A model generated the notes under the pieces. That model ran no database searches, was not told the DNA's origin, and saw only the letters and a list, made by a program, of their open reading frames with translations. This document shows, in pieces, positions 1 through 31,755 of a stretch of DNA of 31,755 bases. Made by a program: the position numbers and the translations under genes. Each line of letters opens with the position of its first letter. The stretch's first letter is position 1. The DNA is from a virus: positions 1 through 31,755 of IMG/VR virus record IMGVR_UViG_3300035183_000152. One strand, written 5' to 3'.

Positions 1-252
1 TTTGTCTGCCGTCACCCAAATGACGGCACCCTTGGCTACGGACTCGGCCTCGGAGAGCGTCGCTGCATAGCCGAGCAATCTCGGCTTCTGCAAACTGCCC
101 CACTCGTCGCGGACCTGTTCGTAGACGGGCGAGGTGGGAAGACCTTTGAGCTCCACTCCCGTGCCGAGCTTGAAGGGCTGGCGCACTATGCGCTCGCCCT
201 TGTCATTCGTCGGGGGCTTGTAGTCTTTTCGGGGCTTCACAAACACTACCAT
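1..252 (-). CDS. Hypothetical protein, C-terminus cut by window edge
   Basis: An 84-codon reading frame without a stop runs off the left edge, so the true length is unknown. The start is fixed by a strong ribosome binding site, AGGAGAGAGACA directly before the ATG. This is the same cassette that starts most genes of this leftward operon. The visible protein starts MVVFVKPRKDYKPPTNDKG, is basic at its N-terminus and becomes mixed further on; I see no signal peptide or membrane segment. It is the last visible gene of the ribozyme-punctuated operon and lies 16 nt after the CCA end of the tRNA-like gene. tRNA 3' processing would therefore release its message. I do not recognise the family. Confidence 0.75.
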   Translation of the reverse strand, partial: MVVFVKPRKDYKPPTNDKGERIVRQPFKLGTGVELKGLPTSPVYEQVRDEWGSLQKPRLLGYAATLSEAESVAKGAVIWVTADK

Positions 253-268
253 TGTCTCTCTCCTATAG

Positions 269-358
269 TGGAGCGGAACCCAGGGACTCGAACCCTGATC
301 GGCCTGGTTGGCCCCTCGAAGGGTTGTCCAGGTGTGCTTACCCATACACTAGTTCCGC
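269..358 (-). tRNA. tRNA-like gene with an enlarged anticodon arm
   Basis: Read leftward, the 7-bp acceptor stem is GCGGAAC/GTTCCGC, followed by T and an encoded CCA. Bases 8-9 are TA. The D arm is GTGT/GCAC with GGG in its loop. The T arm is CAGGG-TTCGAGT-CCCTG, with one extra G before the acceptor strand. A 5-nt variable loop (CCGAT) follows the 5-bp anticodon stem CCTGG/CCAGG. The anticodon loop is abnormal: 20 nt instead of 7, holding a second small hairpin (CCC-TTCGA-GGG). If the inner loop CTTCGAG acts as the anticodon loop it would read UCG (Arg, codon CGA), but this is a guess. It may instead be a non-decoding tRNA mimic or a decayed tRNA. It sits between a hammerhead ribozyme and the next gene's ribosome binding site. 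Confidence 0.7.
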
Positions 359-363
359 ATTTG

Positions 364-433
364 CGAGCTGCCATCATCAGTGCCCTTTGCTCAAAGGGGC
401 AGACCCCGGTGCGGACGCCACCGGGGTTTCGGC
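364..433 (-). ncRNA. Type II hammerhead ribozyme HHR1
   Basis: In leftward order: stem II strand GCC (433-431), GAAA (430-427), stem III CCCCGG/CCGGGG (426-421 with 409-404), then UC (403-402), the expected cleavage site between 402 and 401. Stem I is TGCCC/GGGCA plus an inner TTT/AAA part, followed by CTGATGA (380-374), one extra T, and GGC (372-370) closing stem II. The stem I loop TGAGC (393-389) can pair with GCTCG (368-364), giving a pseudoknot with one G-U pair. The stop codon TAA of the gene before is directly adjacent (436-434). The next element is the tRNA-like gene, 5 nt after the pseudoknot. No activity has been shown; the call rests on the core and on agreement with six sister copies. 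Confidence 0.92.
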
Positions 434-697
434 TTAATGGATTGTCACGACCTTGGGAGGCTCGTGGCATCGACACTCAGGACTACCGTCACAGTAGAAC
501 TGAACATGGTAGAAAGCGCCGCCGTTGAACGAGCAGGCGCAACCACCTTCATTGTCCGGCTCCCAAACTGGGTACTTGAGTCCCAACTTCTTAGCATCCT
601 CGAGCACGGCCTTGACGGCTTCGACTTCGTCAATGAAGCCCTCGGCAAGAACCTCACAAGCAGCCTGCTCGTGCACCTTTCGGACCACGACAAACAT
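434..697 (-). CDS. Small cysteine-rich hypothetical protein
   Basis: This 87-aa protein starts MFVVVRKVHEQAACEVL and has an alpha-helical-looking, acidic first half. Four cysteines lie in the second half: GGCAC (two), FYCDGSPEC and CRC motifs, with His residues nearby. That could form a metal site, but I do not recognise a named zinc-finger family. The start codon overlaps the stop of the preceding gene (TAATG), so the two are probably translationally coupled. Its own stop TAA abuts stem II of ribozyme HHR1, so its message would end in the stem III hairpin after cleavage. Function unknown. Confidence 0.8.
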   Translation of the reverse strand: MFVVVRKVHEQAACEVLAEGFIDEVEAVKAVLEDAKKLGLKYPVWEPDNEGGCACSFNGGAFYHVQFYCDGSPECRCHEPPKVVTIH

Positions 698-996
698 TAC
701 TTGTGTGCTCCTTCATTCCAGATCTCGAGGTAACGGGGCCATCGGGCTCTGATCAGACAGACTGAGCGGCCTGTTAGAGTGACGGCGTATACCAATGCCG
801 TCCGATCTCCCTTGGCTTCGTTGATCGCTTCGGGAAAGGTCGCAACGGTTTTGGTATCATGGTTGAAGCGTCCGAGCCGCCGGAAAATGGTAAAGTGATT
901 GGCGTTGGCGAAGACTTGCTCTTCCCATTGCTCGAGCGTCACATCTCTACCGAAGCGATGCTCCGGTGGGATGGCATTTGGATTGGGCTGTTGCAT
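697..996 (-). CDS. Hypothetical protein (99 aa)
   Basis: The protein starts MQQPNPNAIPPEHRFGRDV and is soluble-looking, with aromatic residues throughout and no membrane segment. The ribosome binding site TAAGGAG overlaps the stop codon of the membrane-peptide gene before it, and the start lies 10 nt after that stop. It ends in a TAATG overlap with the next gene. Together with its two neighbours it forms the only three-gene block between ribozymes HHR2 and HHR1. I do not recognise the family. Confidence 0.8.
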   Translation of the reverse strand: MQQPNPNAIPPEHRFGRDVTLEQWEEQVFANANHFTIFRRLGRFNHDTKTVATFPEAINEAKGDRTALVYAVTLTGRSVCLIRARWPRYLEIWNEGAHK

Positions 997-1006
997 CGCG
1001 TGCTCC

Positions 1007-1135
1007 TTACATCCACCACCATACTGTGAGACCGATGGGCACTAGCAAAAGAACGCAAGTGTCCACCACGCCCATGATAGCACGGCGTGCCTTGTTCCGA
1101 TATGTCTGTCTCACGTGGTTCTCGAGTTCTGTCAT
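1007..1135 (-). CDS. Small single-pass membrane protein (42 aa)
   Basis: I chose the ATG at 1135 because it directly follows the cassette ATAGGAGAGAGACA. A longer frame is open upstream but would run through ribozyme HHR2. The peptide starts MTELENHVRQTYRNKARRA and then has a hydrophobic stretch of about 20 residues (VVDTCVLLLVPIGLTVWWWM) that reaches the C-terminus. A basic N-terminal part followed by a membrane helix suggests an inner-membrane protein with its N-terminus in the cytoplasm. It is the first gene after HHR2. The role is unknown; small phage membrane proteins can act in lysis or superinfection exclusion, but nothing here points to one. Confidence 0.75.
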   Translation of the reverse strand: MTELENHVRQTYRNKARRAIMGVVDTCVLLLVPIGLTVWWWM

Positions 1136-1152
1136 TGTCTCTCTCCTATTCC

Positions 1153-1228
1153 GGTCTGTCATCATCAGGCACGGTAGACCATTTCCGTGCGACAAAGGGG
1201 CGGCCCGAAGCCACCCCAATGTTTCGAC
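1153..1228 (-). ncRNA. Type II hammerhead ribozyme HHR2
   Basis: In leftward order: stem II strand GTC (1228-1226), GAAA (1225-1222), stem III with core GGGGTGGC/GCCGCCCC (1217-1210 with 1204-1197) and outer C-G and A-U pairs, then UC. Cleavage is expected between 1191 and 1190. Stem I is GCACGG/CCGTGC (1190-1185 with 1174-1169), followed by CTGATGA, an extra T, and GAC (1160-1158). Stem II is therefore GTC/GAC here against GCC/GGC in HHR1, 3, 4, 4b and 5, a compensatory change. Loop GGTCT (1180-1176) pairs with AGACC (1157-1153). The G of the TAG stop codon of the DUF932 gene is also the first base of stem II. The cassette ATAGGAGAGAGACA-ATG follows. Confidence 0.93.
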
Positions 1229-2217
1229 TACGATGCGTAATCAATCGCCAAACTAAACGCGCGGCGCTTGACACCCGCGAGGTGTCCAAGCCATGCGTTC
1301 TTGAGTGCCGTGTCACGCTCCCGACCAGATTGGTGGTCGATCACGTAGGTGACGGCGTTCAGGGCGCCCCACCACGTTCCCTCGGCCTCGGCGGCTCCAG
1401 GGGCGCTGATCAGAGCTTGACGAAACTTCGGGAGCATCAGCGGCTCGCGCACGCTGCCGTCCTTCTTCTTCGTCCCCTTTTTGGGATCGAACTTGAGCAC
1501 CTCGAAGAAGTACTCGTCCACCTTCTCAGGCTTGCCGACCTTCTTCTTCGACAGAAGACGCGCGGCCTGCTCGAACTCCTCGGTCTGTGCAATCGCCAGC
1601 CCGAGGGTCTGCTCAGCTTTGGCCTTCATGTCCTCATTCCAGTGGCAGGAGTGGGGCATGCGGAAAACGCCTTCGCGCTTTCCGGCACTGCGCCACGAGC
1701 CACCGAGTGCGGCATTCAAGGTATTCCAGCAAACGACCCGGACCAGCGTGTGTAGGGCCAGAACTGCCTTGCCGTGCTGGTGCGGAATTGCGAACAGGAC
1801 ATAGCTCTCGACCTTGTCGGATTTGCCCTTGGGGCCGACGTCGAAGTCCTTGCCGATTTTGGCGAGGACCCAAACGTACTTGCCGCCCCAAAAGGAGCCG
1901 GCAGTCTCGAGTGTCATCTTTGCGGCCTTCACCCACTTCTTGAAGAACTCCATGCCGTCCTTGTTCTGAAACTCCTTCCAGGTACTGCCGACAATATCGA
2001 GGAAGGCGTTGTCGGAGTCCCGGCAGAGAGCGAACTGGCCGTCAATAGCCTCGACCTTGCCGTTCACCTTGCGGAAAATCGGCTGCTTGGAGACCGTCCA
2101 ATCGAGGCCAGCGGCTTTGAGCATCTGCTCAGGGGTCATCTTCTCTGACACCTTCACGCCGAGCCCATGCCACGGAACTTCATTCGCGTAGGCCATCGTT
2201 TCCACTGCATCTGTCAT
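1228..2217 (-). CDS. DUF932 family phage/plasmid-like protein
   Basis: This 329-aa protein matches by eye the DUF932 phage/plasmid-like family. It has the N-terminal MAYANEVPWHGLGVKV motif, an FALCRDSD segment, a middle block WGGKYVWVLAKIG, and a LHTLVRVVCWNTLNAAL segment that resembles the family's conserved Arg-Val-Val-Cys-x-Asn-Thr block. Length is typical. The biochemical role of this family is not established; members are common on phages and plasmids near replication genes. The ATG directly follows the cassette ATAGGAGAGAGACA. Ribozyme HHR3 lies upstream, and its TAG stop shares one base with HHR2. Cleavage would release this gene as a monocistronic message of about 1.05 kb. Confidence 0.85.
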   Translation of the reverse strand: MTDAVETMAYANEVPWHGLGVKVSEKMTPEQMLKAAGLDWTVSKQPIFRKVNGKVEAIDGQFALCRDSDNAFLDIVGSTWKEFQNKDGMEFFKKWVKAAKMTLETAGSFWGGKYVWVLAKIGKDFDVGPKGKSDKVESYVLFAIPHQHGKAVLALHTLVRVVCWNTLNAALGGSWRSAGKREGVFRMPHSCHWNEDMKAKAEQTLGLAIAQTEEFEQAARLLSKKKVGKPEKVDEYFFEVLKFDPKKGTKKKDGSVREPLMLPKFRQALISAPGAAEAEGTWWGALNAVTYVIDHQSGRERDTALKNAWLGHLAGVKRRAFSLAIDYAS

Positions 2218-2233
2218 TGTCTCTCTCCTATCA

Positions 2234-2304
2234 TTGAGCTGCCATCATCAGGCGGGGATTGCTCAAACTCCCGCGACCCCCAGCCTCCTACTGGGGGTTT
2301 CGGC
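2234..2304 (-). ncRNA. Type II hammerhead ribozyme HHR3
   Basis: In leftward order: stem II strand GCC (2304-2302), GAAA (2301-2298), stem III CCCCCAG/CTGGGGG (2297-2291 with 2283-2277), then UC. Cleavage is expected between 2275 and 2274. Stem I is GCGGG/CCCGC, then CTGATGA (2251-2245), an extra T, and GGC (2243-2241). Loop TTGAGC (2266-2261) pairs perfectly with GCTCAA (2239-2234). The same GCTCAA can also pair with TTGAGC at 2314-2309, in the last codons of the upstream gene, so there are two competing folds. The upstream stop TAA lies 1 nt before stem II. ATAGGAGAGAGACA-ATG follows. Confidence 0.93.
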
Positions 2305-2305
2305 G

Positions 2306-3247
2306 TTAGCTCAACAGGCCTGCCGGACCACTATTCCCGACCTGAGGGTCGAGGCCAATGCTGTCGCCAGCCCGGCGACCGTCCGCCACACCCCTCGAGT
2401 TGGAAGCGATCGGCTGCTTACGAGACTTGCGGAGCTTCACAGTCTTGTCGAGGTGCTCCTTGAGCGCCTTCTCGGTCCGCTCATAGACGTTGAGCAGAGC
2501 GGGAAGGTTCTTGCCTGTCGTCTCCGACTTCACCTTACCTTGCTTCGCGGCCTCGATGCGCTCCTTGATGCGCGATGCAAGCCGCAGGCTGCACGCCTGC
2601 TTGAAGCTGGTATCGTATGAGGTCCGTTCCCGAGGGTGGACAGACTTCTGCCCCTCCTTGGAGAGGCGGTCGACTGTCTTGATCAGGTACTCGAACATCA
2701 TATCAGCGACTGCGATGTTGTGCTCGGCACCCACAAACGAGTGAATGTCCTTGCGAATATACCCGCACTTGCGCTGAGCGGTGTAGACGTAGTCATGCGT
2801 GTAGTAGTACTTGCAGAAGTAGAGGGCAGCGCATGCTCCGCCGATGTAGCGTATCCACGGAACGGATGGGGTGCGGAGTCGCGCCTTCGTGATGAAGATA
2901 TCCTCCACTCTCGAGCCGTCCTGCTTGATCTCCTCGACGCTGAGGTTGTACTCGGCGAGGAGTGCTTGCGCCTTCTCAGCCGCGCTTGCCGCTTCGTTTT
3001 CATTCGGCGACGTTGACAAGGCCAGCAACTTGCGGACCTTGTCAACAATCTTTGCGCGCTGCTCCTGCGAACTCGGCCCCTCATTCTTGACGGGGTCCGG
3101 TTGGGACTTCACGGCAAGAGTGAGAAGGTCCATCGGGTTCCACTTTTTGTGTGCCCGATGCTTGGCGGCGTCGTAGCTCGGCGCATCAATCGTGCCGAGC
3201 AGCTTATTGTCGCCATCGTCTCTGAGTTCATAGACGTAGTACAGCAT
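2306..3247 (-). CDS. DUF2786 domain-containing protein
   Basis: This is a 313-aa protein. Residues about 60-105 carry the DUF2786 signature: KIVDKVRKLLALSTSPNENE, then EAASAAEKAQALLAEYNLSVEEI. A larger middle region (about 110-225) with WIRYIGGACAALYF and FVGAEHNIAVADMMFEYL resembles the domain that usually follows DUF2786 in phage proteins. The C-terminal 80 residues are basic and low in complexity. Function is unknown for the family. The start follows AGGAGAGAGAC directly. Two ribozymes (HHR4 and HHR4b) lie upstream and HHR3 directly downstream, 1 nt after the stop. Confidence 0.85.
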   Translation of the reverse strand: MLYYVYELRDDGDNKLLGTIDAPSYDAAKHRAHKKWNPMDLLTLAVKSQPDPVKNEGPSSQEQRAKIVDKVRKLLALSTSPNENEAASAAEKAQALLAEYNLSVEEIKQDGSRVEDIFITKARLRTPSVPWIRYIGGACAALYFCKYYYTHDYVYTAQRKCGYIRKDIHSFVGAEHNIAVADMMFEYLIKTVDRLSKEGQKSVHPRERTSYDTSFKQACSLRLASRIKERIEAAKQGKVKSETTGKNLPALLNVYERTEKALKEHLDKTVKLRKSRKQPIASNSRGVADGRRAGDSIGLDPQVGNSGPAGLLS

Positions 3248-3263
3248 GTCTCTCTCCTATTCA

Positions 3264-3332
3264 TGACCTGCCATCATCAGGCCCGGGTGGGTCAGCTCCG
3301 GGCGACCCCGCACCTCCGCGCGGGGTTTCGGC
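3264..3332 (-). ncRNA. Type II hammerhead ribozyme HHR4 (second of tandem pair)
   Basis: In leftward order: stem II strand GCC (3332-3330), GAAA (3329-3326), stem III CCCCGC/GCGGGG (3325-3320 with 3311-3306), then UC. Cleavage is expected between 3304 and 3303. Stem I is GCCCGG/CCGGGC (3303-3298 with 3286-3281, one bulged C), then CTGATGA, an extra T, and GGC (3272-3270). Loop TGACC (3294-3290) pairs with GGTCA (3268-3264). ATAGGAGAGAGAC-ATG of the DUF2786 gene follows. Its 5' neighbour is not a gene but ribozyme HHR4b, 15 nt away. Confidence 0.93.
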
Positions 3333-3347
3333 TTTAAGCTCTCCTAC

Positions 3348-3417
3348 TTGAGCGCCATCATCAGGCCAGTTTGCTCAACACTGGCGACAGGGGCGCAACC
3401 GCCACCCCTGTTTCGGC
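3348..3417 (-). ncRNA. Type II hammerhead ribozyme HHR4b (first of tandem pair)
   Basis: In leftward order: stem II strand GCC (3417-3415), GAAA (3414-3411), stem III CAGGGG/CCCCTG (3410-3405 with 3393-3388), then UC. Cleavage is expected between 3386 and 3385. Stem I is GCCAGT/ACTGGC (3385-3380 with 3370-3365), then CTGATGA, an extra T, and GGC (3356-3354). Loop TTGAGC (3378-3373) pairs with GCTCAA (3353-3348). It is followed by GTAGGAGAG, a decayed copy of the ribosome binding cassette, with no start codon and no gene before HHR4 begins. The stop TAA of the upstream gene lies 2 nt before stem II. Confidence 0.93.
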
Positions 3418-3419
3418 TT

Positions 3420-3635
3420 TTACTTCTCCACGAACCTCGTCTCGAAGCTCCCACGTTTGACTAGCTTACAGATCTCGTACTCGTTTTCTTCGTCATGGCC
3501 GACCAGTTCATAGCCGATCATCTCTTGAAGAACCTCATGCTCGTTTTTGAACTCACCTCGGAGTACGATGTCTCCTGAGCTGTCAAGTACGATGTAAACA
3601 GAGTTCGGTTTTTCGGACTTTGCTTTCAGTGCCAT
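3420..3635 (-). CDS. Small hypothetical protein (71 aa)
   Basis: The protein starts MALKAKSEKPNSVYIVLDSS. The first half alternates hydrophobic residues in a beta-strand pattern (SVYIVLDSSGDIVLRGEF) and the second half looks helical and acidic. The start lies 2 nt after ATAGGAGAGAGACA. The gene stands alone between HHR5 upstream and the HHR4b/HHR4 pair downstream, so cleavage would give it a message of roughly 0.3 kb. I do not recognise the family. Confidence 0.8.
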   Translation of the reverse strand: MALKAKSEKPNSVYIVLDSSGDIVLRGEFKNEHEVLQEMIGYELVGHDEENEYEICKLVKRGSFETRFVEK

Positions 3636-3652
3636 TTGTCTCTCTCCTATAT

Positions 3653-3721
3653 TGCCCTGCCATCATCAGTAGGGGGTGGGGCAGTCCCCCTAGACGGCAC
3701 GCCTCCGCGTGCCGTTTCGGC
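3653..3721 (-). ncRNA. Type II hammerhead ribozyme HHR5
   Basis: In leftward order: stem II strand GCC (3721-3719), GAAA (3718-3715), stem III CGGCACG/CGTGCCG (3714-3708 with 3701-3695), then UC. Cleavage is expected between 3693 and 3692. Stem I is TAGGGGG/CCCCCTA (3692-3686 with 3676-3670), then CTGATGA, an extra T, and GGC (3661-3659). Loop TGCCC (3683-3679) pairs with GGGCA (3657-3653). The upstream stop codon TAG gives its G to stem II, as in HHR2. The cassette ATAGGAGAGAGACA follows. Confidence 0.93.
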
Positions 3722-3936
3722 TAGTAGCTTCCGATGCCGCGACGAACCTTGCGACGAGGTGCTCGTTTGCCAGGGTGGCGGGTCTCAAAGCCGAGGGCCT
3801 TGAGATCGTGCTTCATGGCTTTGTTGAGTACCTGGAGTTGCTGCTCGGCGTTCAGACGCTTCCAAGCAGCAACAACGTCGGCAGGACCCCGGTCAAGGTC
3901 GAGGTCCATGACCGACTCGATTGCGAGTTTTCGCAT
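3721..3936 (-). CDS. Small basic hypothetical protein (71 aa), first gene of the ribozyme operon
   Basis: The protein starts MRKLAIESVMDLDLDRGPAD. A helical middle part (VVAAWKRLNAEQQLQVLNKA) is followed by a strongly basic C-terminus rich in Arg and Lys (HPGKRAPRRKVRRG), which suggests nucleic acid binding. I do not recognise a named family. It is the first protein gene after the 4357-4385 promoter. Its ribosome binding site GTAGGAGAGGCA lies just after ribozyme HHR6 and can pair with a complementary stretch upstream of that ribozyme, so its translation may depend on cleavage. Its TAG stop shares one base with HHR5. Confidence 0.8.
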   Translation of the reverse strand: MRKLAIESVMDLDLDRGPADVVAAWKRLNAEQQLQVLNKAMKHDLKALGFETRHPGKRAPRRKVRRGIGSY

Positions 3937-3952
3937 TGCCTCTCTCCTACCA

Positions 3953-4036
3953 TCGGCCTATCTCGTCAGTGCTCCAGGGGCCAACTGGAACAGAAGCCGC
4001 GCGGGTTAGCTTTGCATCACCGCGCGACTTTTCGAT
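3953..4036 (-). ncRNA. Type II hammerhead ribozyme HHR6 (leader copy, canonical core)
   Basis: This copy differs in sequence but keeps the fold. In leftward order: stem II strand ATC (4036-4034), GAAA (4033-4030), an 11-pair stem III including A15.1-U16.1 and one G-U (4030-4020 with 4004-3994), then UUC. Cleavage is expected between 3993 and 3992. Stem I is an 8-bp helix TGTTCCAG/CTGGAGCA (3992-3985 with 3977-3970), then CTGACGA, then GAT (3962-3960) pairing with ATC. It has no extra T after the core, so the core is fully canonical. Loop TTGGCC (3984-3979) pairs with GGCCGA (3958-3953), one G-U. Its different stems with the same layout are strong support for the whole set. Confidence 0.92.
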
Positions 4037-4050
4037 TAGGAGAAAGAGAG

Positions 4051-4063
4051 ACATTCCGAATGT
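4051..4063. repeat. Perfect inverted repeat ACATTC-C-GAATGT
   Basis: Two 6-bp arms flank a single central C. It lies in the leader between the operon promoter and HHR6. It could be a small operator or, in RNA, part of the leader fold. Chance occurrence cannot be excluded. Confidence 0.4.
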
Positions 4064-4188
4064 TTACCGCGCTCCGCCGCGACCTCAAACGGACATTGGC
4101 GTTAGCGACCGCCGTGCGCGACTGCACGAGCGGACCAGCGGAGGGCTTAGCATCCGGGTGAAGGACGGAACAGCGAACGGGGGCGAGG

Positions 4189-4204
4189 GGTCAACAAGTT
4201 GACC
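4189..4204. repeat. Perfect inverted repeat GGTCAAC-AA-GTTGACC
   Basis: The two 7-bp arms with a 2-bp spacer have the size and symmetry of a repressor operator. It lies about 150 bp downstream of the promoter at 4357-4385, so it could act as a roadblock or as an RNA hairpin rather than a classical operator. Confidence 0.45.
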
Positions 4205-4356
4205 TTGCCGTTCGGGGGCTCGGGCCTAAGGGCTGCAATCGAGGGCGGCTCTGTCGCCGATTGACGGGCCCTTGTGGAAGGGGCTCGCGGGCCTCTGATC
4301 GGTCCCTTTCGCTGATCAAACGGGGCGACGGCCATGCGCCGACCAGCGACCCCCTA

Positions 4357-4385
4357 AATATAGTCGATTTCCAGGGTCGTGACAA
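4357..4385 (-). promoter_or_regulatory. Leftward sigma-70-type promoter of the ribozyme operon
   Basis: The -35 TTGTCA (4385-4380) and -10 TATATT (4362-4357) are separated by exactly 17 bp, each matching consensus at five of six positions. It lies in the gene-free region downstream of the HNH gene and points at the ribozyme-punctuated genes. Start of transcription is expected near 4350. Confidence 0.65.
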
Positions 4386-4394
4386 CCAGAAAGC

Positions 4395-4409
4395 GCACTG
4401 TAAAAGTGC
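4395..4409. other. Small hairpin between HNH gene and promoter
   Basis: The arms are GCACT and AGTGC with a 5-nt loop, 5 bp after the end of the HNH gene and just upstream of the -35 box. It has no following U-tract and is short, so it may be a weak terminator for the gene before or only a chance hairpin. Confidence 0.3.
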
Positions 4410-4414
4410 CGATT

Positions 4415-4906
4415 TTAGCCCCGTTTTCCGCCACTTTTAGAGCGCGCTACAGGGGCTTTTGCTTTTCTGGCACTGGGACTCCTGCCGGACGGCAAGTGGG
4501 ACTCCATGCCCCTCTTTGCCCGCGCCACGCGGTTTTGTGCGAGGGTGATTGATTGCAGGTTCGACCAGCGATTGTCGTCGCGTTTGCCGTTCCGGTGATG
4601 CACTTCAAATCCGGGTGCCGGAAAGGAGCCTGTCATCCATAGCCAGATTATGCGATGTGCCTGGAATGGGAGGCCGAGGATCATGCCTTGCCGATACCCG
4701 TCACACAAGCTAGTAAAAGCCTCTTTCCCTGCGTAGCGAGTATTCCAACTTCGTTGCTGGTTTTTTGTCTTCTTGAACCATTTTGAAGCGCGTTGCCTCC
4801 AGTACAGTTTGCCAGTTTCCGGGTTGTAGTAGAGCAGTTCACGCACTATTGCCTGACTTATGCTGCTACGTCGCGCAGTGATTTTGGCGTCCTTAGATTT
4901 TGTCAC
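4415..4906 (-). CDS. HNH endonuclease, homing type
   Basis: This 163-aa protein has the HNH core FEVHHRNGKRDDNRWSNLQ at about residues 100-118 (His-His, Asn and a downstream Asn). It is preceded by YYNPETGKLYWR and an AHRIIWLWMTG segment, as in phage HNH homing endonucleases that bind DNA through an AP2-like N-terminal part. The C-terminus is basic and low in complexity. It probably cuts or nicks DNA at a specific site and spreads as a selfish gene. The start is GTG, overlapping the stop of the SNF2 helicase (GTGA), so it is translationally coupled to it. It is the last gene before the promoter region of the ribozyme operon. Confidence 0.88.
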   Translation of the reverse strand: MTKSKDAKITARRSSISQAIVRELLYYNPETGKLYWRQRASKWFKKTKNQQRSWNTRYAGKEAFTSLCDGYRQGMILGLPFQAHRIIWLWMTGSFPAPGFEVHHRNGKRDDNRWSNLQSITLAQNRVARAKRGMESHLPSGRSPSARKAKAPVARSKSGGKRG

Positions 4907-6459
4907 TTGAGCTTGGCGCGGCCTTCTATGATCGCTTCGAATAGGTCCTTGCCTTCGGCATGGAACTTCAAGATCTGTCTGTCAGTTGCCGTCGCGCAGT
5001 AGTCGATCAGGAACACCCGGCCATGTGTGGAGTACTGGCGATGGAAGCGACGAATGAGCTGCTTGCGATTGATCACGGAGAGCGGCGACTCGAAGACGAG
5101 ACCGTATCGTGCCACCTGGAGATTGGGACCGAAGACGCATGAGTTGTTGAGCACCAGCGCCCTGATCTGATCATCGTTGTCGAAGTCCCGTAGCACGTTA
5201 TCCCAGTTCTTTGTCTGTCCGCCTCCGCGCGCCCATCCGATACCCACGCGTGAGAGCTCCCGGCATATCAGGTCGCCGGAGTGAACGAACTCATGGAAGA
5301 TGATTGCCTTGTGCCCCTGGCAGATATCTTCGGCATCCGAGATCAGCGCTTCCAGTTTCGGCTTCGGGTCGAAGTCGATCTCAGCGCGCTCACCCGTCTC
5401 GTCATCCTTGAAGCCGAGGAAGCCGGAGCTGATCTGCCTCATGCGGAGGAACCCGCGCTTGGTCTCCATCTTGTCGCCGCGTGCCTGCCTGATAGCACGC
5501 TTGGCCGCAAGGTAGTAGTCCTCGGCGTCATGCGGGAGCTGCACGTTGCGGACAATGGTAGTGATGCGCGGTAGGTCGCCTTCGTCGGCCTCGTAGCGAA
5601 TAGTCCCATGCGCTAGACAGCGGTGGAGCTTGCCCTGCTTCTCCTTGTCGAACTTGTAGTCGAACCCACCCCAAAAGTTCCGCGACTCCTTGAAGAAGGC
5701 CGAGCGGAACAAGCCAAGAGTCTCGCCAAGGGAGTACCCGCCATCGAGCAGAAACATTTGGCCCCACAGTGGAGTTGGATCTCTGCCGAATGGGGTGCCA
5801 GTGAGCTCGAAGAAGTAGGGGACCAATTTGCTTATCGCTCGCAGGATGCGGAAGGTGACGGCCCGATGGCTGCCGACGAAGGTGCTTTCATCGGCGGTCG
5901 TGATCTGGCATTTCTCCGCGACGGCCTTCACCCGTTTGCGGTTGGGCTTGAGGCGCATCTTCTTCCGCGACTTGCGCCGAGTCTTGCGCTCCTCGAGATC
6001 GCAAATCATCCGAATGAAGCCGGCATAGGTCTCGACAATGAAGAGGGCTTTCGTCCGCTCCAACCGCCGCCACTTCTGCTCTGTCGATCCCCGCAAAATG
6101 CAAACCGTGCTCGAGGGGCTGTGCTTCGCGATTTCGCGCTTCCACTCACCCTTGTTGATCTTGCGCGGAACGAGTACCAGATTGTGCTTGGCTAGTCCTG
6201 CTTTCTTGAACCATCGAGCCAGCGCAATATTGAGTAGGGTCTTGCCCATGCCGGGGTCGAGGAAGAACCCGAAGCGTCCGGTCTCAATGCCGATCAACAA
6301 GCAGACTTTCTGGTGCTTCGACAGCTTGGACCAGATGGGTGGCCGGACAGGCAGCGCCCGCATCATGTCGCCAAGTTCGCGCTTCGTGAGTTTCTTCCAG
6401 GGGCGGAAGTCTCGACGCTCGCGCGCCAGGAATTGCTTTGTCGCTTTGCGAGATATCAT
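4903..6459 (-). CDS. SNF2/DEAD-type helicase (superfamily 2)
   Basis: This is a 518-aa ATP-dependent DNA helicase or translocase. Walker A is DPGMGKT (68-74), the motif II region is ADEST (189-193), motif III is LTGTP (219-223), and the C-terminal RecA lobe has a motif VI-like QLIRRFHRQ about 60 residues from the end. The layout fits phage SNF2-like helicases, which are generally placed in replication or recombination. I chose the ATG at 6459 because it overlaps the previous stop (ATGA); the frame stays open 225 nt further but would cover the whole small gene upstream. The HNH gene follows with a GTGA overlap. Confidence 0.85.
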   Translation of the reverse strand: MISRKATKQFLARERRDFRPWKKLTKRELGDMMRALPVRPPIWSKLSKHQKVCLLIGIETGRFGFFLDPGMGKTLLNIALARWFKKAGLAKHNLVLVPRKINKGEWKREIAKHSPSSTVCILRGSTEQKWRRLERTKALFIVETYAGFIRMICDLEERKTRRKSRKKMRLKPNRKRVKAVAEKCQITTADESTFVGSHRAVTFRILRAISKLVPYFFELTGTPFGRDPTPLWGQMFLLDGGYSLGETLGLFRSAFFKESRNFWGGFDYKFDKEKQGKLHRCLAHGTIRYEADEGDLPRITTIVRNVQLPHDAEDYYLAAKRAIRQARGDKMETKRGFLRMRQISSGFLGFKDDETGERAEIDFDPKPKLEALISDAEDICQGHKAIIFHEFVHSGDLICRELSRVGIGWARGGGQTKNWDNVLRDFDNDDQIRALVLNNSCVFGPNLQVARYGLVFESPLSVINRKQLIRRFHRQYSTHGRVFLIDYCATATDRQILKFHAEGKDLFEAIIEGRAKLK

Positions 6460-6668
6460 GCCTTGCTCTTTCTCGCGTTGGCGTAGAAGAGCCTCCCGCC
6501 AATCTCTTCCACTTTCGAGGCGGCAACTCGAAGGTCTGAGGCAAGTTGCCAACACTCGTTCATTGTAAGCTTGCCAGACGCAGAAGCCGCAGATAGCTCC
6601 GTCTGGACCCCGGCGACTTTCGTCCGCGCTTCTTTTAGGAGTGCTCGTGACTTGCTTCCCAGGTTCAT
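6456..6668 (-). CDS. Small hypothetical protein (70 aa)
   Basis: The protein starts MNLGSKSRALLKEARTKVAG and is predicted helical with heptad-like hydrophobic spacing, ending in the basic tail NARKSKA. It could form a coiled coil. Its stop overlaps the start of the SNF2 helicase (ATGA). The ribosome binding site is weak. It is the first gene of a short leftward unit (this gene, helicase, HNH) that begins in the AT-rich region 6669-6790. I see TATGAT at 6716-6711 as a possible -10 for it but no good -35. Function unknown. Confidence 0.65.
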   Translation of the reverse strand: MNLGSKSRALLKEARTKVAGVQTELSAASASGKLTMNECWQLASDLRVAASKVEEIGGRLFYANARKSKA

Positions 6669-6706
6669 GGTTCTTCATCGGCACTTTGTCGCATGGGTAT
6701 TCACAC

Positions 6707-6735
6707 TTGCATCATACTTCTATACTACATATAAA
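6707..6735 (+). promoter_or_regulatory. Rightward sigma-70-type promoter
   Basis: TTGCAT (6707-6712) and TATAAA (6730-6735) are separated by 17 bp in a locally AT-rich stretch. It points at the 6793-7005 gene. A possible leftward -10 (TATGAT, 6716-6711) overlaps its -35, so this may be a divergent control point for the two small units. Confidence 0.55.
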
Positions 6736-6792
6736 TTGCAGTAGGATGGGGCAGTAAGAAACCCAACTGAAACAGAGAAAGGAGTACTAGAA

Positions 6793-7005
6793 ATGAAGTC
6801 GAAGAAGTCAGTACCAAGCCCCAAGCATCGGGCCGGCTCCCGCAAGGAGCAGGTTCACAAGATTTTCGATGCGAAGGGTCCAGACGCGGCTCGGACGGCA
6901 GGACTTCGCAGGAAGTTGAAGTCTTCGACCCTTCGAACGTGGTTTAGCACTTGGAGTAAGTCGGCTCCCACGCGGAGCGGCTCCGGTGCTGAGGCGCGAG
7001 CATAG
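6793..7005 (+). CDS. Small basic protein, possible DNA-binding regulator (70 aa)
   Basis: This is the only rightward gene in the left half. The start has a good ribosome binding site (AAAGGAG, 9 nt before the ATG). The protein starts MKSKKSVPSPKHRAGSRKEQ and is very basic. The middle part, HKIFDAKGPDAARTAGLRR followed by KLKSSTLRTWFSTW, looks like a helix-turn-helix in which DAARTAGL would be the turn region. It may be a small transcription regulator, but I cannot name a family. It has its own promoter and ends at the bidirectional terminator 7019-7062. Confidence 0.75.
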   Translation: MKSKKSVPSPKHRAGSRKEQVHKIFDAKGPDAARTAGLRRKLKSSTLRTWFSTWSKSAPTRSGSGAEARA

Positions 7006-7018
7006 TTTAGGCACGCGC

Positions 7019-7062
7019 GAGGGCGCTCGGGTTTCTCTTGTCTCTCCAGTCCGGGCGCCCTC
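7019..7062. terminator. Bidirectional hairpin between convergent genes
   Basis: The 12-nt arms GAGGGCGCTCGG and CCGGGCGCCCTC pair fully with one G-U, around a 20-nt pyrimidine-rich loop. It lies exactly between the convergent gene 6793-7005 and the DnaB-like helicase, and its last bases are part of the helicase stop codon. There is no clear U-tract on either side, so it may work with a partner factor or act as a 3'-end stabiliser. Confidence 0.65.
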
Positions 7063-8521
7063 AATCATCTGCATCATTCTCCTCCCCCGACTCCTCCTCC
7101 TCTTCATCCTCTTCCTGACCCGTCATATCGCCTAGCTGGTCCCAGTAATCGGATGGCAAGCGCACGGCGTCAAGCGCGAATTGTCCGAGCGCATAGCTCT
7201 GAGTGATCAGCACGGCGAACTTGTCCTCCTCTGCCCTTGCCTTCTCCACGTACAATCGCGCCAGCCCGTACTTCTTCTCGCTCGCCGTTTGGCTGTAGGT
7301 GATGGCAATGTCCGATGATTGCACAAGGGAGATGTCCTCACCCGTATGCACGCCTCGGACAGTAGTTGCTTTCAGGGACTCTCGATTGCCTTGGGCGGCC
7401 GTCACAAGCGCGAAGTTCCGGCGCTTCGACATGCCGCGTAACTCCTCGTACATGCGGCCAAGGGAGACACGAAGGTTGCGCGGATCGGTCTTCATCAGCT
7501 TGACGTAGTCGAGCACGACCATATCGGGGATGAACTTCTCGGCGACTTCCAGATTGTCCAGGTAGGCTTCTAGCTTGTCCGGTGTCAGCGAACTCGTCGG
7601 AAAGGACTTGACGCGAAGGTAGTCCATATACTTCGCGTAGGAGTTGACATGCGTCTCCATCTCTGTTGCGAGATCTGGCGACTGGAAGGTCCATTCAGGA
7701 GTCACGACCTCCAAGCCGAAGTCCTCGAGTTCCCCTTCATCGTTCAGTTCGAAGGTCGTTACTTCGGCTTCTGCATCGCGCTTAGTGATGGAGAACAGGT
7801 TTTGCCAGTACCGCTGCACTACCTCTTCTTCTTCCATCTCGAGGCTGATATGCGCCACGCGCTTGCGGAGTTTGATGGCCTGCTTGCCGATATGGATAAG
7901 ACCCCATGTCTTGCCGTAGCCTGTCGGCGCGATCAGCATAAAGGCCCGACACCGCATGGGAGCGATCTCACGCCTGTCCAGGGGTTCGATGCCGGTGCGG
8001 AACTCCGAGGGACGCTGCTCGAGGAACTCCACTAGTCGCTCGATATCCCCCAGCTTCATGCCGGGATCGAAGTTCTCAACTCGGGTGTGGAGCATGTCGG
8101 CAACCAGCATCTCGACCTGCTCCAGACTGTCGGCCTGTTTGGAGTTCAAGGCTTCGGCAGCTTTGAGGATGCGGTCCATGAAGAGTTGGGCCCGCGAGTA
8201 GCGGTCCAGGTTGTCCATGACGTAGCGTTCATTGATGCCCGCAGTCCACAGCTGCTGCATCAGTCCGACGATGCGCTTGAACGTCCCGGCTTTGCGGTTG
8301 TGCTTGTCACCCGTTATGTCGGCAAACAGGTCGGCGGTATGCGCGGAGCCCGGAGGTTGGCCGTACCGTCGCCAATAGTCCAGAAGTCGCTCCGCGATCA
8401 CGCGGTAGTCGCCATCGCACAGTTCGGGCTGGAGCCGTCGCGCGATGATTTTACCCTGCTCCTCGGAGTACGCGAGCAGGGTCAGGATATTTTCTTGAAG
8501 TGTTGCGCTAAGTTTTTCCAT
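7061..8521 (-). CDS. DnaB-like replicative helicase (superfamily 4)
   Basis: This 486-aa protein has an N-terminal helical region (about 1-150) and a RecA-like helicase domain. Walker A is APTGYGKT (198-205), followed by the H1a-like SLEMEEEEVVQRYW, Walker B PDMVVLDYVKL with Asp338, then an EELRGMSKRRNFALVTAAQGN segment (H3/H4-like, with Gln) and an IAITYSQ region. The C-terminal tail is extremely acidic (runs of Glu and Asp), as is common in single-strand DNA tracking partners. It would unwind the fork during phage DNA replication. The start overlaps the preceding zinc-ribbon gene by 14 nt. No separate primase is seen in the window. Confidence 0.88.
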   Translation of the reverse strand: MEKLSATLQENILTLLAYSEEQGKIIARRLQPELCDGDYRVIAERLLDYWRRYGQPPGSAHTADLFADITGDKHNRKAGTFKRIVGLMQQLWTAGINERYVMDNLDRYSRAQLFMDRILKAAEALNSKQADSLEQVEMLVADMLHTRVENFDPGMKLGDIERLVEFLEQRPSEFRTGIEPLDRREIAPMRCRAFMLIAPTGYGKTWGLIHIGKQAIKLRKRVAHISLEMEEEEVVQRYWQNLFSITKRDAEAEVTTFELNDEGELEDFGLEVVTPEWTFQSPDLATEMETHVNSYAKYMDYLRVKSFPTSSLTPDKLEAYLDNLEVAEKFIPDMVVLDYVKLMKTDPRNLRVSLGRMYEELRGMSKRRNFALVTAAQGNRESLKATTVRGVHTGEDISLVQSSDIAITYSQTASEKKYGLARLYVEKARAEEDKFAVLITQSYALGQFALDAVRLPSDYWDQLGDMTGQEEDEEEEESGEENDADD

Positions 8522-8780
8522 GCAAAGGGCAGGTTGGGTTGACCCCTACTGTCTTCCTTCCGTCCGGGTACGTGATATCTCTACAGGTACATCGTTTCTC
8601 TTGCTGCCATCGGTCCTCACCATCGCAGCAGGACTCGATGCCCGTGCCTCCGCAACTCCCGCACGGGATCTCAAACTTGCCAGCGATCAGATACTCGCCG
8701 GGACTAATCTCGAATGGGTTGTCTTGGGTCGCAATGTGTACGCGATAGCGTTCACCTTTGCATGTCTGACATACTGCCAT
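8508..8780 (-). CDS. Zinc-ribbon-like cysteine-rich protein (90 aa)
   Basis: The protein starts MAVCQTCKGERYRVHIATQD. It has CxxCKG, CGSCGGTG, CC and CTC motifs plus a final CPLHGK, giving ten cysteines arranged as paired knuckles like the DnaJ central zinc domain (CxxCxGxG). It probably binds one or two zinc ions and acts as a small adaptor. It overlaps its upstream neighbour by 29 nt and the helicase by 14 nt, so all three are likely cotranslated. Function unknown. Confidence 0.8.
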   Translation of the reverse strand: MAVCQTCKGERYRVHIATQDNPFEISPGEYLIAGKFEIPCGSCGGTGIESCCDGEDRWQQEKRCTCRDITYPDGRKTVGVNPTCPLHGKT

Positions 8781-9030
8781 TGCGTTTTTCCAGTACCATC
8801 TTCGCGCACTCGCGCCAGCCGATGGCCTTGGCTCCGTTCGCGAGCGCTTCCTTACGTTTACTGGAACATACGTCGTAGTGGTCGCCGCGCGAGTGGCGAG
8901 GGGATAGGCCGAGCTTCTCCGCCATCGCAGCCAGCTCGGCAGGGGTATCAGCGATCAGGTGGGAGACACGGAGTGCCTGCCCCTTGCTGCCTGTCTGAGA
9001 TATGAAGGCATCATCGACGTAGACGGCCAT
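8752..9030 (-). CDS. DUF4031 domain protein
   Basis: This 92-aa protein matches the DUF4031 pattern: MAVYVDDAFI at the start, VSHLIADTPAELAAMAEKLG in the middle, and a GDHYDVCSSKR block near residue 50 followed by a helix ending in CAKMV. The conserved Asp, His and Tyr residues suggest a small enzyme or metal-binding fold, but the family's function is not established. A GAGGAG ribosome binding site inside the end of the dCTP deaminase gene precedes the ATG. It is common in phage and actinobacterial genomes next to nucleotide metabolism genes. Confidence 0.82.
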   Translation of the reverse strand: MAVYVDDAFISQTGSKGQALRVSHLIADTPAELAAMAEKLGLSPRHSRGDHYDVCSSKRKEALANGAKAIGWRECAKMVLEKRNGSMSDMQR

Positions 9031-9033
9031 GAC

Positions 9034-9510
9034 TCACCACTCCTCTTTTGCAGGAGTAGGCTCCTGCTTCTGGTCCTGATACTTACCCGTGTAGGGAATG
9101 TCTGTCGCGCGGTCGAGCTTGTGGAAGATCATCTGCCCTATGGGCATGCCGGGCTCAATAGCAAGAGTGAAGGCGTTGTGGTTGGTGAGCTCGATTGTCG
9201 GGTACCCACGCCAGCCAGGTTCGAAGATAGTATTCTGCACGGCAAGACCCCGACGCGCCCAGGTGCTCTTGTCGGCAAGTACTCCGAGGACGTCATGCGG
9301 GAACTCGAAGCGCTCGATAGTCGTGGCTAGCGCGAAGCCGTGCGGTTCGAGGAGTAATCCGTCTCGGATGCGGAGATCGTACCCGGCGACAGAGAGCCCG
9401 TAGCTCATCCCGTTGAACACCTCGCGTTCGGAGAAGGGCTCGATCACCAACTGATAACGAGCCGACCTATGGTGTCGCCGCTCGCGGATTGTTTGGGCGG
9501 AGAGGATCAT
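9034..9510 (-). CDS. dcd: dCTP deaminase
   Basis: This 158-aa enzyme of the dCTP deaminase/dUTPase fold converts dCTP to dUTP, feeding dTMP synthesis. The motifs are GLSVAGYDLRI, then DKSTWARRGL with Ser82 and Arg86, EPGWRGYPTIELTN with the probable catalytic Glu107, PIGQMIF, and a C-terminal YTGKYQDQ lid. It is shorter than the about 190-aa bacterial enzyme but of usual phage length. It could be bifunctional (dCTP to dUMP), which the sequence alone does not decide. The start overlaps the stop of the small membrane peptide before it (ATGA). Confidence 0.88.
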   Translation of the reverse strand: MILSAQTIRERRHHRSARYQLVIEPFSEREVFNGMSYGLSVAGYDLRIRDGLLLEPHGFALATTIERFEFPHDVLGVLADKSTWARRGLAVQNTIFEPGWRGYPTIELTNHNAFTLAIEPGMPIGQMIFHKLDRATDIPYTGKYQDQKQEPTPAKEEW

Positions 9511-9602
9511 AGCTTGTCACCCCGCCGCGCCTTCCGCATCTCGTCCCAAATCCAGACGAGTGCAACCATGATCCAGAATAACCAGAAGTTTGTCCAGAAC
9601 AT
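9507..9602 (-). CDS. Small membrane peptide (31 aa)
   Basis: A 31-codon frame fits exactly between its neighbours: its ATG overlaps the QueE stop (TGATG) and its TGA overlaps the dcd start (ATGA). The peptide starts MFWTNFWLFWIMVALVWIWD and ends with the basic tail MRKARRGDKL, giving one membrane helix rich in Trp and Phe with a cytoplasmic positive end. The perfect packing supports a real gene. Function unknown. Confidence 0.65.
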   Translation of the reverse strand: MFWTNFWLFWIMVALVWIWDEMRKARRGDKL

Positions 9603-10330
9603 CACGGCACTCCTACCATCTTATGCAACTGCATCGAAAGCTTGTAGCCATGTCTCATGCAGAGTTCGGCTGCATGCTCCGCATTGTCGCGGTTGGCTTG
9701 CGCGTCCATCTCGTCCATCGGTTGCAGGTAGATCGGGATGGTGCATTTGAGCACGGGTGTCGGACGGAACACCAACGATGGTTCTCCTTTAAGTTGCGTG
9801 CTCATGATCGGCAACCCATCCCTGGGATGAGTCTCGCCGTACCGGACGATGTATTTGAGCGCGCCGATGTACGGAAGGAGTTTAGTAGAAAGCTTCGGCG
9901 TCTTCGGCGACACGACAATGAGGTTGCCGCGCCAATCGCGGTAGGGAGAAAAGAGCTCCTGCACCCCCTCGAGCCAGACAGTCCCGGCAGTCTCAACTGA
10001 TACCTTGATCCTGAACCCGTTGAGGTTCTTTACCAGCGGGCAGATATTCTGGAGCAGCGGTTCGCCTCCGGTGATGACTACAAGCTGGCAGTTGTTCTTG
10101 CGGCACATCACGACGATTTCATCCGTCAGTGAGTCAACGTCGTGCCGCGTCCCCTGGTCGAAGACTGTATCACAGAAGTAGCAGCGGAGGTTGCACTTCG
10201 CCAATCGGACGAAGACGGCAGGACTCCCGGCGTCTGGACCCTCGCCCTGAATTGTGTAGAAGATGGCGTTGACGAGCAGCGCTCCGTCTTGCCGTTGGTC
10301 AATTCCTGCGACTTCGTTTTTCCCGTACAT
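9602..10330 (-). CDS. queE: 7-carboxy-7-deazaguanine synthase QueE-like radical SAM enzyme
   Basis: This 242-aa protein has the N-terminal FYTIQGEG motif and the radical SAM cluster CNLRCYFC (Cys46, Cys50, Cys53, Cx3Cx2C spacing typical of QueE), then VITGGEPLLQ and SVETAGT. QueE converts carboxytetrahydropterin to 7-carboxy-7-deazaguanine, on the way to preQ0. In phages this route feeds queuosine or 7-deazaguanine DNA modification that hides DNA from restriction enzymes. No FolE, QueD, QueC or DNA transglycosylase is seen in this window, so the rest must come from elsewhere in the phage or from the host. A GGGAG ribosome binding site precedes the ATG inside the previous gene. Confidence 0.88.
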   Translation of the reverse strand: MYGKNEVAGIDQRQDGALLVNAIFYTIQGEGPDAGSPAVFVRLAKCNLRCYFCDTVFDQGTRHDVDSLTDEIVVMCRKNNCQLVVITGGEPLLQNICPLVKNLNGFRIKVSVETAGTVWLEGVQELFSPYRDWRGNLIVVSPKTPKLSTKLLPYIGALKYIVRYGETHPRDGLPIMSTQLKGEPSLVFRPTPVLKCTIPIYLQPMDEMDAQANRDNAEHAAELCMRHGYKLSMQLHKMVGVP

Positions 10331-10838
10331 CAGAGTGATCTCCCATGTCAGCGTCCTGCCGGACGACTAGGTGTAGCATTTTCGCCGAGGCGTATCCTGG
10401 AAACTCCCTATTGAGTACTGACGGCAATCTGTGGATGTGAGCCATGATGGTTGCTGAACTGGTGGGCCAACCCATCTGCTCCAGGTTGTCGCGCAATAGC
10501 CCGATGCCGATGCGGAGCAGCCCCTCTTGTTGCACGCGTGTCTTGCACTGTGCCCTCACATACTGCATGACCCCCGGTACCTTCCGGCAAAACGCATCGA
10601 AGCCCTTTGTGCGCTCGAGCACCGCGGGCTTGGAATGATCGGCTCCCAGGTTTGACATAGTACGCGACACCAACTCGAGGAGTAGGTAATGGTCCACGTT
10701 GCCGGTATCGGCAACGGCGACAGAAGCTGCTCCAGGTGTGCCCTTGCGGAGCAGACTAACCGCGCCTGCGACCTTGCTGAGCTCCTCTCCTGTTAACCCG
10801 GGCAGGAGCCGCAGCACCTCTTGAAGATGAGATCCCAT
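10299..10838 (-). CDS. Hypothetical protein (about 179 aa)
   Basis: I place the start at ATG 10838 (MGSHLQEVLRLLPGLTGEEL), because sequence upstream of it in this frame looks like a shadow of the preceding gene. The protein is helical, with repeated Leu-rich segments and a region PAVLERTKGFDAFCRKVPGV in the middle. I do not recognise a family. It overlaps the gene before by 83 nt, which is unusually long here, and QueE by 32 nt. The ribosome binding site before the chosen start is poor, so a frameshift joining this frame with the preceding one is possible. Confidence 0.65.
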   Translation of the reverse strand: MGSHLQEVLRLLPGLTGEELSKVAGAVSLLRKGTPGAASVAVADTGNVDHYLLLELVSRTMSNLGADHSKPAVLERTKGFDAFCRKVPGVMQYVRAQCKTRVQQEGLLRIGIGLLRDNLEQMGWPTSSATIMAHIHRLPSVLNREFPGYASAKMLHLVVRQDADMGDHSDVREKRSRRN

Positions 10839-11055
10839 ATCGCTTTTGCTTGGTTGTGCCGTCCACATCATGCAGGATGGCGATACCTCTGGTCTGGCGC
10901 GCGAGTTTGTTAGCGAAGGCCCATGCGTCCTCTTTGTAGTCATACCGCACACCGGCTTGTCCGAGGTCGTTGGTAATCACCCACGGGTGGGTGCGAAGCC
11001 AAAACTGGGGTTTGACATGGAACTCCGGCGGCTTCGTTTCAGGAAGAGGGGTCAT
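10756..11055 (-). CDS. Hypothetical protein (about 99 aa)
   Basis: The ATG at 11055 overlaps the stop of the preceding gene (TGATG). The protein starts MTPLPETKPPEFHVKPQFWL, with a compact first part (about 1-72, including HPWVITNDLGQAGVRYDYKE and an ILHDVDGT segment). The low-complexity Arg/Ala/Gly-rich tail lies in the part that overlaps the next gene. The tail looks like translation of the next gene's DNA in another frame, so the protein may really end earlier or continue by frameshift. No family recognised. Confidence 0.65.
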   Translation of the reverse strand: MTPLPETKPPEFHVKPQFWLRTHPWVITNDLGQAGVRYDYKEDAWAFANKLARQTRGIAILHDVDGTTKQKRYGISSSRGAAAPARVNRRGAQQGRRRG

Positions 11056-11516
11056 CACCCGCGCCTCGCGAGCAGCGTCTTGATCTCGCGGAGTTCCTCG
11101 AGTATCAGGCTCTTGATGCTTGGCGCGGAAGGCGCCGGGCCGAGGGGCCGTGCCTGTTCCGTAGGTTTCGCGCGCACTGTTGATGGTTGAGGTTGAGGTT
11201 TCGCTTGCATCGCGGCAATGAGGGCGTCAGCGAGTTCCTTGGGCATGGCGCCCCTGCCGATCGCTTCCGCCGCTTTACAGGCGAAGGACAACCTTTGCAT
11301 GTAGGCGCACTCGAAGGCGTCATTTGGCCCCATCCCATATCTCTCGCGCACGTCGCTGAGAAAGGCCTCCGCTGCTTCGCGAATGTCGAAGCCGGACAGA
11401 GCGACGGCCTTCAAGAGGTTGGTCTTGTCGAGCGGCCAGATATTCGGTAGGTTGTTCTCCTGTCCGGCAAAGATGCTGGTGATTGCGAGGACATCTTGCT
11501 TCGTCAGTTCGGCCAT
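11055..11516 (-). CDS. Hypothetical protein (about 153 aa)
   Basis: I chose the start MAELTKQDVLAITSIFAG (ATG 11516) because GGAG lies 9 nt before it; another ATG 18 nt upstream is in frame but lacks this. The first 100 residues look helical and globular. A linker rich in Pro, Gln and Ala follows, and then a C-terminal helix (SLILEELREIKTLLARRG). This layout of globular domain, flexible linker and short helix is seen in proteins that dock on a partner through the tail. The family is unknown. It overlaps the upstream membrane protein gene by 13 nt. Confidence 0.75.
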   Translation of the reverse strand: MAELTKQDVLAITSIFAGQENNLPNIWPLDKTNLLKAVALSGFDIREAAEAFLSDVRERYGMGPNDAFECAYMQRLSFACKAAEAIGRGAMPKELADALIAAMQAKPQPQPSTVRAKPTEQARPLGPAPSAPSIKSLILEELREIKTLLARRG

Positions 11517-11719
11517 GTGGTACACTCCGTGCATTGATTTAGTACTATCAGACCGATTATACTCCCGATCAGGAACGCGGAGACCGTCACGCGGATCATG
11601 GTCCTATCGTTGACCTCGATCCGGCACAAGTGCGCGAAGGTCAGGAGAATGACAACGGTCCAAATGGACGCCGCGTAAGTCGTCATCACCCAAACTATGA
11701 GGGCTAGTAGTACTGTCAT
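11504..11719 (-). CDS. Membrane protein with two predicted helices (71 aa)
   Basis: The protein starts MTVLLALIVWVMTTYAASIW. A first hydrophobic stretch covers about residues 2-30, a charged middle (CRIEVNDRTMIR) follows, and a second hydrophobic stretch (VSAFLIGSIIGLIVL) lies at about 46-61. It is the first gene of the long leftward replication and nucleotide operon, with AGGAG 10 nt before the ATG and the promoter 11783-11755 just upstream. Function unknown. Confidence 0.75.
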   Translation of the reverse strand: MTVLLALIVWVMTTYAASIWTVVILLTFAHLCRIEVNDRTMIRVTVSAFLIGSIIGLIVLNQCTECTTWPN

Positions 11720-11754
11720 TTTTCTGGTACTCCTATTGCTGTCTGTCTACCCCT

Positions 11755-11783
11755 ATTATACTTCAAACTCGGTTTGCCTTGAA
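11755..11783 (-). promoter_or_regulatory. Leftward sigma-70 promoter of the replication operon
   Basis: A consensus -10 TATAAT (11760-11755) is preceded at 17 bp by TTCAAG (11783-11778). It lies 36 bp upstream of the first gene of the leftward operon. The -35 falls inside the first copy of a 31-nt direct repeat, so the site may be regulated. Confidence 0.7.
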
Positions 11784-11790
11784 CGCAGTG
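11760..11790. repeat. 31-nt imperfect direct repeat, copy 1
   Basis: This copy begins ACTTCAAACT and ends ACGCAGTG. It matches the copy at 11836-11866 at 23 of 31 positions, with the ends conserved and the middle variable. It overlaps the leftward promoter. Conserved ends at equal spacing suggest a protein binding site, or a duplicated promoter of which only copy 1 kept the -10. Confidence 0.5.
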
Positions 11791-11835
11791 AGGCCCTAAG
11801 GGTTTTAGTACCCTCAGGACCAAACTGCAATGAGT

Positions 11836-11866
11836 ACTTCAAACTTCGGAAGCCTCTCACGCAGTG
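11836..11866. repeat. 31-nt imperfect direct repeat, copy 2
   Basis: The second copy lies 76 bp from the first, with the same ACTTCAAACT start and ACGCAGTG end. It has no good -10 box beside it. It lies in the divergent control region between the two main transcription units. Confidence 0.5.
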
Positions 11867-12017
11867 CCGCTTCTTTCTTTGACAAGCCTCAGCGGTCCGG
11901 CCCAGCTTGCTGCCCCTTGGCAGGAGTTAAACGACGATGCCGGTCCGGGCCATCTGTACATCATCGGCGACGGAGTGGCGAGGTGCAGGAGTGCGAGTGC
12001 CTAGTGTCGCAAAGACA
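11867..12017. other. Rest of the divergent control region, no gene seen
   Basis: About 330 bp separate the leftward gene start (11719) and the rightward one (12053). Apart from the promoters and repeats listed separately I see no gene. A rightward frame across 11830-12045 exists but is Arg/Ser/Cys-rich, lacks a ribosome binding site and has no protein-like pattern. A TTGACA at 11888-11893 has no matching -10. Confidence 0.5.
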
Positions 12018-12046
12018 TTCATACTCCTTTTTGCCTAAAGTATGAT
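12018..12046 (+). promoter_or_regulatory. Rightward promoter with overlapping inverted repeat; probably leaderless
   Basis: TTCATA (12018-12023) and TATGAT (12041-12046) are 17 bp apart. A perfect 7-bp inverted repeat, TCATACT (12019-12025) and AGTATGA (12039-12045), covers both boxes, as expected for a repressor operator. The ATG of the next gene at 12053 lies exactly where transcription should begin, and there is no ribosome binding site, so the message is probably leaderless. Confidence 0.6.
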
Positions 12047-12052
12047 GATGGC

Positions 12053-12331
12053 ATGATCACAACGAAACAGCTACAACGACATCTCGATCAGACCGTGAGC
12101 ACGCGGCATTTGTGCGGGCTTTTCGGCAAGACGGCGATGACACTCTACCTCTGGAGACGTGACAGGGGGTTACCCTTCGTGCGTGTCCCTGGTGAGCAAC
12201 GTCCCGCTATTCGCTACGTCCTCCCCGATGTACTGCGGTGGGCGCAAAAAATGAATGAGCCATATGGAACCTATCGCACGACAGAAAGGGAGACGTGGAA
12301 CCGTGAGCGGCGTACTTCACCGAGATCTTAG
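12053..12331 (+). CDS. Helix-turn-helix DNA-binding protein (92 aa)
   Basis: The protein starts MITTKQLQRHLDQTVSTRHL. The segment LCGLFGKTAMTLYLWRRDRG followed by LPFVRV is the pattern of an excisionase/MerR-like winged HTH, in which the recognition helix is followed by a short beta wing (PFVRVPGEQRPAIRYVLPDVLRWA). It probably binds DNA as a small regulator, perhaps of its own promoter, which carries a 7-bp inverted repeat. It is the first gene of the rightward unit and overlaps the start region of the aminotransferase. Confidence 0.8.
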   Translation: MITTKQLQRHLDQTVSTRHLCGLFGKTAMTLYLWRRDRGLPFVRVPGEQRPAIRYVLPDVLRWAQKMNEPYGTYRTTERETWNRERRTSPRS

Positions 12332-13595
12332 ACGCAAGCCTGCCATCGCGCGCATGGCCTCCGAGTGCTACATCATGCCGCATGGTAGCTTCGGGGATGA
12401 CGTGCTGGACCTGTCGGCAGGAGCTGGGGTCACCACCCTCGGGCACAGCAACGAGCTTATCAAGGACGTCATGGAAGAGCAGCTCGCGCTTCTGCCCTAT
12501 GCACACTCGGCCACTTGGACGTGTGAAGCTGTCGAGCAGGCGGCGCTCATGCTCCTCGATGCTAGCGGCTTCAAGAATGGCGGAGTCATGTTCCTGAACT
12601 CGGGTGCGGAAAGTGTGGAAGCGGCGTGCAAGCTTGCCGTCCAGTTCTTCTCCGAGGTCAAGCCGTACAAAGAAGCGCATCCTGTCCGCTTCATCTCCCG
12701 GCAGCACAGCTTTCACGGCAACACATTCTTCACCCTGGCACTGGGCGATCACCCGCGCAAGAACCCATATCGTCTACCCGTTCCGCTCATGGACGAGCTG
12801 GCGGTCTGGAGAATGCCAGCATGGGATCCCTCATGGCGAGGGGACGACCTGGCTGTCGAACCTTACATGATGATCTTGCGGAACTTCCTAGCAGCTGCTC
12901 GCATTGCCGAAACTCCTGCCGTCGTTGTCGTAGAGACTATCGGGGGTACCACACTAGGCATCGAGCCGCCAAGTGCCGATTACCTGCTCATGATCAAGAC
13001 GTTGTGCGCGGAGTTCGGAGCGGTGCTGATCTTCGATGAAGTCCTTTGCGGCAACTATCGCACGGGACACTGCTTCGCATGGCAGCACTATGGCGTGGAG
13101 CCCGACATAATCTGTGTCGGTAAGGGTATCGGCGGTGGGTACTTCCCGATCAGCGCGGTGATTGCCAACGAGCGCATAGCCGAGGCCTGTCGCACGGGCT
13201 CCGGCAAGCTCTGGCACTCCTCGACAAATCAGAACTCGCCAATCGGATGCGCGGCAATCGTCGCCGCGTCCCTTGTATACAAACACACGGAGCGGCTCCG
13301 CAATCGGCTCATGGCGCATCTCCAGACCATCGCCGTGCCGACAATCAAGAAGTGGGATCGTGTGCAGGATGTGGTGGGTGTCGGTACTCTTTGGGGCATC
13401 CGCTTGCGGCGTGGACCTGATTACTCGAGACTGCGCGAACGAGCACTGAAGCAGGGAGTGGCGCTCTACGTTGACAACGACACGGCAGGAACGGGTACTA
13501 CCTCAATTCTCCTTGCTCCGGCGTATGTAATGACAGAGAAGGAGCTTGACGAAGGGCTCCAGTTATTGAGGGGTACTTTGGAGGACATTGACTGA
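12255..13595 (+). CDS. Class III PLP-dependent aminotransferase
   Basis: This protein of up to 446 aa has the class III aminotransferase (fold type I) landmarks. The phosphate site is NSGAESVEAA (115-124), SFHGNT follows at 152-157, the cofactor ring contact is LIFDEVLCG with Asp261, and the Schiff-base lysine is Lys290 in CVGKGIGGG. Relatives include ornithine, 4-aminobutyrate and 2,4-diaminobutyrate aminotransferases and glutamate-1-semialdehyde mutase; the substrate cannot be read from the sequence. The start is uncertain: ATG 12255 overlaps the HTH gene by 77 nt, while GTG 12303, with GGGAG upstream, would overlap by 29. The next gene starts in its stop codon (TGATG). A metabolic enzyme here may serve DNA or virion modification. 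Confidence 0.87.
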   Translation: MSHMEPIARQKGRRGTVSGVLHRDLRRKPAIARMASECYIMPHGSFGDDVLDLSAGAGVTTLGHSNELIKDVMEEQLALLPYAHSATWTCEAVEQAALMLLDASGFKNGGVMFLNSGAESVEAACKLAVQFFSEVKPYKEAHPVRFISRQHSFHGNTFFTLALGDHPRKNPYRLPVPLMDELAVWRMPAWDPSWRGDDLAVEPYMMILRNFLAAARIAETPAVVVVETIGGTTLGIEPPSADYLLMIKTLCAEFGAVLIFDEVLCGNYRTGHCFAWQHYGVEPDIICVGKGIGGGYFPISAVIANERIAEACRTGSGKLWHSSTNQNSPIGCAAIVAASLVYKHTERLRNRLMAHLQTIAVPTIKKWDRVQDVVGVGTLWGIRLRRGPDYSRLRERALKQGVALYVDNDTAGTGTTSILLAPAYVMTEKELDEGLQLLRGTLEDID

Positions 13596-14002
13596 TGGCA
13601 CCGCGCGCGAAAGCGACGAAGAAGAAAGTCAAACGGCAGGCCTCAGACGAAGACGAGGGGCGCTCCGGCATCGTCATTCAAATCAACGAGGGGTGGCGCC
13701 TTGCGTGGGATGGTTTGCAGTTCTTGTGTCAGAGGCGGCAGGTGCGCCAGTCTGGCAAGAACAAGGGTAAGGAGAACTGGGTGTCCGAAGCCTACATCTG
13801 CAACCTGGACACCGCGATCATTTGGCTTGCGCGCAAGCAGATCTTCGCCATCAAGGGTACCTATGGCATGGAAGGCGCCGACAAGCTCTCCGTCGCACTC
13901 GATACCATCAAGGCCGAGGTCAGCGCGGCTGTGAAGCAAGGACTCGATGCCCTCGAGCGCATCTACGAGGAGAAGTATCAGGAGAGGATTGCCCAACTGT
14001 GA
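13595..14002 (+). CDS. Hypothetical protein (135 aa)
   Basis: The protein starts MAPRAKATKKKVKRQASDED with a basic then acidic flexible N-terminus. A compact region with VIQINEGWRLAWDGLQFLCQ follows, and then a long helix ending EKYQERIAQL. The layout resembles conserved phage proteins of unknown role that sit upstream of terminase genes. Its ATG overlaps the aminotransferase stop and its stop overlaps the next GTG (GTGA), so all three are likely translationally coupled. No named family. Confidence 0.75.
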   Translation: MAPRAKATKKKVKRQASDEDEGRSGIVIQINEGWRLAWDGLQFLCQRRQVRQSGKNKGKENWVSEAYICNLDTAIIWLARKQIFAIKGTYGMEGADKLSVALDTIKAEVSAAVKQGLDALERIYEEKYQERIAQL

Positions 14003-14301
14003 AGAAGCCTACACCTGACGAAGCATGGCAGCTCGTGTCTCGTGCGCTGCAGCAGTTGGCGCGCGACTTCCGCAAGATGGTCCCGGGTAAAGCCAGCTAC
14101 GACTTCGCGCGGGAGATCGACCGCATGTCATTCCAGGCGACGAAGTGCGCGCCCTCGGGTCAGACAATCGAGGTGGAGGAGATCGACCCGTCAGTGCTCG
14201 GGTGGAAGCCCCTCGGTAAACAGGATATGGCTCCTGCCGGACGGAACGAAGCGCGCGTTCGCACCTCCGCCCGCGCGGGGAAGTCTTGTATCGGCCAGTG
14301 A
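13999..14301 (+). CDS. Hypothetical protein, possibly continued by frameshift
   Basis: A GTG start overlaps the previous stop. Residues about 1-72 (VKKPTPDEAWQLVSRALQQL onward, through a helical and then an acidic part ending near PSVLGWKPLG) look like a normal protein. After that the frame gives an Arg/Ala-rich tail and stops at 14301, while the +1 frame from about 14216 suddenly becomes protein-like. I think one gene is split here by a frameshift, programmed or through a sequence error. No family recognised. Confidence 0.6.
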   Translation: MKKPTPDEAWQLVSRALQQLARDFRKMVPGKASYDFAREIDRMSFQATKCAPSGQTIEVEEIDPSVLGWKPLGKQDMAPAGRNEARVRTSARAGKSCIGQ

Positions 14302-14635
14302 TCCGTCCTTGAGCTGGTCCTGGGCAGACTACGAGCGACAGTTCGGCGCACGTCCCTGTAGCGGGAATGGCAAAGCGCTGGCTCCTCAATCGCGACACAA
14401 CGGGGCTACTCCCGCCGTCCGATCAGAGCCGGCTCCCGTCCCTTCACAACCCGGCACATTCCAGCTCCCGAAACAGGCGTTGGACAAGGGGCCCCGATAT
14501 TTTTCCCAGTTGTTAGAACGCGCCATCCCGGCCTATGCCTTCGACTTAGGCCTTGATGAAAAAGGGCAAATACGCTTCCGGCGTTATATGGAGCGTGCCT
14601 TCAATCTCGGGTTCCGCGCCGCACAAAGGGATTGA
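14216..14635 (+). CDS. +1-frame continuation of the preceding gene
   Basis: In this frame the sequence from about 14216 reads NRIWLLPDGTKRAFAPPPAR and later SLSWSWADYERQFGARP. It ends in a compact helical domain (YFSQLLERAIPAYAFDLGLD, then FRRYMERAFNLGFRAAQRD). Upstream of 14216 the same frame is a shadow rich in Arg and Ser, so it has no obvious own start; TTG 14309 is the only fair candidate. Coordinates mark the protein-like part. It is either the second half of a frameshifted gene or a separate gene with a rare start. Confidence 0.55.
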   Translation, partial: VNRIWLLPDGTKRAFAPPPARGSLVSASDPSLSWSWADYERQFGARPCSGNGKALAPQSRHNGATPAVRSEPAPVPSQPGTFQLPKQALDKGPRYFSQLLERAIPAYAFDLGLDEKGQIRFRRYMERAFNLGFRAAQRD

Positions 14636-14667
14636 ACCCGTCGCTGATCGGGGTTATTTGCCCCGGG

Positions 14668-15165
14668 ATGCAGCATTGGATTGTCGCCAAGACACAATCG
14701 GGTAAGGAACGCTGGGCGGGGGAGAACATCGAACGCCAAGGCGGCAGGGTCTATCTTCCGACGTTCGAAGAGGTCGTTGTCAAGAGGGGTCGCAAGCTCA
14801 CGCAAGTCCGTTGTCTGTTCCCCCGCTACTTGTTCGTGTTCACGGAAAATGGGCAATGGCGATACCTCCTCGGCACATTCGGTGTGACAGGGGTGATCTT
14901 GGACGGTAACGGTCCCGCGATCCTGCCGGAAGGCGTAATCAAGAAGTTGAAAAGCAGGGAGAACAATCGAGGGCATGTAGAGCTGCCAACAAGACCTCGG
15001 CGCTTCGTGTTCGGACAAACAGTAACTCCGTCGCAGGGACCCCTCGCATACGAGAAGGGAATTTACCAGGGGACCGACGATAGGCAAAGAGCTCGTGTAC
15101 TCATGGATTTCATGGGTCGCAAGACAACCATTCTGATCGGAGAAGAGCTGCTCGAGGCAGCGTAA
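14668..15165 (+). CDS. NusG/RfaH-family transcription antiterminator
   Basis: The protein matches the NusG N-terminal domain: MQHWIVAKTQSGKERWAGEN, then GGRVYLPTFEEVVVKRGRK, then CLFPRYLFVFTE and a FGVTGVILD strand. The central loop LFPRYLFV is the typical RNA polymerase-binding surface. A linker (LPEGVIKKLKSRENN) and a C-terminal KOW-like part (about residues 110-165) follow. It probably binds host RNA polymerase and suppresses pausing or termination on the long late operon. I start at ATG 14668 because the domain begins there; a TTG at 14632 in frame overlaps the previous stop and would add 12 residues. Neither has a strong ribosome binding site. Confidence 0.85.
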   Translation: MQHWIVAKTQSGKERWAGENIERQGGRVYLPTFEEVVVKRGRKLTQVRCLFPRYLFVFTENGQWRYLLGTFGVTGVILDGNGPAILPEGVIKKLKSRENNRGHVELPTRPRRFVFGQTVTPSQGPLAYEKGIYQGTDDRQRARVLMDFMGRKTTILIGEELLEAA

Positions 15166-15266
15166 TTCGCCGATGGAGTATGATTGGGCAAGGGGGAGGC
15201 GGGCACCGTCAGTGCGGTAGCTTCGCTCTGGTACCAACGTAGAAGAGTAGCTGAAAAGAAAACAAA

Positions 15267-15749
15267 ATGGCGTTACGCAGAAAGAGACCTGGAAGCAATT
15301 GGGGAGGGGCCCGTCCGGGTGCGGGTCGTCCCAAGGGTTCCAAAAATGCCGTCTCCTCCCTGCCTGCAAATCAGCGAGCCCGTGCTGCTATCCTTGCCCG
15401 TGTCTACACCGAAGAAGCTGTTGAAGAGCTCGTCAAACTTGCGCGGTCCAAGAAGACACCCCACACTACGCGCGCAAACATTTGGTTCGGCCTTCTGGAG
15501 CGGGGCTATGGAAAAACACCCCAAGGCACCGACCTCGGCTTTGAGCATCGGGGCTTTGGGCTTGTACTGACACAGGAACAAGTTGCGAGACTCACACCGA
15601 AGCAACAAGCACAGCTCGAATATCTCCTCTCAATTCTTGCAGGAGAGTCTAGCCCAAGTGAGAACGGCGAGACTCTTGGGGACGACGAAGAGGAAAAGCT
15701 GTTTGCCCGCACCGCGGGCTATATCGAGCACAAGCGACTGGCCTCCTGA
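15267..15749 (+). CDS. terS: Terminase small subunit-like protein
   Basis: This 160-aa protein has an N-terminal basic GGARPGAGRPKGSKN motif, an AT-hook-like signature common at the start of phage small terminases. A helical region (ARAAILARVYTEEAVEELVK) and an acidic C-terminal part rich in Glu follow. The small subunit recognises the packaging site and feeds DNA to the large subunit encoded directly downstream. The upstream 100 nt have no gene. The ribosome binding site is weak (AAGAAAAC). The end overlaps the start region of the large terminase. Confidence 0.8.
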   Translation: MALRRKRPGSNWGGARPGAGRPKGSKNAVSSLPANQRARAAILARVYTEEAVEELVKLARSKKTPHTTRANIWFGLLERGYGKTPQGTDLGFEHRGFGLVLTQEQVARLTPKQQAQLEYLLSILAGESSPSENGETLGDDEEEKLFARTAGYIEHKRLAS

Positions 15750-17382
15750 CTATCAGGCCGTCCTCGATTGGCGCGCGTTCTCGATTGCACAGATGCAATC
15801 GTCAGAGAAGGTGCGTAAGGGTGCACTGCGGTTCTACAGTCGTCATCCTGTTGAGTTTATCTGTGCGTGGTTGGATACATACGACCCGCGCAAGGCAGCA
15901 TCCGGCAAACAGGCATGGATGCCGTTTGTCCTTTTCAAGAGGCAAGCCGAGTTCGTGCAATTCCTTCTCGCCTGTCTCGACGGTGAGGCATCCGGACTCG
16001 CGGAGAAGTCTCGAGATATTGGTGCGACGTGGGTATGTGTCGGGTTCTCCATTTGGCTCTGGCGCTTCCGTCCGGGCGCATCAATTGGGTGGGGCTCGCG
16101 CGATAGAGATCTAGTCGATCGCTTAGGCGATATGGACTCGATCTTTGAGAAAATCAGGTCCGCTATTCGTCGTCTTAATCCGATCTTCTGGCCGAAAGAC
16201 TTCTTGCCGGATGAGCACATGTACTACCAGCGTATCTTAAACCCGGAGAATGGCAATCAAATCACGGGTGAGATCGGCGACGACATTGGGCGAGGTGGTC
16301 GCAAGCTGATTTACTTCAAGGACGAGTCGGCGCACTACAAGCGGCCGGAGCTTATTGAGGCCGCACTCATGGACAATACGCGCGTACAGATCGACATCTC
16401 GTCTGTGAACGGTATCGGCAATGTCTTCTGGCGGAAGCGCGATCAGGGGGTGGACTGGTTTCCAGGTAAGCCCGTTGTCAAGGATCGCACCAACGTCTTC
16501 GTATTCGATTGGTCCGATCACCCGGAGAAGACACAAGCCTGGTATGCAGAGCGGCGAGCCAAGGCCGAGGCCGAGGGCCTGCTCCACAAGTTCAAGCAGG
16601 AAGTGGACAGGGATTACTCGGGTGCAGTCGTCGGCACTATCATTCCGTCCGAGTGGGTCAAGGCCGCAATCGACGCGCATAAGAAGCTGGGCTGGAAGGA
16701 AGGCGAGGGTGAGCGGGGACCACTTGTCTCCGCGCTCGACGTGGCCGATGGGGGTGGCGACACGAATGCCCAGGCAGCGCGCAAGGGTGTCACCCTCAAG
16801 TTCTTGGACGAGTGGGGTGCGCTGGACACGGCAGAGACCACCCGCCGCGCAATCAAGAACCTCGAACGGCTCAAGGAGCCAAGGATCTCATTCTGGTATG
16901 ATGCGGTAGGCGTGGGGTCAGGTGTCAAAGCAGAAAGCAACAGGCTCCGGCAAGAGAAGCTGCTCCCCAAAGGGCTGTCAATCCAGCCCTGGTTCGCGTC
17001 GGCAAGCCCCCTCAAGCCCGATGACCACGTTATCCCGCACGACCGACAGTCGCCACTCAACAAAGACTTCTACGCCAATCTCAAAGCACAAGGTTGGTGG
17101 CAGCTACGGCTCAGGTTCGAGCGGACATGGCGCGCGGTTGAGAAGGGGGAGACCTTCAAGCCCGACGAATTGATCTGTCTCGACAGTGCTGCCATCGGCA
17201 ATCTGCTTCCGCGCTTGTGCAAAGAACTGTCGCAGCCCACCGCATCGCCGACTGCACTGTTGAAGTTGGTGGTGGACAAAACACCTGAGGGAACGAAGTC
17301 GCCGAACCTTGCAGATGCGGTGATGATGGCTTTTTGGCCCGCTGCCTCGTCGTATGATTTCACAATGAGTTGGGTGAGATGA
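15703..17382 (+). CDS. terL: Terminase large subunit
   Basis: This is the DNA packaging motor and nuclease. ATPase signs are a Walker A-like KSRDIGATW (position of the classical GxGKS; many phage terminases use SRxxGxTW) and Walker B LIYFKDESAHY. The C-terminal nuclease of RNase H fold has its acidic residues in SALDVADGGGD, FWYDAVGVGSG and PNLADAVMMAF. The start is uncertain: the frame is open to 15583, but protein-like sequence begins near DWPPDYQAVLDW. TTG 15703, with AGAGGA upstream, gives 559 aa and a 47-nt overlap with TerS. The stop overlaps the next ATG. Confidence 0.9.
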   Translation: MPAPRAISSTSDWPPDYQAVLDWRAFSIAQMQSSEKVRKGALRFYSRHPVEFICAWLDTYDPRKAASGKQAWMPFVLFKRQAEFVQFLLACLDGEASGLAEKSRDIGATWVCVGFSIWLWRFRPGASIGWGSRDRDLVDRLGDMDSIFEKIRSAIRRLNPIFWPKDFLPDEHMYYQRILNPENGNQITGEIGDDIGRGGRKLIYFKDESAHYKRPELIEAALMDNTRVQIDISSVNGIGNVFWRKRDQGVDWFPGKPVVKDRTNVFVFDWSDHPEKTQAWYAERRAKAEAEGLLHKFKQEVDRDYSGAVVGTIIPSEWVKAAIDAHKKLGWKEGEGERGPLVSALDVADGGGDTNAQAARKGVTLKFLDEWGALDTAETTRRAIKNLERLKEPRISFWYDAVGVGSGVKAESNRLRQEKLLPKGLSIQPWFASASPLKPDDHVIPHDRQSPLNKDFYANLKAQGWWQLRLRFERTWRAVEKGETFKPDELICLDSAAIGNLLPRLCKELSQPTASPTALLKLVVDKTPEGTKSPNLADAVMMAFWPAASSYDFTMSWVR

Positions 17383-17558
17383 GACCTGCCGAGTACTTTC
17401 CACCGAGACGCTACGAGCCAGAGGGCTGTCAAACCTGTCCTCTGATCATTGCTGCCCTTGCCTGCCTGCTCGCCTTCGTGGGTATGTGCATCGCTTTCAC
17501 CTACCTCCCCCTACTAGGAGTCGTCATCAATGCCGAAGATCTTGCCAGTCGAAGCTAG
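17379..17558 (+). CDS. Small membrane protein (59 aa)
   Basis: The ATG overlaps the TerL stop (ATGA). The protein starts MRPAEYFPPRRYEPEGCQTC, with a soluble N-terminus, and then has one long hydrophobic segment (about residues 21-48, PLIIAALACLLAFVGMCIAF onward). The last 29 nt overlap the portal gene. Membrane proteins between terminase and portal are unusual; it might be involved in lysis, but nothing in the sequence proves it. Confidence 0.65.
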   Translation: MRPAEYFPPRRYEPEGCQTCPLIIAALACLLAFVGMCIAFTYLPLLGVVINAEDLASRS

Positions 17559-19755
17559 GGGGCCGGCCCCGCATATCGCCAAGTATGAGTCGGGTTCCCT
17601 GGCCCGTCTTGCTGACAGCCTCAAGAACCTCATCTCCGGCCTCGGCACGGTGAAGGACAAGACTGTCGCGACTACGTGGTACTTCCGTGAGCTGTCCACT
17701 CAGGAGATCGAGGCCGCCTACCGCACGGACTGGATGGCACGGAAGATCGTTGACATCCCTGCCGACGATGCTACCCGCGAGTGGCGCTCGTGGTATGCCG
17801 ATGAAGCGCAGCTCAAGGCCATCTACAAGGAGGAGGAGAAGCACGGTATCCAACAAAAGGTCGCCGAAGCTCTGAGCAAGGCGCGCCTCTATGGTGGGTC
17901 CGCGCTTGTGCTCGGTGTCGGACAGGGCAGCGCCTCCTCGGAGCTCAAGCCGGAAACCGTAGGCAAGGATGGGTTGAAGTTCGTCCACGTCATGTCGCGC
18001 TACGACATTACCAGCGGTGACCTGGACAGGGATCCCCTGTCCCCTTACTTCGGCGAGCCGATCAAGTACAGCATCAACAGCAAGACTAAGGGCGTGGTGG
18101 ACATTCACCCGTCCCGCGTCATTCGCTTCATCGGTATGAGGCGGCCGCAGCTGCTCACCGCACAAGACGCATGGGGTGACTCCGTGCTCCAGGTCGTGCA
18201 AGATGCCGTCAAGGAGGCCGGACAGACCATCTCCTCGATTGCCACCCTGATCTCGGAAGCCAAGGTGGACGTGTTGGGTGTGCCGAACCTCACTGAGATC
18301 CTGTCGAATGAAGAGTACTCGCAGGCATTCCAAGAGCGCTTGCAGGAAGCCAACGTACTCAAGTCCATGATCAATGCCCTGGTCTTCGACAAGGACGAGA
18401 GCTGGCAGCGTATTCAAGCCAACCTCACTGGCCTCGATGCTTTGGTGCAGATGTTCTTGTTGATTGTGTCGGGCGCGGCGGATATTCCGGCCACCCGCAT
18501 GCTCGGGCAGTCTCCTGCCGGCTTGTCGGCAACGGGTGAGTCCGACATTCGCAACTACTACGATAAGATCTCCTCAGAGCAGGAGATGCGGATCGGCCCG
18601 GCACTCCGTCGCCTCGACAAGATCCTGCTCCTGTCCGCCGGTATACCGTTCAACCTTGTCGAAGACGAGGAGATCTACTACGAGTGGGATCCCCTTTGGC
18701 AGCCGACTGAACAAGAGCGGGCCGCAACTGACAAGGCGCAGGCCGAGACCTGGAAGATCGACGTGGACGCTGGCGTCATTGACAAGGAGATCCTGGCGGA
18801 AGCCCGTTCCAACCAGATCTCCGAGTCGGGTGTATACCCGGGGTGGGATCAGATTATTGACGGCAAGGATCTCATGGGGCCCGATCCCGTGGGCCTGCAG
18901 CTGGGCATGCCTGATCCGACCGATCCTCAGGCCGTCGCCGAATGGAACAGGCAGCAGCAAGCACAAGCGGCCGCTGCCGCTAACCAGAAGCAGCCGGCTC
19001 TATCCGGTCAGCAACCCCCTCGTCCCGGGCAGCAAAAGGACGGGCTTGTCATGTTCCGCGATATGGCACCCAAGCCCCTATACGTCCGGCGACCCGTGCT
19101 CAATTCTCGCGATATCCTTTCATGGGCGCGTGGGCAGGGCATCCCCGATCTGCTCGCCGGATCGGAGCTGCACGTCACGGTGGTCTATTCCCGCAAGCCT
19201 GTTGATTGGTTCAAGGCTGGCGAGGACTGTTGGTACGGCCCCAACGCCGACGAAGTCAAGGTTGTGGTACCCGAAGGTGGACCGCGAGCCGTGGAGTGCT
19301 TCGATGGAGGCGCCATCGTCCTGCAGTTCGCATCGTCGCGTCTGTCCCATCGCCACCACGACATCCTCTGGCGGTGCGACGGTTCGCATGACTCTGAGGA
19401 TTACAACCCGCATATCACCCTGTCCTATTCGGACAATGAGAGCATCCGGCAGGAGATCTACAACGGCGAGATCACTCCTTACCGCGGGCAGATTGTCCTC
19501 GGCCCTGAGATCTTCGAGGAGGCCAAGGGCTATGATCCGGAGGAAGAGCCCTCGAGCGGCGGTAGCGAGTCCGAGCCAACAGGCGTACCCGAGGTCAAGG
19601 TGCAGGTGTATCAGCAACAGGACGCGCAGCAGCCCCCTGTAGTGCATGTCCACCAGCACGTCGAGTCGAAGCGCGGGCCTTACCGCATCGACAAGAACGC
19701 CGATGGTTCCGTCACCGTGACCCCGCTCACGGATGGAGGCGAACAGAGTGACTAA
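17530..19755 (+). CDS. Portal protein fused to Acb1-like anti-CBASS phosphoesterase
   Basis: Residues about 40-430 of this 741-aa protein match the DUF1073 portal family (WYFRELSTQEIEAAYRTDWM, then SRYDITSGDLDRDPLSPYFG and LGQSPAGLSATGESDIRNYY). The portal is the 12-subunit ring through which DNA enters the capsid. A Gln/Ala/Pro linker (about 475-505) leads to a C-terminal 2H phosphoesterase domain with two HxT motifs, HVT (His548) and HIT (His628), as in the anti-CBASS protein Acb1. Acb1 degrades cyclic oligonucleotide signals so that the CBASS effector is not switched on. The C-terminal 90 residues are acidic and Gln-rich, ending with a small basic-acidic region. The fusion of DUF1073 with an Acb1-like part is known in other phages. 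Confidence 0.87.
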   Translation: MPKILPVEARGPAPHIAKYESGSLARLADSLKNLISGLGTVKDKTVATTWYFRELSTQEIEAAYRTDWMARKIVDIPADDATREWRSWYADEAQLKAIYKEEEKHGIQQKVAEALSKARLYGGSALVLGVGQGSASSELKPETVGKDGLKFVHVMSRYDITSGDLDRDPLSPYFGEPIKYSINSKTKGVVDIHPSRVIRFIGMRRPQLLTAQDAWGDSVLQVVQDAVKEAGQTISSIATLISEAKVDVLGVPNLTEILSNEEYSQAFQERLQEANVLKSMINALVFDKDESWQRIQANLTGLDALVQMFLLIVSGAADIPATRMLGQSPAGLSATGESDIRNYYDKISSEQEMRIGPALRRLDKILLLSAGIPFNLVEDEEIYYEWDPLWQPTEQERAATDKAQAETWKIDVDAGVIDKEILAEARSNQISESGVYPGWDQIIDGKDLMGPDPVGLQLGMPDPTDPQAVAEWNRQQQAQAAAAANQKQPALSGQQPPRPGQQKDGLVMFRDMAPKPLYVRRPVLNSRDILSWARGQGIPDLLAGSELHVTVVYSRKPVDWFKAGEDCWYGPNADEVKVVVPEGGPRAVECFDGGAIVLQFASSRLSHRHHDILWRCDGSHDSEDYNPHITLSYSDNESIRQEIYNGEITPYRGQIVLGPEIFEEAKGYDPEEEPSSGGSESEPTGVPEVKVQVYQQQDAQQPPVVHVHQHVESKRGPYRIDKNADGSVTVTPLTDGGEQSD

Positions 19756-20533
19756 TCTCTACCTGGAGCGTGCATCGGACTCGGACGTCTCCGGGTACTA
19801 CGTTGCGGCTACTACCAACAGTGGCGACCCCATGCAGCCGATGCGCGCCAAGTTCGCCAACTCCAAGGACTACCCGAAGCTGCTCGGTTCGTTCATCTCG
19901 CCATCGGGGTTCCCTGGAGTCGCCGGGACCTATGCGAAGTCCGTAGTCACGACGCTCCGCGCGCGTACTGACATCCTCTGGACGATCTTCACGCTGCGCC
20001 TGGACTTCCTGCGCTACAAGACGACAGGCAACATCGCCTCGATCTCCACGACTGTCCACTTCGACAAGTCCGAGGGGCCAGGTGGCAAGCCCGACAAGAT
20101 CATTAGGGTGTCGGGCAACTTCGTGACGGACGGGTTCACTCAGGGGGCACGCTTCACGGTCGCCGGCTCACTAGCCTGCGATGGGAACTATATCATCGAG
20201 CAGGTCACCCCTACCGTGCTCTACCTTTCGTCCGACACCCCGCTCCCGATCAATGCGAACAATACGCTGATCAATCAGCCGGAGATCGAGTATACGGGTG
20301 AGATCGTCACGCTCTCCACCAAGGAGAAGTTGCTGGTGCGCGGCACGGACTCGGGAGAGTTCTCCAATGCGGAGCAGGACATCACGATGCCTACCGTCTC
20401 GTTCTCGGACACGTTCGCGTCGGACGATCGGCTGGTAATTCGCGCATGGGCGCAGCACATCTTCGGGAACGCCGACGCATGGTGCGGGGTGGAGACCGAG
20501 GGTGCCAACCCCTGCATCGTCGCCTTGACCTAG
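19748..20533 (+). CDS. Putative virion structural protein (261 aa)
   Basis: The GTG at 19748 has GGAGG 9 nt upstream and overlaps the portal stop, so I prefer it to an ATG 15 nt earlier. The protein is beta-rich, starting VTNLYLERASDSDVSGYYVA. A segment GARFTVAGSLACDGNYIIEQ followed by VTPTVLYLSSD has the pattern often seen in phage structural proteins with Ig-like or beta-sandwich repeats. Its position directly after the portal would normally be that of scaffold or head proteins, but it is too small and has no capsid-fold signature I can see. A role in head or tail is inferred from position. Confidence 0.7.
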   Translation: MTNLYLERASDSDVSGYYVAATTNSGDPMQPMRAKFANSKDYPKLLGSFISPSGFPGVAGTYAKSVVTTLRARTDILWTIFTLRLDFLRYKTTGNIASISTTVHFDKSEGPGGKPDKIIRVSGNFVTDGFTQGARFTVAGSLACDGNYIIEQVTPTVLYLSSDTPLPINANNTLINQPEIEYTGEIVTLSTKEKLLVRGTDSGEFSNAEQDITMPTVSFSDTFASDDRLVIRAWAQHIFGNADAWCGVETEGANPCIVALT

Positions 20534-20543
20534 GAGATTTGAC

Positions 20544-20957
20544 ATGGCTGCCATTTGTCGAGTTGCCGACAATACACGAGATGCCCAGCTCGATGCGATT
20601 GCTGCACTGATTGATGCCGGTGCTGGTCCTGGGCTGCTCCGCATCTATGATGGTACTCAGCCCGCCGATGCTGACGACTCTATTACTACGCAGAATTTGC
20701 TTGCCGAGCTTCCCTTTGGTGATCCGTGCGCTGGTCCTGCCGTTGCAGGAGTACTAACATTCAATACTATTGCTCCTCAGAACGCGGTAGCTACAGGCAC
20801 CGCTACTTGGGCGCGGGTCTTGGACTCCGACCTCAACAATGTCATGGATGTGAACGTCGGCACGGCGTCAGCAAGTTTGATCATGAATACCACAGCCATC
20901 GTTTCTGGTGGTCCGGTACAGATCGACAGCTTCGTGCTTCGTGCACCCGCTACTTAA
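20544..20957 (+). CDS. Putative virion protein (137 aa)
   Basis: A good ribosome binding site (TAGGAG) precedes the ATG. The protein starts MAAICRVADNTRDAQLDAIA, with a helical N-terminal part followed by GPGLLRIYDGTQPADADDSI and an Ala/Thr/Val-rich beta part. Small proteins with this layout (helix, then LRIYDG..P) are common conserved genes next to phage tail and fibre genes, but their role is not established. It lies between the structural gene before and the tail fibre gene after. Confidence 0.75.
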   Translation: MAAICRVADNTRDAQLDAIAALIDAGAGPGLLRIYDGTQPADADDSITTQNLLAELPFGDPCAGPAVAGVLTFNTIAPQNAVATGTATWARVLDSDLNNVMDVNVGTASASLIMNTTAIVSGGPVQIDSFVLRAPAT

Positions 20958-20969
20958 GGGACGGAACTC

Positions 20970-22205
20970 GTGGCCGACCTAGAGGCCTTCCACCGCTACG
21001 TCAACCCGGAGACCGATCTCGGGAACCCCAATGAGACGGGTCCCGACGAGTGGAACGACGGACACGACGTGAAGATGACCGGACCTGCGCTCGCGGGCCG
21101 GATTGCTGCGTCGCTGGGCAATGCCCATGAAATCTCACTCGGGACCGGTCTCGCTTTTGGCGCAAGCGACGTCCACGTCGACACGACCGTCATTGCTACG
21201 AAGTCGTACGTCGACGGCCTGATCGCTGCCGCCGACGCGCTGACCTTCAAGGGCGACATTGATGCGTCGGGCAATCCGAACTATCCGGCGGCCAACGCCG
21301 GGGACGTTTACAAGATCAGCGTCGCGGGTAAGATCGGCGGAGCCTCCGGCCCGAACGTCGAGGTCGGCGACACGATCATCTGCAAGGTCGACGCGAGTGC
21401 GTCTGGAAACCACGCGACGGTTGGTTCGAACTGGATCATTCTCCAGGCGAACATTGATATAAGCATCGACGGCACGCTCGCCGCGAACTCGGATGGTCTG
21501 GTCCCGTCCCAGAAGGCGGTCAAGACCTACGCCGATACCAAGCTCCCGGAGCCGAGCGGAAATGGCATCGCGGTCAAGACCGGAGCCGGCGCGTCGACGA
21601 ACCGGACGATCCAGGGGACAGCGAACCAGATTAGCGTGTCAAACGGCGACGGCGTCGCGGGCGATCCGACGATCTCGGCGACAATCGCGTCGCAGGCCGA
21701 GGCAGAGGCCGGGACGGATACGACCAAGCTCATGACGGCCCAGCGCGTCGCCCAAGCTATCGCCGCACTTGGTAGTTCCGGCTTCCCGTCCGGGACGCGA
21801 ACCGACTTTCAACAGACCTCGGCTCCGACTGGCTGGACCAAGGAAACCGGGAGCGCCTACAACGACGCCAGCCCGCGCGTTATTACTGGCGCGGTCGGGA
21901 CCGGCGGATCGGTCGCCTTCTCGACGCTGTTTGCGCGCACGGCGACTGATAGCTATACGCTCACGTCGCCCGCTGATATTCCTGCTCACAAGCATCCGGC
22001 TCCCGCGTCGGGGACGGTTATCGCTTCGAATGCTGTTCCTGCTGGTAGCGGGCCAACTGTTGCAAAAGGTAACGCCACTTCTCCCATTTCAAGCCCTGTG
22101 TCCGTCACCGTCAACATCGGCAACACGGGCTCTGGCGGCGGCCACTCGCACGGTATGGATATGCGGGTGAAGTTCGTGGACTTTATCATAGCGCAGAAGG
22201 ACTAA
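20970..22205 (+). CDS. Tail fibre protein with metal-binding tip
   Basis: This 411-aa protein begins at GTG (20970). The N-terminal part (about 1-100) contains PETDLGNPNETGPDEWNDGH, an adaptor-like region. The middle is low-complexity and beta-rich. The C-terminus is a fibre tip: FQQTSAPTGWTKETGSAYND, then HKHPAP, and the end GGHSHGMDMRVKFVDFII. HxH pairs like these bind iron or zinc in phage short tail fibres and stabilise the trimeric tip. It probably contacts the host surface. Repeated small motifs in the middle suggest a trimeric shaft. Confidence 0.85.
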   Translation: MADLEAFHRYVNPETDLGNPNETGPDEWNDGHDVKMTGPALAGRIAASLGNAHEISLGTGLAFGASDVHVDTTVIATKSYVDGLIAAADALTFKGDIDASGNPNYPAANAGDVYKISVAGKIGGASGPNVEVGDTIICKVDASASGNHATVGSNWIILQANIDISIDGTLAANSDGLVPSQKAVKTYADTKLPEPSGNGIAVKTGAGASTNRTIQGTANQISVSNGDGVAGDPTISATIASQAEAEAGTDTTKLMTAQRVAQAIAALGSSGFPSGTRTDFQQTSAPTGWTKETGSAYNDASPRVITGAVGTGGSVAFSTLFARTATDSYTLTSPADIPAHKHPAPASGTVIASNAVPAGSGPTVAKGNATSPISSPVSVTVNIGNTGSGGGHSHGMDMRVKFVDFIIAQKD

Positions 22206-22223
22206 GGAAAAGGGAAAACTTGG

Positions 22224-22631
22224 GTGCCCGAAGTAGAGAAGCCTAGACGCAAGCCCGGTCAGATTTGTCCTCTAATGAGGATGGACGTATCGGAGTGTTG
22301 CCACACATGCGACTGGTACGATAGCGTTCCAGTCGGTAAGACCGACCAGCACGGACGGGTCACCGAGGCCCACGACAAGTGGGATTGCTCGATCAAGCAT
22401 CTACTCAAGGTCTTCCGAGATTGGGGCGCAATCCTTGAGGGCGTGCAGACGGCCACGGAGAGTGGACGGAACGAGATTGCCGCACGGCTCGACGTGATTG
22501 CCGAGGACGCCATGACGGTTGCCGAGGTCGCCAAGGTCGCCGCGATTAAGTCCGGTGTCAGTGTCCAACCTATGATCGGCGTGGTGCGGCATCGTATTGG
22601 CGGCGCGATCAAGCAGGAGAGCGAGCAATGA
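22224..22631 (+). CDS. Hypothetical protein with cysteine cluster (135 aa)
   Basis: The start is GTG after an A/G-rich stretch (AAGGAAAAGGG). The N-terminus has a cysteine cluster, GQICPLMRMDVSECCHTCDW, with a further Cys (KWDCSI) at about residue 55, which may bind a metal or form disulphides. The rest is a long amphipathic helix (ATESGRNEIAARLDVIAEDA onward) suited to oligomerisation. It follows the tail fibre, so it may be a fibre accessory or chaperone. No family recognised. Confidence 0.7.
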   Translation: MPEVEKPRRKPGQICPLMRMDVSECCHTCDWYDSVPVGKTDQHGRVTEAHDKWDCSIKHLLKVFRDWGAILEGVQTATESGRNEIAARLDVIAEDAMTVAEVAKVAAIKSGVSVQPMIGVVRHRIGGAIKQESEQ

Positions 22632-23053
22632 AAATCAGCATCAATACCTACGGTCGTGTAGTCACGGTCGATCATCGCTCACACGTGGTCGGCGTCGACC
22701 TTACGGCGATATTCCCCGGCGTGGCGCACGTTCACTACGACAGCGAGACCGGCATTGGCGCGATTGAATATATCCCGACCCCGCCGCACACCTTTTATGG
22801 CATGGACGGCATCAAGGGACTGAGCGACGTGCTAAAGGCGTGGAACGACGAGGACGCGGCCTACGAGAAGGCAGTGCAGGATCAGCTTGCGAGCATCGAC
22901 AAGTCCAACGCCCCTGCCGACGACAAGGCCAAGCAGGTCGCACAGTTGCAAGAGGAGTTGAACCCTGCACAGGCGGAGGCTGCGCGCAAGAAAGAGCAGG
23001 ACCAGTTGGCCCGTGCCGATCAGGCTGTCAACATCGTCATCGAGGACGACTAA
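22628..23053 (+). CDS. Putative fibre assembly or chaperone-like protein (141 aa)
   Basis: The ATG overlaps the stop of the gene before (ATGA). The N-terminal half is beta-like (MKISINTYGRVVTVDHRSHV) and the C-terminal half is a long charged helix (AYEKAVQDQLASIDKSNAPA onward) ending in an acidic tail. This layout resembles tail fibre assembly proteins, which are encoded next to the fibre and help it trimerise. The match is by shape and position only. Confidence 0.6.
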   Translation: MKISINTYGRVVTVDHRSHVVGVDLTAIFPGVAHVHYDSETGIGAIEYIPTPPHTFYGMDGIKGLSDVLKAWNDEDAAYEKAVQDQLASIDKSNAPADDKAKQVAQLQEELNPAQAEAARKKEQDQLARADQAVNIVIEDD

Positions 23054-23055
23054 AA

Positions 23056-23589
23056 ATGTATGTGCTGCCAGACTTGGTAGTTGTCGAGAGCGCGCTGACC
23101 AATCCTGACCGGATCGTGCAAGCCTGTCTGGCCATGAGCCGCCCTCAGTCGGAGGTCGGCAGCGGCGGAGTGGCGCGCGACATTCGCGACGCTCGCTCGA
23201 TCCGCTTGCCCTATGACAAAGGCATTGGTGCGACCATGGCTGGCATCGGCATGGCGGCAAACCGGAAGCATTGGCGTTTCGACATTACTCATGCTGATCA
23301 GTGCGAGTTCCTCTGCTACGAGAAAGAGGGACACTACGTCGGCCATGTTGACACCTTCATGCAGCGCGACGGCGATTGTCGCAAGCTCACCGTGCTGGCG
23401 ATCTTGAACGACGAGTTCGAGGGTGGGCGGTTCTGGATCAAGGGGTCGGGCGATGACCGGGTTTATCCGGTGCAGACCAAGGGCAGCGTCATTGTATTCC
23501 CGTCGTTCATGTTGCATGGCGTCGAGCCGGTCACGTTGGGGCCGCGGTATTCCTTGGTAACTTGGCTGGTAGGCCCATGGTTTCGCTAG
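23056..23589 (+). CDS. 2-oxoglutarate/Fe(II) dioxygenase, PKHD-type hydroxylase
   Basis: This 177-aa enzyme has the double-stranded beta-helix metal triad: GHVDTF (His97, Asp99) and MLHGVEPV (His154), followed by Arg164 (GPRYSLVTW), which would hold 2-oxoglutarate. The segment FEGGRFWIKG and a conserved KGSVIVFPSF before the second His are typical of the PKHD/prolyl hydroxylase group. Substrates in phages are not established; they may be amino acids in tail fibres, nucleobases or host proteins. It stands next to a second dioxygenase gene with a 13-nt overlap. Confidence 0.86.
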   Translation: MYVLPDLVVVESALTNPDRIVQACLAMSRPQSEVGSGGVARDIRDARSIRLPYDKGIGATMAGIGMAANRKHWRFDITHADQCEFLCYEKEGHYVGHVDTFMQRDGDCRKLTVLAILNDEFEGGRFWIKGSGDDRVYPVQTKGSVIVFPSFMLHGVEPVTLGPRYSLVTWLVGPWFR

Positions 23590-24125
23590 CTGAGATATTC
23601 GAGCGCGAGCGGTGGGTCGAGGTCGATCTACTGCCAGCACGCTCGTGCGCGATGCTGGCTTCATGGCTATGGCGCAAGGCAGAGCTTGGGCAGACAAAAC
23701 GTGACGACCAGTGTCCTCTATCCGATAGTCTCAGCCACAATCGAGTGCTCGACCGCGCGCTTGAAAACTTGCTGCCGAAGATGGAAGCCATAACTGGGCT
23801 ACGTCTATACCCGACCTATTGCTATGCGCGGGTCTATCGTCCCGGCGAAGTGCTCAAACCGCATCGTGATCGCCCTGCGTGCGAGATCAGCGCCACTGTG
23901 ACCCTTGGCTTCGGCTGCGGACCTGTGTGGCCTATATTCATGGCCGGACGCAAGGTTGAACTCCCGGTTGGTAGGGCGGTGGTCTATCGTGGTTGCGAAC
24001 TGGAGCATTGGCGGGAGACATTCACGGGCGAATGGCAGGCGCAAGCGTTCTTTCACTACGTCGATGCCAACGGCCCGTTCAAAGATTGGCGATACGACAA
24101 AAGGTCGAAACTGGAGCATCACTAG
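23577..24125 (+). CDS. Second 2-oxoglutarate/Fe(II) dioxygenase-like protein
   Basis: This 182-aa protein has a related layout: a helical N-terminus, then YARVYRPGEVLKPHRDRPAC with the HxD pair His96-Asp98, and VVYRGCELEHWRETF with the distal His144. Where the first enzyme has RYSL, here the sequence is WQAQAFFHYVDANGP, with Gln rather than Arg. This is the pattern of a different dioxygenase subfamily or of a protein that binds its co-substrate differently. It overlaps the gene before by 13 nt, so they are coexpressed. Confidence 0.8.
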   Translation: MVSLAEIFERERWVEVDLLPARSCAMLASWLWRKAELGQTKRDDQCPLSDSLSHNRVLDRALENLLPKMEAITGLRLYPTYCYARVYRPGEVLKPHRDRPACEISATVTLGFGCGPVWPIFMAGRKVELPVGRAVVYRGCELEHWRETFTGEWQAQAFFHYVDANGPFKDWRYDKRSKLEHH

Positions 24126-24827
24126 GTGGCCTTCCAATATCCTGGCTTCCAGCTGAATGCCTTTCAAATCACGCGGAGGGCTGACGCCGACTGTTCTTTG
24201 CCATCGCTTACTGCGGAGGCATCAGGACTCGCTGCAGTTGTGGGTGATGGTGATATTAGCCTACCACTACTTACCTGCGAAGTGGCTGGAAGGTTCGGAT
24301 GGGCTGGACAGGCAGATTGTTTCCTCCCCTCGATTACTTGTAGCGCCTCTGGGTCTCAGGTTGTTGGCAATGTCGATTGCTCCCTTCCTTCGGTTACATG
24401 CGAGGGGCATGGCACGAACCCGGAGGAGCAGGTTCACGGTAGGGGACACTTCATCGAGCCGTACTCGCAATGGCTCAAGCGCCGTCAGTGGGAAGAGCAG
24501 CAGTTCCGGGAGCGGATGCGTGGCCCCAATCGAGCCGTCATCACCCTGCCGTCGCTCATTGTCGAGGCCCGCGGTTTTCATGTCCCAGGCGTGCAGGAGC
24601 GCCCAGGGGTGGCCGATCAGGGGGTGGCACAAGGACCCATGCCGGCCCTGGAAACCGGGCCCCTGCCCTCTCCTGCCCCTTCTGAGCGGCCAATTCCGGC
24701 CATTCCAGGGGTGGCCGGACAGGGGGCAATCGTCATTCCGTTGATCACCGCCGATGCGAGGGGTGGTCACAACCATCTTCCTGCCGACGAGATCGAGGCA
24801 GTTATAGTTCTGGAGCATGCAGCATGA
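24126..24827 (+). CDS. Repeat-containing virion-associated protein (233 aa)
   Basis: GTG at 24126 directly follows the previous stop. The protein holds six copies of a motif like D(C/I)xLPSLTxEAxG: four in the first 95 residues (ADCSLPSLTAEASG, GDISLPLLTCEVAG, ADCFLPSITCSASG, VDCSLPSVTCEGHG), one near 134-150 and one near 203-217. A Pro/Gly-rich linker lies between the last two. Each repeat looks like a single beta hairpin, so the whole may form a stacked rod. Its position between the dioxygenases and a large fibre-like gene suggests a tail or fibre component, possibly a substrate of the dioxygenases. Confidence 0.75.
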   Translation: MAFQYPGFQLNAFQITRRADADCSLPSLTAEASGLAAVVGDGDISLPLLTCEVAGRFGWAGQADCFLPSITCSASGSQVVGNVDCSLPSVTCEGHGTNPEEQVHGRGHFIEPYSQWLKRRQWEEQQFRERMRGPNRAVITLPSLIVEARGFHVPGVQERPGVADQGVAQGPMPALETGPLPSPAPSERPIPAIPGVAGQGAIVIPLITADARGGHNHLPADEIEAVIVLEHAA

Positions 24828-27055
24828 CGGGTATTTGCACGTTCAAGCAATATGCTGGGGCTTCGCTCACTACTATGGGTGGGCCGGTAGTCGCTACGTC
24901 GGCAAGTTCGCTTGTGCTTCGCTTCGCCGTGCATAATCCAGATACGATTTTGTTGATGCACGTGGCGGCGTCTAATTCCGGTGGGGCAGCGCCGTCGCGC
25001 CCGTCGATTAGCGACGAGAGTGGGGCGAGTTGGAACCTTCTCTCAGAGGATAGTTGGTCGGACGGCACGAATGGCACTTATCAAGCTGTCTTTTGGGCTC
25101 GGACACCTCTATCTGGACGCTTGGTTGCCACGGTCAGCTTCAGTGCGAGTGTAAGCCAGGCCGCTGCTGCCGTAGTGGGTATACTTGGAGCGGACCTAAG
25201 CGATCCTAAGGACGCCAATGCTAATGCAATAAAAACTGAGCACCACACGAGTAGCGCAGCATCGAGCGTTTCGGGGTTTTCGACGAGCAGCGCCGATAGC
25301 ATCATAGTTGCTTTCTACGCCTCTAGAACGACAGTGACGGCTCCGGGCACGCCTGCCGGCTTTACGCAGAACTACGACAACTCTTCTAATCTGCGCTTTA
25401 AGGCCGCGTTTCAGCAAGTCTCCACGCTTCAGTCTGGCATCTCCATTGCGTTTCCTAACGCCACCGCTCAGGGAGGCATGATTGCCATAGCGATCCGGCC
25501 CAGGACTTACACGCGCAAGCAAATCATCTTTGCGGAAGGCTTCGAGCAGTGGTCGTCGGCAGGCGGTAACAGCGACACCGACCCTGGTCATATGACCAAT
25601 GCTTATCGTTGCCGCTCGTGCTTCGCCCGCGGAACGTTAGGAAGCTATCAGTTAGTCCCCGGCAGGGACGGCGTTGGGCGGGCGTTGGAAGGGCGTGGGT
25701 CGTCGGGCTCAGCTTTTCGCATCAACAACTGGACTGGGGGCGGCTTCGGTATTGTCAACGGTGCAGTCAAGAACGCTGTCGGCAGCTACAACGCAATAGT
25801 TGACGGCGAGCATATTTGCTTCGGTTGCAACGTCAGGATCAAGAGCAGCGTTGGCTCGTCATTTGCGGATGGTTGGTGGGCGGTTATTGGCTTCAACGGG
25901 ACCAATGATCGGCTGACCTTTCTCTATAACACCTCGACTAAACAGTGGGGCATGACACTAAATCCAAATACCACCGCTACTGGTACGCCAAATAGCGTCA
26001 CGCCCGATTACGTAGTAGACGCCCCCGTCGATCCTACTGGGCAGTGGGTTTGGATTGAGTGTCATCTATACCGAGATGGATCCGCTGGCCGCATCGAGTT
26101 TTGGCAGGAGGTCCGCAGCGGTAGCGGGGGACAGAGCTTCAATTGGCCTCACCCGCCTTGGTGGCCTGCTGGGACGGTCTACACCCCTAATCCCCACGGT
26201 ATCCCCGCAGGTCAAGCGGGAACATCGGCCACGATGACAAAGATTTTCGATTTCACTGGGGATACATCCGTTGCAACGATTGGCACGATTAATCAATTGA
26301 GCTTGTACGGGGACGGTAGGTCTGCAACCAATTGGATTGGCAATTCATTCGATGACGTAGTGGTGTCGGTTGGCGGCGTGATGGGTCAGCCTTGTTACGT
26401 CAAAACGCTGTCCCCTACAGAAGACATATCGGTGTCTGGGTGGTCGCCAAGCACCGGCACAAATCACTTTGCGGTAGTAGATGACTTGCCCTCCGACACT
26501 TCCGATTATCTATCGGCCTCGACTGGCAATCCGAGGACGGTGCTAGGTTTTAGCGGGGCTAGCATTGGATACACGCCGAAAGCTGTATTGGCATTGCAGC
26601 ACTGCTTTACAGCAAAGAAAGTTTCTGGTGGCAATCGCGATCATCGCTGTGGGATTATCAGCGGTAGCTTAGAGTACACCGGCTGGTGGTCTTCTGTGGG
26701 CACTGTCAATCCAGAGCATGTCTTATCTGTAGCGGGCTACGATCCAAACACGCGGAAACGCTGGTCCCTGTCGGCGGCGCTAGCAGCAAAACTGGTGATA
26801 GATGTCCCGAATGTAGATGCTTTAGGATCGGCGCAATCGCTCGACGCCGAGACTAGGGTCTATCAGGCGTTCAAGCAGATAGTAGTTACAATAGAACCGG
26901 GAAACGGTGTTGGAGGCAATTCGGAGATCACCGACGACGCCGATTACGACGTTCCTCTCGTGACAGGCGCGTACAACGCTCCTCTCTCGCCCGTAAGGCG
27001 CGGGCAAAACGCGCTTGCCAATACGCACCCAATAGACATTGGCATTTGTCAGTAG
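24824..27055 (+). CDS. Large tail/receptor-binding protein with jelly-roll-like domain
   Basis: This 743-aa protein begins in an ATGA overlap. It is almost entirely beta-rich with Ser, Thr, Gly and aromatic residues and has no membrane segment. The centre (about 225-480) starts at IIFAEGFEQW and continues through WVWIECHLYRDGSAGRIEFW and a FDFTGDTSVATIGTINQLSL stretch. This looks like a concanavalin/LamG-type jelly roll, common in phage receptor-binding proteins. The C-terminal part (about 560-743) contains TPKAVLALQHCFTAKKVSGG and a final acidic segment. It is probably an appendage protein at the host-contact end of the tail. Confidence 0.75.
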   Translation: MTGICTFKQYAGASLTTMGGPVVATSASSLVLRFAVHNPDTILLMHVAASNSGGAAPSRPSISDESGASWNLLSEDSWSDGTNGTYQAVFWARTPLSGRLVATVSFSASVSQAAAAVVGILGADLSDPKDANANAIKTEHHTSSAASSVSGFSTSSADSIIVAFYASRTTVTAPGTPAGFTQNYDNSSNLRFKAAFQQVSTLQSGISIAFPNATAQGGMIAIAIRPRTYTRKQIIFAEGFEQWSSAGGNSDTDPGHMTNAYRCRSCFARGTLGSYQLVPGRDGVGRALEGRGSSGSAFRINNWTGGGFGIVNGAVKNAVGSYNAIVDGEHICFGCNVRIKSSVGSSFADGWWAVIGFNGTNDRLTFLYNTSTKQWGMTLNPNTTATGTPNSVTPDYVVDAPVDPTGQWVWIECHLYRDGSAGRIEFWQEVRSGSGGQSFNWPHPPWWPAGTVYTPNPHGIPAGQAGTSATMTKIFDFTGDTSVATIGTINQLSLYGDGRSATNWIGNSFDDVVVSVGGVMGQPCYVKTLSPTEDISVSGWSPSTGTNHFAVVDDLPSDTSDYLSASTGNPRTVLGFSGASIGYTPKAVLALQHCFTAKKVSGGNRDHRCGIISGSLEYTGWWSSVGTVNPEHVLSVAGYDPNTRKRWSLSAALAAKLVIDVPNVDALGSAQSLDAETRVYQAFKQIVVTIEPGNGVGGNSEITDDADYDVPLVTGAYNAPLSPVRRGQNALANTHPIDIGICQ

Positions 27056-27067
27056 GATCGAAGCAAC

Positions 27068-28558
27068 ATGCGCATACCAAGCGGAAAAGTAGATCAATAC
27101 TTGTACTTCGTCGCTCTGGACGGTACCGACCTTGTGACGCGAAAGACGGGTTTGACTGGCTTCACGGTCTATCGCTCGCGCAAGGGTGGAGCTGCCACTG
27201 CTATGACCACGCCCACTGTGATTGAGGTTGACGCCACTAACATGCCGGGGGTGTATGCGCTACTGGTCGATGAGGATACGACCGTTGACAGTGGCAGCGA
27301 TAGCGAAGAAATGGTATTACACCTTACGGCAACTGGCATGGCTCCGGTGACACGTACCGTGGAGCTTTATCGTCGAGACGTAACGAGCGGGCGCTCTGTC
27401 GCCGTAGATGCCAATGGTCGGGTCGATGTGTCGCTGATCGAGGGCGTTGATGCCACTGATCAGTTGGACGCCCATGCTGGCAGCAGCGGTGGAGCTACAG
27501 CAGCGGAAATTGCTACTGCTGTGTGGACCGATTTGCTTGCGGGCAGCGATTTCTCCACGTCATCGTCTATTGGCAAGCTGCTCAAGGACAACGTCGATGC
27601 AGCTATCTCGTCGCGCTTGGCGACTTCTGGTTATACGGCCCCGTTAGACGCAGCGGGAGTGCGCAGTGCGGTCGGTATGGCTTCGGCAAATCTCGACACC
27701 CAGCTCTCGACGATTGCAGGATACATTGACACTGAGGTTGCAGCGATCAAGGCTAAGACCGACAACTTGCCGAGCGATCCTGCCGATCAATCAGCTGTAG
27801 AAGCGGCGATCACGGCGGCGCAAGCTGCGATCATTGCGGCAGTGCCGAGCAGTGCTCAGAACGCGGATGCTGTCTGGGATGAGGCGGTGTCGGGTCATGT
27901 TGGGGTGGGAAGCTTTGGCAAGCTCATCAACGACGACCTGGACGCAACTGTCTCGTCGCGACTTGCCGCATCGGCCTATACTGCGCCTGACAATGCTGGA
28001 GTGGCGGCGATCAAGGCCAAGACTGACAACCTGCCGACAGATCCAGCAGATGCCAGCGTTATCGCCGGACGGTTCGACACCCTTGATACCTCTATCGCTG
28101 ACCTGCCGACGAACGCGGAGTTGGCAACGGCTTTGGCCGGGGCCGACGATGCGGTCCTTGCTGCCATCGCAGCACTCAACAACCTGTCACAGGCCGACGT
28201 GCGCACGGCGGTCGGCCTTGCGACGGCGAACCTTGATACGCAGCTGTCTACCATCGCCGGGTACATTGATACGGAAGTGGCAGCGATCAAGGCGAAGACC
28301 GACAACCTTCCGGCGTCGCCCGCAGCCGTGTCCGACATTCCAAGCGCGGCTTCGATTGCAGCGGCGGTATTTAATTCCACGGTCGAGAACAGCTACTCCC
28401 TCCTCGAGCTACTCAAGGCGTACAACTCCGTGCTCCTGGCGGCGTGGACGAAGACGGGTTCTTCTGTCGTCTATCGCGATCTTGCGAACACTAAGGACCG
28501 CGTCACTGCAACAATCGGCGCGACCTCGCGGTCCGTCGCTACGCTGGATCTCACCTAA
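27068..28558 (+). CDS. Tail fibre-like protein with long repeats (496 aa)
   Basis: The N-terminal part (about 1-120) is an Ig-like domain, MRIPSGKVDQYLYFVALDGT then GVYALLVDEDTTVDSGSDSE. The rest is an Ala-rich coiled-coil-like rod with internal repeats. A block with NLDTQLSTIAGYIDTEVAAI and KAKTDNLP occurs twice nearly identically (about residues 208-238 and 388-418), AAIKAKTDNLP occurs a third time near 313, and an SSRLA..YTAP segment occurs twice. It fits a trimeric phage fibre with a repeated shaft. The next gene starts in its stop codon (TAATG). Confidence 0.8.
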   Translation: MRIPSGKVDQYLYFVALDGTDLVTRKTGLTGFTVYRSRKGGAATAMTTPTVIEVDATNMPGVYALLVDEDTTVDSGSDSEEMVLHLTATGMAPVTRTVELYRRDVTSGRSVAVDANGRVDVSLIEGVDATDQLDAHAGSSGGATAAEIATAVWTDLLAGSDFSTSSSIGKLLKDNVDAAISSRLATSGYTAPLDAAGVRSAVGMASANLDTQLSTIAGYIDTEVAAIKAKTDNLPSDPADQSAVEAAITAAQAAIIAAVPSSAQNADAVWDEAVSGHVGVGSFGKLINDDLDATVSSRLAASAYTAPDNAGVAAIKAKTDNLPTDPADASVIAGRFDTLDTSIADLPTNAELATALAGADDAVLAAIAALNNLSQADVRTAVGLATANLDTQLSTIAGYIDTEVAAIKAKTDNLPASPAAVSDIPSAASIAAAVFNSTVENSYSLLELLKAYNSVLLAAWTKTGSSVVYRDLANTKDRVTATIGATSRSVATLDLT

Positions 28559-28776
28559 TGCCAAGCTGGGTCGGAGAATGGACAGGGGTCATCAACTGGT
28601 TTGATGACTGGTTCGGGTCGGGGCTTCCCCCTGCCGACAAAACTATTGATACCCCAATCGAGCGTACCCGCTTCGTTCCGTCAGTCGTCTACCCGACAGC
28701 GCTTGCAGTCGCGCGCGAGGCGACAGTACCCGCCGTGACTCGAGAGATCACATTGCATGAGGAACCGCCGTCATGA
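28558..28776 (+). CDS. Small hypothetical protein (72 aa)
   Basis: The start is coupled to the fibre gene (TAATG). The protein starts MPSWVGEWTGVINWFDDWFG, is Trp-rich in its first 20 residues, and then is a proline-containing linker-like chain (PPADKTIDTPIERTRFVPSV). No membrane helix. Its stop overlaps the start of the next gene. It may be a small fibre accessory. Family not recognised. Confidence 0.7.
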   Translation: MPSWVGEWTGVINWFDDWFGSGLPPADKTIDTPIERTRFVPSVVYPTALAVAREATVPAVTREITLHEEPPS

Positions 28777-29111
28777 CCAGCCTAAAGTTCCCGGACAAAG
28801 ACCCGGACAACCGCGAGGACTTCAAGCTTCATTGGACAAATAGGCTTGCGTCCAATGATCCGGCTGATACCATCTCCACCTCGGAGTGGCTTATCGTCAC
28901 GTCTCTGACCGACGCTACTCCCTTGGATCAGTCGGCCAGCACGAACCCACTCAACATCTACGCCGATGACATCTTCAACAGCGGCAAGAGCACCCGAGTG
29001 TGGCTAGAGGGTGGAGTGGCGGGTCAGTCCTACTTTCTCCGCAATCGAGTCGTTACCGTGGGTGCCCGCCAGCTCGACAGGACTGTGGTCGTCAAGGTCA
29101 AGGAGCAATAG
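28773..29111 (+). CDS. Fibre-tail adaptor-like protein (112 aa)
   Basis: The start overlaps the previous stop (ATGA). The protein starts MTSLKFPDKDPDNREDFKLH. The segment DPADTISTSEWLIVTSLTDA and the later VWLEGGVAGQSYFLRNRVVT match the pattern of small phage adaptor proteins that link fibre and tail: an ISxSxW core, then a WLxGGxxGxxYxLxNxV strand. It would sit at the tail surface. Position among fibre genes agrees. Confidence 0.75.
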   Translation: MTSLKFPDKDPDNREDFKLHWTNRLASNDPADTISTSEWLIVTSLTDATPLDQSASTNPLNIYADDIFNSGKSTRVWLEGGVAGQSYFLRNRVVTVGARQLDRTVVVKVKEQ

Positions 29112-29116
29112 ATGTC

Positions 29117-29419
29117 ATGAGTCTTTTGGACCCGATCATTGCGGACAGGGCTAACTCCTTCTTCGAGTTCTTCGGCAGCTTCTTCGTCCTTAAGTCGATC
29201 TGCAAGCTCTATAGCGACAAGCTGGTGCGCGGCATCGCATGGGAGCAGGTCGGCTTCTGGACGGCCTGGGGGTTCTGGAATATCTACTACTACTGGGCAG
29301 TCGGCTCGGCCTGGTCGTGGTGGGCGGGTGTATGCGTGACCAGCGTGAACACGGTATACCTTGCGATGCTGATCTATTACACACTAGCCGAGGAAAGGAT
29401 GATTGACGAATGGAGATGA
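29117..29419 (+). CDS. Polytopic membrane protein (100 aa)
   Basis: The protein starts MSLLDPIIADRANSFFEFFG. It has two or three hydrophobic segments rich in Trp, Phe and Tyr (about 14-30, 42-62 and 65-88, the last with WWAGVCVTSVNTVYLAMLIY). Phage proteins of this size with 2-3 helices can be holins, and its place after the tail genes would fit a lysis cassette, but no endolysin is visible beside it. It ends in an ATGA-like overlap with the next small frame. Confidence 0.75.
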   Translation: MSLLDPIIADRANSFFEFFGSFFVLKSICKLYSDKLVRGIAWEQVGFWTAWGFWNIYYYWAVGSAWSWWAGVCVTSVNTVYLAMLIYYTLAEERMIDEWR

Positions 29420-29511
29420 TCTTCTGGCTTGTCGTACTTGGCGCAGTCGTCACAGGGGTGCACCGTTGGTACACTGGGAAGTGGTGGTGGACGGTGCTTT
29501 GGTACGAGTAG
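29410..29511 (+). CDS. Small membrane peptide (33 aa)
   Basis: The ATG lies 10 nt inside the end of the preceding membrane gene. The peptide starts MEMIFWLVVLGAVVTGVHRW, with one membrane helix, then a Trp-rich end (YTGKWWWTVLWYE). The overlap and the hydrophobic, non-random sequence suggest a real gene. With the preceding protein it may form a membrane pair, but its function is unknown. Confidence 0.55.
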   Translation: MEMIFWLVVLGAVVTGVHRWYTGKWWWTVLWYE

Positions 29512-29664
29512 AACTTCGTGGGCGTCGGGTGTTGCTTCCGCCCGATTGTCAGTGATCGGCCCGGGACGGGCCTGGTCGCAAGCACGAAGGGTGAGGCCCC
29601 CGCGCGTGGACGCGGGGGCCCATCTTCGAGCAGTATGTAGACAACATGCACAGGAGAGACGATC
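29512..29664 (+). other. Intergenic region with two hairpins
   Basis: No gene is seen in this 153-bp gap. A 5-bp hairpin GGCCC/GGGCC lies at 29558-29572 and a strong one at 29595-29620. The ribosome binding site ACAGGAGAGA of the next gene is at its end; it resembles the SD cassette of the leftward operon, but no ribozyme core is present. Confidence 0.6.
29595..29620 (+). terminator. Strong GC hairpin, probable terminator or 3'-end stem
   Basis: Two perfect 10-bp arms, GGCCCCCGCG and CGCGGGGGCC, enclose a 6-nt loop. It separates the fibre and membrane genes from the metallophosphoesterase gene. There is no long U-tract after it (CATCTTCG), so termination may be weak or helped by a factor. 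Confidence 0.6.
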
Positions 29665-31431
29665 TTGACTTCGAAGAAGCCCATCTCCAACGATAACTCG
29701 GGAAGAATTGAAGCAGGTATCCGTAAGTGGACAGGGCGTACTCCTGAAACTCCCGATGATATTGTTGAGTGCCTTCGCATCTTCTCTTCATTACGCGAGG
29801 TATCGCGTGTAACGGGATCATCATTCTGCAAATGTCAGTCCCTTGCCAAAAAAGCAGTCGACTTAGGGCTGATGGAGCCGTTGCGGCAGGGTGGGTTTTG
29901 TAAGGATCATTTCAAGTCCCCCGCAATCGACGACGTTAAGGGTGGGCGTCTTCGTACTATCAAGGCGCGGCAACTTCCTTTGCCGGCTCCCGGCAAGATC
30001 AATCGGTATATCTTCTCTTGCATCCAGAACGATACGAACCTACATCGACCAGTCTTTGAAAACCTCCTAGCGTTACTACAGTATTGGGAGAAAGATAAAC
30101 GAGTCGATACTGTAGCATTGCATCTCTCGCGTATTACTTATGTGCAGCGAGGACTAGGAGATAGTGGCGACAAGGGTTACGTTACTGGCAAGAAGAGTAG
30201 GCCTAGCTACCTCACCCAAACGCTAACCTACCCACCTGAAACTGTTAAGTACTGGTCTGACGAGCGTCTTGAGGTTGCTCCTGGGCTTCATTGGTGCGGT
30301 GAGGTCAACATCCTTCCTACTGCTGAGCGCCCACTTCAGGGCTTCGAGTCCTACACAGGTCGCAAATCCGGCATCTTCCCCCATGTTAAACTGCAAATGG
30401 TTAGCATCCCTTCGATGCCCGGTGAGAACACGAAGTTCAACTACACAACAGGAGCAATCACTGTCCGCAACTACATCCAGCGCAAGTCTGGTTTGAAAGC
30501 TGAGTTTCATCATGTCTATGGTGGGCTTCTGGTTGAGGTAGATAGTGAAGGGAATTGGTGGTGTCGGCAGTTATCCGCTGACTCGGATGGTACGATCTAC
30601 GACCTCGACTTGAGGGTCAGCGGAGGCAAGGTCGAGCAGGGTGAGTTCGTTGATAGTATTGTTTGGGGTGACGTGCATGTTGCTATTGGCGACCCCGATG
30701 TCTTCGATGCGTGCTGGCGCGGCAAGAACTCAATCTTAGACCGGTACCGACCCCGTCATCAGTTCCTGCATGATGTTCTTGACTTCCACTCAAGGTCACA
30801 TCATGAAATTCGTCATCCGATGAAGATGTTTCAGCGGTTCTGTGAGTCCACAGATGATGTTCGCGAGGAGATCAGGGGTGTTGCGCGATTTCTCAAGGTC
30901 GCGGAGCGCGATTGGTGCGACACCATTGTGGTCAACGCGAACCATGATCGGCATCTCGGCAGATGGCTCAACGATCAGGATGCGCGGTTCGACTACACGA
31001 ACGTCGAGTTTTGGGCCGATATGTGGGTACGCTGCACCGCCATCATTCGCACGGGCCGGCAGCCAAATTTCCTGCACACCGCGCTCGAGGCCGTGGGATA
31101 TGACGGTGAGGCCGTCATCCTGGAGCAGGACGAGAGCTACATAGTCTGCCCCGACGAGTCGGGAGGTATCGAGTGTGGTATTCACGGCGACTCTGGACCG
31201 GACGGCTCGCGCGGTAGCCCATCGGCGTTCGCGCGCATGGGTCGCAAGATGGTCACGGCCCACACTCACAGAGCCGGTATCCATGACGGCGTTTATACAG
31301 TCGGTACCTGTTCTACCCTTCGTCCGGCGTACTTGTCCGGCCCCAGCTCGTGGTCGCATACCATGTGCTTTATCTACGAGAATGGCAAGCGTCAACTGAT
31401 CACTCTGTGGAACGGAAGGGAGAGGGCATGA
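29665..31431 (+). CDS. Metallophosphoesterase with N-terminal HTH-like region
   Basis: This 588-aa protein starts at TTG (29665) with AGGAGAGA upstream. The N-terminal 75 residues include ECLRIFSSLREVSRVTGSSF and a following helix, which looks like a winged HTH. The C-terminal half has the calcineurin-like phosphoesterase motifs in order: GDVH (Asp336, His338), NHD (Asn426-Asp428), HGDSG (His507) and AHTHR (His533, His535). This is the Mre11-like metal site used by nucleases and phosphodiesterases. Related large phage proteins include T5 A1-like DNA transfer/degradation proteins, a possible relation I cannot confirm by eye. The next gene starts in its stop codon. Confidence 0.82.
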   Translation: MTSKKPISNDNSGRIEAGIRKWTGRTPETPDDIVECLRIFSSLREVSRVTGSSFCKCQSLAKKAVDLGLMEPLRQGGFCKDHFKSPAIDDVKGGRLRTIKARQLPLPAPGKINRYIFSCIQNDTNLHRPVFENLLALLQYWEKDKRVDTVALHLSRITYVQRGLGDSGDKGYVTGKKSRPSYLTQTLTYPPETVKYWSDERLEVAPGLHWCGEVNILPTAERPLQGFESYTGRKSGIFPHVKLQMVSIPSMPGENTKFNYTTGAITVRNYIQRKSGLKAEFHHVYGGLLVEVDSEGNWWCRQLSADSDGTIYDLDLRVSGGKVEQGEFVDSIVWGDVHVAIGDPDVFDACWRGKNSILDRYRPRHQFLHDVLDFHSRSHHEIRHPMKMFQRFCESTDDVREEIRGVARFLKVAERDWCDTIVVNANHDRHLGRWLNDQDARFDYTNVEFWADMWVRCTAIIRTGRQPNFLHTALEAVGYDGEAVILEQDESYIVCPDESGGIECGIHGDSGPDGSRGSPSAFARMGRKMVTAHTHRAGIHDGVYTVGTCSTLRPAYLSGPSSWSHTMCFIYENGKRQLITLWNGRERA

Positions 31432-31755
31432 AGAAGAAGCAATCGACTTCGACAAAGCCACCCAAGTGCGACCGAATGCCCTGGCCCTTTGTCGAAGTGC
31501 ATTGGCACGATGCGACGAGCGAGTCGACCTGGAAGTCTCAGCAAGATCTCCCTGAGGTGTCCGGCATCGTTACTCGAGGGTGGCTCGTCCGGCACACGAA
31601 GAAATCAATCACCATCGCTTCCAGCCTTGGCGTTGTGGATGACAGGGGCGACGAAGAAGAGCCCGACAAGATCGACTGCGGTGAGATCGTCACGATCCCC
31701 CGCGGTTGCGTATGTGGGGACATAATCCCGCTTGACGTGCGTCCTGCACTGAAGA
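31428..31755 (+). CDS. Hypothetical protein, C-terminus beyond the window
   Basis: The ATG overlaps the previous stop (ATGA) and follows GGGAGAGGGC. The visible 109 codons are open to the right edge. The protein starts MKKKQSTSTKPPKCDRMPWP and then reads as a mixed alpha/beta sequence: FVEVHWHDATSESTWKSQQD, a VRHTKKSITIASSLGVVDDR strand-like block and a final EIVTIPRGCVCGD. I do not recognise the family. It seems to be coexpressed with the metallophosphoesterase. Confidence 0.75.
   Translation, partial: MKKKQSTSTKPPKCDRMPWPFVEVHWHDATSESTWKSQQDLPEVSGIVTRGWLVRHTKKSITIASSLGVVDDRGDEEEPDKIDCGEIVTIPRGCVCGDIIPLDVRPALK

Follow-up and report, generated by a model that had tools for sequence, protein, structure and literature searches.

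The window, by which we mean the whole 31,755-nt stretch of IMG/VR record IMGVR_UViG_3300035183_000152, contains seven type II hammerhead ribozymes (HHRs), located by a structure-aware scan with their C17 scissile bases at 3993, 3693, 3386, 3304, 2275, 1191 and 402. All lie on the minus strand within 3.6 kb. Following a promoter-like site, the order of transcription is HHR6, a 71-aa gene, HHR5, a second 71-aa gene, HHR4b, nothing, HHR4, a DUF2786/DUF7168 gene, HHR3, a DUF932 gene, HHR2, three small genes, HHR1 and tRNA-Gly. The locus thus consists of several same-strand HHRs separated by genes, the arrangement of a phage HHR cluster that punctuates an operon. The features are as follows, all on the minus strand.

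4357..4385, minus strand: promoter-like site TTGTCA-17-TATATT, 10/12 by consensus match only; likely the operon promoter
3950..4036, minus strand: HHR6, C17 at 3993, first HHR of the operon; stem II AUC/GAU, core CUGACGA
3721..3936, minus strand: 71-aa gene between HHR6 and HHR5
3651..3722, minus strand: HHR5, C17 at 3693 (Rfam and structure-aware scan)
3420..3635, minus strand: 71-aa gene before HHR4b, matching no known family
3347..3418, minus strand: HHR4b, type II hammerhead, C17 at 3386 (Rfam and structure-aware scan)
3378-3373 with 3353-3348, minus strand: HHR4b pseudoknot, UUGAGC (loop I) with GCUCAA (structure-aware scan)
3304..3385, minus strand: 82-nt RNA, the predicted product of cutting by HHR4b and HHR4 together; its fold is a hammerhead closed in every stem and nicked at the scissile bond
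3334..3347, minus strand: spacer of ~15 nt, GUAGGAGAG (3347-3339) and then CUUAA including UAA; no start codon
3262..3333, minus strand: HHR4, type II hammerhead, C17 at 3304, ahead of the 313-aa gene (Rfam and structure-aware scan)
2306..3247, minus strand: gene after HHR4, 313 aa, DUF2786/DUF7168 (phrog_421)
2233..2305, minus strand: HHR3, C17 at 2275, ahead of the 329-aa DUF932 gene (1228-2217)
1148..1228, minus strand: HHR2, C17 at 1191, stem II GUC/GAC (structure-aware scan)
362..434, minus strand: HHR1, C17 at 402, between an 87-aa gene and tRNA-Gly (269-358)

The operon repeats one unit: type II hammerhead, Shine-Dalgarno (SD) cassette (UAGGAGAGAGAC), and gene or short gene group. After five of the seven ribozymes (HHR6, HHR5, HHR4, HHR3 and HHR2) come UAGGAGAGAG[AG]C and a start codon; the exceptions are HHR4b and HHR1, the latter adjoining a tRNA gene downstream and not an SD-led start codon. 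That tRNA-Gly (anticodon ACC, 90 bases by ARAGORN) begins directly after HHR1, which would cut the leader of its precursor. At the other end of the array, the first HHR (3940-4051) is bracketed by an inverted SD cassette, the upstream UCUCUCUUUCUCCUA being complementary to the SD that follows the ribozyme. The fold z of this bracket is -2.9 in the window and -6.4 in a relative introduced below (G001, also indexed as L516; 5700-5868, minus strand). Cleavage by HHR6 would separate the anti-SD from the SD and could turn translation on; alternatively, UCUCUCUUUCUCCUA may be a plus-strand SD with an ATG at 4060 (33 aa). Outside the operon, positions 17530-19755 encode a portal protein (Phage_portal_3) that carries an anti-CBASS Acb1 domain at its C-terminus, in the same reading frame.

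Five of the seven HHRs match the Rfam model at E below 0.01. HHR4 (40.7 bits) and HHR1 (39.8) exceed the gathering score of 37 bits, and HHR5 (35.9), HHR3 (33.4) and HHR4b (31.6) fall below it; Rfam did not report HHR6 at E up to 1, and the structure-aware scan found it. All seven have the Hammerhead_II core (CUGAUGA/GAAA/NUH, with CUGACGA in HHR6), closed stems I and III and an open stem II. In every copy loop I forms a pseudoknot of 5-7 bp with the tail after stem II, with a mean own pairing of 5.7 compared to 4.3 when tails are swapped. The random-window control covers the first version of the scan, which found six HHRs: with dinucleotide content kept the same, 20 random windows gave no matches. 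The second version also allows an internal loop and adds HHR2.

The first-pass annotation had pointed to tandem ribozymes at 3264-3417 with no gene between them and cleavage at 3386/3385 and 3304/3303, and here Rfam and the structure-aware scan agree with it. HHR4b and HHR4 are both complete type II hammerheads, and their scissile bonds are separated by a gene-less interval of 82 nt. The Hammerhead_II (RF02276) matches span 3347-3418 for HHR4b (E 0.009) and 3262-3333 for HHR4. In each ribozyme stems I and III are present, stem II has 3 bp and loop I forms a pseudoknot with the 3' tail (6 bp in HHR4b, 5 bp in HHR4), and the core CUGAUGA, GAAA and GUC is all consensus in both. The two look intact and, judged by these features, should still cut in the cell. 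That only one is active and the other a decaying copy is extremely improbable: HHR4b does score under the Rfam threshold, but so do HHR3 and HHR5, and its core residues, both hairpins, stem II and 6-bp pseudoknot are all intact. A chimeric hammerhead with a closed stem II in the uncut RNA was rejected by eye, the 5' strand of HHR4 stem I and the 3' strand of HHR4b forming 3 bp only.

We then compared the two ribozymes with each other. By halves they are 60% and 64% alike, no more than either is to other copies in the array. They are not copies of each other, unlike the repeats of retrozymes or multimeric satellite RNAs, to which the layout had first been likened. The retrozymes of plants and animals (PMC4918200, PMC7229834) do share with the window two hammerheads around a short RNA that can be excised and circularized, but their HHRs are near-identical, of type III or type I, and placed in direct repeats, and retrozymes depend on reverse transcription. 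HHR4b and HHR4 differ in sequence, are of type II and sit in a phage operon, and we saw no repeats or mobile-element parts there. The comparison with retrozymes and satellite RNAs therefore finds no support.

The spacer between HHR4b and HHR4 reads GUAGGAGAGCUUAAA. Its first half is the SD cassette of the operon, with UAGGAGAG kept at the usual distance after HHR4b, which bears out the earlier description of a decayed ribosome-binding cassette. To this we add a UAA at 3336-3334, just ahead of HHR4, where the stop codons of neighboring genes sit relative to the next HHR. No start codon was found after the GUAGGAGAG remnant, nor any minus-strand ORF filling the gap between the two ribozymes. The UAA is consistent with being the stop codon of a lost gene, and the spacer is what a deletion running from just past the SD to the end of a gene would leave.

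The RNA between the two cleavage sites carries stem I and CUGAUGA of one copy and GAAA and stem III of the other. As the first-pass annotation had anticipated, it can be closed into a hammerhead: RNAfold gives the exact three-stem junction, stem II GGC/GCC included, for both the linear and the circular form. The 82-nt RNA is probably released with 5'-OH and 2',3'-cyclic phosphate ends as a by-product, a status that, like its lack of function, is our inference. Since it can re-form a nicked hammerhead, some reverse ligation would be chemically reasonable, and nothing suggests that it is used.

A second contig was found through the HHR-plus-SD pattern CUGAUGAUGRC-N-UAGGAGAGAGA, which matched no other contig besides the window. 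This contig (G001; IMGVR_UViG_3300050821_005831, 50.8 kb) has 15 HHRs on one strand by covariance model, with the same layout of HHR, SD and gene. It has a helicase gene (compared at its end), a DUF2786 gene and a DUF932 gene in common with the window at 45-53% identity, the 313-aa DUF2786 gene being 49% identical by tblastn, and it is the sole relative with the same anchors. Upstream of DUF2786, G001 has HHR, 68-aa gene, HHR, whereas the window has HHR, nothing, HHR. A slot able to hold a gene is therefore empty in the window. The small genes between HHRs gave no convincing match between the two phages, and the 68-aa gene has no homologue in the window. Being unrelated in the two phages, these genes indicate that the slots exchange their contents, and with the anchors of window positions 1228-3247 conserved and all small inter-HHR genes different, HHR-bounded units may be exchange cassettes.

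We favor the reading that, in a phage operon punctuated by ribozymes, HHR4b and HHR4 enclose an empty cassette whose gene has been lost, and assign it a probability of about 0.72. Of the two outcomes offered earlier, gene loss or a small RNA as the product, the first is thus preferred and the second is improbable. That the slot was emptied rather than never filled is inferred from one divergent relative, since our searches gave no near relative of the window phage: neither blastn against phage records, with window positions 1-8000 and with the doublet as queries, nor IMG/VR protein scans with the helicase and DUF932 returned a close relative, and a search with the DUF2786 protein gave two loci only, at 30-32% identity. 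Two points weigh against the loss of a gene. The slot gene of that single divergent relative is homologous to nothing in the window, and the lack of decay in either ribozyme could reflect selection on the pair.

We next asked how often neighboring HHRs lack a gene between them. Arrays were collected from IMG/VR scans with a hammerhead pattern and a pair pattern and from one bacterial-genome scan, checked for structure and freed of repeats, leaving 41 arrays with 258 HHRs among the matches listed. In these 41 arrays, again among the matches listed, an SD-led ORF of at least 25 aa was present in 197 of 207 intervals of at least 200 nt and in 0 of 10 intervals shorter than 100 nt, and there were no intervals of 100-200 nt. 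The share of pairs is inflated by the inclusion of loci that were sought as pairs; for the loci of the single-HHR pattern it is 2/68 among the matches listed. Most matches of both patterns, those of the bacterial scan included, did not pass the structure check. In bacterial genomes, a pattern that demanded strict core letters led to no confirmed doublet. The first pair pattern was too loose, as type I and III hammerheads also match it, and a candidate doublet at 152 nt (L109) was discarded for its weak second HHR.

Among the matches listed, every confirmed pair besides that of the window lies in a locus like those of the R4-like Streptomyces phages (Arquatrovirinae), the IMG/VR loci being placed in this group by shared sequence rather than by a tree. 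The phages are Sentinel, phiScoe1 and Spernnie (Sentinelvirus), Alvy and Thestral (Caelumvirus) and Marav (Salutenavirus). As in the window, two intact type II HHRs flank a gene-less interval within an array (here of 6-12 HHRs). Unlike in the window, the spacing is 64-70 nt, there is no SD remnant, the sequence is different, the phages are unrelated to the window phage, and relatives with one HHR at the locus exist. Among the open-access papers searched, we found none that links Streptomyces phages to hammerheads. That these phages keep a gene-less pair in three genera, with no relative that has a gene there, also counts against the loss of a gene in the window. The first-pass annotation had held that gene-less spacers throughout related phages would speak against its proposal; they occur in this unrelated group only, and not in G001.

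The Streptomyces locus exists in several forms. Janus (L312) has one A-type HHR; Sentinel (L305), Thestral and Alvy have A plus B; and Caelum (L311), Issmi, Amethyst and Diane have one A/B hybrid, in which stem III is A-like and stem I is B-like. Its A and B parts meet near the cleavage site, which looks like recombination at ribozyme borders. One and the same gene lies upstream of all these variants, and the next gene starts with MVSLDK/T in Janus, Caelum, Sentinel, Thestral and Alvy; in none of the phages examined was there a gene between the A and B HHRs ahead of the MVSLDK gene. From these sequences, single and double states appear to have interchanged at this locus, and the Streptomyces pair may have arisen by gain of a ribozyme or by rearrangement. 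For the window, the equivalent would be that an HHR-plus-gene cassette entered beside an existing HHR and left two in a row. We regard this as unlikely, although it would accord with the A, A/B or A plus B variants at the Streptomyces locus, with their same upstream gene and, in several, the same MVSLDK gene, and HHR4b loop I (UUGAGCAA) is closer to those of HHR3 and HHR1 than to that of HHR4. The SD remnant in the window argues that HHR4b once had its own translated unit, whereas the Streptomyces pairs lack an SD.

The other explanation is that the 82-nt RNA is itself the product, a small RNA with its own function that is perhaps circularized by reverse hammerhead ligation or host RtcB. This would agree with two intact ribozymes, with the full hammerhead junction in the linear and circular folds, with the recurrence of a 64-70 nt gene-less pair with intact cores in Sentinelvirus, Caelumvirus and Salutenavirus, and with a report, as cited in PMC6155905, that pseudoknot-bearing hammerheads can ligate well (Canny 2007). 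We asked if closure of the excised unit is under selection by comparing the 3' stem II strand of each HHR with the 5' stem II strand of the next, a statistic that covers the arrays as a whole and not the HHR4b/HHR4 pair alone. Neighbors were compatible in 59.9% of cases compared to 56.9% (sd 2.1) when the order within arrays was shuffled, and 44 of 500 shuffles equaled or exceeded the observed value. In the 96 neighbor pairs with differing stem II 5' strands, own pairing (at least 3 bp) was found in 95% and pairing with the neighbor, as in a circle, in 10%; the 95% is partly conditioned by the scan, which demands at least 2 bp, and the neighbor comparison is not so conditioned. Across the arrays we thus found no sign that the HHRs are selected to close the excised unit. 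Since circle pairing is scarcely above the shuffled order and is 10% where neighbors differ, the ribozymes appear to be maintained for cutting linear transcripts in cis. Stem II of HHR4b and HHR4 is compatible, as it is in 3 more of the window's 6 neighbor pairs. The ability to re-close into a hammerhead is shared by every interval whose two bounding type II HHRs match in stem II.

Other observations also disfavor the 82-nt RNA as the product, and we consider that role improbable. The spacer is an SD remnant and not new sequence, and stem II compatibility is a common state that is not enriched among neighbors beyond shuffled order. No RtcB (PF01139) turned up in the window record, in G001 or in any of three Streptomyces phages, and a previous study of HHR clusters in phages looked for circles and detected none (PMC3088659). 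The RNAs of the window and the Streptomyces-phage pairs share no sequence beyond the core, and for several of the Streptomyces pieces, energy-based folding that leaves out pseudoknots gives another structure. The broader idea that some phages make a dedicated 64-82 nt self-excised and perhaps circular RNA, of which the R4-like pair would be the kept functional form, is very unlikely.

The operon is most likely transcribed as one early RNA, with each hammerhead cutting as it emerges. This would yield short mRNAs that begin with the stem I/pseudoknot structure followed by the SD and end in the stem III hairpin. Ribonuclease protection and separate control of genes are plausible benefits of such cutting. 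Under the preferred reading of a lost gene, the gene between HHR4b and HHR4 would be gone, with the ribosome-binding remnant and the UAA left behind, and the same chemistry would free 82 nt.

This picture is close to what is known of prophages. Type II HHRs with a pseudoknot occur there in clusters that flank single genes, and they cleave in vitro and in E. coli; processing into single-gene mRNAs was proposed, and spliced or circular products were considered possible but none was detected (Perreault et al, 2011; PMC3088659). The window has the same type II fold (RF02276), the same loop I/3'-tail pseudoknot and the same placement of several HHRs around single genes or short blocks of genes. It differs in the density of the array (7 HHRs in 3.6 kb, and 15 HHRs in G001) and in its gene-less pair. 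The array is a further case of the published phage HHR clusters, and what is new is the empty slot and the recurrence of gene-less pairs.

A 2017 review (PMC6155905) describes the role of prokaryotic HHRs as an open question and notes their persistent link to phages. For the function of bacterial and phage hammerheads the arrays give a concrete picture: with one ribozyme per gene, exchangeable cassettes and empty cassettes, the ribozymes would act as the punctuation of a modular operon. The presence of the gene-less pair in cultured Streptomyces phages such as Sentinel, Alvy and Thestral makes both the processing model and the small-circle idea testable on isolates.
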